NCBI GenBank assembly: GCA_028753945.1
Contig: JAPNXP010000006.1
Location: forward strand, 2,170,001-2,234,000
Length of the DNA: 64,000 nt
Origin: Hexactinellida sp. DTS-2022
Taxonomy: Eukaryota; Porifera; Hexactinellida
Direction: 5' to 3'
Part shown: one piece after another, positions 1 to 64,000 of the stretch
Numbering within the stretch: position 1 is the first letter of the stretch
Layout: each line of letters starts with the position of its first letter
Made by a program: the position numbers and the translations under genes
Notes under the pieces: model-generated
Databases searched by the model: none
What the model was told of the DNA's origin: nothing
Seen by the model: only the letters and a program-made list of their open reading frames with translations

Positions 1-16
1 TCGTTTAACAACTAAA

Positions 17-2183
17 TTAGAATTTAATAATCAATTCACCAAATAAATACCTGTTTTTCTTGTATTTTCTATCATAAATATTTTTTTGTTTGGATTGTTC
101 AATTTTGATGTTTACTCTAGCTTCAGATTCATTTTCTTGTCGAATTAACTCCATTTGACTGCCAACATCATCCCTTGTTTCGATTTCAGTAGGGAATGGA
201 TCAACATCACTAACAATTAATTCCTCTTCTGATGATTCAGATTCACATGGGTATGTCGATAATTTTTTGCTAAGGTTAAGTAGAGGAACTGCATTACATT
301 TGCGGCCAAACATAAGTTCGAAAGACGTGAATTTCGTAGCTCGCTTTATCTTAGTGTTTGCAGCTATTACTGCAAACGGAAGTTTTGTTGGCCACGACCC
401 ATCTGCAGTCTGTCGAAGTTTCTCAATTTTCCTATAAATAAATACTCGTTTGACACATTGGCAAAGTTGGATTTTGAGAACAATTGAATAATTTGATACA
501 TTGCAAGTGTTCTTAAATTAATATTTATCATACCTCTTCAGTATCTTGTTGTGCGACTCCACAAGTCCATTACTTTGAGGGTAATAAGCACTCGAACGCC
601 TGTTATCCACTCCGAGTTCCTGATGCATATCATTGAATTCCTATAAGGGGAATAATCAATGTCAATCATTCATCATTGTTCAATTTGATTTCAAATTTCA
701 AGAAAGGAAATGTAACATAATTAGAAGACAAACAATTCGTAAACTGCAATTCGTGACATGATATGAATAGTTGTTGGGTAAATATATCTAGTTAGCAATA
801 CAAATACTATATTTAGCAGTTGCTCGAATTGAGAGATTATCATGCAATAATTGGAAATAACTGTGGCCCCATTGCTTTGACTGAGATAAATTTACCCAAC
901 TATTCATATATCTTGTCATGAGTTGTATGTGTCAAAATAATTATGTTGTAAAGTAAATGGCAGTTCTAGATTTACTAGATTTAAATAAAATAAGACCTTC
1001 GTCTTGTTCTTTCATTTAACTTTACCATACACTAATTTGAATCTAAAACGTACTTACTTTGCTTGTAAATTCTTTGCCTTGATCATGTTGGCATATTTGA
1101 GGAACACCAAACACGAGATATACATTTAACAGCTCAGCAACAACTTCAGCTGAAGTTTTCCTTCTGAGAGGTCTTGCAATTACGTATTGCTGAGATAACA
1201 CACGATGACAAGCACATGTTTGTAACCGAACTCGTTTTCTGGCATGTCGGTAAATAGATCGATGCCAATGTGCTGCCAGGGTCTCTCTGGAGGAACTATC
1301 GGCTGTAGCTCTTTGTGAGGATGAGGAATCTTGACTGAATTAACCTGACAAGAATGACAAGATTTTACCTGTTTAGGGAGAAAAAATAATAATATCAACA
1401 GAAAGATAATATTAACTAACTATCGACAGCTATTGCAAACAAAACTCACGTATTCTTCGATTGTTCGATACATTTTATCCCAAAAATAATTCTGCCTTAT
1501 AGATGATGTCATAGTATTGATACCTGGATGATCTACATGATAGGTTTCCAGAATTTCTGGAATTTCAGATTGAAGTGGGTATTCAAACCGTTCAAAATTA
1601 CCTCTTTTATTCTGAATAATCTAGAAGACAAAAGCATGATAAGAAACTCAAATACTTTAGTTAATTCGAATGACAATATAATATTCTAGAGCTGAAATTA
1701 GTTTCATGAGAAGTTATAACTTTCAGTATGTAGTAGTTTAATTATCCTCAGTACAAATTGAATACCAATGTGTAAAGGGTTAGGACGTACCTTACTAAAT
1801 TTAATCAATTGGGTTTGTTTATTAGTTCCACATTCATCTTACATTTAAGTCAGGGGTGCTCAAACTTTTAAATCTATGGGCCACTTTAAAAATTAGGCTC
1901 CGCCTTACGGGCCACAAATCATAGATCGCCTCTGGCTTTAGTTTAAATAGCACGCCAAAAAGAGAACAAAAAGGATTATAATTTATGATTATACTCTTTA
2001 TATGGCACCAAGTAATTTGTTGTTGAAATATTAACTAACCTTGTAGAGTTTTTGTCCATCCACTTGGTAATGTGCGGCTTTTCTGCGGAAATTAGTTCTT
2101 GCGTGCCTTGCTCCTTGAGTTTCAATTGGGAATATTCCAGTGGAAATAAATTTGACCAAGTTTTTATGCATATTATCATCCAT
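17..2183 (-). pseudogene. Multi-exon integrase gene (KRBA2/Ginger-like) with one frameshift
   Basis: Five exons can be read on the minus strand: about 2183-2040 (N-terminal, NFRRKAAHYQVDGQKLYK), 1620-1450, 1368-1058, 640-534 and 431-17. All introns have GT-AG ends (donors GTTAGT, GTGAGT, GTAAGT, GTATGA), and the reading phase matches at every junction. Exon 2 has the His pair HVDH and exon 3 the CHSC pair of an H2C2 integrase zinc finger. The retroviral-type integrase core follows: D in IGIDLF, D in QHDQGKEF, and E in NGLVESHN 36 residues further on (D35E). Exon 3 is 311 nt and loses frame near 1186, where one base seems to be missing; otherwise the gene is open. The protein resembles the integrases annotated as KRAB-A domain-containing protein 2, which are related to Gypsy/Ginger integrases. 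No reverse transcriptase is seen nearby. The C-terminal part may lie beyond base 1. Family confidence is good; whether this is a transposon gene or a domesticated one is unknown. Confidence 0.8.
1851..1945. mobile_element. hAT-type terminus (CAGGGGTGCTCAAAC)
   Basis: CAGGGGTGCTCAAACTTTT followed by a stretch with GGGCC motifs (to about 1915) is typical of hAT (Charlie/ZBED-like) ends. It lies in the intron between the first two integrase exons. A matching opposite end lies at 3973, but an integrase exon sits between the two, so they may not belong to one insertion. Confidence 0.55.
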
Positions 2184-2441
2184 AATAATAAACTGATACG
2201 AACTTAGAAAACAAAGTATTCGAGAGTGTTGGTTTAAGTTATGATAAGGCATATATATACATATATATAAATACTAGTATTGGTCTCTGAGGAATCATTA
2301 CAAGTGATGTCAAGTATGATAGAATCACTACAACAGACTGGTGTAAGCGAGTCAAGTTACAATAGATTCAGTCTATCCATGGTGTGAGTCAAGTTACGAT
2401 GCGAGTCAAGTTACGATGAAACAGGCCTTATATAGAGTAGG

Positions 2442-3550
2442 CTATGCCATGAGATACTTAGTTATGTCAACTAGGAATGCGAGATCATTCAACCACTGAT
2501 CCTCATCCAGAAAGCTTACATCTCTTCCTTTGATAGTCATGAATGTTTTTATTTCTTCAAGTAGTGACCAGTATCTGGCTAGAGTAGACGCTCTACTGAG
2601 CCAACGAACTTGGCCTAAGTAAATAACATCGTTACTGTCTGATCCTACCTCTGCAAGAAACGCTTGGAATTGTCTGGGATTGAGTCCCTTCGACCTTATG
2701 AAATTGACTGTATTTACAACATTTTCCATCACATGTTTCATTTCTAAGGTCTTGGCACAAAGTTGTCCTTGATGAATAACGAAATGGTATGCCATTACAG
2801 GAAAGGGCATTGATTTGAGCATTAGGCTAACAAAGCCTTTATACTTCCCTGTCATAGCAGGGGCTCCATCAGTTGTTAGACCAGTTAATTTACCATCTGC
2901 ATGGATGAATTTCTGATGACAAGTTTTACTTCAGTGAAAATATCTTGTCCGGTGGTTGTGTCTTTTATTGGACATAAGTCGAGCAGTTCCTCGATTACTT
3001 CAAAGTTTTCTGTGATACCTCGTACAGAAATTTCCAATTGAGCTGTATCGCTTAGATTGGTACTTTCATCAAGGGCTAAGCTGTAAAATTTACATGCATT
3101 GAGCCGTTTAATTAGTGAAAATTCGATGTTGGATGATAGATCATCAATTCTTCAAGCAACAGTTTGGTGTGAAAGACTGGTGCTCTCTAGTATTGATTTC
3201 TTATCTGGGCATGGCACAGATGCAAATATGCTAAGAAGTCTTTTACAAATTCCCCTTCAGATAATTGTTTTCCACTATTGGCTATCGCTTCTGTTATTAG
3301 AAAGCTGATCTTAGTTGATTGCTCAGAACTTAATTTAACAGCTGTGAAGAAAGATTGTTGACAGTGCTATTTTTCAACAGATTCACCCGATCAATTCTCA
3401 CCTACTCTGTAAAGTTGTCAAATTTATCTGCATGCTTAGTAGAATAGTGTCGTTTGACATTAAATTCTTTGAATACAGCTATCTTCTGACATATCAAGCA
3501 CAATAAGCCCGCGTTGTTCTACAACGAAAAAGTCGATTGTCCATGAGGAT
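2442..3550 (-). pseudogene. hAT transposase remnant (GTF2IRD2/ZBED5-like)
   Basis: The minus strand encodes recognisable hAT transposase pieces, with frameshifts between them. One is FYSLALDESTNLSDTAQLEI (about 3090-3030), which carries the DEST/S motif with a catalytic Asp. The other is a 137-codon open stretch at 2855-2442 containing the VIHQGQLCAK, FIRSKGLNPRQFQAF, EVGSDSNDVIYLGQVRWLSR and WLNDLAFLVDITKYL motifs. These follow the order in vertebrate GTF2IRD2/ZBED5/SCAND3-type hAT proteins. The gene breaks near 2860-2920 and the C-terminal dimerisation region is missing below 2440, so it is not functional. Confidence 0.8.
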
Positions 3551-3894
3551 TTGAAAACTCGACATTAACTATCAATTTTCCTTTTATTACCGTTAATTAC
3601 GGGAGTGGACATATTTGTTTGTAAATATTTGAATACTGTTTGAGTTGGTTTACTTGTATCTGGAATTTATGGAATTTAAACGAGTTATTCCAGTTGAGAG
3701 AACACCTTATGTGCCAGATAAATATTTGATCAAAACCCAAAAAAAAGGTTATACAAGGGGTTTATTAGTCATGTAAATCACACCATTGTTGAAAAAGATT
3801 TCATTCAATTTTGTTTTGCAGAATTAATTTTCTCTTCATTGGGTTCGCTCAAATAAGTTTCAATCAATAAGTATCACCCGAAACTGGGAAAATT

Positions 3895-3973
3895 CCCTAA
3901 CATGTCGGCGGGCCGGATAGAATCCTATCGCGGGCCGGATTGTGGCCCGTGGGCCGTAGGTTGGACAAGCCTG
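3895..3973. mobile_element. hAT-type terminus
   Basis: A GGGCC-rich stretch ending GGACAAGCCTG is the mirror of a hAT CAGGCTTGTCC end. It probably terminates the hAT whose coding remnant lies at 2442-3550. The flanking 8 bp (gtttaaac) match the flank at 1843-1850 (atttaagt) only in the central five bases. Confidence 0.5.
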
Positions 3974-4310
3974 GTTTAAACATCTAAAAAATCTTTTATT
4001 TCGCAACAACAAAGTTTGTTAGAAATATTTTGTTTGTATTATTTTGTTAATCGTAATGAGATAAGGTAAGTGCTGGCAATTTTGACTTAATTGACGCTGT
4101 GTATTATAATTTCGCATGTGGGCAATACAAAGTTTAGTTTAATTAAGTAATAGGTGCCAAACTTACCTAACTTAACAACAAATTTGGTTTAAAATATTTT
4201 GTTTGTATTATTTTGTTAATCGTAATCAGATAAGGTTTGTGCTGGCAATTGAAGTAATTTACACTGTGTATTATAATTTCGTAAGTTGGCTATGAAAAGT
4301 TAATAACTAT

Positions 4311-4609
4311 AAGCGTGACCTACGTTATATAAGGCATATGCACCAACTTTGTGAAACTGGACCATGGATTAAAGGAAGGCCATTGATAAATAGGTTATTT
4401 ATCGTTATCCAATTAACTAGTACTGATAGACCTCATAAATGTTCCATAACCATATAGGGACATGATATCAAGGTATACATAGCACCCTTCAGAATTGAGC
4501 TATGAGTCATTTTAGTTATGGGTCATTTAAGAAATACACATTTCCCTGCCAACCGAGGAATGTGTCAACATTCCATTTATAATTTCGATATATTTTATTC
4601 AACTAGTTA
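4311..4609 (+). repeat. Arm of dispersed repeat family X, left of the satellite
   Basis: Begins CGTGACCTACGTTATATAAG and continues with sequence closely matching the arms of the nested element at 28362-32411, including CCATGGATTAAAGGAAGGC. A diverged copy in the same orientation lies at 16346-16830, so the satellite array is bracketed by copies of one family. No coding potential. Confidence 0.7.
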
Positions 4610-4969
4610 TGGGCTACTAAGAAATATAAATTAGTCTTAGATGGTGCGCAATAGTACATCTCTTTAATACCAACTGTGTATATTATGCTCCCCTACTAAG
4701 AAATATACACTAGTCTTAAATGAACATCAAAAATACCTCTCTATAATTACAAATGTATTTCTTATGCTGCCCTACTAACAAATATACATTAGTCATAGAC
4801 GGTGCTCAAATGAACTTCTCTATATTTACAACTGTGTACAGTAAACATTGGATTTAACGACACTCGTTTGGGCAGGTTAAAAAGATCACTATATCCGATG
4901 TGTCGCTAAATCCGAAATACCTCCAAATATGCATCATATACTTTCTATCCCAAATATATTAATATTTTC

Positions 4970-5775
4970 ATATGGTGCAACCATGACCTACTTTATATAC
5001 GGCCGCGTATGTCACCGAGAAGGCCAAAAAAGAAAGGCAGTTTATAAATTTAATTATAGGATAAACTATGCCCTCCTACTGTATTATTTGGTTGTATATG
5101 GGGTAATCAACCTTTGCGAGTCCATTGTAACCACTTGTGAGAATCTCAGATTTGTGGTTAAGCTGTTTAGGCGCCATTTAATGATGACACCACAAATTTA
5201 CAAAATATACAATTCGAGTCTAAAGAACTATGAGAAAATGAAGATAATTAGCTGATATACTTAGTATACATTTTCTGAATATATAATGAGAATGTATATA
5301 AATAAACCAGCAATTATATACGTATTATGGACGAAATATGTAAGTTGTAAATCGGATGCTACTTGTATTTTAGCGTGTGGTTGTTTAATAATTTTAATAA
5401 TTTTTTTAAATGTCGCCATTTTGTGATTTAATAGACTTTGGAGTATGAATGATATCCCTATTTGTATTCCTGTTCTAAAATTATTAGAAAGTAGGAATAA
5501 AATGAAATTTATGATATTTGAATTATTTTTCATTTTGCCATAAATTAATACCGTCATCATTAAATGTCGACAAAACGGCTTAACCACAAATCTGAAATTC
5601 TCAAAAGTGGTTCCATTGGACTCGGAGTGGTTGATTACCCCATATACAACCCAAATTTTAACAATAAGAAGCATAATTTATCCTAGAATTCAATTTATAA
5701 GCTGGCCTTATATTTTTTCGGCCTTCTCGGTGACATACATGACTGTATATTAAGTAGGCCATGGTGCAACACTCT
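4970..5775. mobile_element. Foldback (inverted-repeat) element in the satellite
   Basis: Arms of about 230 bp are inverted relative to each other. Left: TGCAACCATGACCTACTTTA onward through GTCACCGAGAAGGCC. Right: GGCCTTCTCGGTGAC to GGCCATGGTGCAAC. The centre is AT-rich and non-coding. The arms share sequence with the larger foldback at 48001-49730 (for example TTTGTGGTT and TTTATGATGAC blocks in the same order), so the two belong to one family. The open frames inside are arm sequence, not genes. Confidence 0.75.
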
Positions 5776-7026
5776 TTGAACATGAAGCAATCACAATTTA
5801 TGAGGTATAAATATGATGATATACAATGTACATAGTAGTACATGTAGTTGGATAATATGCATCTGGATTCCAGATTATATGAGTGCTCATAATTCAGCCC
5901 GACTACGAATTATACATTAGTCATAAACGGTGCTCAAAAGTTACTCTATATAACACCAACTGTCCTAATTATACTCCCCTCAATAAGAAATATACATTAG
6001 TCTTAGACGGCGCAAAAGTACCTCTCTATAATAACAACTGTGCTCATAATTCAGACAAATAAGCAATTTACATTAGTCATTGGCTAAGACAGTGCACAAA
6101 AGATCCACCCTGTAATAACAACTGCGCTCAATATGCAGCCCGAATACAAAATTAACATTAGTCATGAACGGTGGGCAAAGGCACCTCTGTATAACACCAA
6201 CTGTCCTAATTACACTCCACTCAATAAGTAATATAGATTATTCTTAGACGGGTGCAAAAGTACCTCTTTATAAATACAACTGAGCTCATAATGCAGAACG
6301 AATAAGAAATATTCAATATTCATAGACGAAGGGGAAAGGACCCTCTCTATAACACCATATGTTCTATTATACTCCCCTCACTAAGAAATATACATTAGCC
6401 ATAAACGGTCTTTAAAACGAAATCTCGATAACACCAAATGTGTTAATTATTCTCCCCCTCCACTAATAAATATACAAGTCTAAGACGGTGAGCAAAAGTG
6501 CCTCTCAATTTTAACAACTGTGCATATAATGCTACGCTAACAAGGAGTAGACATTAGTTATAGACTGTGAGCAAAAATACCTCTCTATAATAACAAATGT
6601 GCACATTATGCAGCCCTACTAAGAAATATAGTCGCAGACGAGCGCAAAAGTACCAGCATACTAACAACTGTGATAATTATGCTGCCCTACTAAGAAATAT
6701 ACATTAGTCATAAACGGTGGGCAAAAGAACCTCTCTAAAAAACAACTGTGCTCATAATGCATCCCGAGTAAGAAATATACATCAGTCATAAACGGTCCTT
6801 AAAAGTACCTCTCTATAACCCCAAGTGTCTTAATTATACTCCCCTCAATAAGAAATATAAATTAGTTATTAACGGTGCTTAAAAGTACCTCTCTATAACC
6901 CCGTGTGTCCTAATTATACTCCCCTCACAAAGAAATATACATTAGTCTTAGACGGTGCGCATATGTACCTCTCAAAAAAACAACTCTGCTCATAATGCAG
7001 CCCGAATACGAAATATAAATTAGTCA

Positions 7027-8068
7027 TAAACGGTGCTTAAAAGGAACTCTCGATAGCACCAAATGTGTTAATTATACTCCACTCACTAAGAAATATAGAT
7101 TAGATTAGACGGTGCGAAAATGTAACTCTCTAAAAAACAACAGGGCTCATAATGCAGCCCAAAAAAGGAATATACATTAGTCATAAACGTTTGGCAAAAG
7201 TACCTCTCGACAACACCAACTGTCCTAATTATACTCCCCTTACAAATAATTATCAATTAGTCTTCGAAGGTGCTCAACAGAAGCTCTCACTCTAACAATC
7301 GAGCATATTATGCAGCCCAACTAAGAAATATATCTTAGTCTTAAACGGACAGCAAAAATAACTCTCTACAATAGAAAATGTGTGTATTATGCTGCCCAAC
7401 TAAGAAATATACATGAGTCATAAACGGTGCTCAAATGAAATTCCATATAATATCAACTGAATATTATGCTGCCCCACTCAGAAATATACATTAGTCTTAG
7501 ACCGTCCGCAAAAGTACGTCTCTATAAAATAAACTGTGCTCATAATGCAGCAGGTCTTAGAAAAATACCATAGTCTTTGATTGAGGGCACAAGTACATCA
7601 CTATATACCATCTATGCATATTATGCTGCCCAACTCAGAAATATACGTACATTAGTCTTAAAAGTACAGCAAAAATACCTCTCTATAATCAGAAATGTGT
7701 ATATGTTGCTGCCCCACTAGAAATATTAGTCTTAGAGGTTCGCAAAATACTTCCATAATAACAACTGTCCTTATTATGCTGCCCGACAAAGATATATACA
7801 TTAGTCTTAAACGGTGCTCAAATGAACCTACATATTAACAACTGTGTATATTATGCTGCCTCACTAAGAAATATAGATTAGTCTAATACCGTGCGCAAAA
7901 GTACCTCACTATAACACCAACTGTCCTAATTATATTCCCTAAACTAAAGAATATTCATTAGTCATAGACAGTTCCCAAAAGAATCTCTGCATAATAACAA
8001 CTGTGCTCATAATGCAGCACGACAAAGAAATAAAGATTAGTCAAAAACGGTGCGCAAAAGTTCCCCTC
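7027..8068 (+). repeat. Satellite segment duplicated at 10846-11887 (copy 1)
   Basis: About 1.04 kb of satellite reappears near-identically 3,819 bp downstream. The offset is the same at the left end, the middle and the right end, so there is no net indel. Other neighbouring units are much more diverged. Confidence 0.9.
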
Positions 8069-10845
8069 TATAACAACAACTGTCCTAATTATACTCCCTA
8101 AACAAAAGAATATTCATTAGTCATAGACAGTTCCCAAAAATAATCTCTCAATAATAACAACTGTGTTCATAATGCAGCCTGAAGAAGAAATATACAATAG
8201 TCATAAACGGTGCGCAAAGGTACCTCTCAATAACACAAAATTTCCGAATTAAACTCCCCTCACTAAGAAATATACATTAGTCATTAACGGTGGGCAAAAG
8301 TACGTCTCTATAACACCAACTGTTCTAAATATAATCTCCAACTACAGAAATATCTAAAAAACAACTATTCTCATAATGCAGCCCGATTAAGAAATATACA
8401 TCAGTCAAAAACGGTGCGCAAAAGTACGTCCCTATAACACCAACTGTCCTAATTATACTCGCCTCACTAGAAATATACATTAGTCTTAGTAGGTTTGCAA
8501 AAGAACCTCTCTAAAAAACATCTGTGCTCAAAATGCAGCCCGAATAAGAAATATACATTAGACATAAACGGTGGGCAAAAGTACCTCTTATAACACCAAC
8601 TGTCCTAATTATACTCCCCTCACTAAGAAATATACATTAGTCTTTGTAGGTGGCAAAAGAACCTCTCTAAAACACATCTGTCCTCAAAATGCAGCCCGAA
8701 TATGAAATACACACTAGTCATTAACGGTGGGCAAAAGTACCTCTCTATAACAACAACTGTTCTAATTATACTCCCTATACTAAAGAATATTCATTAGTCA
8801 TAGACAGTTCCATTAATAATCTCCCAATAATAACAACTGTGTTCATAATGCAGCCCGACGAAGAAATATACAATAGTCATAAACGGTGCGCAAATGTACC
8901 TCTCAATAACAACAAATTTCCCTATTATACTCCCCTTACTAAGAAATATACATTAGACATTAGCGGTGGTCAAAAGTACCTATCTATAACACCAAGTGTC
9001 CTAATTATACTCCTCTCAATTACAAATATAAATTAGTCCTTGACGGTGCGCAGAAGTACCTCTCTAAAAAACAACAGTGGTTATAATGATGCCCGAATAA
9101 GAAATATACATGAGTCATAAACGCTGCCTAAAGTACCTCTCTACAACCCAAAATGTCCTAATTATACTCCCCTCACTAAGAAATAAACATTATTCATTAA
9201 CGTTGGGCAAATGTACGTCTCTATAACACCAACTGCCCTAATTATACTACCCTCACTAAGAAATATAATTTAGTCTTAGTAGGTGGCAGAAGAACCTCTC
9301 TATCTAACAAAGGAGCATATAATGCTGCCAAACTAAGAAATATACATTAATCTTAAACGGGCAGCAAAAGTACTATACTATAAAACATCGATGTTTATTA
9401 TGTTGGCTGATTAAAAACTATTCATTAGTCAAGGTTAGAGCCCAAAAGAACCTCTCTGTAATAACATCAGTGCAATTAATGCAGTCCGACGAAGAAATAT
9501 ACATTAGTCATAAACGATGCGCAAAAGTTCCTCTCTATAACACCAAATGTCCTAATTATACTCCCCTCACTAAGAAATATACATTAGTCTAAGACGTTGC
9601 GCAAAAGGACCCTCTACAAAACAACTGTGCACATAATGCAGCGCGAGTAAGAAATATACATTAGTCATAAACGGTCCTTAAAAGTACCTCTCTATAACAA
9701 CAAATTTCCAAATTATACTCCCCTCGATAAGAAATACACATTAGTCTTAGTAGGTGCGCAAAAGAACCTCTCTATCTAATAATTGTCATATTATGCTGCC
9801 AGACTATGAAATATACATTAGTATTAAACGGACAGCAAAAGTACCGGCTATAAAACCTCGATGTTTATTATGCTGGCTGACTAAAAACTATTCATTAGTC
9901 ATATAGATAGAGCCCAAAAGAACCTCACTTTAATATAATCAGTGGTCATAATACAGCCCGCTCTAAGAAATACACATTAGTCATAAACGGTGCGCTAAAA
10001 TAACTCTCAAAAATACATCTGTGCTCATAATGCAGCCCGAATAAGAAATATACATTAGACATAAACGGTTGGAAAAATAACCTCTCTATAACACCAAGTG
10101 TCCAAATTACACTCCTCTCACTCTCTAATATACATTAGTCCTTGACGGTGCGCAGAAGTACCTCTCTAAAAAACAACAGTGGTTATAATGATGCCCGAAT
10201 AAGAAATATACATGAGTCATAAAAGCTGCATAAAGTACCTCTCTACAACACAAAATTTCCAAATAATACTCCCCTCACTAATAAATATACATTATTCATT
10301 AAGTTGGGCAAAAGTACGTCTCTATAACACCAACTGTCCAAATTATACTCCCCTCACTAAGAAATATACATTAGTCTTAGTAGGTGGCAAAATAACCTCT
10401 CTATCCAACAATGGAGCATATTGTGCTGCCAAACTAAGAAATATACATTAGTCTTAAACGGACAGCGAAAGTACCTTTCTATAAAACATCGATGTATATT
10501 ATGTTGGCTAATTAAAAACTGTTCATTAGTCATAGATAGTGCCCAAAAGAACCTCTCTGTAATAACATCAGTGCTATTAATGCAGCCGACGAAGAAATAT
10601 ACATTAGTCATAAACGGTGCGCAAAAGTTCCTCTCTATAACACCAAATGTCCTAATTATACTCCCCTCACTAAGAAATATACATTAGTAATTGATGGAAG
10701 ACAAAAGTCACTCTCAAAAAACAACTGTGCTCATAATGCAGCCCGAGTCAGAAATATACATTAGTCATAAACGGTGGGCAAAAGTACCTCTCTAAAAAAC
10801 AACTGTGCTCATAATGCAGCCCTAGTAAGAAATATACATTAGCCA

Positions 10846-11887
10846 TAAACGGTGCTTAAAAGGAACTCTCGATAGCACCAAATGTGTTAATTATACTCCA
10901 CTCACTAAGAAATATAGATTAGATTAGAGGGTGCGAAAATGTAACTCTCTAAAAAACAACAGGGCTCATAATGCAGCCCAAAAAAGGAATATACATTAGT
11001 CATAAACGTTTGGCAAAAGTACCTCTCGACAACACCAACTGTCCTAATTATACTCCCCTTACAAATAATTATCAATTAGTCTTCGAAGGTGCTCAACAGA
11101 AGCTCTCACTCTAACAATCGAGCATATTATGCAGCCCAACTAAGAAATATATCTTAGTCTTAAACGGACAGCAAAAATAACTCTCTACAATAGAAAATGT
11201 GTGTATTATGCTGCCCAACTAAGAAATATACATGAGTCATAAACGGTGCTCAAATGAAATTCCATATAATATCAACTGAATATTATGCTGCCCCACTCAG
11301 AAATATACATTAGTCTTAGACCGTCCGCAAAAGTACGTCTCTATAAAATAAACTGTGCTCATAATGCAGCAGGTCTTAGAAAAATACCATAGTCTTTGAT
11401 TGAGGGCACAAGTACATCACTATATACCATCTATGCATATTATGCTGCCCAACTCAGAAATATACGTACATTAGTCTTAAAAGTACAGCAAAAATACCTC
11501 TCTATAATCAGAAATGTGTATATGTTGCTGCCCCACTAGAAATATTAGTCTTAGAGGTTCGCAAAATACTTCCATAATAACAACTGTCCTTATTATGCTG
11601 CCCGACAAAGATATATACATTAGTCTTAAACGGTGCTCAAATGAACCTACATATTAACAACTGTGTATATTATGCTGCCTCACTAAGAAATATAGATTAG
11701 TCTAATACCGTGCGCAAAAGTACCTCACTATAACACCAACTGTCCTAATTATATTCCCTAAACTAAAGAATATTCATTAGTCATAGACAGTTCCCAAAAG
11801 AATCTCTGCATAATAACAACTGTGCTCATAATGCAGCACGACAAAGAAATAAAGATTAGTCAAAAACGGTGCGCAAATGTTCCCCTC
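10846..11887 (+). repeat. Satellite segment duplicated at 7027-8068 (copy 2)
   Basis: Second copy of the 1.04-kb duplicated block, offset 3,819 bp from the first. The edges fall within satellite units: identity drops just before GTCATAAACGGTGCTTAAAA and just after GTTCCCCTCTA. Confidence 0.9.
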
Positions 11888-12675
11888 TAAAACACTAACT
11901 GTCCTAATTATACTCCCCTTACTAAGAAATATACATTAATCTCAGAAGTTGCGCAAAATAACCTCTCTATCTGACAATTGAGCATATTATGCTGCCCAAC
12001 TAAGAAATTAACATTAGTCTTAAACGGACAGCAATAATAATTCTCTATAATAGAAATGTGTATATTATGCTGCCCCACTAAGAAATATTAGTCTTAGTGG
12101 TGAGCAAAATAGCTCCATAATAACAACTGTGCATAATATACAGCCCGACTAAGAAATATACATTAGTCTTAAACGGACAGCAAAATTACCTCACTATATA
12201 ACATCTATACTTATTATGCTGACAACAAAAATTATTCATTATTCATAGATACAGCCCAAAAGAACCTCTTTTTAATAACAACTGTGCTCATAATACAGCC
12301 GACTAAGAAATATACTTGAGTCAAAAACGGTGCTTAAAGTAACTCTAAATACCACTAACAGTTCTAATTATACTCACCTCAATAAGAAATATACATTAGT
12401 GTCATACAGTTGCGCAAAAGTACCTCTCTATAATAACAACTGTGCTCATAATGCAGCACGAATAAGAAATAAACATTAGTCATAAAAGGTGCGCAAAGGT
12501 ACCTATCTACGAAACCAACTGTCCTAATTATACTCCCCTCACTAAGAAATATATATTAGTCTTAGAAGGTGCGCAAAAAAAACACTCTATCTAACAACTG
12601 TCCTTATTATGCTGCCCAACTAAGAAATATACGTACATTAGTCTTAAACGGACATAAAAATACCTCTTTATAATA

Positions 12676-13536
12676 AAGGTTGCCAATTCAATCCAATCGA
12701 TAATCCAATCCAATCGATGTAAATTTTGGCAATCGATATCGATAACCAATCCAATCGATGAAATGATCTGACAATCCAATCCAATAGATAATCAATATAA
12801 TCATCGATTATTCATCGATTATATATCGGTTTTCTATCGATTATTTGTCGATTTTCTATCGATTATTTGTCGATTTTCTATCGATTATTTGTCGATTTTC
12901 TATCAAATATTTATCGATTTTGTATCGATTATTTGTCGATTATTTGTCAATTTTCTATCGATTATTTGTCGATTATTTGTCGATTTTCTATCGATTATTT
13001 GTCGATTATTTATCGATTTCCCATCAATTATGCATTGATTATCCATCGATTGTGTATAAATTATTATAATTTATAGAATTTTTATTTAGGGTTGTTTATC
13101 TTGTCACCATGAGTAAGAAATATGGCACTACCGAACCCAGGCAAAAGAATTTGAACAACAATATTATGAATTTATACAATTAAAGTTTAGAGCAGCATAA
13201 TAACATCTATAGATGCTTCAATATGGATATTTACATAAAACAACACCGTATATGAAGTATAAACAAATAGCGAAAATTTTGAATACACATTTTTATGGAG
13301 GTGTTTAATTCATTAGCCATAATTTTGGCATGTTTTTCATGCTTATTCGTCCAAACAAATAAATATACTAATATTATTCGCTCTACTCGTAAAATCGAAA
13401 AAATCGATAAAAAATCGATAATCGATAAAATCCGTCGATAATTATCCAATCGATGAAAACTTCGGGCAATCCAATCAATACAAAATTCAGCAATCGATAA
13501 TCGATAAGTTCTCTCGATTGGATTCGATTGGCAACC
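12676..13536. mobile_element. hAT MITE (GGTTGCCAATC family) in the satellite
   Basis: Starts AGGTTGCCAATTCAATCC and ends GATTCGATTGGCAACCC. It is related to the MITE at 39484-42998, which hosts the Transib element. The flanks (ttataata / cattaata) agree at 6 of 8 positions. Inside, 12800-13040 is a minisatellite of TATCGATTATTTGTCGATT-like units of about 19-22 bp. The open frames over it are low-complexity repeats, not genes. Confidence 0.75.
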
Positions 13537-14981
13537 CAGTCATTAATAAGAAATGTGTATATTATGCTGCCCAACTAAGAAATATTAGTCTTAGAGGTGC
13601 GGAAAATAACTCCCTAATAACAACAGTGCTTATAATGCTGCCCGAATAAGAAATAAACATTAGTCTTAAACGGACAACAAAGGACAACTAACAACAAAGG
13701 ACAACGGACAACTATAACACCATCTGTCCAATTTATACTCCCTTCAATAAGAAATATGCATTAGTCTTAGACGGTGCGCAAAAGTCATTCTCGAAAAAAA
13801 AAACAGTGCTCATAATGCAGCCCGTCTAAAACTATACATTAGTCATAAACGGTGCGCAAAGGTAGCTCTCCTTTAACACCAACAGTCCTAATTATACTCC
13901 CCTTACTAAGAAATTTATATTAGTCTTAGACAGTGCCCAAAAGAATCTCTCTATAATAACAACTGTGCTCATAATGCTGCCCGACTAAGAAATATACAAT
14001 AGTCTTAAACGGACAGCAAAAGTACATCTCCATAACAGCAAATGTTCTAATTATACTCCCTAATCTAAAAAATATTCATTATTAATAGACAGTGCCGAAA
14101 AGTGCCTCTCTATATTTAAAGCTGTGCTTATTAAGCTGACATTGTAAGAAATATACATTTATCATAGACGGTGCTCAAATAAACCTCTCTATTATAACAA
14201 CTGTGACTACTATGGAGCCCGACATAGAAATATAGATTAATCATAACAGGTAAGCAAATATACCTCCCTATAAAAACAACTCTCCTAATTATACTCCCCT
14301 TACTAAGAAATATACATTAGTCTGAGAAGGTCCTCAAAAGAACCTCTCTATCTAACAACTGTGCGTATCATGCTGCCCAACTAAGAAATATACATTAGTC
14401 ATATACTGTGCGCAAAAGTACGTCTCTATAACGCCAACTGTTCTAAATATACTTCTAAACTAAAAAATATTCATTATTCATAGACAGTGTCGAAAAGTAC
14501 CTCTCTATAATCACAACAGTGCTTCTTAGGTCCCCTACTAAGAAATATAAATTAGTGTTAGAAGATGAGCAAAAGAACCTCTCTATCTAACAACTGTGCT
14601 TATTATGCTGCCCAACTAAGAAATATTCATTAGTCTTAGACGGTGGACAAAAGTACTGTATAATAACAATTGTCCTTAATAAGCTGCCAGACTAACAAAT
14701 ACAGACTTTTTAATTGACGGTGCTCAAATGAACCTCACTATAATACCAAATGTGTATATTATGCTGCCAGACTAAGAAATATAAATTAGTCTTAGACGGT
14801 GAGCATACTTAGTACCTCTCTATAAATACAACTGTCCTTATTGTGCTCAACTACTGAGAAGTATACATTAGTTAGAAGGTGCGCAAAAGTACATCTCTTT
14901 AATAACAACCGTGCATATAATGCAGCCCGACTAAGCAATATACATTAGTCTAAAATGTTGTGGAAAAGTAACGCTCTATAA

Positions 14982-15160
14982 CAGGGGTCGGCAACCCTAG
15001 GCACGGGTGCCACTTATGGCATGCGAAGTATTTCTCCACGGCACGCTAAGTGATTTTACTCAAACTCTTCCTTGTCGAGATTTCAGTTTTTCTCTGTTTT
15101 TGCCAACCTGAACAAATTAGTTTTAACTCCAAAAAGTGTTATTACCTGTCATTTAATACA
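14982..15160. mobile_element. hAT end inserted in the satellite
   Basis: CAGGGGTCGGCAACCCTAGG with following GGCAC motifs is a common hAT terminus. The satellite resumes at about 15165. The opposite terminus is not clear, so the right border is approximate. Confidence 0.6.
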
Positions 15161-16345
15161 TAAGACGGATGGACAAAAGAACCTCTCTATCTAACAACTG
15201 TGTATATTATGCTGCCCACTAAGAAATATACATTAGTTTAGACGGTGCGCAAAAGTACTTCACTATATAACAACTGTGCATATTATGCTCCCCTACTAAG
15301 AAATATATATTAGTCTAGAAGGTGAGCAAAAGAACCTCTCAATCTAACAAATGTGCTTATTACTCTGCCCCACAAAGAAATATACATTAGTCATAGGCAG
15401 TGCCTAAAAGAACCACTCTATAATAACAGCTGTGCTCATTATGCACCCCGAATAAGAAATATACATTAGTCTTAGAAGGTCCGCAAAAGAACCTCTCTAT
15501 CTAACAACTGTGTATATTATGCTGCCCACTAAGAAATATACATTTGTCTGAGACGGTCCGCAAAAGTACCACACTATATAACAAATGTGCATACTATGCT
15601 CCCGCATAAGAATATAGATAATGCTTTGACGGTGCGCAAAAGTAACACACATAATAAATTCTGTGCATATATTGCTTCCCTACTAAAAAATTTAGATTTG
15701 TAATAAAAGGTGTGCAAAAGTACCTCTCTATAATAACAAACTGTGCTTATTATGCTGCCCTACTAAGAAATCTACATTAGTCATAGAATGTGCTCAAATG
15801 AACCTCTCTATGATAACAACTGTGCATATAATGCTTCCCTACTAAGAAATATACATTAGTCTTAAACGGTGCGCAAAAGCACTTCACAATAATAACAAGA
15901 GTCCATATTATGTTTCCCACTAAGTAATATATTTATGCTAAAACGTTGCGCAAAAGTATCTTTCTATAATAACAACAGTGCTTATAATGCAGCCCTTCAA
16001 GCAAATATACATTAGTTTAAAACGTTGTGCAAAAGTAACGCTCTATAGTGCTTCTTATCTCCCCTAATATGAAATATACATTAGTCATAGAAGGTGCCCA
16101 AAAGCACCTCTCTATAAATCCAAATGTCCTAATTATACTCCCCTTACTAAGAAATATACATTAGTCTTAGACGGTGCGCACAGGTACCACTCTATAATAA
16201 CAACTTTGCCTATTATGCTCCCCTACTAAAAGATATACATTAGTCTTAGACGGTGAGCAAAAGTATCTCTTTATTATAACAACTGTGCTTATTATGCTGC
16301 ACTACTTATAAATATACATTCATCATAGACGGTGCGCAAAATTAC

Positions 16346-16830
16346 CTCACTCGTGACCTTCGTTATATTTGGCCTTACTACTACTCCCAACCATGGATTA
16401 CTTAAAGTCCATTGATTATTTGCTGTCATATCTTTATCTCAATAGCTAGTAATGACAGCCTTGAGAAATGCATTATGATTATATAGGAAGTTTGGAACAT
16501 GATATCAAGGCCTACATAACACACTTTAGAATTGTGATATATCACCATTTGATTACGTAATCGCTATTTATCGTGGGGATTATCGTGTTTTTATAGCCTT
16601 CTTTTAACATAGTTAAACGCTTTGTAAATGTTCAAAATTGGAACATGAGGATGTCCATAATTAGTTGAATGAAATATATCGAAATATAAATGTGATGTTG
16701 ACACATTCCTCGGTTGCCAGGGAAATGCATATTTCTTATAATGAGCCTTAACTCAAAGACTATCAATATTATGTAAACTATGCTAATACTGATCCATCCG
16801 CAATAGGTAACTTCCTATTCATTGATAATA
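16346..16830 (+). repeat. Arm of repeat family X, right of the satellite
   Basis: Diverged copy of the 4311-4609 sequence in the same orientation (CGTGACCTTCGTTATATTTG, then CCATGGATTA, then ACATGATATCAAGG). It runs on into sequence that appears inverted at about 29995-30300, including GATTACGTAATCGCTATTT and GATCCATCCGCAATAGGTAA. Non-coding. Confidence 0.65.
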
Positions 16831-17135
16831 CATTTTCTAGGCCTAACTTCAATATTTTTTGAGAAAATGAGATTAATTGCACTTAATTCTATATCTGGTA
16901 ATATTCTTGTTATTAACCAAACAAATCAGATGACCCACATAGTGTTAAAAATAATAAGACCCATGTTAACTAATAACTTTCGTTAAGTAAGTGCGTAAGT
17001 TTGATGAAGGTGTTCGATTATGTGTTGTCTATTTTTTATATAGTTTATACTAATCGAGTCAAATTTGCAAAAGTCATCAAGGAAAGGTCACCGTGTGATG
17101 TCATACTCACAATATTTCCCTTAGAAATCCAATTG

Positions 17136-17272
17136 CAGGGCCGGCGCCACCTGGGGTGTCCGGACACCCACTGTTCAAGGAAATGAAGCGGTGCTTGGAC
17201 AGTGACACCCACTAGACTATACAGTGGACACCCACAAAACCCACATCTCATAATACGTGGCGCCGGCAATGA
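17136..17272. mobile_element. Small palindromic MITE (CAGGGCCGGCGCCAC)
   Basis: CAGGGCCGGCGCCACCTGGG at the left mirrors GTGGCGCCGGC at the right, and GTGTCC blocks are repeated inside. The hAT-like CAGGG start is intact, but the right tip is degraded and I see no clean target duplication. The open frames here are non-coding. Confidence 0.55.
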
Positions 17273-17409
17273 ATTGACCCATGTCGCTTTGACAAACTAT
17301 TCCTTTATACCAAATCTCCGCTTTCTAAGTAGTATGGCCTTTTCAATTAATTACGGACAAACATCCACACAAATACACAAACAACAATTGTGCTTTTAAT
17401 ATATAGATA

Positions 17410-17725
17410 CAGTCAACTTCGCTTAATAGAGTCACCTTGGGACCAGTTTACTTTGACCCGATTAAGCGGAGAAATCTGTTATCCCAAAAATATATTTAGC
17501 CAAACTGTCATTCCGTCCTCAAATTCTGTGAAATTTTGACCCGATTGAGCGGAGGAATCTATTAACCGGTGGCTCTATAATTCTTTCGACGACTAGGTAA
17601 ATGAAATTGAAATTGAAAGTAAATTCACTTTCAAATGAAACTGAAAATGAAATTGGGATTTTCTATTTATACCTTTACCCCGTGTGCAATGAAGTGATAA
17701 CTTATTAATTAAGCTAAGTCGACTG
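17410..17725. mobile_element. pogo-like MITE
   Basis: TA-CAGTCAACTTCGCTTAAT at the left and AAGCTAAGTCGACTG-TA at the right form short terminal inverted repeats flanked by TA, as in pogo/Tigger elements. The interior has ATTAAGCGG / GATTGAGCGG motifs and no gene. Confidence 0.65.
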
Positions 17726-17875
17726 TAGATGATTATATATTTGTTAATTTATCCATATTTAATGATTGTCATTAATCTCGAAACTGGTTTAAGAACCTCC
17801 AATTTACTAATAGTTCTTGTGGCTCATTACCACTCGAAAAGGTGTCCTAACACCTTGAGGCGATGATGACTTGGC

Positions 17876-18815
17876 GCAAAAATCCAAATTTGCAGGTGTG
17901 CAGATTTGCAGGTGTGCAGTATTTTCTTTTGGAGGCACTATCATATAACCAACCTCCAAAATATAGTGCCATCATAGGAACATGCTGTCGGCACAGCTGC
18001 AATTTTTGATTTTTTTCTTTTCTTTCTCCATAGATGGTGCCCTGGCCAGAGCTTCATAGTTGATGGGCTGAAAGTTGTTATGTAGGTGCGAATATCACGT
18101 CCAATTTGTACCTTGGGTTACTATTTATTATTAACAAATTTTGGACACATTTTTTACACATTTCAAAATTTGTCAGGTCCATAACTCAAAAAATGTTTTA
18201 CTAAACAACCAACTATTATTTAACCAATTAATTCAACATAAAATTCTGCGTTTGATAGGAAAAGACAAATTTTTATAATGGGTTTAATTCATGCCATAAA
18301 TGGGGGTTGAAATTTCTTTGTTTACCCACACTTCAGTTTCAGTAAAACTGTTAAATCTAATTGTTTTAACTTGTAATAAATATATTGATTTAACTTGTGA
18401 ATTCGAGATGGCTTCTATTTAATTGTAGTGTTACTATGCAATGGATTAATGCAAATTAAATAATTTAAGGAATTTGTTGACATAACTAAACTCACAGTGG
18501 ATATCATTGCTTTAATATTTACGATTTATAAAATTTATTATCACTACATAATGAATGAATGGCATTAAACTCAAGATGGTTTAGGATAGAAATAAACTTC
18601 AAATTCATCAATCGTTCTTTTGTCTCGTAGCAACTTGACAAATGGGTCTAAACAACTTGAGGCATTGATAACATGGCGAAAAAAAAATCAAATATTGCAG
18701 CTGTGCCGACAGCATTTCCCTTCGGAAGCACTATGAATTGACTAGCCAAAAAATGATAATGCCTCCGAAGAACTTGTTGTCGGAACAGCTTCAATTTTGG
18801 ATTTTATTTTTTTCG
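17876..18815. repeat. Repeat family R with flanking hairpins
   Basis: Two hairpins (17876-18012 and 18680-18815) each contain GTGCCGACAGCA-like arms and AATATAGTGCC or similar loop sequence. They flank about 670 bp beginning GGTGCCCTGGCCAGAG. The same body plus hairpin occurs in the same orientation at 33140-33985, and the body start alone at 58320-58625. No open frame. Confidence 0.75.
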
Positions 18816-18825
18816 AATTGATTCA

Positions 18826-19095
18826 GAAACTGGCAAGAGCTGTTGTGTGGTATTTTGAGACGCTGTGGTATTTTGAGAAGCCTATATGATACACTCTATA
18901 CACCATGGATGTGCTATTACAAATTAGACTGTGGTATTTTGAGACGCTGTGGTATTCTGAGGCGCAACTATATAAGGTAAAATTATATTACTCTCCTTGT
19001 CTACAACTATCACAACACAATCAATCAATCAATCAATCAATCAAACAAACAAATCAAACCAAACCAAATAATCAATCATTTCTATTCTGATTTTT
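18826..19095. repeat. Repeat family Z (GTGGTATTTTGAGACGCTG)
   Basis: GTGGTATTTTGAGACGCTG occurs twice around ACCATGGATGTGCTATTACA. The same arrangement recurs at 46835-47130, where a 177-bp MITE has inserted, and partly at 47218-47250. A run of AATC/AAAC/AACC tetranucleotides lies at 19018-19070. It could be the 5' end of the adjacent P-type element, but no matching opposite terminus was found. Confidence 0.5.
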
Positions 19096-21492
19096 AAATG
19101 AATTCAGAAGAATATCAAGAAATTATTCAGTTCCTTCGCGAACAAAAATATCCTAAGACAGTACAAGACTCACGGCAAACAAGATGGAATTGCAAAAGAA
19201 AACTGTCCTCCTATTTCATTGTAGAATCGGACACATTATTCAAGCCTGCAGCAACATGAAAGAGATAACGATGCATTTATGGTAAACAGTTTTCAAGACC
19301 TAATTGAGAAAATCCCAGGACTTATTTTACCAAATAAGTGGATGGTTTGTCATTCTGATATGATTCCCTTCATATATATAAACCCGAGTTCTCAGATCAG
19401 GGAATGAAGATTCAAGCCTGTTTGAAGGTATCTCGCAACCTAAGAATCTTTTCGTTTCGCGATAACCTCAGTATTCCGTTGACGTTGGATGTTTTATCTG
19501 ATATACGACAGATCGAAGAAATTATCCAACAGACTGAAGATTTTTACATTCAAGCAAAATTCTACAAACCCGGACCAGCTTGTTTTTCATATTAATCAGG
19601 CCATTAAGCACGTTAACTTGGCAAAGAAACGGCTCATTTCTAATTCTTCAGACTCAGATGATAGTCCATAAACGGCTTCCTATCTTTCACATCTTCAATT
19701 AATCGAATGCCAATTAGATAATATTCTCCCGAGTAAATTCAAGCGTAGATATAATGTTCTTACTCAGGTACTAATGGCTTTAAAATATCACCTGATCTCT
19801 CCAGCTTGTTACAGATACTTACAGTCACTCGAATGCCTCTCTTTACCACATCCTAAAACTCTTCAAAAACTCTGCTCAAATTTTGGGCTAGAGAATGATT
19901 TTTCAGCATTTCTTATGCAAGCTACCTCTGAGTTTAGCGAAAAGGAAAAGAATATTATTCTTCAACTGGATGAGATACAAGTATATCTAACGTCGATTAT
20001 AAGGGAGGAAAAATATTTGGCTAATCATTGCAACCTGATCACCCGATTAAAACTGTTTTCGCCATAATGGCATCAAGTCTTTATAAAAAGTGGTCAGAAA
20101 TTGTCCGCTTGCTTCCATGCTCTTCTAATTCTGCTACCGAGATTTATACACTGGTCAAGTATGTCATTGGTGACATTGAACGCTGTGGTCTAAAGGATCA
20201 AGTTATCTGTACTGATAACTATCCTCTAAACTTGAACTTTTTCAAACTTTTTTCTTCTGATAAAAAGACTCTGACACCTACTGCTATTCATCCCATTGAT
20301 CCAGAAAGAAAAATCTTCTTAATTTTCGATTTCGTTCATATTATAAAATCAATACGAAACAACTGGATCAATTTGAAAGATTATGAACATACATTTTCTG
20401 ATCCAAACACACTTATTTTTCCGAACCATGAAAATAGCCAACATATGCGTATTGCGAAATTTCAAGATATTCGAATGCTTTACAAAAACGAGCAGAGTTT
20501 AATTATCAAACAGGGTCATCGTTTAACAGCTAAAGCTTGCTGGCCCATAAGTTTAGAGCGTCAAAATGTCAGCCTAGCTTTAAAGATTTTCGACACATCA
20601 ACACTCGCTGCATTATCTATTTACAACTCCGCACGAACAAATTCCGAAACCCAAACAATCGAGTTTCTTGACATTGTTATAAAAGTTTGGAAGATCTTCA
20701 ATGTCAATACATAAGCATATCAGACTTAATGATGATTTTTCCAAACCTCTTACGTGTGATGATTATCGTTTTATTTTTTATACGGCTCATTGTCAATTGG
20801 CTTGCACGATGGCGATCTCGTGAAAATAAACACTGTAAATTGAGTCCCCAAACCTTCACAATTTTCTCTCATTAATGTCTTCCCCTGATTGAAATAGTAA
20901 AACATCTCACTCAAAATTGTGGATTTGATTACGTGCTCACATCACGATTACAAAATGACCCAATCGAACATCATTTTAGTTTGTATCGTATGATGTCTGG
21001 TGTACATAATCACGTTAGTTATTCTCAAATTATTGAAAGTGAACGACGAATCAAGTTATCAAGCATCCTCAAAATATTCTCGAAAAGGAACGATCAGATT
21101 ACGTCAGTTTAAAGGATATGATCGATTCCTGTTCCTCCTCATCTAACGAACCTTCCAATTATGCTTTAAACCTAGATACATACCTCATAGCATTGCAATC
21201 CTTTTCGACCATTACTTTTGATAGTTCACTTCTTCAATCAGTTGCCTTTGTCCGTGGATATGCTGTACACTCGTATTTGAAGCAATCTGTCAAGTGTGAT
21301 ATTTGTATGTCATTGATTACACAGGATAAAGAACTCGAAATCGTTGGTACGGAAGATACTTATGAACTAATCCAACTTATTGACCGAGGTGCTCTCAAAT
21401 GGCCATCTCATATTGTTATAGATGCCATTATTATTGTGTTAAAGATCTTTAATACAATCGAAAATGACGAAACCATAATGCGACGATTTTAA
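19096..21492 (+). pseudogene. P-type (THAP9/P element) transposase, decayed
   Basis: Several open stretches in shifting frames follow the order of P-type transposases. 19096: a short N-terminal region (MNSEEYQEIIQFLREQKYPK). 19774-20040: a segment ending LDEIQVYLTSIIREEKYLA, where the first catalytic Asp is expected. 20028-20714: the longest intact piece, 228 codons, with VICTDNYPLNLNFF and IFLIFDFVHIIKSIRNNW, the RNase H-like and GTP-binding insertion region. About 20930-21060: LTSRLQNDPIEHHFSLYRMM, the conserved motif with the last acidic residue. 21118-21492: the C-terminal region with CDICMSL and LIDRGALKWPSHIV. Frameshifts near 20040, 20715 and 20875 and missing starts show it is dead. 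No THAP zinc finger was identified. Family call is confident. Confidence 0.85.
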
Positions 21493-22177
21493 CAGGGCCC
21501 TCTAGACAAATCCTAATTCGGCTGACAATTATTTTAATCGAAGAAAGCCAGAGCATAAACTGGAGAAATACATGTTGTTTTTGCAATGTGCAGGGTGGAC
21601 TATCCTCCGAAAGATAACTACAATCACAGCGAACGTTATTTTGGCCAATAAAGTACGAAATGTTAATTCCGCTCTACCAGAACAACAACAAAAATATCCA
21701 CTCTCGCAAACTCAAAAAGTTTATAGATGAATGAATTAATAACTCAAATTTTTACAAACATTATGTACTTCTCCTCAGTTTTATTACCTTATTATGTATG
21801 GTGTCTACAATTGCAATCATCAAAGCTTTTGATTGATATTGTTGATAATAAATTCCAATTAGGACTGGAATTATGATAGAACTTAAATACCATTTTTTAA
21901 ATAACAAGATGATTGATCCATTGAGGAAATCATTAAGTTCAATATGGCACTTCTAACATATCCATGGTCCGTGTTTTAATTTCAGTACTCCGTCCTTATT
22001 ATTTCGTAGTCCATGGTTCTAGATTGTCTAATTAGTAAAGCATTTTATTCTGACGACAAATAACAACTAACATGATTTCGCAAGCTCCCAAATTGATTTT
22101 ATATTTATTTTTGTAATGTTCAGTTAAGCTAATTAATTTGGGAATGACCCTTGATCTAAACTTTACAAGTCAAACTT

Positions 22178-22255
22178 TCAGAGTTATAGCCTTTTGAAGT
22201 CAGACTTGGCACATTGACAGTCCAAAACTGACTTCAAATGACTATAACTCTGAAT
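22178..22255. repeat. Hairpin, arms of about 28 bp
   Basis: TTCAGAGTTATAGCC-TTTTGAAGTCAG is inverted about 25 bp later as CTGACTTCAAATG-ACTATAACTCTGAA. It overlaps a 112-codon minus-strand open frame (22522-22184) with no recognisable domain, which I do not count as a gene. Confidence 0.7.
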
Positions 22256-22779
22256 TTTTATATTGAAATGTTGAAAATTTTGTTTACACCCTAAGTATAT
22301 ATGCAAATATACTAATGTATGAATAACAACGAAATTGAACGAACAATATGTCTGTGCCAGCCTACAAACCTTTGAACCCAATTGAAATGTCACCCTCCAT
22401 GATGTCATACAATTCCCGGATCTTATAAAGGTCGCTACAGCAAAGATATAGGTCAGATTCACCTGAAATTTGAAATCTAGGTATACTCTAGTGGGTACTG
22501 TCCAAAAACAATCGAATCTCAATTTATCTGACGAGCATTGTGGGGCCGAAATTTAAACTTTCGTCCGAAATTGGCTATATAACAGAAAATTCCTGGTTCA
22601 CAGAACTCTACTGACTTCAAATCTACTCAGAATTCAAAAAAAATTGCCAGATTATCTATCCGGTGTGAAACATAGAGGAAAATGAATTTAGCTCAATTTG
22701 TCATTTGCAGTATAGTGGGGCCTTAAGGGCTCGTACTAATTAAAACACGTTTTTACCCAAATGCTATTTGATTGAAATA

Positions 22780-23328
22780 CAGTCAACTCCGCTTAATTGG
22801 GACACGTTTGTTCCAGGCCTCTTGTCCCAATTAAGCGGAGATCTCAATTAACCGAAAAAATACAAAAGGTAGTGATCTACTAGCGATTTACAACTTTATT
22901 AGTTTTAAACCTGTTACAACAATTCCTCCAATGCTTGCGGGCCCTTGATTATACTCGCAAACATTGCATGAGCCATAATATTATGTGGACAGTTTGAATT
23001 ATGTGTCAAGCACAAGCTCATAACCTCTGGTAAATTTCGATTTCACGGAAATAAATTTGAAAATAGACCCTATTTACAAATTTTGTTAAATGTATGACAG
23101 TATTGATGTATATTATTAGTCTTTGTACTAATTAATATGAAATTTCTATTGAGCGAGCACCAATTTTGAACCCAATTTGTTGTGTTTGTCCCGATTAAGC
23201 GGAGTTTGTCCCGATTAACCGAAATTTTTTAATATTAGCTTCTATGGAAAGGATTCGGTTCTTGGGAATTTGTCCCAATTAAGCGGTTGTCCCGATTAAC
23301 CGGTGTCCCAATTAAGCGGAGTACACTG
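22780..23328. mobile_element. pogo-like MITE
   Basis: TA-CAGTCAACTCCGCTTAATT at the left and AATTAAGCGGAGTACACTG-TA at the right. Several internal GTCCC(A/G)ATTAAGCGGAG copies suggest repeated terminal motifs or internal duplication. Non-coding. Confidence 0.75.
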
Positions 23329-23543
23329 TATATTGAATTGTTAATGGATGGTGACACATTCCTCATTTGCCAAAGATTTAACGCAGCCTAGACTATTGAT
23401 CTATCCATAATAGCTAATAGATTACTTCCTATGAATTCATAATTATATTTCTATATCAATGTTATTATCGACCTAGCAAACTTACCGTGCTAGTGGTTTC
23501 ATAATTGGTGTTACCTCGAGATCTTGCACAAGTGGCTACTCAC

Positions 23544-24030
23544 CAGGCTTGGGGCTGATTACGATTACAATCGTAATCGATTGTAATCGATTACAACTTT
23601 TCCTGTAATCGTAATCGTAATCATAATCAAGCTTTTCTTGAAGGATGTAATCGTAATCGTAATCGTAATCACCCCCTAGTAATCAGCCCCAGATATGGCA
23701 CCAGGCCCCCCAAATTTTCCACAATAACTTTAAATAAGGATATAGTTTGAGGGTTCGCTGATCTCATTGCACCTCCAAATATATATCCGGCCCCTACAAA
23801 TAATTCTTGGTGGCTACCCCCATGCACACGGGCATTATTTTTCGTGCGCATGAAACTCCGGGGCTTAATCGAAACAATCGTAATTGCATCGTAAAGAAAT
23901 GAATTGTAATCGATTGTAACCGATTACAACATTTCCTGTAATCGTAATCGTAATCATAATCAAGCTTTTTCTGAAGGATGTAATCGTAATCGTAATCGTA
24001 ATCACTCACTAGTAATCAGCCCCAGGTCTG
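23544..24030. mobile_element. hAT MITE, GATTAC family, copy 1
   Basis: Starts CAGGCTTGGGGCTGATTAC and ends GTAATCAGCCCCAGGTCTG. Perfect 8-bp duplications CTACTCAC lie at 23536-23543 and 24031-24038. The interior is rich in GTAATC/GATTAC hexamers. Copies of the family are at 38545-39042 and 43816-44267. There is a second internal terminus-like CAGCCCCAG near 23683, so the element may be composite. Confidence 0.85.
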
Positions 24031-24487
24031 CTACTCACTCACAATGGTGCCACACGTCCGTTTTTCGGAATTGATTTATTAACTACTATTTTTATACAAT
24101 TTACATAATACTATTTACAGCATTCAAAAATTATCAACTTTATGGCTGAGCAATTAAAATACCATATTATCTTGTATTTCCAATTTTCCATTCTGAATAT
24201 TTAGTTATTTTATCTTTTCAATATTCTCTTTTTATCTATGGCTGAGCCTCTGAGCATCGTTTAGGAAATTTTTATTTATTTAAATATTTTATAATAATAA
24301 TAAAATGCTCGCTGTTACCTTATATTTCAATATTAGAGGGTAGAAACTAATTGATAGGTAGAGAAATGTTTTTATAATTCCTTTTATTCAGGTATTCTTG
24401 CTAATTTAACTAAAATACTGACCTCCCGCTTTTAGAGTATCAACCTCCCGCTTTTAGATGAAACTACCGCCACAGGTCCCACTTTTG

Positions 24488-24745
24488 GGATATATATATA
24501 TTTTAGGTTGGCAGCACTGAACTCGGAACATACAAACAAATATATACACATATATATATACATAGGCGTAGGCTCCGGTAGGGTTGGTGAGGCCATGGCC
24601 CTACCAATAATTTGTCAAGAGCCATCATCTTCTATTAAGTATGATGCAAGTTAGCATAAATGGCCCTACCAATCCGGGCAATCCCCATCCCGAGTATACG
24701 CCCCTGTATATATATACACCCACCCTTGTGTTTTAATAGTATAGA
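24488..24745 (-). mobile_element. Possible Helitron 5' end (minus strand)
   Basis: Read on the minus strand, TCTATACTATTAAAACACAA begins at 24745. This matches the 5' ends of the Helitron-like elements at 37114-37620 and 59353-61587. The 3' end is not visible, so the left border is arbitrary. Confidence 0.4.
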
Positions 24746-25440
24746 TTATTTTATTCTAATTTCTAGATACAGATTATCACAGCGAACCCCTACCCTTTTC
24801 AACCGTAGGCCCCCTTTAGCAAATACCAAACGTTCTATGGACCCCGTACCATTGCCCGTAATACAAATTTAGAGATCTTGTCGACCCCCTACTTCCATCC
24901 GTGGACCCAATTTCAGAACCGCTGCCCTATCAGATGTTTGTTAGGTGAAGAAAGTTCCTCTGACGAATTCTACTGCAAATACTAGTTTCACTCCTAATCC
25001 CATTACTTTACAGAGAGACTCTATATTGTTGTATAATGTTACACTTAGCTCATTGTGTCTTGTATATTTATTTCATTAATTAATTAACTATGGTAATGTT
25101 AGTTCAAATCTTCACTAACTACTATTAGGGATTTAATTCATATCAGAAGGGGAACAAGATATAAGAAAACCCAAGAAATATGCATCAACAATGTAACCTG
25201 ACTGTAAACAATGAAAATTTTATTATACATAATGTATTAGGTATATTATTGAAATATATACTAACTCGTTTAACCAGCCCATGGTCCAAAAAAAACATGA
25301 GCGCCATTGCCTTAGTATATTAGAATGCAATGGACAGATCTATCGCATTCTGTTAATTAATCTACAACTTCGAGAGAAGAAGATATCTATAGTAAAATTT
25401 TAGATTTTTTAATCTTCATTACAAAAATTCTTCGGTTACT

Positions 25441-25582
25441 TTCGGATGGTGCAGTTTCTATGATGGGTGTTCGCAAAAGATTTGTAGCCAGGATGAAACT
25501 AATTGCCCAAAATTGTAAATATATACATTGTTTTTGCACCGACAAGCGATGGCAACAAATAAACTTTCCCCGTTCCTAAATG
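25441..25582 (+). pseudogene. hAT transposase fragment
   Basis: The reading SDGAVSMMGVRKRFVARMKL, then KYIHCFCTDKRWQQ, matches the SDGAPSM...HC motif block of ZBED5/GTF2IRD2-type hAT transposases. It stops after about 47 codons and is followed by Helitron sequence. A remnant only. Confidence 0.7.
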
Positions 25583-25617
25583 ATGTGCTATAAGTCTGCA
25601 TAAAGCTCATTAACTTT

Positions 25618-25904
25618 ATTAATCGCACATAATTCGCGCCCTCTAAGAGATAAAAATATGAAAATTTAATAGAACATGCACATTAATGATGCGGGCATGT
25701 TGGTCACATCAGATCGCCACTATGCTAACTCATTATCGCATGATGACGTAATCATTAAAATTTCACATTGTTAAATTTGGCTATTTAGGGCTATTTACGC
25801 TTTATTATCAATATTAGGAGTATATAAACCACACACCAACCGCTTTGCGGTTGGTGTGTTGTTGTGTTCTGCCGCGAAGCGACCTAGCAAGCGAAGCGCG
25901 CTAG
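25618..25904 (+). mobile_element. Helitron 3' part (ends CTAG)
   Basis: From AATCGCACATAATTCGCG to GCGAAGCGCGCTAG, followed by T. It contains the hairpin ACCAACCGCTTTGCGGTTGGT. Homologous to the 3' halves of 37114-37620 (minus) and 59353-61587. The left part has been replaced by a hAT remnant. Confidence 0.65.
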
Positions 25905-26094
25905 TTACTATTAATTTCACGTCATTGCTATGTCATTTCTTTCACATTAAAATTGATTAAATTGTCTTTCATTAGTATTTGTTTCATTTCATAATTAAAT
26001 GTATTTCTATATCCAATGCTCACATTCACAAATCCTGGCGTTAGTAAATTAGTAAAGATACATTGTATTTTCATTAACAATACAGGATTTAAAA

Positions 26095-26310
26095 TTTAGC
26101 GTTGACCAAATTCCTAACTATGGCGTTGACCAAGTTCCTAACTATTGCGTTGACCAAGTTCCTAACTATGGCATTCATCAAGTTCCTAACTATGGTGTTG
26201 ACCAAGTTCCTAACTCTTAAAAAGCGTTGACCAAGTTCCTAACTATGGCGTTGACCAAGTTCCTAACTATTGCGTTGACTAAATTCCTACTAAAGCGTTG
26301 ACCAAATTCC
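26095..26310 (+). repeat. 24-bp minisatellite, about 9-10 units
   Basis: Unit GCGTTGACCAAGTTCCTAACTATG, with small changes and a shortened unit near 26215. The length is a multiple of three, and one frame reads a repeating GVDQVPNY. It directly precedes the Tigger-like remnant. Confidence 0.9.
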
Positions 26311-26311
26311 G

Positions 26312-26625
26312 GCGTCCCCTTTGAGGAAGATGATGAAGACCCATTCATAGATTCTGATTGACTTATACTGCAGACCCTCATCGACAAAACAAAGATAGAT
26401 CAAGAAAATTGTTGCATGTGGACGACGATTTTCCAGTGTGTACAAGGTCAAGAGACAGATGAACCAGATAATTAAATTGAACTTGATGACGAACCCTGTC
26501 CTCTGAAAGTGCAGAGTTTTAAAGAGGAAATAAATTCACTTCACGAAGTTGGACGATTCCTTGAAAGTCGAGGATGTGTTGAAGCAGCGATGGGTATTGG
26601 CACCAGTGTCCCCGCACCACAATAT
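26312..26625 (+). pseudogene. Tigger-like transposase C-terminal remnant
   Basis: The broken frame reads FEEDDEDPFIDSD, then after stops IELDDEPCPLKVQSFKEEIN and SLHEVGRFLESRGCVEAAM. The acidic stretch followed by a helical segment resembles the C-terminus of Tigger/pogo (CENPB-like) transposases. GAAGCGGACACCTCTCTACAACGGACA-type sequence at 26910-26940 is similar to pogo/Tigger termini and supports this. Moderate confidence. Confidence 0.5.
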
Positions 26626-27045
26626 ATACTTTAGCTAGTTTGGGAGTGGCAACCAGAAACAAACTCAGCTTCCTGACTTCTTTGCAGAACAATTATAGTA
26701 TAGTATAATTATACATCTATGCCAGCATGCTTAGCTTTACGCGTGACTTATAATATAACATTCTTATTTTTATCACAGCAAAATAACGAATTGAATAACG
26801 AATAATGAATCGAATTGAATTTCTTAGAAACTATTCAACCTTATAAATCTAAAATGCATTAAATTATGTATAATGTGTGATTTGATAAAATTATGGACCA
26901 GTCTCCGAGAAGCGGACACCTCTCTACAACGGACAGAAGCCATTTCCCCAACGTGTCTCCACTGTATCTCAAACGCAGCATAAGAGGAATTAATATAACT
27001 TCAAACAAATATTAATAATGCAAAGGGTACGTTTGTACCTGGATG

Positions 27046-27453
27046 CAAGGGTGGGGTTGGCTAACCGATTTAAGGCTACGGTTACAATTCGATTTCTCGA
27101 CACAGTTAACCGGTTAACCGCCCATCCTACTCAATACTATAAATCATTTATAAAAATCTGATTATACAACAGAATAAGACTCAGCTGTATATAGTATAAC
27201 CGCATTAATGATACATTTCGTGCTTTAGGTAAATTTTAATCAATGTTGTCCAATAAAATTTATTAAGTGGTGATGAGAAATGGATTTAGGACTACATTCT
27301 GATAAAATTCAAAATAATTTAATACTTTATAGTATATACATTAATTTCCCAATAACTCTGCTGATATTCAACAGACCGGCTAACTCGTTAATAAAATCTC
27401 TAACCGTTAACCGATGTCAGCAACGGTTAGCCGGTTAACCGAATCCAGCCTTG
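27046..27453. mobile_element. hAT-like MITE (CAAGGGTGGGGTTGG)
   Basis: Starts CAAGGGTGGGGTTGGCTAAC and ends GGTTAACCGAATCCAGCCTTG, with CTGGATG (7 bp) directly on both sides (27039-27045, 27454-27460). CGGTTAACCG motifs repeat inside. Non-coding. Confidence 0.75.
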
Positions 27454-27469
27454 CTGGATGGGAACTAAT

Positions 27470-28320
27470 TAGGGCTGTACCGGATATCCGGTTCTAATCC
27501 GGTATCCGGCCAGTTACCGGATGTCCGGCCGGAACCGGATATTAACAACTATCCGGCCGGATAACGCTCCCAATTGTATTTGTGTATGAATTAGAAAATA
27601 ACTATCTATCCGAATATAAAGTGAATTCCCATAGCTCTAGGGTCATTAACTGTCCATTTCTTCTGTCGTTCTAAAGTCTGGTGTAGGTTTTCTTGTATAG
27701 ATATTCTTGGAGTAGAATTTAGATAATGTGTAATAGCAGAACTAGTTGATAGAAAAATACTATGATCACCTTGTGAATTTCTACAAGAGGATTTTCATTT
27801 ATAGTTTTTTTTGTAAATTTTGGGATTTGAATGTTTTGTGTTCTCCATTGGTGACGTGGTATATATTTTAGGATTTACCACGTGATATATGTATTGGCAT
27901 CACATTCACTAGAGTGCTCAGAAAGAATCGTTCTTAGACAGTGAGAAATGCAACCTTTTTTAGAAAATGCAACCTTTCAAGCTAATAGGAAAAGAGATCA
28001 CAAAAATATATAGAAATCGAAAATAAATATGCTATTGAAAAGATCTTAATTACCAAAGGTGAATGCGATTGAAAGCATATTCATATACTGTATCAATTGT
28101 GGAATCACATAAATTATTTTAGAAGCCTCCCTAAAAAAATCTCAAGCTTAGTATATGTACAAATTAATCAAGAATGAGCATAACTTGTTCTTGATGTGAT
28201 ATCATGGTATCATTTGTCAAATACTTGTTTAGCCGGATTCCTGGCCGGATAACCGGATAATTGAGCACCGGATATCCTGATCCGGCCGGAGTAGAGAATC
28301 TCTAATCCGGCACACCTCTA
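27470..28320. mobile_element. hAT MITE (TAGGGCTGTACCGG)
   Basis: Starts TAGGGCTGTACCGGATATCC and ends ATCCGGCACACCTCTA. A perfect 8-bp duplication GAACTAAT lies at 27462-27469 and 28321-28328. Subterminal CCGGATATCCGG motifs are clustered at both ends. The AT-rich centre has no gene. Confidence 0.85.
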
Positions 28321-28394
28321 GAACTAATATCATAGCTTTCGGTAACAAATATATGCCACATCGTGACCAACATAATTATATAAGGCCTATGCAC

Positions 28395-29155
28395 CAGGGT
28401 TTTACACGCCTGAATTTTTTTACTCGCCATAAGCCTTGTTTTTTTTTAATTTTAAGAAAAAATAGTATGGCGGGTATGATAAATGAAAAAAGCGAAAAAT
28501 AAAAATTAAGGCGAGTAAAATTATTCATTGGGTGCCAGAAAAAAATTAAGGCTAGTAAATAAATTTATTAGATTCGAAAAAATTAAGGCGTGTAAAACTT
28601 AAGGAAAGTAAATTAAGGCGTGTAAATATTTAGTGAACAATAGATATTCGAAACAAGTTCTTTTTGAAAGGCTTAATTAATTAACCCAATTAGTGGCAAA
28701 GGTGAATATTTTATTAAAAATCTCTAATAAGGAAAAAGCTAATAATGGTGTTTGACATATACTAAACAGTAATTGTGCAAAGTATAATTTGAAAAATTGT
28801 GGCTAATCAACATTTATTCATATACTTAAATGGATTAAAGGTTGTTACATGAAGAGAAAGCAATTGGGCTATGACTGAAAAAAAAAGTAAGGCGAGTAAA
28901 CCAATTGGGTTATGACCGAAAAAAAACTAAGGCGAGTAAACCAATTGGGGTAGGATCGAAAAAAACTAAGGCGAGTAAACCAATTGGGGTAGGATCGAAA
29001 AAAACTAAGGCGAGTAAACCTAGAGGGGTAATTCTGAAAAAAAAAATAAGGCTAGTAAATCAATTGGAGCTCGGACGAAAAAAAAAAATGGCGAGTAGAT
29101 ATGAGTGACCAAAATTAAGGCGCCTTAATTTTTACACTCATTTTTTAGAACCCTG
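28395..29155. mobile_element. hAT MITE with internal minisatellite
   Basis: Starts CAGGGTTTTACACGCC and ends ATTTTTTAGAACCCTG. A perfect 8-bp duplication CTATGCAC lies at 28387-28394 and 29156-29163. A second copy is at 62462-63141 with a different 8-bp duplication. 28860-29100 is a minisatellite of about 38 bp (AAGGCGAGTAAACCAATTGG core), with more units here than in the other copy. The open frame over it is repeat-derived. Confidence 0.9.
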
Positions 29156-29785
29156 CTATGCACCAACTTTGTGAAACTGGACCATGGATTAAAGGAAGGC
29201 TATTGATAAATAGGTCATTTATCGTTATCTAAATATCTATAGTGCGTAGTGGCACTACCATACAATTGTTCATTTTTTTGATAAAAGCACCAATATTTGT
29301 ACACATGTACTTTGATGTAGTGCGAACATTTTGGGATATTGAGGCAATTGAAAGAGTGTCTATATCGGCCATAACAGTTCGCCAAAGTAACCACGTCCGA
29401 TATAGTTCGCCGGACTTGTTTCTCATAAAAACTTGTTCAAATTAAGTTATATCGTATTTTTATTGTTGAATTCGGTTTCTAAGTAAAATTTCCGATAATT
29501 TGATATATCACATGACCATATTTGGAAGAATCTTTCCATAGCAATGCTGGAATGTATCAAAAATTCCATTCTCCAATTGTGTCCTTGCCCAATCGAGTGA
29601 CCCCTCTTTCGACTCCACTCAACTACCTGAGTGGAATTATATACATACCGACCCTGTAAAACTTGATTTGATAAAATTATTCGAGATTCACCGTAATTTA
29701 CCATAAATATCGAATAAGTGTATTACCTCATAAGGAATTAAGTGCTAATTATCTTATTCTCTCAAAAATTATTGTAGTTAGTATA

Positions 29786-29979
29786 CAGTCAGGTCTGCTT
29801 ATTATGAACAAGATTTCGTCTGCTTAATATGAATATTTTATATTATGAACAAATCCTACGGTCCCAATTTAACAACTTAAATAGGGTTTGTATTAAGTTG
29901 AGTTCGCTTATTATGAAGTCTCTCTATTATGAACACAATTTTTGGTCCCTTGAATGTACATAATAAAAGAACCTGACTG
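29786..29979. mobile_element. pogo-like MITE, 194 bp, copy 1
   Basis: TA-CAGTCAGGTCTGCTTATT to AAAGAACCTGACTG-TA. Nearly identical in sequence and length to 32831-33024. Internal TATTATGAAC motifs are repeated. Non-coding. Confidence 0.85.
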
Positions 29980-30339
29980 TATACTGTATCATCAATCAAT
30001 AGGAAGTTAACTATTGCGGATAGATCAGTACAAGCCTAGTTTACATAAAAATTGATAAAATAAATAGTTTTTGAGTTATGGCTCATTTTAGGAAATATAC
30101 ATTTCCCTGTAAACTGAGGAATGTGATAACATTCTATTTATAATTTCGATATATTTCATCTATGGGCATCACCATGTTCCAATTTTCAAAACTTATAACG
30201 CGTCTAACTATGTTAAAAGCAGGCTATAAAATACGATAATACCCGCCAAAAATAGCGATTACGTAATCAACTGATGACATAGCTTAATTCTGAAGGGTGC
30301 TCCTGTATAGTTATAGAACATTCATGAGGTCTATCACTA

Positions 30340-30530
30340 CATTCGAAATCGGATTATTTAGTCATCGGATTATTTTGTTTTATCGGACTATTTTGTCCTA
30401 ATATTCGAGGAAAATTATGATATATATATACCATTTTGCATGGATATCCCACCTGGTTTATTTGTCTTATCGGATTATTTTGTCGAATTATCCATGGAAA
30501 GAATTGGACAAAATAATCCGATTTCGACTG
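30340..30530. mobile_element. pogo-like MITE
   Basis: The right end ATCCGATTTCGACTG-TA is intact; the left end CATTCGAAATCGG has lost the expected CAGT. It interrupts an arm of family X. Repeated TCGGATTATTTTGT blocks lie inside. Confidence 0.6.
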
Positions 30531-30620
30531 TACTAGTTATTTAGATAACGATAAATAACCTATTTATCAATAGCCTTCCTTTAATCCATGGCCCACTTTC
30601 ACAAAGTTGGTGCATAGGCC

Positions 30621-32391
30621 TGTTTCGTAAAATATGTCCGAGTGTAATAAAATGTCCGGATATATATACGGACATTCTATTACAGACCATGGATATCACT
30701 GTAATAAAATGTCTAGTTGTAAAATAATGTCTGGGTAGCTATAAATAAGTAGACTGTCTAATTAATTTACTAAATATATCATATTATTACCCTAGTCACC
30801 CTTGCAATGGATATAGGTATAGTAATAATGATGGAGTGGTGTTCGGCTAATAGCAATTGCATATTATATTTCGAGTCCTTCGGTCTCGGTCGCTTTGCGA
30901 CAGATCACTCTCACAAAGGTCGCTTCGCGACCTTTGTTCGTTCGTGTTAGACAGGGCCGGACTTAAGGCAGGGCAAACGGGGCATTTGCCCCGGGCCCCC
31001 ACATACTTATGGAGTAGGACAATCAATAATAGGGTGTTGGAAGGGGGACCTCACGACAAAGTTGCTAAAAACCCCCCAAAAATGGCTCAGGGGGAGTGCG
31101 AATCCCCCCAGATATTTTGCGCTGGATCCATCCCTGGATATAATATATATTTCTATTGCTCTATTAGCAAGTTATTTTAAATCCCCAAGCGCGCATTTAT
31201 TGTTAATTCTGTTCCTCTAATAGCAAGTTTGCGTGCAAAATGCGACTTGATATTACGCGAAGACCATTGTAGTAGTATATTATCTCACGATGGTCGGGGG
31301 AGGGGGGGGCATTTTGTAGCGGTACGCCACTGCCACATAGCAAATATTTACAAAAATTTAGAGTGCATGGCTGCCAATATCCAATTTAGATGCGTTTTGC
31401 TCATATTATAATGTATTAAGTAGTTATTTGATTGAATTCGATACAAGCTTTCAAATTCTTACCTTAACTCCTTGGTTAAGGTAAGAGTACTTTCTCCTAC
31501 TTTAATTAATTATCAAATCTACACCTGTGTTCATGTTGCAGTGCAAACGCGAGGTTGGTGTGAACGCGTTCACACCAACTTGTCTGGCGTACACGCCTTT
31601 ATACTGGTGTAACGCGAGATTAACTACAATTAATATAATCTCGCGTTTATACCATTGTGACCATATTCACACCAACCTCGCGTTTGCACAGCAACATTCA
31701 GTATAAAGACCTTGTATCCAACTTTCACGTGATTGGTTACATTTTATTATATTGAATCGATAGAATCAAATTTGTTAATATTATTAACGTGAGTGAGTTA
31801 CATATATAAATTGTCATCCTTCAGATGTTCCAATTTCAACCAATAAGTAACAAATTATATTAATCTTTTGGCTCCTCCTTAATCTTTTGGCTCCTCCTTA
31901 ATGACAAATTTTTGTGCGACTCTGTTAGTTTGAAGTCTTCATCCAGACCATCATTGAGAAACCATCCATTTCGTGTTCTAATATTAATTGCTTTTCAATT
32001 TCGCCTTGCTTTATAATGAGGACGCATGAATTCGCACATTGTTTGTATAGTAAGCGATCTTTTACAATAATACCCCTATTTCTACATATCTTCTTCAATG
32101 TTTCCGATATAGGTCCAAGATATGAATTCGAAATTATGTACTATAATATTTGATTGTAGAATTCTTCTTCCATGAAGTGTTGAGTTAAGTGTTGCACATG
32201 TTGATATAATTTGTATAGAATAATCGTCGTATTGTATTTCGATTTTAGAATTACAGTTTGTTGTTATTTATACCCAGACATTATTTTACAACTGGGCATT
32301 TTATTACAGTGATATCCATGGTCTGTAATAGGATGTCCGTATATATATCCGGACATTTTATTACACCCGGACATATTTTTACGGAACAGGC
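30621..32391. mobile_element. TIR element with arms of about 130 bp
   Basis: Left CCTGTTTCGTAAAATATGTC and right GACATATTTTTACGGAACAGG are the tips of near-identical inverted arms of about 130 bp (30621-30750, 32255-32391) containing ATATACGGACAT and CCATGGATATCAC. It lies inside family X: the host sequence ATAGG|CCTTAT continues across it. It contains a hAT-like CAGGGCCGGACTTAAGG segment (30953-31130) and a long palindrome (31535-31695). No gene recognised. Confidence 0.75.
31535..31695. repeat. Near-palindrome of about 160 bp
   Basis: TGCAAACGCGAGGTTGGTGTG on the left is mirrored by CACACCAACCTCGCGTTTGCA on the right. A second inner inversion pairs TAACGCGAGATTA with TAATCTCGCGTT. Likely a small MITE or a cruciform-forming sequence. 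Confidence 0.7.
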
Positions 32392-32465
32392 CTTATATAA
32401 CGTAGGTCACGGCCACATATTGAAATCCTTGTTATTAAGTCAATTAGATTAGTAAATATTTTTAT

Positions 32466-32670
32466 TTTGTCGCCAGAGTATCTAGAATGGCCTTCACCGC
32501 TTGAGCGACTCTCATTTGAGCGAAATGATTTGAGCGAAGTGATATTGAGCGACATACAAATTCAGCGAAACACATTTGGGCGGATTACATTAGAGCGAAA
32601 TGCCGTTGAGCGAGAGGGACTTGTACGAACATTAATTAAGCAAGAATCATATGATAGTTTAATAAAATGA
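32466..32670 (+). repeat. GAGCGAAAT periodic repeat, copy 1
   Basis: Degenerate tandem motif TTGAGCGA(A/C)AT with a period of about 16-18 bp. The same run occurs inverted at 35340-35470, with high similarity. The open frame across it (LSDIQIQRN) follows from the repeat and is not counted as a gene. Confidence 0.6.
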
Positions 32671-32830
32671 AATAATGCGTTATAGTTTATGAAATATCTA
32701 TGGAAGAGAACATATCACTAAATTGATAAAATGTCGAAGAAAAATAGAAATTATAAATAAATATAATATAACGCCTATTAGTATCAATGAATAATTAAAA
32801 TAAGACGCCTATTAGTATCAAAGAGATATA

Positions 32831-33024
32831 CAGTCAGGTCTGCTTATTATGAACAAGATTTCGTCTGCTTAATATGAAGATTTTTTATTATGAACAAATC
32901 CTACGGTCCCAATTTAACAACTTACATAGGGTTTGCATTAAGTTGAGTTCGCTTATTATGAAGTCTCTCTATTATGAACACAATTTTTGGTCCCTTGAAT
33001 GTTCATAATAAAAGAACCTGACTG
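32831..33024. mobile_element. pogo-like MITE, 194 bp, copy 2
   Basis: TA-CAGTCAGGTCTGCTTATT to AAGAACCTGACTG-TA. Same length as the copy at 29786-29979 with only a few differences, indicating recent amplification. Confidence 0.85.
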
Positions 33025-33139
33025 TATTAGTAGGTTGAGCTAAATTATGTGCTATCCCAGTTAGGAATTCATCTATATTTCTTATTTCATTATTACTGTG
33101 CCGACTATACTATAGTATAGTGGCCCAGTATTGGAATCA

Positions 33140-33985
33140 CTGCCTTTATTATTATTTCTCCGTAGCAGGTGCCCTGGCCACAATTGTATACATTGAGGGC
33201 TGAAACTTGGCATGTAGTTGCGGAGGGACCGTCTAATTTGCACCTGGGGTTACGATTTTTTATCAAATGATTTCAACACCTATTTAAACTAATTATAGCT
33301 CATAACATGAAATAATTAATATTGAGCTTGAAAAAATTTACATGTACGGATAGAGAATTAAATTCTACACCTTTTCACAGTGCACGAATTTTTTAATTGG
33401 GTTTCGTTAGTGCCACAATAGAGTTGCAAGTTTCCTTTGTTTACTAACACTTCATTTCCATTGAAAGTGTTAAATCTAATTCTATTGTTTCAACTTGTAA
33501 TAATTATATTGATTTGACTTGTTAAATCTTATTCTATTGTTTCAACTTGCGATAATTATATTGATTTAACTTATAAATTCCAGCTGGCTTCTATTTAATT
33601 GTAGTATTACTATACAATGGATTAAATATAATAATATAATATAAGGAATTTGTTGACTTTACTCAACTCACCGTAGATAACATTGCTAAAATAAATAACT
33701 AATAATTTAATTTATTATCAATAAGTAATGAATGAATGCCATTAAACTCAAGATGGTTTATGATAGAAACAAACTTAAAATTTATCTACCGTTCCTTGTG
33801 ACTCGGACCAATTAACAAATGCTTCTTCACACCTTGGGCGTTGATGACTTGCCGAAAAAAAATCCAAAATTGCAGCCTGCGCCGACAGCATGTTCCTTTG
33901 GAGGCACTATCAATAAACAACCAACAAAATATAGTGCCACCAAAGGAACATGCGTCGGCACAGGGTGCAATTTTGGATTTTAAAA
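33140..33985. repeat. Repeat family R, copy 2
   Basis: Body from GGTGCCCTGGCCAC, ending in the hairpin at 33850-33985 (CCGACAGCATGTTCC inverted as GGAACATGCGTCGG). Parallel to 18010-18815. A third, partial body is at 58320-58625. No gene. Confidence 0.75.
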
Positions 33986-34219
33986 TCTCTTTTATTATAC
34001 CAATCCTTTCGTTGATTTATTTATAATTCATGTTATTGGAGTTCAATTTGATGTTACCTGCTTCAATTTGAGCTAACAGAGTTTCTATTACTCCATGTTC
34101 TTTGATTATCTTGACTATTAATTCATATATATTGGCTTGTGTCTTTCCAATTGCCCGATTTTAACGTAGGTGCCACCCTTCAAGGTTATAATTCGTCCTT
34201 CTCTGTATACCGTACATGT

Positions 34220-34560
34220 TCCAGAGATCATGATTTACAGTATCAATCCAAAAGTTCTCAAAATATGTGAAGAGATTTTGCAATTCAGGTTGGCACATAT
34301 ATTTAAATTCTGAAATGTCTGTGATATAAGATATATTGGAACAAAAGCGATCGCGAGAAGCTTTCGAATATAGAGCCTAGATTCTTGTTCGTGAATATAT
34401 AATTGTGATAATCCCAATGTTTGGACGCGTCGAATCGCCGTCGATATACAGCTTGACAAAAGTGAAAATAACACCCTCGCATCGAGGCAGTAGGGAATTT
34501 TAACCTTTTATTAGAAATTAAACCTCTCGAAATCACATCTGAATAAACTTGGCAATAAAA
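34220..34560 (-). pseudogene. MULE transposase C-terminal remnant
   Basis: The minus strand reads ASMRGCYFHFCQAVYRR in one frame, and after a break near 34435 continues in the next as VQTLGLSQLYI, then LLAIAFVPIYLISQTFQNL. GC(Y/F)FHF.QA(I/V) followed by a LAFVP block is typical of the C-terminal part of the MULE transposase domain. One frameshift and no N-terminal part: a fragment. Confidence 0.7.
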
Positions 34561-35339
34561 TAATATCTAGAGTGTTGGCTTTATCTTTTAGGCCCCGAAA
34601 TACTCTCCGAGTGCATTGGTTGTATTTTTGATGATAGCAAACAGTAGATAAGTGGTAGGTTTATCTCCTCAAATACATGAATAGTGAAAAGCGGATAAAT
34701 AATTTAGGCACGCTCTTAAAAGTGCCATCCACACACAAGTGAGAATTTGTTGAAAGTTTACGTTTATTGCATTCAGTGCCGAACATTATTACAGAAGAGT
34801 AGATATGGAAATTATTACCAGTTATACGTAGTCTGTTTCAGATGATAAGGCAAATCAAGTTCTGATCGCAATTTTGGAAGTGCTGGTAAATGTCTCAATC
34901 TCTCCCGATACAGAGAAGTACAATTTGGTTGAATAGTGGAAAACGTGATGCAGTAATAGGACTTTGCGAAAGCATAGCAGCAGATTCATCGAATAGGCAA
35001 GGAATTGGAGTTGCTTGATTTCTCACTTTGATCTTAAGTTCAGTTATCACCTTTTCAATTGATCTCATTTCTGGATCAGGGATACAATGTTCTCGATTTG
35101 GAGTTCGCTAGTCAATATTAGTACATATTGAATATCTATTGTCTTACCAATTATAAAAACCATCGCTTTGTTTCTTAAAATGATCCTATAAATGAATGGT
35201 TTCCTATTTAATTTCATCACCTGATTACTATATCACACATTTTATTTTATGTGAATTTCAAATTCACATTAAAAAAATTCAAATTCACACTAAATTTTTT
35301 GGATTGTGGTATTTCACTTTCGGAAACCTATGCTTCCGC

Positions 35340-35470
35340 AGCAAAGGGTTCGCACAAGTCGCACTCGCTCAAATGCATTTCGCTCTAATGTAGTTGGCCC
35401 AAATGGGTTTCGCTGAATTTGTATGTCGCTCAAATGAGTGTCGCTCAAGAGAGTTTCGCTCATGCGGGGA
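35340..35470 (-). repeat. GAGCGAAAT periodic repeat, copy 2
   Basis: Inverted relative to 32466-32670. The minus strand shows the same TTGAGCGACATACAAATTC and TTAGAGCGAAATGC order. Confidence 0.6.
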
Positions 35471-35489
35471 CGAATCTCTTGAATTCTTC

Positions 35490-35526
35490 CAGGGGTACGC
35501 AATTTTGAAAAGGTTGAGAACCACTG
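35490..35526. mobile_element. 37-bp hAT relic (two ends fused)
   Basis: CAGGGGTACGCAATTTTG runs straight into AAAAGGTTGAGAACCACTG. Both tips look like hAT ends (CAGGGG... and the complement of CAGTGGTTCTCAACC). No target duplication is visible. Probably an extreme internal deletion. Confidence 0.4.
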
Positions 35527-35797
35527 TACTAGAACATTTAGATCTGGAGATATAGTCCGCAATTTGGACAGGGGAAAACTCGTAACTAAGTTTACGCGCG
35601 AATCGACAATAACGTCAATGCATTCTTCAACTTGGGGAATACCAGATTGAATATAAACGCGATATATAAGTTGATTTAAGTTAGAGAGTGTATGAAATAA
35701 ATGTATTCGTCAAAAAATTGGTATAATTTATCACATCTGTGAGATTTCAACAATCAAGTTTACACTTGATGTTTTCAATTGATCAGGTTGAAAATGC

Positions 35798-38034
35798 ATA
35801 TAACAAAAAGTACACAGATCATGATCCTTAGGTACACAGATCATGATCTTAGGAAGTACATAGATCATGATCCTTAGGAAGTAGACAGATCATGATCCTT
35901 AGGAAGTACACATATCGTACACCATTATAGGATTGTCTCGAAATATTCGGTCCGTGTCGATTTGTGGTCCGGCCGGACCAAATATTTCAGACATTTTTGG
36001 TCCGGGTTTACATTTTCAACATTGAAATTTGGCTTAATGCTATCAGTGGTCCCTCTAAGGATTTTTTCAGGGGATCCCCCGAAAAATAGCATTTTTCCCC
36101 CCTAGAGTCCCCGAAAAAAGTTGTGTTTGATCAATGTCCCCGAAAATTAGAGGGTATTAAGGCCACCAATTAGGTATAAATAAATTGCTTCTTCTACTTA
36201 AATCTATATTTTTTAGACTCGATTGATGGTTGTTTGTGTGTTTGTCCAGATTGCATTAAAGTGATGGGGGAATAGAAACCGCATGTATAATTGAGATAGA
36301 GACTAAGTTCAAATATTATAACAGGTAACAAATGTTATAATTGGTAAACAAGTATGCTGATTTCGAATTTATAAATTTCAAATATGAATATTTGCTGTTG
36401 TTGCATGTTGCTTACAAAAATAGGTAAACATGCCTAAAAATCCAAAATCTACATAGAAGTAAGCTTTTAACGGCTATTATAGTAATAATTTATTGGAACA
36501 CAACATAAAACTATTGAAAATGGGAGAAAGGGATGTATACAACATCCTCCATGGTGGAAATGGTGAGGGATAAGGCCGACTTTCGGCCGTTAACTTGAGG
36601 TGCGTAGCACCGATCCGTCGCAAGGCGACCGAAATCGAAGGGCTCGTGTTATAAAATTTCATTTTAAAAGTGAACTCCCCGAAAATTTCTTTTGGAAATA
36701 TTGCCCCTCCAGGAATTTTTGCAAAAACCCCCCGTCAGAAGTCCTGCACCCCGAAAATTAGAGGGAACACTGATTGGTAGTGACCGTCGTGCAATAATAT
36801 ACCAATTGGTCTCGAGGGAAGAGATTCAGTGAATCCACATTTTTTAAAAGGACCAAACAAAAAAAGTACAGTAATGGTTAAAATCAATTTGTTGTTAATT
36901 AAATTAACTCTATATTTATCTGTTTTAGAAAATGCATATTTATTAGATCTCGGTCGATTTGGAACGGATCGGCGCTACACAACTCAAGTTAACGGCCGCT
37001 CTGCGGCGTTACTCCTCACCCTTTCTACCATGGAAAATGGTAGAAATGGACGTTATATACATCCCTTTATAAGATTTCCATAGTTTTAACTTGTTTTACA
37101 TTTTATAAATTTACTAGCGCGCTTCGCTTGCTAGGTCGTTTCGCGGCAGAACACAACCACACACCAACCACGAATCGGTTGGTGTGTGGTTTATATACTC
37201 CTAATATTGATTATAAAGTGTAAATAGGCCTAAATAGTAGGATTTAACAATGTGAAATTTTAATGATTACGTCATCATGTGATAATGAGTAAACATATTG
37301 GTGATCTGGTGTGACCAACGTGTCCGCATGATTAATGTACATGTTCTATTAAATTTTCAGATTTTTATCTCTTAAAGGGCGCGCGAATTATGTGCGATTA
37401 AGTGAATTTTCAGGGTTCTCGAAATGTGACAATGACGTCATAACTTGTCGAGGTGTGAGAAATTTTGAGTGGAAACCTCAACTTGTTGGCGGGTGCCAAG
37501 TTACCCCTATATGCCAAAAATCCCATTTGGAAACCGTCCACTTTCTTCAATCAACTCGTAACATACAAACAAATATATACACACACATATACACCCAGTC
37601 TTGTGTTTTAATAGTATAGATGAGTGCGAAATTCGTGTTCAGCATACTTGTTTACCTATTATAACATTTTAAAGTGAGTTTATATCCCAATATTAATTGC
37701 GGTTTCTATTTCCCCATCACTTTAATACAATCCGGACAAACAACACACAAACAAACAAACACACGCACAAACAACAATTGAGTTATAATAATATACGTAG
37801 ATATTGCTCTAATAAGCTATAATATATTACCCTATTTAACACAATAATATACAATCGGACCACATTTTCGTACGGTCGGACCGAATATTACAGAAATATT
37901 TGGTACGGCCGGACCAAAAACAACACGGACCGAATATTTCGAGACAAGACTATAATGGTGTACGATCTGTGTACTTCCTAAGGATCATGATCTGTGTACC
38001 TAAGGTTCATGATCTGTGTACTTTTTGTTACCTC
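35798..38034. mobile_element. 2.2-kb inverted-repeat element with minisatellite tips
   Basis: Left tip ATAACAAAAAGTACACAGATC and right tip GATCTGTGTACTTTTTGTTA are inverted. Both lead into short tandem copies of TACACAGATCATGATCCTTA and then into CGGACCGAATATTTC-type sequence. TGAAAATGC (9 bp) flanks both sides (35789-35797, 38035-38043). The interior holds another inverted pair around GTTAACGGCCG (36540-36660, 36940-37080) and a Helitron (37114-37620). No transposase. Confidence 0.75.
37114..37620 (-). mobile_element. Short Helitron-like element, complete
   Basis: On the minus strand it starts A|TCTATACTATTAAAACACAA and ends GCGAAGCGCGCTAG|T, fitting the Helitron pattern of 5' TC, 3' CTRR and insertion between A and T with no target duplication. 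A hairpin (ACCAACC...GGTTGGT) lies about 50 bp before the 3' end, farther than usual. Non-autonomous (507 bp). Copies or parts are at 25618-25904 and 59353-61587. Confidence 0.7.
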
Positions 38035-38544
38035 TGAAAATGCGTACATTTGGAATTCCTCGAAAGGTTCCTGCACTACAGCTTGACTTTTGGGAATACA
38101 AACAGGCTGAATAGTTGGTATTGGGTTTAGTGTTTATTAATGTATTTCTAATCAAGATGATCAATGCAAATATGAGATGAGTTAGTTAAAATAAAGGATT
38201 TCGATTAATAGCACATATCTGTTGTTAAAACAGCAAGTTTGTAGCCATTAGTTCTTGTCAATATTTGTTGTTAAAATTGTAAAAATTGTTGTTAAAATTT
38301 GTCAATATTTGTTGTTAAAATTTACCTAATGGTTCTTATAAATATTCTTTCGTATTAGGCGCATATATTCCTAATTTCAGTAATAAATGAGATGTGTTAT
38401 CATCTTGAATGACACCAATTAGCTGAACTACTTGCTAGATTATTCGTTGGCGTGACATTTTAGCTTTCACGAGCTAACTTCCATTTCGGACATCATGGCC
38501 CCTCATAATTTTTTTTAAAACTTGCTGTCGTCAGTCGTGACCAC

Positions 38545-39042
38545 CAGGGTTGGGGCCGATTACTTTTCCAGATGATTACGATTAAGATTACGATCTATAT
38601 TTTTTAACGATTATGATTACGATTACGATCTATAATTTTTAAGCGATTACGATTACTATAAACTTGTATATGATTACGATTATGAAAACAACCCAAAATG
38701 TATACTAAATGCGGTCTGGCTAAGTCTGATAAATTCGAATCTAAAAGTACTAACAACAAGGTAAAGTGTCAATTTCAATAAACTATCTGTTACTGTAACT
38801 ATTATGATGGAATTCAAATTAATTTGACTGTTATTGAATAAAAGCACTTTGGCAGGTGAAATCCTACGAATTGATAATATAGATCCTTAATTTCAAAGAT
38901 AAATTCTCTAATAAAATAGCATGATTACGATTACGATACGATTACACTCTAATAGAATCATCTGATTACGATTACGATTACTGCGAAATGTGTATTCGAT
39001 TACAATCGATTACGATTGTAATGGTAATCGGCCCCAACTCTG
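38545..39042. mobile_element. hAT MITE, GATTAC family, copy 2
   Basis: CAGGGTTGGGGCCGATTAC to GTAATCGGCCCCAACTCTG, with flanks GTGACCAC / GTGGCCAC (7 of 8). Interior similar to 43816-44267 in opposite orientation. Confidence 0.85.
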
Positions 39043-39214
39043 GTGGCCACATAATTTTGGACTTTAATATTATATATTTAGATGCAGACTATATAATTAA
39101 ATAAACTTCCCCAAGAAAAGGCGCGACGGCGACCATGTATTTGTTAAAGAACTGGCCTTATATTTCGAAATATTCATTAAATGGTATAATAGCTTTGGTA
39201 TAGACTTCCTATTA

Positions 39215-39401
39215 CAGTCGAAACCGGTATATTCTAACACAGGTTTTTTCTAACTAATCGGTTTTTTCTAACTAACTATTTATTCTAAATGTGTAAGAAA
39301 TTCAAATTTTGTGTTATTTTCAATCTTTTTATTCTAACTATCGGATTTTTCTTACTTTATTTTAATGCAAAGAATTGGTTAGAAAAAACCGGTTTCGACT
39401 G
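39215..39401. mobile_element. pogo-like MITE
   Basis: TA-CAGTCGAAACCGGT to ACCGGTTTCGACTG-TA, 187 bp, with internal TTCTAACTA repeats. A degraded relative is at about 47503-47695. Confidence 0.8.
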
Positions 39402-39728
39402 TACTTGTTAGAATCTAAAAATAAACAACAAATAGTATACTATCTGTTAATTGCAAAACCATCAACCAGCACAGACTATGAACTAGGGTTGCCAATCCAA
39501 TCCAATCGAGCCAAATTTGGACAATCGGCAATCCAAATTTCGACAAACAATTATTCGGATGACAATCCAATCGCTATCGACAATCCAAAATATCATCGAT
39601 TTTTTTGGATTGTTTCACCGATTTTTTTCGATCGTTTACTCCTCAGTATTATATCAAAAAGAGTTACCGTATTGCCTTGATTTAAAGCCCCATTTAGGCC
39701 CAAGAAAATGTTATGATTTTCGAGAATG

Positions 39729-42618
39729 CACAGTGGCACGATATGTGGAAATAGGATACAAAATCATAACCTTGGATAGCTTTAGAAGGTTGTTATATTG
39801 GAATTCAGCACCCTCACAAACCTAGGGAAGCAATTGGAATTTCCAAAATAACGTTTCCATTGAGCTCACACGTTTTGAAATGAGGTCATAATTGACATTC
39901 CAAAAATAGTATCTATGGTTTAAAGTTTTAGCCATGATGTAATTTTAAATAATTTAGATTCTTTACGTCAAATATCTGCTATATATAGTATATCAATCGA
40001 AAGCTCTTTTGTTGCTGAATAATATATTACATCATTCGTTACGCCTAAGATGAAATGGAATTTATTATTCTAATTTTAAACATGCTTGTTTGTACAACTG
40101 GTATAAAATGATAGACCGCTTTACAAAAAGTCATAGTACTTATTTTGCCTTCACTTGCGGAACTTTCTTTTGCATTTTTATTTTACCTTATTTTCTGCTC
40201 AACAAAATGCACTTTAAACTACGGTGTCAGGAAGTGTCAACGATATTATTTTTTTCGATTCAAAAATCTCACTTCGTTTATATTTTTCGAAATTTCTCAC
40301 AAAATCATAATAATCTTTTAATAATATTAGCACTATTATGAATAACGAAGATGCATACATATTCTTCACTGCTCGAAAGGACAAACCTATCACCTCAATT
40401 GCGTCCCGAGTTTATTGTCCTGAATAGTTTGGAAGACACTGCGCATGATACAGTTCGGAGAAAATTTTCGAGTCTCAGAGAAGATAGAAGAGAATACTTG
40501 AAGCGAGCAAGAAAATGTTTCCAGTAAGGAACTCTCCTGTTACCTAATGATGCTATGTTCACAGGCTGAATACGACTTTACTAATGCGAAGTTTTGCAAA
40601 GAAATTATCGCTAAGGGAAGCTTCGGACTAGTCTGCAATAAATTGACCTGTGATAAAGCTGCATTCTTAATGGGTTCTTTAGAAATTGGAAAGAAGAAAT
40701 ACATCGATTTAAGACGGTTATTGCTCTCAGATGTCCAGCTTCCTGGTTACAATCGAATAGCTACCCATCGATCTCAAATCTGCTTGACTAATGACATCTT
40801 TCCAGTCAATCGAGACCATCAGGTAGGCATTGGTATATCTTACAACAAGCTTCTGACTCATAAAGTGAACAGAATATTGACTTCTTCTGACATTGACATT
40901 GCCAGCAATCTGAAGATACGAATTTCAGATGGACTTGACGGCTCGGGCTGTCACCGAGTTTACCAGCAAGCCACTCACCCCGAGATATCAACGAAAAGTT
41001 TTATTCTATTCGGGTTTAAGGTAATTTCCATATCCGACATCGAAAACAAACTGATTTGGAAAAACCCACTACCCAATTCTCCTTTCTCAATTCGACCAGT
41101 TGCGATATTAGCTCTTCAGGAAAACGAAGACAATATTCGATTTCTTATGGATACACTAATCAATAGTGAGTCTACCCAGATAGTAGAAGATGGTTTAGTA
41201 TTAACTAGCGGAATTTGTCATGTTGAAATTCAGCGTTCTCAATTGGATGGGAAAATGGCTAAAATTCTTAGTGGAGCTGGAGGCGCATGTTGCCAGTTCT
41301 GCACAGCAACATTCAAACAAATCCATGATCTGGATATGGTGAAAGACGGGTTTCCAATTAATCGATCGATAACAGATGCCAAAGTATTATTTCAAGAGGT
41401 TAACGAAGAGCAATTTCTCTCATTGTCTTCTGACAAAATATTCAACATAACACACAAACCAATATCTGACTTAGACATCAATCCAAGCTCTCCTCTACAC
41501 GCATATCTCCGATGTTTTGGCTGGTTTCTACTTCTTATTAGTAATCTGCACGCAGGTGTATTTAAGTGGTCACCAACTTCTAAGAGAGTCTCAGATGCTA
41601 AAAAATTCATTACAAGTTTAATTAATGACAATTTGAATATTATCATTGACAGCCCTTCAACACAAGGTGGAACTACAACTACTGGTAATGTGGTAAGAAG
41701 ATGTTTGATAAGAAAGGATGACAACTATCAAGATTTCCTCTACTGGATTTTAACAGTGATCCCGTCTGAATTCAAGTCCCACATAATTGAAATTCACACA
41801 TGCCTAGGAGCAATCCTACGTGTCTATAATAGCAGCAAAAGAGTGGATACAGAAGAACTAGCGTTTGTTTGCAGCAAGATCTACCAGTTAATTATTTGTG
41901 AATTCCCTTGGGCTAATGTTTCCCTTACATTACACAAGCTATTAGCGCATGCACCTGAAATCATCTCAACATTCAACGATGGGCATGGACTAGAGAACTT
42001 ATCTGAAGGACTAGCTTCTAACAAATATATACGAAGATACAGAGATCGTCTTGCTCGCAAATTTTCATTTGAAGAAAATTTAAAGGATATATTTGTTAGA
42101 ATGATTTCTCACAGTGATCCCATACTGTTAATGAATCGCAAGTTTCCTATTCGAAAGCCTACCTCGTGCCAGCAACTTAAAAGTAACCAAGATATTCTAG
42201 TAAACAACCTTATTCATAATGATGATGATAATATTGATGATTAATTAACTAAATAATCTTTTTTTGTATGTATTTTCCTTATTCCTTTCTTCAATTGGTA
42301 TTAATAAAAATAAAGTGATATTTCCCCAAACAATTAGTTAAAATTTCCTTCAAAAAATGGTTGATCAATTAGAATAGACACGTAATTAATTTGCAAAACT
42401 TTGAGACACAAATGAGACCAATTATAGTAAATTTGAAAAATGCTAAAAATAGAATGTGTCAATGACGTCATAACTTTAACTTCTGAAGTCGTAGAAAAAA
42501 TCTGATTATACCAATAGATTCTAAAGATACGATTTCCCATAGGTAAATAATATAGTTTAGTGCGCTATCTTTGACCCAAATAGCTACTTCCAGATTATGA
42601 CCATTTCGTGCCACTGTG
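39729..42618 (+). mobile_element. Transib/RAG1-like transposon, structurally complete
   Basis: Both ends read inward CACAGTGGCACGA(T/A)ATG (16 of 17 identical), and the element is flanked by a perfect 5-bp duplication GAATG (39724-39728, 42619-42623). The first seven bases equal the consensus V(D)J recombination signal heptamer, as known for some Transib ends, and 5-bp duplications are characteristic of Transib/RAG transposition. It carries one transposase gene and a polyadenylation-like AATAAA at 42303. No RAG2-like open frame exists inside, which favours Transib over ProtoRAG. Confidence 0.93.
40351..42244 (+). CDS. Transib-type (RAG1-related) transposase
   Basis: The main open frame is 40547-42244 (565 codons from its first ATG). 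It carries the RAG1/Transib core in order: LPGYNR (residues 65-70), first catalytic Asp in ISDGLDGSG (D128), second Asp in SQLDGK (D234), zinc pair CQFC (249-252), PLHAYLRCFGW, the GGTTTTGNVVRR block, zinc pair HKLLAH (463, 468), and catalytic Glu in LSEGLASNKYIRRYR (E487). The enzyme is expected to cut at the CACAGTG ends by nicking and hairpin formation in the nucleus. An upstream open stretch from ATG 40351 (57 codons, RREYLKRARKCF at its end) looks like the N-terminal exon. A donor (GTAAGG, 40524) and acceptor (TTCACAG, ending 40564) are present, but removing those 41 bp leaves the frames out of phase by one. So either the borders differ or there is a frameshift. It is longer and cleaner than any other transposase here. 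Confidence 0.88.
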
Positions 42619-43663
42619 GAATGGCGAATATTTGTGGAATATAATCATCTGAGTGTCAATAATTGTAGGGAGGCGATTAATTGACATCAACGGTTATTCT
42701 AGGCGGTGTCAAAAAATAATTAGGACCTATTTTGGGGGGGGCGATTATTCAAGGGGGGCGATTATTCGAGGGGGGGCTACTATTCAAGGAAATACGGTAT
42801 GTTTCATCATATGATCAAACTTAAAATATATATTATTGGGTATAATTGACGAGCAATCGAGCATTTTAAATTTTGGCATTATTTAGATATGAAAATACAA
42901 ACAATCGGAAAAATCGATGAAAATTCATCGATTGCAATCCAATCGATGAAAAATGCAGCAATCGGCAATCTTCTCGATTAGTTCGATTGGCAACCCTGCT
43001 ATGAACTCAACCAGGCTCCCGAAATTTCAAAAAGTGGAATTTTTCATTTCATTCGAAACTGGACCCAAATTGCAGCACCCTTGCAATCCAAAGAAGTTTA
43101 ATTTTGTTTTTTTATTTTGTTTATATCATTAAGTCTATCAGGAATAATTGGTTAAATCTTAAAATTTAGACAATACATTTATTTCTGTTAATTTTCCTGA
43201 CTTCCAATTACGTGTACAAAAATAATAGTAACGTAAAAGTTTGTATGTCTCTATTTCTAGAGCCAGCATTTAAACCACTCATTTTACCTCTAAATCTCTT
43301 TATCCTAAGCTATGTTAGACAGTGATAGGAGTCTACAGTCAGCCGAACAGTTAAAGGACTACATGCTGCTCATGATCAACTATTCTACGTATGTGTTTAT
43401 ATCTAATGCTGTATTGTTTTTGGCAAATTTTAAATCTTAAATTTATATCCAAATACGATCAGAATTGGGGCTGAATAGTCTTAGATTTTAAAGTATAACA
43501 TTTTTATACATTAAAATAGCACTATATAACAATTAGTAGAAACTTAGAAAACCCATGGTAATTGCCATCCATGGTCCAGTAATTACTAGAGTGTCATTCC
43601 CCTAGGATATAGAATGATATGGCTCTACATAGGTAATTTTCTATACTAAATCATGGTTAGAGG

Positions 43664-44527
43664 CAGTGAATGAAAGGTTCTCGAACGGACTTAATAAAGA
43701 CAATTCAGTTTATTTCAAATTAACGCACGTTCAGTTCGTTCACATTCACCTCCTAATTTCAACACCACCAGCATTCGTTCAGTTCCTTCAGTTCAGATGA
43801 GTTGGTGGTGGTTATCAGGGTTGGGGCCGATTACGATTACAATCGTAATCGATTACACATTTCGCTGAATCGTAATCATAATCAGATGAATCTATTAGAG
43901 TGTAATCATATCGTAATCGTAATCATGCTATTTTATTAGCGTATTTATCTCTGAAAATACGGATATATTATCCATTCGTAGGATTGCACCTGCGAAAGTG
44001 CCTTTATTCAATAACAGTCACATTAATTTGAATTCCATCATAATATATACAGTAACAGTGAAATTGACACTTTTAATTATTGTTAATTTGTTAGTACTTT
44101 TAGATTCGAATTTATCAGACTTGGCCATACCGCATTTAGTATACATTTTGGGTTATTTTCATAATTGTAATCATATACAAGTTTATAGTAATTGTAATCG
44201 TAATCATAATCGTTAAAAAATATAAATCGTAATCGTAATCATCTGAAAGTAATCGGCCTCAACCCTGGTGGTTATTAGGTATGAAAAGCAGGTAGTATAA
44301 GTAAGTGATCCATTTATATTTTATTTTTCTAGAGATATATTTACATTCTACGTATGGATTAATGATTTAGTGTTTCTAATTTATCGATATTCAATTTAGT
44401 TCTTTCAGTTCGTTCAACTGCCGTTCAGGCAACCGTTGGCGTTCGTTCAGTTCGTTCAGGGTAAATTCCATAAAAGTATTGCGTTCAGTTCAATAAGTTC
44501 GTTCGTTCGTGAAGCTTTCATTCCCTG
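43664..44527. mobile_element. hAT-like MITE rich in GTTCGTTCA, with nested hAT
   Basis: CAGTGAATGAAAGGTTCTCG to GAAGCTTTCATTCCCTG, with flanks GTTAGAGG / GTTAGAGA (7 of 8). The interior has many GTTCAGTTCGTTCA units and is interrupted by the GATTAC-family MITE at 43816-44267. Confidence 0.75.
43816..44267. mobile_element. hAT MITE, GATTAC family, copy 3
   Basis: CAGGGTTGGGGCCGATTAC to AATCGGCCTCAACCCTG, with a perfect 8-bp duplication GTGGTTAT (43808-43815, 44268-44275). Nested in 43664-44527. The 72-codon open frame inside is not a gene. Confidence 0.9.
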
Positions 44528-44682
44528 GTTAGAGACTAGAAAAGATCTAAAGCACTATAATAATAATCACGAAGCCAAATAATTATTCCAAACAAATGGT
44601 AACTTAAACAATTTCAAAGGAGAATAAAAGTTATATTTATATATATATATATATATAATAAATAATAATACAGCTATAAAGG

Positions 44683-45396
44683 TTAGATTAATAACTCAAG
44701 GTCACGAGCAAAGTTGTTGAAAGAAAACTTGCTCTTCACATAATGGTGACCGAAATTTCCAAAAGTGACTTTTTGATTATGTATTTCATTATTGACAATT
44801 AAGCTATTCATTGCTTTAGCAAATTCATACTCGCCAGATTCACACAGAATACCAGTTTTCCCATGCAAAACCGTCTCTTTAGGTCCTCCACTATTATGAG
44901 CAATAACTGGTAACTTCATATACATAGCTTCAAGAGGTACAATTCCAAAGTGTTCAAATTCCGGAGTATATAGAAGTGCAAAACTCTTTGAGAGAAGAAA
45001 GTATTTTGCATCAGAAGAAATAGAACGCAAAAAATACACGTTGTTAAGTAAAAGTGATCTACTTAGTTGAACAACATAATCATAATACTGAATATTTTCA
45101 ATAACTCTTTCATCATATCCACCAGCTATTAACAAAGAGCATTTAATCCATTGAGCAGAAGTTAAAGATAGCGTAGAACATCGTGAAGGATCCAATAATT
45201 TAAAAGCTTGAATTGCCAGTGAAATGTTCTTCTTACGTTCATATCTATTGATACTTAAAAAGAGATATTCGTTATTAACTAAATAGGCAAGTGAAGAAGG
45301 TGGTATAGGAGGAACTCGATAGTTGTCAAAATTCAAACAAGGATAAAGTGTTTGTGGTCTAATGTGATTTAAAGTGGGGAAATTCTTCAAAAAAAC
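44683..45396 (-). CDS. ALG2: ALG2 alpha-1,3/1,6-mannosyltransferase, 3' exon
   Basis: The exon encodes about 238 residues ending in a stop. ALG2 adds the second and third mannoses to the dolichol-linked oligosaccharide at the cytosolic face of the ER. Seen here: TLYPCLNF, FLSINRYERKKNISLAIQAF, LLIAGGYDERVIEN, LRSISSDAKYFLL, the GT4 glycosyltransferase motif TPEFEHFGIVPLEAM with its conserved Glu pair, and VIAHNSGGPKETV. These match the C-terminal GT-B domain of ALG2. No ATG opens it: the exon begins after a likely acceptor (TTTTTAG, minus strand, 45397-45403) and reads VFLKNFPTLNH. The N-terminal exons (phosphate-binding GIGGAER-type motif) were not found upstream to 47 kb, so the gene is either long-introned with the rest further right, or partial. 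No frameshift or stop is present. It is the only likely host gene here. Confidence 0.88.
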   Translation of the reverse strand, partial: VFLKNFPTLNHIRPQTLYPCLNFDNYRVPPIPPSSLAYLVNNEYLFLSINRYERKKNISLAIQAFKLLDPSRCSTLSLTSAQWIKCSLLIAGGYDERVIENIQYYDYVVQLSRSLLLNNVYFLRSISSDAKYFLLSKSFALLYTPEFEHFGIVPLEAMYMKLPVIAHNSGGPKETVLHGKTGILCESGEYEFAKAMNSLIVNNEIHNQKVTFGNFGHHYVKSKFSFNNFARDLELLI

Positions 45397-46834
45397 CTAA
45401 AAACTTAGTTAAAAACAAAACAAAACAATATAATAGCAATTCCAATTAAAAATAATCTGAGAGGGAAATTAGTGTAAAGGCTGTTTTCAGAAATTTCAGA
45501 ATCTTAAAATGTACGAAATTTTTAGTTGTTAATTGTATTCCTTTAACTGACTAAAATACTAGAAGAATAATATAATTATATGAAAAAAAACAATACATTT
45601 CAACAGGAGGGATTTTCCTAACAATAATAAAAATTCAAACTTATTGTATATCGTAAACTGAAGTCGAAAGAAATCAAATAATAGAAAATTCGTACTGATC
45701 AGAACAAATTATAAGAATATTATTTAATTCTGATAAAGGTACAACAAATCTGTGGTCTTATTGGTGTATTGTCTTATTGATTTCCCTGAAATCGAAATTT
45801 CCCAGAGATCATGATCTTGTGGTTCACGGACAGGGTTGTTTGATGTAAATCATGATTTTAAAAAAATCTGATTTAAATCAGATTTTTCATGACTATTGTT
45901 TTTTCGAAAAGAATAAATTACATTGATAATGAGTCACTATCAATGTAATTAATCGATCAGCCAAATAATATACGCCAGTGTGATATAGATTGCAAAAAAA
46001 CAATCAAAATCATAATTCTGATTTGGTATGACTAGCCTCAACGATCCGCAGGCAGTGGAGGAATTGTTATAACAGGTTTAAAACTGAAATATTTGTAAAT
46101 CGTTACTAGATCGCCACATTACATATGTTTTGGATATTTGGGGAATCCGCTTAATTGCGACAAGACCAAACAAACGTGTCTCAATTAAGCGAAGTAGACT
46201 GTAGATCATTTAATATCTTATGAATTTTCAGCATTTATGTCTTACACTATTCAGCATTTATGATTGCTGTATCCAATGAATTATCAATACTCTCAGCAAA
46301 TCAATTATCGTCCCGGTTATTGTTTGAAGAAAATACTTTTTATTCTTAGAATCGATTTGTTGTTGTCAAAATTTCTAAAAGGTTAGATGAAAAGTTTAGA
46401 GCCCCGCCTCAGTTTTAGGACTTGTTAAATAGTTCAGTGCCCCGGGTCAGGCGTTTGAGGATTTGCAAGTTGGTGACATATTCAATTATAGGTTCAAATT
46501 TGTTATTTCTCCTTTCATATTTATAAGTTACATAAGTTATAAGTTACATAACTATATAAGTTATCCCTCGCTGGGAAGCTTGTTGCCAATTCGGGATACA
46601 CTCAAACCTCCCTTATCCGGACAATGTCGTCCGGAGAATGGCTGTAACTAAGAATTTTCCCGGATCTCAGAAATACAATGGATAGTACATGTGCAATCTC
46701 AAAGTGTGAAAACCATATTTACAGATTCATCCAAAAACTAAAAAGAATTGTTTACAATGGTTGTTGACAATTTAAAATGCCGTTTGAATATTTTTAAATT
46801 AAAATCACTACCTTAAACTGGAGTGACAAAGGCC

Positions 46835-47130
46835 TGTTGAGTGGTATTTTGATACGCTACTATTCAGGGGCGTCCTGGCCATACAAGCCAGCGGGGAATC
46901 CCCGCTGGGCTTACCTAGGGGGATTCCTAATTTGGGCTCCTAGTTTGATAATGGCCCCCTTGGAGGCCCTTATCTAGCTATTTATCTGTACAAAAGCACA
47001 TAAAGTTCCCCGATGGGCCCCCCCTGGCCAAGACGCCCCTACTACTATAAGTAAACCATGGATGTGCTATTACAAATTATGTAGTGGTATTCTGGACGCT
47101 ATAGTAGAGTAAGACGCTAATATAAAAGTA
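46835..47130. repeat. Repeat family Z, copy 2
   Basis: GTGGTATTTTGATACGCTAC, then (after a MITE) AACCATGGATGTGCTATTAC and GTGGTATTCTGGACGCT, as at 18845-18970. A further piece lies at 47218-47255. Confidence 0.6.
46865..47041. mobile_element. 177-bp hAT-like MITE
   Basis: CAGGGGCGTCCTGGCCA to TGGCCAAGACGCCCCTA, with flanks CTACTATT / CTACTATA (7 of 8). GC-rich against its surroundings, and inserted in repeat family Z. Confidence 0.75.
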
Positions 47131-47254
47131 ATTTCTACTTATATTAACTTCTGATCATGAATTAAAGAATCTTACAATTTATTTACGATAGAATAGATAA
47201 ACAATAGAGAGACATAGATGTGGTATTATATATTGTTTTGAGACGCTGGTATAT

Positions 47255-47462
47255 TACTTCGGTTATAACGAACTCCGGTTATAACGAATTCTGCTTACAA
47301 CGAAATCAATGTATAATGAACTCTGGTTACAACGAAATTCAACTTGTAATAAATTCTATTAATATCGAACTCCGCATATAACGAACTCAGGTTATAACAA
47401 ACTTCGCTTATAACGAAATGGAACTACGGTCCCGAGCACTTCGTTATAACGGGAGTTGACTG
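47255..47462. mobile_element. pogo-like MITE (ATAACGAA family)
   Basis: Right end ATAACGGGAGTTGACTG-TA; the left counterpart ACTTCGGTTATAACGAACTCC lacks the CAGT tip. ATAACGAA(C/A)TC motifs repeat throughout. Confidence 0.55.
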
Positions 47463-48000
47463 TATTATGGAAATGTATGTGCTGATTTGATATACCTTCG
47501 AAACCGGTTTTTACTAACCAATTCTTTGTATGGAAATAAAGTAAGAAAAATCCGATAGTTAGAATAAACCGATTGAAAATAACACAAAATTGGAATTTCT
47601 TACACGCTTAAAATAAATAGTTAGTTAGAAAAAACCGATTAGATACAAAAAATCGGTGTTAGAATAAACCGGTTTCGAATGAACTTCCGGAGGTCAGAAC
47701 GGTAGATAACATATAATAAATTTCGCACTCTTTTTGCAAAACTTGAAATTATTGTATCAGTATTGTACTTGGCATACCATCAGGAATGAAGTTGTGTAGA
47801 TCTCAGGGTATCCAAAATTCACTTGAGCAATGAATATCATATGACACTATTCAAAGATTGATACAATTATTTTTTGAAAAGTACATCAGAACCATCAGAA
47901 AGTGACATATATTAAAGTGAAATTCATAAAAACCACAATTTTTAATAATTACATTGTATTTTTGATCACTATCACCATCAGGCCAAATTATTACTCCACC

Positions 48001-49730
48001 CATAGACTACTTAATATACAGATGGGCAACTAACCGAAAATTGAAAAAAAAGAGAGGCCATTCTTGAATACTCTCTCTCGTGTAATCTAGTGCTCTGATC
48101 ACCTAGATAATATCCACTACTAGGTAATCAGGTATGGCGAATCTATTGGGACCATTTTCGAGGTCCTTAGGAATGTAGTTTTGTGGTTTAGACCCTATTT
48201 TATGATGACGGTAGCATTATTTCTATTCATTAGATATATCCAAATATCTCGACATTAATTCATATTTTATACTGCAATCCTATAAATTGTTGAAAGCGCT
48301 ACTATATAGCACTTCCTTCTCTATATTAGTAGTTCAACTTCAGCATGAAATTTGTGTTCATTTAGAGGAAACAGAACTATAATACTACAAAAGTAAACAT
48401 AGAACTACCATTTAAACAAATTCATAATAGATTATTTTTAAGTTTGTCAGCCTTAAATGCTCTACTTGATCTTTACGCCTAGTTTCACTGATTTCCCTTG
48501 AAAGTCCAGTTAGGTAGAGGCAGGGACTTCTTTAATATAGGGACTGTAAACTTCGTTTTACGGTAAAATTAGCGTAGGCCTAAAACAGTATTGTTACTTA
48601 TTGATATCCCGTAATCCTCTAATGCTATACACAGCAAATGTATTATTATCGTATAGGAAGTCATATTTTGGGAGTCCAACGGTCATATTGGTTTATCGAA
48701 AATATTTGTGGAATGTAAGTTATGCGATTTTCACACCTTTCCATATATGGTAATATTGTTAAAATCTCGAGATTAGTTAACTTTATCCATATGAAATTTA
48801 CTATTGGCGAATGGGAAATGAGAATTCATATTTAGGGACTCACTAGATCACATTTGTTTACCTAAGGCGTTCCCCTTAGCCTATATTATTATTTTGGCAC
48901 TCTCCACAGGAGGATTGCCCCGACCCTGTTTTGTAGTTTTGCTAATTCTTACATTCCAAACTTACATTCCACAAATATTTTCGATAAACCAATATGACCG
49001 TTGGACTCCCAAATATGATTTCCTGTATGAAAATGATAAATTTCATATGTATAAAGTTAAGTAATCTCGAGATTTTAACAATATTACCATATATGGAAGG
49101 GTGTGAAAATCGCATAACTTACATTCCACAAATATTTTCGATAAACCAATATGACCGTTGGACTCCCAAAATATGACTTCCTATACGATAATAATACATT
49201 TCCTGTGTCTAGCATTAGAGGATTACGGGATATCAATAAGTAACAATACTGTTTTAGGCCTACGCTAATTTTACCGTAAAACGAAGTTTACAGTCCCTAT
49301 ATTAAATAAGTCCCTGGTAGAGGTTAGCAATAATAGAATTTGTGTGATTTCGGAGGGCAATGTAATGTGATTCACAAGCAAATGTAGTATCCCATTGGTT
49401 TGACATCACCTCAAGTAGACGGTAAATGAGAATCTTCAATGGCAACATAGTACTAGCTAGGATCTTTGTTTCTAAATACTGAACAACGCAAAATGCTGTT
49501 TCTACATAACTGTGGAGGACTGACGAAGGTAATTGAAGCCTATAAACCACAAAACTACATTCCTAAGGACCTCGAAAATGGTCCCAATAGATTCGCCATA
49601 CCTGATTACCTAGTAGTGGATATTATCTAGGTGATCAGAGCACTAGATTACACGAGAGAGTATTCAAGAATGGCCTCTATTTTTTTTCCATTTTCGGTTA
49701 GTTGCCCATCTGTATATTAAGTAGTCTATG
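48001..49730. mobile_element. Long foldback element with two pairs of inverted arms
   Basis: Outer arms of about 190 bp (48001-48195 and 49540-49730), tips CATAGACTACTTAATATACA and its inverse, flanked by a perfect 7-bp duplication CTCCACC (47994-48000, 49731-49737). Inner inverted pair of about 260 bp (about 48510-48775 and 49065-49320), including ATATGACCGTTGGACTCCC. A direct partial copy of the inner arm lies at 48950-49015. The open frames here are arm sequence. No transposase. Related to 4970-5775. Confidence 0.88.
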
Positions 49731-49817
49731 CTCCACCTTAGTTCTCTTACACCTAAAAACAAAAGTAAGCAACGTCGGTTTTCTATAATACCTATGGCTA
49801 GAGGATTGTAATCATTC

Positions 49818-49888
49818 ATGAATTATTTCACATTTATTCTCCTTCTATCGGATTATATCGAAATAAACCCCGGACCAACCCGCAGATA
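49818..49888 (+). pseudogene. LINE-like start with a 2A-like motif
   Basis: ATG opens a 23-codon frame reading FILLLSDYIEINPGPTRR and then a stop. A hydrophobic stretch followed by (D)IExNPGP is common at the start of CR1/L2-type LINE ORFs and of some 2A-like peptides. Here the position usually Asp is Tyr. It is very short; no reverse transcriptase follows. Confidence 0.4.
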
Positions 49889-50061
49889 AGAGTTCACCAG
49901 TCTTCTTGATGAGAAGCAGAGTGATTCAAGTAAAATTCAATTACAACACGAGTTACCATTCAACCATTCGAATTACACCGTTTGAAACAATTTATAGCAG
50001 AGTTCCCTCAATCTGACTCGACGCTTTTAATGTTTCCAAATAATATTGGGACGTAATTAAT

Positions 50062-50427
50062 GATGAAGATGATTTGCTAGATTTTAGGCAAACCTCTGTT
50101 GTTGAGCCTCTATTAAAATCTTCTGAAGAATCATCTCACTCGTCCCAAAATTAAAATCGTATCATTGAACGTTTTGTTGAATCAACTTCTCCATATTATT
50201 CTAAGTTTCCACCTATACCTGACGACTATGAATTCTCACTTTCATATTCATTTCCACCAGGCACAGTTGTAAATGGTAAAGAGTATTATTACCAAACTGA
50301 AATTCCAATGTCATTGCATCCCTCGTATCTAGAAGATCATTTAGAAAATTCAGAAAGTGCTTTATCCAATAAAGAACTGTCAAGGTACTCATCTCATAGG
50401 CGTAAACGTTTCCCCAAATCATTATAA
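50062..50427 (+). pseudogene. Unrecognised protein remnant
   Basis: An open frame with one in-frame stop at 50152, then 91 sense codons to 50427 (FPPIPDDYEFSLSYSFPPGT, EYYYQTEIPMSLHPSYLEDH). Composition looks protein-like (Pro, Tyr and acidic residues, basic RRKRFPK end) rather than random AT-rich translation. There is no start codon at the beginning. It could be part of the LINE-like element just upstream. No family recognised. Confidence 0.4.
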
Positions 50428-50639
50428 TCTTCCCGGGCGAGTTAGCGAAACTTGGTTGTTTTGAGCCATCGTCAATATGCCTTTTAGACATTCTCGGAGA
50501 ATAGCTTGGACATAACAAGCGTCAAGCCTAAGGTATAGGTATATAGCAAGTAACAATACTAACAAATATGGAACACGCAATTGAATGAATAATTAAATCA
50601 AGTGCACTATATAAGTATTTGGAGAAGATATATCGGGAA

Positions 50640-52440
50640 AGATTATAGTATATTTCAATGATAATTCGATCCAAAATCCCCCCATACCGCCCGTGTGCTT
50701 CCAGAATCTCCCCGGGCGGCCCGGGCTACTTCTACGCCTATGACTCATCTAATTTATCCCTTTCTTTTAATGCATCCAATTCTACAAACCTACTATGTGC
50801 AGTATGTGAGAATATACACTCTTGCCCGGGTTGTAAACGTACGTTCACATACCATGAGAAATTTCACAAGGAGAAGAAGGATTCGGATATTCAGTGTGGT
50901 GTCAAAGTTGGACACTAAAAGGAAAAGTATAAGTCTCAGAATTTAAGAAAAGGTATAAAGACGTAGCCAATAAATATCTCACAATCGAAAGCTTAGTGCT
51001 AATAATAAAAAACTCAAACCGGCAACAATTGGCGATACTGTTCTTATACCCATATCTTAGCCTGATAAGATGTGCTCGAATGGACCACGTAATCTTATAA
51101 GTCAAATAACTGAAGAACATGACTCAGTGTATACTGTAGCTACATCCATAGGCGCCGATGTTGGGATTCTGGGGGAGTCTGGGCCCCCCAGGTCGGAAGG
51201 CTGGGGGTACACTGGGGGTACTGGGGAAACACACAAACACACAACAATCGAATTGTATTAATATAGATGACCATTGTTTGTTCTGGTGTACTTCATTTGA
51301 ATTAAATATTTGAACTATTCGTGCGTATTAATTATTAATATTAATGTAAAAATAGATTGGGCTGCTGTATGACAGTTTTACTACCATGACAGACTTACTA
51401 CCTCTATTACTAGTACCATGGATGTTCGCTATCCATGACAGATTTACTACCTTACATGACAAAATTACTACCCTTTGATCATTACTTGAGTTCTCATCAC
51501 GCAACTCTTAGTTCTACTTACACTATTAATATGCACTTTCACATAGGTTCACATAGGACTCATAACTAATCTCCTTGGTAATATTTAAATCTCTTATAGT
51601 ACGTGCTATCATACAATTCTCAAAAGTCGTTAATTATTAATTTATAATTTGGTCAGTGGTCACTTGGGGGGCCATTGGGGAATTTAATGAGGGGGTTCCC
51701 ATCCCAATAATATTGACATTTTGGCCAGAAGGACTCGCACTCCGTTGGTTCTTTGTGTACAAACTGGGTGACACTTAACTTTGTCAAACATCTAATATGT
51801 AATAATTACAATGACTAGAATATTAATGTAATGTTAATATAGAATACATATAGCGATCTCACACTCCTGAAATTGGGGATTACGTTGGTAGGTATATAAT
51901 ATAGAACCAAAAGAAAGTAATTGATACTAGCTCGCCCATACACCAGTGTGTATGAGTGCACACCAATATATTGGTGTGCACGTGTTTACACTAGTGTGCA
52001 CGCGTGCACATCAAGCACGTCGATAAACTGCAACATCTTTAATACACTTGAGAAAAATACTACAAGACCTGTGAATCAAAACCCAGCTGAAATCTATTTC
52101 AACTTGTGAATTGTTTAGATCGCCCAGTATATCAAGGGACCATTTGTGCAAAAAATAACATATTTCAGCTCTGGTATGTCCAGAACTGATCATTTCTGTT
52201 AGTGGAACTGGACTAGTGGAGTAAGTAAAAGCGTAATAGAATACTTTCTTTAGTGAGGGTTCTATTTCCTAATAAATGATCATGTGACATCTAAGTAAAG
52301 AACAATTCTTGTATCTTTAAAAAATTACAATTTATTGATTTGATCTTCAGTGTCCATATGTACAATAAAAGAATCATGACTTAATGACTGTATGTAACCT
52401 CTAACATGAAGACCAAATAACGCTATTTCTATAATATTGT
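50640..52440. other. Mixed sequence, no gene recognised
   Basis: Short open frames at 50658-50946 include CAVCENIHSCPGC but have no clear family. 51370-51475 has repeated ATGACAGA(C/T)TTACTACC motifs with some inversion around CCATGGATGTTCGC. 51925-52015 is a run of CACACCAGTGTGT-like inverted repeats. Confidence 0.4.
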
Positions 52441-52449
52441 TGTTGCTAA

Positions 52450-53194
52450 TTAACTCAGTCCAGTTATCATCAGAATACCTCTGTAAACTAGATAATCAAA
52501 TGTAGCTTTTCGCAGAACTGCAGAACTTCTAACCTTATTTAGGTTACCATTTTTAAGTGCTAAGTTTGTGTTCTCTACAGAATCAAATTGATCATAAAAA
52601 GCATTTACAGATGTATCTGCTACCCCTCTAGCTACTTCTAACCTATGCGAATGTGATATATTTCGTGAGTGCACTGTTGTATTATCGAAATGCTGTTCAG
52701 ATAAGGTTCCATAAGCTACATACTCCACAATAATACTATCACCAATTTTACACTCCAACGGCTCTTTCTTGATTACAAATGTAAATTCAAAACAATCTTT
52801 AAACTTACACGCTGCTTTAGCTCTAAAAAAAACAGCTATTTTGTATTCTACTACTAAGTTTATTAACCTTTTTGTATTGAATACAAAGAACACACAAAAA
52901 ATTTCCCTCGATTTTAAATAAATTGGCCCAATCTTTAGAAAATACTAGAGTTTCCATGAATTTGTGTAACACTTTTCCATTCCATTCCACTTAGTAAAAT
53001 TCATGACAGATTTCCTCCCTAAATTCGGATTGTTCAACTATGAATTCATTACCCAGAGTACTGTCATCTACTGATGGTACTAGCAATTTGGATTGGAGGA
53101 TAATACCAATTTCAGGTTGCGGGCCATCCGTAGATGACAATACCGGGACTTGTTGATCTGAAGAAGAAGAGGTATAATGCAATTCTAGGGTCAC
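52450..53194 (-). pseudogene. MULE/FLYWCH-like transposon protein remnant
   Basis: The minus-strand frame 52893-52450 (147 codons) reads EYKIAVFFRAKAACKFKDCF, then a segment with CKIGDSIIVEYVAYGTLSEQH, HSRNISHSHRLEVARGVAD and SVNAFYDQFDS. The Cys-rich start and the H-S-R..I..R pattern resemble the DNA-binding region that precedes MULE transposase domains in invertebrate proteins. Upstream, 53194-52991 encodes an acidic Ser-rich stretch, and the intervening sequence (WANLFKIEG, LCVLCIQYKK) is open in another frame, so a frameshift or intron lies near 52860. No catalytic domain follows. Family assignment is tentative. Confidence 0.45.
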
Positions 53195-53469
53195 AGATAT
53201 TCATGAAATGAGCTTAAAGTATCTGAACTTTCACGACAAGATAGAATAAAGCTAGTGAATAAATCTAGTCGTTGGACTGTGATAGCTATATATGAATTCC
53301 CAAAACTAATGTTTGCCTAAATCCATGCTTCCACTAAGTTACAATTTAACCTAATTAGTCGAATCCATTGCATTGACACCATTATACAGAAAGATGCCAG
53401 AAACAAAACATTTTTGACTGATCAAGAAGTTTGTCATCCACTAGCTGAACTCGCTACAAATAAGCGGAC

Positions 53470-53900
53470 ACTCTAAACTGAACAAAGAGGCCAACGATCA
53501 GATGCGCGGACTCATGGCCCAATGCAAGAAGCCCGCGGCGAGGCGACTGTCTGGCGCGGAGCCTGCATCCAAGCAGCCTGTGTTTGCTAACGGCGGGGAT
53601 GAGGCACCACAGTATCGTCACTATCGTGGAACCGAGGATCTGCAGCAGAGGACCCCGCCTCCCGAGTACAGCTGTGGACGAAGCATCCAATGAAGAAGAG
53701 CAGAACCTGTTCCCCTGCATGGTGCTAAAGGTGTTGACGAAATCGGCCCGCGCTACGCTTGGTGTGAGTTGTTTGCCTGGCTGTATTACGATGAAGAAAA
53801 GGGCAAAGCCTTCTGCTTGTACTACGTGAAGGCCCATAATATCAACAAGCTCTCTGAGGGAGTAGACAACTTCGCCCGAGTTGTCTTAGTATTCGACCTG
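53470..53900 (+). pseudogene. GC-rich coding remnant with TTF-type zinc finger
   Basis: One frame reads YAWCELFAWLYYDEEKGKAF, then CLYYVKAHNINKLSEGVDNF. The W.YYDEEKG..FC pattern is typical of TTF-type zinc fingers in hAT-related proteins (KIAA1586/ZNF862-like). The second expected Cys (C..C) is Tyr here. Upstream, 53502-53693 is open in another frame with Arg/Pro/Ala-rich, low-information sequence. The block is clearly more GC-rich than its surroundings. Confidence 0.5.
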
Positions 53901-54939
53901 ACTCACTTCAGTCAGATATTTGACTCACTTCTAGTCATCAGATTTGAATATATTTAGTGTCATTCGAATGAAGAGATACGGAGGTTTTCCGTGATATGAT
54001 CTATTTTCAAATTTTTTAACTTTCAGTTGGTTATTTTTATCATACAAAACCGCACTGGTATCTTATCAAAAGTAACTATCTCTAAATTTAATTACATTTC
54101 TGAAAAATTGGCATTATTCTTTTGAGAGATGGAAGTTTATGTGATTAAAATATTATTTCAAAATTCCCAAAAATTTTGGAGTTATAAACATTCTTACTTG
54201 AAGTTGGGAAAATGAGTGGAAGTCGAAATTAGAAAAGTCAACTTAGTAGATTAGTTCAAAGTGTCAATTCCTATCCAATACCAAACTGAATATAAATTAT
54301 TTTGGTATCATTCGTTAGAGGAGACACGGAGTTTTACCTCAATGTTATTAGATTCTCGCATATTCCCTAAATAACAGACAAATCACTATTTTAGAAAATG
54401 GCGTAAATCTCACGTTTATATTATATTTTCTTTTGAAACTTTGAACTCAATTTTCCGAGATCAAATATAATCTGAATCGATTCAAACTTACAGGTAGTTC
54501 CTCTGATATATTATAATTCATTCTCCTGAAAAAGAAAAGAGGGGTTGCTACTAATTTCTTTCAGAAATTTTTATTTTCTTGGACAGCAATTTTCAAAATT
54601 CATACTTTAGTTAATTCAGTATACACAAGTATGCACCTATAGCCCTGAATGGTATTTTCTCACAAGTCTAATTTGCGTCACACGATCGTTAGTTCCACTT
54701 ACAAATTTAGATGTTGCGCATTTAGGTTATTCTTAGAATATTTAAGCCTCGACTGAAGCTAGGAGGCGATTTCGAACTTGACATTCATTGATTTTTTATC
54801 TTTATAATTCTTTCAAACTTCTCCTTGATTCTTCTACAATTATTTCTTGAACTTTAGTTCTCTTAACAATTATTTCTTGATTCATTAGTTCTCATCTACA
54901 ATCCTTTACAATTCTTTCTCATCTACAATTCCGCACCGG

Positions 54940-55698
54940 CTCATGCAGTCTCCGAACCTATCAATCATCAAGTCGCGCATACCAAAGCTGAGCTCATGAC
55001 GACTGGACGACGCTCGTCAACTTCTATGAATCCACCAAGGACCTAGCTGCAGGAATAGACCCTCCCATGGAGCCCCCTAAGCTTGAGCGTGCTTCGCGTT
55101 GGGGACTCAAGCACCGGTACGTGACAGACGAGCAGAGGGAGCAACTGCTGCTGGTGCAGTACGTAGCTTCCATTCACATGAAGCTACTACTGGGCGGCGT
55201 CGGATGGATCGAGGATCGGCCACATGGAAAAGAATCTCACGACCGTTGCGGATGTCGACGAATCTCTAGTCGCGCTGCACGCGAATATCAACTGGGACAT
55301 GTTCAAGGCCGAACGCACTGTTATTATTGCAATGTGTGAAGCTGACACAGGCGATGGCCCGCTAATGAAGGAGAAGTTGCGACAAGTCATGCGTGGTGTG
55401 CTGAGTCCGGAGCTTCTAGAGTACTGCAAACTCCGGGTGATCATCCTATCACTCACATCCACTGTATTATTCATTCAGCGGTCTGTCCCGCATGCGAACG
55501 ACCATGCGACAGACTGGAATTAACGCTTATGCCGTGTGCCACCTGAACAATAAGTTCACGGATCAGATAGACTTAGAGTCTATTGCTGACGAGTTCATTC
55601 GAACGCGTGAGGGACGCTCGAACATATTCGCGCACAAGCGAGCAGGCAGTTCAGTAGGGAGTTTCCCGTTTTGGGAAACCACTATCGCAATACAGTAG
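54940..55698 (+). pseudogene. GC-rich coding remnant, unrecognised
   Basis: Open frames run 55000-55220 (LVNFYESTKDLAAGIDPPME, RYVTDEQREQLLLVQYVASI), then 55224-55523 (LVALHANINWDMFKAERTVI, GPLMKEKLRQVMRGVLSPEL), then 55492-55698, each in a new frame. Helical, charged composition and high GC suggest former coding sequence with two frameshifts. It may belong with the TTF-finger remnant 1 kb upstream, which has the same base composition. No domain recognised. Confidence 0.4.
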
Positions 55699-55824
55699 AG
55701 TAGATTATGATAATACTCATAATAGTATATTGATATAGAGTTTAGTTGTGTAAGTGAATTGTGAGTGTGATATTTATTTATTCTGTGAATGTAGCGCCCG
55801 GATAAGATTGGGCCGACCCCGGAG

Positions 55825-56265
55825 CAGTGCTGCAAATGGGTCACGAGCAGTGATCCATGACCCATGTGACCCATGACCCACTGACCATGGGTCAATGACC
55901 CATTCATGTTATTATCTGACCAATTATATACCAATATTTGAACTTAGAAGTAACAATAATGTAAATATAATTTAGTCTCACACAATCATGATATCAAGTT
56001 GTTTTTATAACCTTCTAGCACTACAGATACGGCTTCGATGGTCTCTGGTAACATTGAATTACGTTGAGACGTTACTATATGTAGAGCATTAAAGGTATTA
56101 AAATGCCTCTCGCTCTCTGATGATCTCTTATTACAAGTCTAATGATCTCTCTTACTTCTATATAATTAATTAATCAAAGTTAATCAAAGTATTGATGGGT
56201 CATGACCCATGGCGTGTGACCCATGACCCATTGACCCATGGGTCACTGACCCATTTGCAGCTCTG
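55825..56265. mobile_element. hAT MITE (GGGTCA repeats)
   Basis: CAGTGCTGCAAATGGGTCA to TGACCCATTTGCAGCTCTG, with a perfect 8-bp duplication CCCCGGAG (55817-55824, 56266-56273). Subterminal ATGGGTCA/TGACCCAT motifs are repeated many times, plausible transposase-binding sites. It split a GC-rich sequence (GGCCGACCCCGGAG|CTTTCGGGCC). Confidence 0.9.
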
Positions 56266-56756
56266 CCCCGGAGCTTTCGGGCCAAGACCGGCGGGCCCAT
56301 TTCCGACGCCTATGTATGCAGTCATCGAAACCAGATGTCAATAAACCTAGTAATCTGTTATTCATTACGTCTCCCAGAAAACTAGGAAAAGTGAAATCGA
56401 ACTCATTCAAACTCATCTTACTGAGCTCTACAGTGTTAGGATAAGAGCTAGCAGATTTTAACTGAGTACTGATTTGCTCTACTGGCAATTGGGAGCATCA
56501 ATTGGAATGATATACTTAAGAACTGATCATTTGCTTTACGAGATGCTCTATTCAATCTCCATTTGGAGCTGATAATCGCGCTTAGTAGCCTTGTGTACCA
56601 AAAAGTGTAATTGACAATTTCCTCATACAGATTTTGGCTTATGTTTGTCTCCTTTGTTCAAAGCTATCATAGCCGATTTTCTGGAGAGCTTCGACGAATT
56701 GTTCTATTGAAGTAAATACTAGATGAAATAATAATCCATACAACTATATACTACTA

Positions 56757-56936
56757 CAGTAGAACCTCGTTAGTACGAACACGATTAATACGAATTTACG
56801 GATAAGAAGAACAGTTGCACAAAATCTGGTCCCTACAATGGCGATTGAATGGGTATTACTCCGGCTAATACAAACTCCGGATAAAGCGAATAAATTCTTA
56901 TCGTCCGTAGGTGTTCGTATTAACGAGGTTCTACTG
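56757..56936. mobile_element. Tigger-like MITE
   Basis: TA-CAGTAGAACCTCGTTAGTAC to TATTAACGAGGTTCTACTG-TA, 180 bp. The CAGT(A/G)GAACCTCG end is the classic Tigger/pogo terminus. Confidence 0.85.
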
Positions 56937-56999
56937 TATGTATATAGTATTATTATATAATTATGTTAGTATTCTAGGCCGGCGGAGTTTCGTTCCGCC

Positions 57000-57983
57000 G
57001 GCCTTGTGCATACCTTGAGGGCCACATTATTGTAAATTAAATTTTAAGATGTGATCCTTCAAAATGTAGTGGTAAATATCGGTCCGGCCATGGCCTAACC
57101 TAGTGTTATTAATTAATTCATAAAAAAGTAGCTAAGGCAAATAAAATGAATGAACTCACTTGAATTGGAAGAATCGACTTGGAGAAATAAATAAGACAGG
57201 ATAAAATGAATTGAGAAGAAATGGAGAAGCGAAATATGATGCAAAGTGAAAAATGTGTAGAAGTGAAAGTTGTGAGAAACGAGTTTGAAAAAACAAATGA
57301 AAGTGCGGGTCTGAGATATGAAAAAGGAATAAATTTGAAGAAAAATCAAATAGAAGAAGGGAATGTAACATTTATAGTGAGAACTCAATATAATTATAAA
57401 CAAAAGTCATATAATTTGTATCTGTTGATTGAAAAGAGTTGACAACATAATCTAAATTATGGATAAGTATGCAAATGATCATTGTAAGCCGATTTTAGTG
57501 AAATTTATGTAATAGTGTTTTTTCAAAAAGGAATATTTTGTTTTTTAAAAGGAAAATTTCATACAATGAATAATTTTTGAGTTATTATGGAAAAACAGAG
57601 GTTTAAATTTGAGCGAAAATTGCTAAGTCATCTCCTGAAATAATGGGTATTTTGGATGATTTATGGGATGTCACAACTTCCCCTGATGTGATATTTTTTA
57701 CCGTACAACGTAAACCTTTTGAGTTATTAGCATAAACGTGAGATCTGCGAATCCGTTGATGAATCAGCCGCCGATAAGATAACACTCGTACTCAAAAGCA
57801 TATAAGATTTATAGGACTTAAATTGCTAAATTCATATGTAAATCATTAGTTTCTAAGCAACAACAAATCTGCAAACTTATTTTCAAAATACAACACATAG
57901 TCATTTACCAGGCTACATACTTAATCAAATAGTATTCACTACATTAAGTTGAAATATATATATAAAACTCTCAAATAATAACT
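57000..57983. other. AT-rich stretch, no gene recognised
   Basis: Purine-rich plus strand at 57120-57430 gives open frames of biased composition (Phe/Ser/His on the minus strand, Lys/Glu on the plus), which I regard as non-coding. No termini or repeats matched. Confidence 0.5.
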
Positions 57984-58319
57984 ATGGCTGAGGAACCAAT
58001 TCCAAAATACTGCCGTTATTTAGCATGAATTTTGAAATAGAATGAAGACACCATTCCTGACACCGCTTATGAAATTATTGCTAGCCTCAACTTAAATGCA
58101 GAAAAAACATGATTCTGTTACTTTTTGAATGAAAAGGATTCAAAACACATTAGAAAGTCTAGAAAAACGTTGACCAACTCAATAACTATGGTGGAATTGC
58201 CCAATTCAACGGGAACCAAAATTCATAAGCGTAATCTTCACTTCTACTCCAGTTTATGCGCAGTTTAATGTAAAGAATATACTATAGTACAATGACCCAG
58301 TTCTAACCTTGTTACCTTT

Positions 58320-58625
58320 ATTATTATTATTTCTCCGTAGAAGGTGCCCTGGCCACACCTTTATACATTTAGGGCTGAAACTTGGCATGTAGTTGCGGAG
58401 TGACCGTTTAATTTGCACCTGGAATTAGGATTTTAGATAAAAGAATTTTAACCCCTATTTAAACTAATTATGGCTCATAACATGAAATAATAATTGTGAG
58501 CTTGATAAATGTATATATTTGGATTGAGAATTAAATTCTCCATCTTTTGGCAAATCACAAATGTTCTAAATGGGCTTAGTTTGTGCCATAATTGGGGTGT
58601 CAATCTCCTATATTTCCTCATATAC
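58320..58625. repeat. Repeat family R, partial copy
   Basis: AGGTGCCCTGGCCACACC, then GGGCTGAAACTTGGCATGTAG, as at 33165 onward; it stops before the hairpin. The left flank at 57984-58270 shows only stop-ridden short frames. Confidence 0.65.
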
Positions 58626-59397
58626 TTTATATCTTAGTGTTAGATTAGTTTCCCAGGACGAGCGTACGCCCACATTACACAAACTTCCAGCGTACTCAGA
58701 AAAACTTATTTCGAAAGACTAATGTATGATTTAAAAATAAAATCTTTCTCGAAAGAAGGAACAGTCGTGTAACAATTGATCCGGAAATATTGTGGAAATT
58801 TATCGCGTAAAACAGCTTTGAAAGCAATATTATCGATATTTTTGTGAGGTTAGCGTCAAAAATCGGATTCGGAGGAATTTAATTTGAGAAAGATTTGGTC
58901 AATCAAGACATTCAGGGAAAACAAAGTGGTGTAGAGTAGAAATTCAACATAGCTCCAACATAGAGGCTCGAGTTTCATCGTTAGTAATTTCTTTTGAAGT
59001 AAATCAAGTGTAAGAATGTGTTCAGTTGATTCGAGTTTGTGCGGTTGGTTGTAAATTAACTACAATCCAAATTATAAATGTAATTAATAATTACTAGAAA
59101 ATACAAAAAATAAAACATTCCGACGTCGTGTAACTTAAAATTGAAGCCGTGTAATTGTTCTCAAATCACCAATGGGCTCGCAGGTATCAATAACCTATCC
59201 TAAATACTACTAAACTAATCGATATAATACACTAGGGTACTTAATAATTGCTAACTGCCACATTAAACCTCTGTGCGCCCCTGAGTGAATGCATTATTAT
59301 CATATCATCATAACAATATTGCAACTTATATAAGGAATAATTATAATACGTATCTATACTAATAAAACACAAGCCTGGGTGGGTATTACGGTAAGAT

Positions 59398-61103
59398 AGT
59401 GAAACCAATGATTTCGCGAAATCCCTGAAAATTTCAGGGAATTCGCGTAATTACTATTACACTCAGGTACTTCACGAATTTACTGAAATATCTAGTTATT
59501 TCGTGGAATTCCTAAATTAAAGACTTAGTGATTTCCTGTAATCACTAGTGAGATCCCTGAATTTTCGACACAAACTAAACAAATCTGTGCTATTAATTAA
59601 CGAATAGAAAACATCCAAATGATCGGTTTTCTTAAAATAAATAGATGTATGGCTTTCGAATTAGTGCTAACACATATCTGTGATAAGGTAAACATCTATT
59701 ATTGATGGATTGCCCCTGATTTCTTAGTGTCTCTTCAAAAGAGCGTGTGACTTAAGAATGTGATATAAATAGATGTCATTTAAAATTTAAAATTGTCTAA
59801 CGGTCAGCTTTACTGCTATTTTGGACATGTATTCAGAAGGCCTGGAGCTAGAAGAAATATTCAAGCGAGAATTGTTGAAACGATACGATTAATATAAGAA
59901 GAATCTTAGCTCAAGGATGAATACTATAGATTAGAAAAAATCTATTAAATCTGCCTCTGCCAACAGTCATACGAAAAGTAGAACTGACTACTATCTTATA
60001 TCCAAGTAAGTAATTAAAAATCAAAAATTCATTTGTCACTCTTGATTCTACGAAATAAATATTACTTATTTAGTCTACTTATTTAGTTACTTATCAAGAA
60101 ACGTACCAATCTGGTTGATTCCCCCCTTTATTATGTTTCTCTCGAGGACACCTTTGATGTAATCAAACGTGCGCATATCCGGATACCGGGAGTTCACTTG
60201 AAGAAGTCATTCATAATCAACAAGTTATTGAAGAAAATACAGCCCAAATTAGAATAAATAGGTTAAATGCTCACACGGCACAAGTGTTACAGGCCGAAAG
60301 GATGGTGGAACGTAGTCGACTTGACCTCCAAGCTGGGAGAATTGGAGATAATGTAGATGTTCCAATCCCGACAGTGGATCGTGGGAGAGGGGATCCCCGA
60401 AATATCCTTGGAGTAATAATACACAGAGACCTGATCACAGACCAGTTTACAATTGAGGTAAAAGCTGGTATATTGAAGGGGTAATATTCCCGAAATCAGT
60501 TTGACCTTTGTCCTTAACGTTTGTTGTCAGAAAACGGCATTAACACTGAGACCCTAGTATCACTGCGTACAGCTGTCACATCCCAGTCAGCTTCTGCTGG
60601 ACAAGGTTTTGTTAAATGCAATTGTAGTGGTCCGAGCAAGTGTAAAACTAATAGATGCAAGTGCTTCAAGCAAAGCTAAAGTGTAATTCTAGGTGCCACG
60701 GACGTCTCACTTGTGCAAACAAGTAAATTATACTTTATCATGGTTGTTTCGTTATTAGTAATAAAGTAGTATCGCCTTAGTATTTCTTTAGTGTTCTAGT
60801 GATTTCAGGGAATCACTAAGTTTTGAATTAGAAATTAAAACAAAATTACTAGATACTTCAATAAATTCGTGAAGTTCCTGATCATGAGCTGAGTTGAAAT
60901 AGTAATTACAGTGTTCTAGTGATTTCAGGAAATCAGTAAGTCTTTAATTTAGGAATTCCACGAAATTACTAAATATTTCTATAATTTAGGAATTCCACGA
61001 AATTACTAAATATTTCAGTAAATTCGTGAAGTACCTGAGTGAAATAGTAATTACGCGAAATCCCTGAAATTTTCAGGGATTTAGCATAATCACTGGTTTC
61101 ACT
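59398..61103. mobile_element. Long-TIR element carrying integrase remnants
   Basis: Inverted arms of over 100 bp (left AGTGAAACCAATGATTTCGC, right GCATAATCACTGGTTTCACT) with AATCCCTGAAA/TTTCAGGG and GTACTTCACGAATTTACTG inside. A 4-bp duplication AGAT is adjacent to both tips. Right-arm sequence is partly duplicated (60780-61010). Ginger elements also make 4-bp duplications and carry Gypsy-like integrase, which fits the coding remnant at 60196-60724, although the tips lack the TGT...ACA expected for Ginger. Confidence 0.65.
60196..60724 (+). pseudogene. Integrase-element C-terminal remnant
   Basis: Open from about 60196 (EEVIHNQQVIEENTAQIRIN), through QAERMVERSRLDLQAGRIGD to VPIPTVDRGRGDPRNILGVI, a segment typical of the C-terminal part of KRBA2-like integrase proteins. 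After stops, a Cys-rich segment KCNCSGPSKCKTNRCKCFK follows, then (one frame over) KCNSRCHGRLTCANK and a stop. It could supply the missing C-terminal part of the gene type seen at 17-2183. Frameshifts and the missing catalytic core make it a pseudogene. Confidence 0.65.
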
Positions 61104-61859
61104 AGATATCTACTGTAACATATAAATATATTTTTGTTTGTATGTTCCGAGTTGATTGAAGAAACTGGACGGTTTCCAAATTTGATTTTTGGCATACAGG
61201 GGTATCCGTAACTTTTGACACGCAACAACAAGTTGAGGTTTCCACTCAAATTTCTCACACCTCGACAAGCCATGACGTCATTGTCACATTTTGAGAACCC
61301 TGAAAAGTAACTTAATCGCACATAATTCGCGCCCTCTAAGGGATAAAATCTGAAAATTTAATAGAACATGTACATTAATGATGCGGACACGTTGTTTAAA
61401 CCAGATTACTACTATGCTTACTCATTGTCGCACGATGACGTCATCACTAAATTTCATATTGATAAATTTGACTATTTACGCTTTATAATCAATGTTAGAA
61501 GTGTAGAAACCACACATCAACCGCGAAGCGGTTGGTATGTGTGGTTGTGTTCTGCCGCGAAGCGACCTAGCAAGCGAAGCGCGTTAGTATTAATATTTTA
61601 TTAGATATTAAAATTACATTAAATATATACGAGGCCGGTAGGCTGCTACCTTTTTGGCCGCCTCCTCTCGCCGACTCTGGTCACATTCAATAGAAAATTT
61701 AATTAGCTATTAAAAGGTAACTTACCAGATAAGTTGACAAAGCGCTACCGGTTAAGTTCTGAGGACACGAAGTTGTGATAATCATAAAATTGTATATTAA
61801 AATGGATAAATTAAGTACGTTTAGAATTCAGAGATTATACTTACCCAGACAGTCGATCG

Positions 61860-63225
61860 GATTGTATTTTCCATTAGTATTGACCACAGTAAACATCCTT
61901 TAAAGGTTAAAGTGTCCGATTGTTTAGATGGTTCTGGCTGTCATCGTGTCAATCAATAGGCAGCCCGAATCCCGACCTCTCAAAGAAGAACTTTATGATT
62001 CGGATTTAAAGTAAATTCGATTTTAATAAAGGAAGATAATCAATTGTGGAAGGATTGTTCTCCAAACTCACCACATTCTACCTGCTCAGTTACTCGATGA
62101 AGTAAATAGTAGTTTATGTTCGATTAAATGACAAACCCCGAGATTTCTTTGATCGAAGAAAGTGGAATATCTTTAAAATGGAAACGCAAAAGTTACAATA
62201 ATACGTTCTCACAATGATTCTAAATGATTAAGCGAGGCAGGAGGCGCTGTGTACAGCACCATTTGCCCAAATATATGACATTTTTTTGTGAAAGACGGTT
62301 TCGCCACTGATAGGAAATACAATTTGCTGGAACATTGTTGAAGAGGTAAAAGAAGATTACTTTCTCTATCTACCAACTAACGAGAGATTTAACTTGACCC
62401 ACGAACTCATTTAAGAGAAAGATATTACCTCCGCATTACCTCTTCATGCTTACGTGAGAACCAGGGTTTTACACGCCTTAATTTTTTTACTAGCCATAAG
62501 CCTTGTTTTTTTTTAATTTTAAGAAAAAATAGTATGGCGAGTATGATAAATGAAAAAAGCGAAATATAAAAATTCAGGCGAGTAAAATTATTCATTGGTT
62601 GCCAGAAAAAAATTAAGGCTAGTAAATAAATTTATTAGATTCGAAAAAATTAAGGCGTGTAAAACTTAAGGAAAGTAAATTAAGGCTTGTAAATATTTAG
62701 TGAACAATAGATATTCGAAACAAGTTCTTTTTGAAAGGCTTAATTAATTAACCCAATTAGTGGCAAAGGTGAATATTTTATTAAAAATCTCTAATAAGGA
62801 AAAAGCTAATAATGGTGTTTTTACATATAGTAAACACTAATTGTGCAAAGTATAATTTGAAAAATTGTGGCTAATCAACATTTATTCATACTTAAATGGA
62901 TTAAAGGATGTTATATGATGAGTAAAACAATTGGGCTATGACTGAAAAAAAAGTAAGGCGAGTAAACCAATTGGCGTTGACCAAAAAAAAACTAAGGCAA
63001 GTAAACCAATTGGGGTAGGATCGAAAAAAAAATAAGGCTAGTAAATCAATTGGAGCTCGGACGAAAAAAAAATATGGCGAGTAGATATGAATGACCAAAA
63101 TTAAGGCGCCTTAATTTTTACACTCATTTTTTAGAACCCTGGTGAGAACTAATAGTTGGTTTTTAATACTAGTATCTCATCTACAGGAGGTTCAATTAAT
63201 AAAGGTCACAAAGGAACCGAAAATT
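61860..63225 (+). pseudogene. Second Transib transposase copy, decayed and split
   Basis: Broken reading matches the intact copy in order: VSDCLDGSGCHRVNQ (61912-61956), FGFKVNSI, QLWKDCSPNSPHS, EAGGAVYSTICPNI, VKDGFATDRK, FNLTHELI, then ALPLHAYVRT. The frame stops at 62461 at a hAT MITE and resumes after it as TNSWFLILVSHLQEVQLIKV. The first catalytic Asp is kept, but stops and frameshifts are frequent and CQFC is lost. The rest of the gene after 63225 and both termini are absent. Confidence 0.85.
62462..63141. mobile_element. hAT MITE in the Transib remnant
   Basis: CAGGGTTTTACACGCC to ATTTTTTAGAACCCTG, with a perfect 8-bp duplication GTGAGAAC (62454-62461, 63142-63149). Second copy of the element at 28395-29155, with fewer internal minisatellite units. 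Confidence 0.92.
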
Positions 63226-63730
63226 TTTGACCAAATTCTGGAGTCGAATTTTGATCAATTTTTATTAGTAGAACTTTGATAAAACTTAGAAATTCAGTTT
63301 ATGATTCATTTTTTATCAAAATTCTACATTATTTACTGTTATGGAACTTTGAACAAATGGTCGCACATTTTGATCAAAAATACTTGTCGATTTTAGATAA
63401 AATTTACATGTCGATCTTTGATCAAAATTCAAAAGTTGCTTACACTAACAATTTTGGATCAAGGTTCTACACCCAAATGCTTAAATGCCATTTATATCTT
63501 TCATCAAATTAGAAAGGGAGCTGATTTGATCAAAGTATACTGTATGCTGCTGAGCTAGAACTTTGATCAAATTCTGCAAAGATTTGATTTTAACAATGTT
63601 CTACAATTATATAGTGGTGTAGAAATTTGATTAATGATTAGAAATAATTGAATTATACTTTTGTCAGGTTATTGGGATGGCTCAAATATTTTATCAAATT
63701 GGTGTTATTCCTCATCAATCTTATTCCAAG
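63220..63730. repeat. TTTGATCAAA-rich degenerate repeat
   Basis: TTTGATCAAA or close variants recur about every 30-60 bp, with TTCTAC or AATTC near many of them. The short open frame inside is not a gene. From 63730 to the end I see nothing. Confidence 0.55.
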
Positions 63731-64000
63731 AACAATTAAATTATTTATGTTTATCCGTTTACACTATTTATGAGTTTTCAAGTGGTAACTATATTCAATG
63801 TACCTAGTATATAAAGTTATATACGAATAAAATGGTGAAATTTACAATAATGATTTTGAACACAGATTGCAGAATTATCAGACTGAATAAGCGTACAGAT
63901 AGAGTACCAAATTAGTGAAGGAAAAAAACTGGCATCTCTCAATTATACACTAAGCGGCCAAAAGTGTTGAACAATAATAACATGTAGACAAACTATCAAG

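Follow-up and report, generated by a model that had tools for sequence, protein, structure and literature searches.

What kind of transposon in a probable glass sponge carries the V(D)J heptamer CACAGTG at both ends, and can it still move? The window considered here is a 64-kb stretch of one contig, taken from a genome that was searched as 112 Mb in 18 contigs. It contains a Transib element at 39729-42618 (2,890 bp), flanked on both sides by GAATG. An earlier note had identified it as a Transib: its ends were said to match the RSS heptamer exactly, its target site to be duplicated over 5 bp and its transposase to be related to RAG1, and this identification is supported. The same note had called the element complete and its gene nearly intact, and neither description holds. 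Our preferred reading, with a probability of about 0.8, is that the window holds a disabled copy of a Subgroup I-type Transib, and that the RAG1-like transposase of its relatives recognises two-part ends with spacers of 11 and 20 bp. The family is of a known kind; the point of interest is the two-block signals with their 11/20 spacing, which the earlier note overlooked and which are the more informative part of the locus.

Anatomy of the element and state of its gene

The inverted ends of the element comprise CACAGTGGCACGATATG plus CACAGTGGCACGAAATG, and the termini CACAGTGGCACGA(T/A)ATG were found, as first described, at 39729 on the plus strand and 42618 on the minus strand. They are bordered by the target-site duplication GAATG at 39724..39728 (+) and 42619..42623 (+). 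At the left end, the heptamer CACAGTG (39729..39735, +) is followed by an 11-bp spacer (39736..39746, +) and a second conserved block, GGAAATAGG (39747..39755, +), which begins at element base 19. At the right end, the heptamer (42612..42618, -) is followed by a 20-bp spacer (42592..42611, -) and the block GGAAGTAGC (42583..42591, -), which begins at base 28 counted from that end. The two-block pattern CACAGTGG-N(1-19)-GGAARTAG has two matches in the window, exactly at both element ends, and none in shuffles. The string ACAAAATCA at the left end was considered as an RSS nonamer and rejected; the right end lacks it, and what the families have in common is the block GGAARTAGS.

An empty site was found at a locus (L052) where the target repeat carries GAATG once. 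The joined flanks of the element match at least 40 places at 93-96% identity across the junction (40 of 189 candidates scored). Immediately to the right of the insertion, at 42728-42789, there are three 27-nt copies of a short direct repeat around GGGGGGCGATTATTCAAGG. Elsewhere in the window, 20028-20714 is probably what remains of a TNP-like transposase of the P-element type, with two TNP-like Pfam domains under the cut-off, and a glycosyltransferase group 1 frame at 44683-45390 (-; Pfam E 2e-28) is probably a host gene exon.

Is the transposase gene intact? The family start codon is the ATG at 40338, and the original frame (MNNEDAYIFFTAR...) runs over 40338..40404 (+) until an extra base at 40405 (+), without counterpart in the siblings L009, L010 and L011, shifts it. 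Relative to L011, which has a 719-codon open frame, the window copy then lacks 248 bp that are present in L009-L013. The deletion junction lies at 40507..40508, and the loss of codons 57-139 of the sibling frame takes most of an NBD-like domain (about 112-158). What remains is a 565-codon open frame at 40547..42244 (+), a remnant of the transposase core in which the reported CQFC and HKLLAH motifs were confirmed. A GT-AG intron around the ATG at 40547 was considered and dropped because relatives read through the region. The other frames of the element are all of 110 codons or fewer, and none is a RAG2-like gene.

The catalytic triad had been given as D128, D234 and E487. The second residue stands; the first is D131, the position that aligns with HzTransib and RAG1L, and E487 is the Glu within 'SEG', not the catalytic residue. 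The catalytic Glu we take to be the one preceding 'ASNK', from the HzTransib alignment and the roles of RAG1 residues. In the alignment of the window copy with HzTransib a gap falls precisely on this residue. Two codons have been lost at 42006..42016 (+; LSEEGLEASNK in L011, LSEGLASNK in the window), leaving the DDE triad without its third member, the codons of which are present in L009, L010 and L011. The window copy cannot encode an active transposase. L011 is itself altered despite its full-length open frame: its motif reads HKPLAH, and 688 bases have been inserted at TTAA beside the stop codon. Both changes weigh against our preferred reading. Because TTAA is repeated, this insertion may be a piggyBac-like element that entered the Transib.

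The note had also proposed the element as a candidate for a recently active relative, which fits the family and not the window copy, itself dead. As a genome query the element gave at least 75 matches (40 of 161 candidates scored). It differs from L009 at 26 of 2,887 aligned bases, from L011 at 28 of 2,889 and from L010 at 125 of 2,866. Divergence of about 1% among three copies supports recent activity, judged from sequence, of a family large in copy number. The Transib load of the genome is high: one transposase query gave 1045 first-look candidates and at least 70 matches (63 scored), and several stop-free frames exceed 700 codons (for example, C1:2361376-2363505 and C2:2475553-2477682). Further copies with matching ends, which the note had proposed to look for, were found, and 5-bp duplications are perfect in 6 of 17 end pairs, the window included. 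Four of five bases match in three pairs, and three or fewer in the remaining 8 of 17, which counts against our reading. Among other elements, that of L075 and L076 (P0033 type) has GGGCA on both sides. In L012 (900-4040) a copy of CTCAG lies 2 bp off the left heptamer, with the extra bases CT between.

Two-part end signals across the genome

Are the two blocks a general property of these elements? A search of the 112-Mb genome with the 17-base end pattern CACAGTGGCACGANAYG gave 46 matches, and its reversed form gave none; together with the two window matches against none in shuffles, this shows that the ends are not due to chance. A family of the P0033 type, with only about 45% protein identity, has CACAGTG and GGAARTAGS with the second block at base 19 upstream and base 28 downstream, the same positions as in the window element. 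Genome-wide, CACAGTGG-N(1-19)-GGAARTAG has 588 matches, the 19-gap form 237 and a stricter 10-gap form 148, each with a control of 0 (reversed for the first).

The gaps and pairs were counted in the first 100 of these 588 matches, all from contigs C1 and C2. The gap after CACAGTGG is 10 in 52, 19 in 41, 9 in 4, 18 in 2 and 14 in 1; that is, 10 or 19 in 93/100. Among the same 100 ends, 20 pairs of neighbours within 8 kb face inward, with gaps of 10/19 in 17, 9/19 in 2 and 10/10 in 1; 7 more neighbours within 8 kb are not inward. Where ends adjoin transposase matches (14 ends, from the 100 ends and 19 transposase places on C1 and C2), the upstream end is short in 6/6 and the downstream end long in 8/8.

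The heptamer itself is not uniform, and the note had named differing borders in other copies as evidence against its reading. When only CAC and the second block were fixed, 173 matches were obtained (control 3), and CACAGTG is commonest by far, in 43/55 among the matches whose letters were listed. Some borders do differ: TACAGTG and GACAGTG in L009, GACAGTG in L028 and CACAATG in the L035 type. Two observations weigh against our preferred reading. Among 58 exact-heptamer ends in the loci examined, some of which are chance heptamers, the block is at 19 or 28 in 30, at base 47 in 5 and missing in 23; shuffled ends give 0.05 per set with the block at 19/28. In addition, subfamilies of the L029-L034, L036 and L037 type lack the second block.

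Could these be ordinary Transibs whose two ends have simply retained a subterminal repeat from an ancestor, with the spacing inherited and the second block read by another domain or serving as a promoter element? A single ancestor is likely, given that the sponge-type proteins group in one clade, and some families without the block still make 5-bp duplications (TAACC in L030). By contrast, the spacers have drifted while their lengths have not. Hand-picked from pattern matches, 32 short spacers fall into 13 types (mean identity 0.335) and 26 long ones into 14 types (mean identity 0.415), yet lengths of 10 and 19 after CACAGTGG prevail as counted above. These sets were picked by pattern, and therefore the constancy of the block is no evidence; the gap lengths and the pairing are. 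Moreover, the block is present at both ends, which a promoter acting at one of them would leave unexplained. We consider simple inheritance of a repeat unlikely, if a serious competitor, and prefer a signal that is recognised in two parts.

The transposase and its relatives

Which protein would read these ends? In the PDB, the 565-codon frame matches HzTransib (6pqn, E 9e-21) and amphioxus RAG1L (6b40, E 4e-6); the Pfam RAG1 profile gives 22 bits, under the cut-off of 25. The window element shows transposase homology to the Transib/RAG1 core, terminal inverted repeats like the RSS heptamer and a 5-bp duplication, and its membership of the Transib superfamily is secure. HzTransib (6pqn, 6pqx) is the best-ranked solved structure for both transposase models. 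Its alignment begins only at residue 164 of the P0033 model and covers no NBD part; slices of the NBD-like region came from 16 of 31 rows. In the model of P0001, the protein nearest to the window copy, confidence in the NBD-like part is low (pLDDT 50-73), and 3gna is absent from the best 50 structural matches listed; both points weigh against an NBD assignment.

A block of about 40 residues is present in the sponge-type rows of alignment A4 (P0009 is truncated there) and missing from P0092, P0093 and HzTransib. It is the putative equivalent of the RAG1 alpha11-alpha12 region, which Subgroup I elements keep. The CTT1 tail (Cx2Cx3GHx4C), one defining feature of Subgroup I, is absent in the window clade, which counts against our reading; the family is likely, in sum, to belong to Subgroup I. 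A looser tail, C-x2-C-x3-(G/N)H-x4-6-C, is present in 11/25 sponge-type rows of A4 that extend over the tail. In the tree, the CTT1-like tails fall in one sponge-type group (P0033, P0038, P0040, P0042 and others) and, besides, in the environmental relatives P0088 and P0089. One reading of the absence in the window clade is tail loss, as in vertebrate RAG1.

In a tree of 39 rows and 610 columns, 22 sponge-type, 12 RAG1/RAG1L and 3 HzTransib-type proteins each occupy one side of a branch, where 'sponge-type' is assigned by similarity and covers P0001, P0012 and P0032 from Oopsacas, L011 from this genome and 18 ENA or Logan entries. L011 pairs with Oopsacas P0001. The protein stays, as the note had expected, among Transib/RAG1 proteins, in a tree composed wholly of such proteins. 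The tree is unrooted and its rows were chosen by hand, and long branches meet between two of the groups, which weakens what it says for our reading.

Might these be RAGL transposons that once carried RAG1L together with RAG2L, had the latter deleted and hence belong to the RAG1L branch? RAG1L elements also have two-block asymmetric ends, an NBD-like domain and a CTT1-type motif. However, 22/22 sponge-type rows lie outside the RAG1/RAG1L clade of the unrooted tree (100/100), and in a P0033-type element 2,130 of the 3,010 bp are taken up by the transposase, so that less than 0.9 kb is left over. No RAG2-like gene was seen between matching ends; the RAG2 profile PF03089 had no match in the genome and none in 14 controls either, so that its blank is uninformative. 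Such an origin is very improbable.

The identity of the host is judged from transposon protein matches only, as would suit a window derived from a symbiont or contaminant contig and not from the sponge. Against this, Transib matches or ends are found on each of the 18 contigs (112 Mb), and among 93 protein relatives all the named ones are from Oopsacas minuta, the top identity being 82%. In the GTDB prokaryote collection, two peptide patterns gave at least 80 matching stretches, none encoding a Transib relative, in a short-pattern search that neither found nor excluded the bacterial Transib of Tao et al. In viral sequences, 41 stretches matched short patterns and none encodes a relative. We regard a foreign source as very improbable and the host as probably a glass sponge.

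Comparison with known signals and the pairing of ends

How do these ends compare with those already described? Tao et al. 2022 (PMC9435367) attribute to Subgroup I Transibs asymmetric ends, CTT1 and a counterpart of the NBD. Like these, the sponge elements have a transposase as their only gene, two-block ends that are asymmetric, an NBD equivalent and the ZnC2-ZnH2 region (the block of about 40 residues that HzTransib lacks); the CTT1-type motif is found in only part of the sponge family. They differ in their exact RSS heptamer and very high copy number, and the glass sponge is not named in the main text of PMC9435367. AanRAGL of Aureococcus has a 13-bp block, spacers of 4 and 13 bp and a 10-bp block (PMC9435367). 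Its second block starts at 18/27, against 19/28 in the sponge, an equal 9-bp asymmetry; unlike the sponge element, it has RAG2L, the terminal block CACACCCAAACCT and the second block CCTCAAYAYG. HzTransib shares the RAG1-like DDE core and belongs to a separate clade.

Asymmetric Transib ends are already in print: part of a hypothesis paper (PMC8355894) describes near-12/23 ends for Transib5 of Drosophila and Transib2/N1-N3 of Anopheles, with a short spacer at one end and a long one at the other, as in the sponge. As given there, the insect spacers are 12 or 23 +/- 1 bp with nonamer-like blocks, whereas the sponge has 11/20 and GGAARTAGS in many families of one genome. CTT* and RAGL ends were defined by Martin et al. 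2020 (PMC7204232). Passages of PMC8289069 give ProtoRAG spacers of 27/31 and describe known RAGL ends as unlike RSSs. Autonomous animal Transibs typically have one or few copies, according to a section of Kapitonov and Koonin 2015 (PMC4411706), and the load in this genome exceeds that. In the genome papers of Oopsacas (PMC10280926) and Aphrocallistes (PMC10282587), the main text does not contain the term 'Transib', and among the papers listed on Transib or RAG1 in sponges or Hexactinellida no title or abstract opening mentions such elements.

With V(D)J signals and RAG1 the sponge system has in common the heptamer CACAGTG, a variable spacer of fixed length, two blocks, the pairing of short with long and an NBD homologue. 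It departs from them in having 11/20 and GGAARTAGS in place of 12/23-bp spacers and an A-rich nonamer, and no RAG2 was seen with a profile that was blank in controls too.

These features suggest how the elements may move. Relatives with an intact gene would produce a DDE transposase of the RAG1 kind, which recognises either end by a signal in two parts. Its core would cut beside the heptamer, and the reader of GGAARTAGS would most likely be its N-terminal domain, the homologue of the nonamer-binding domain of RAG1. With an 11-bp spacer at one end and a 20-bp spacer at the other, short and long ends are probably brought together by a transposase dimer, and insertion would then yield the 5-bp duplication. 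With its transposase function lost and both end signals kept, the window copy would be mobile only if a relative supplied the enzyme in trans.

Do sponge transposons then obey an 11/20 pairing rule, enforced without RAG2 by a predicted NBD-type domain that reads GGAARTAGS? We hold this tentatively, at a little under even odds. If this is true, the RAG1-like transposase itself would be the source of the 12/23 logic, which would predate the capture of RAG2 and be present in an early-branching animal lineage. This bears on the origin of two-part signals and of the 12/23 rule in antibody-gene assembly. The genome would provide hundreds of natural test signals, with an exact RSS heptamer, a conserved second block and fixed short and long spacers, in single-gene elements with a RAG1-type NBD, and they offer a way to test whether the RAG1-like protein by itself accounts for asymmetric pairing.
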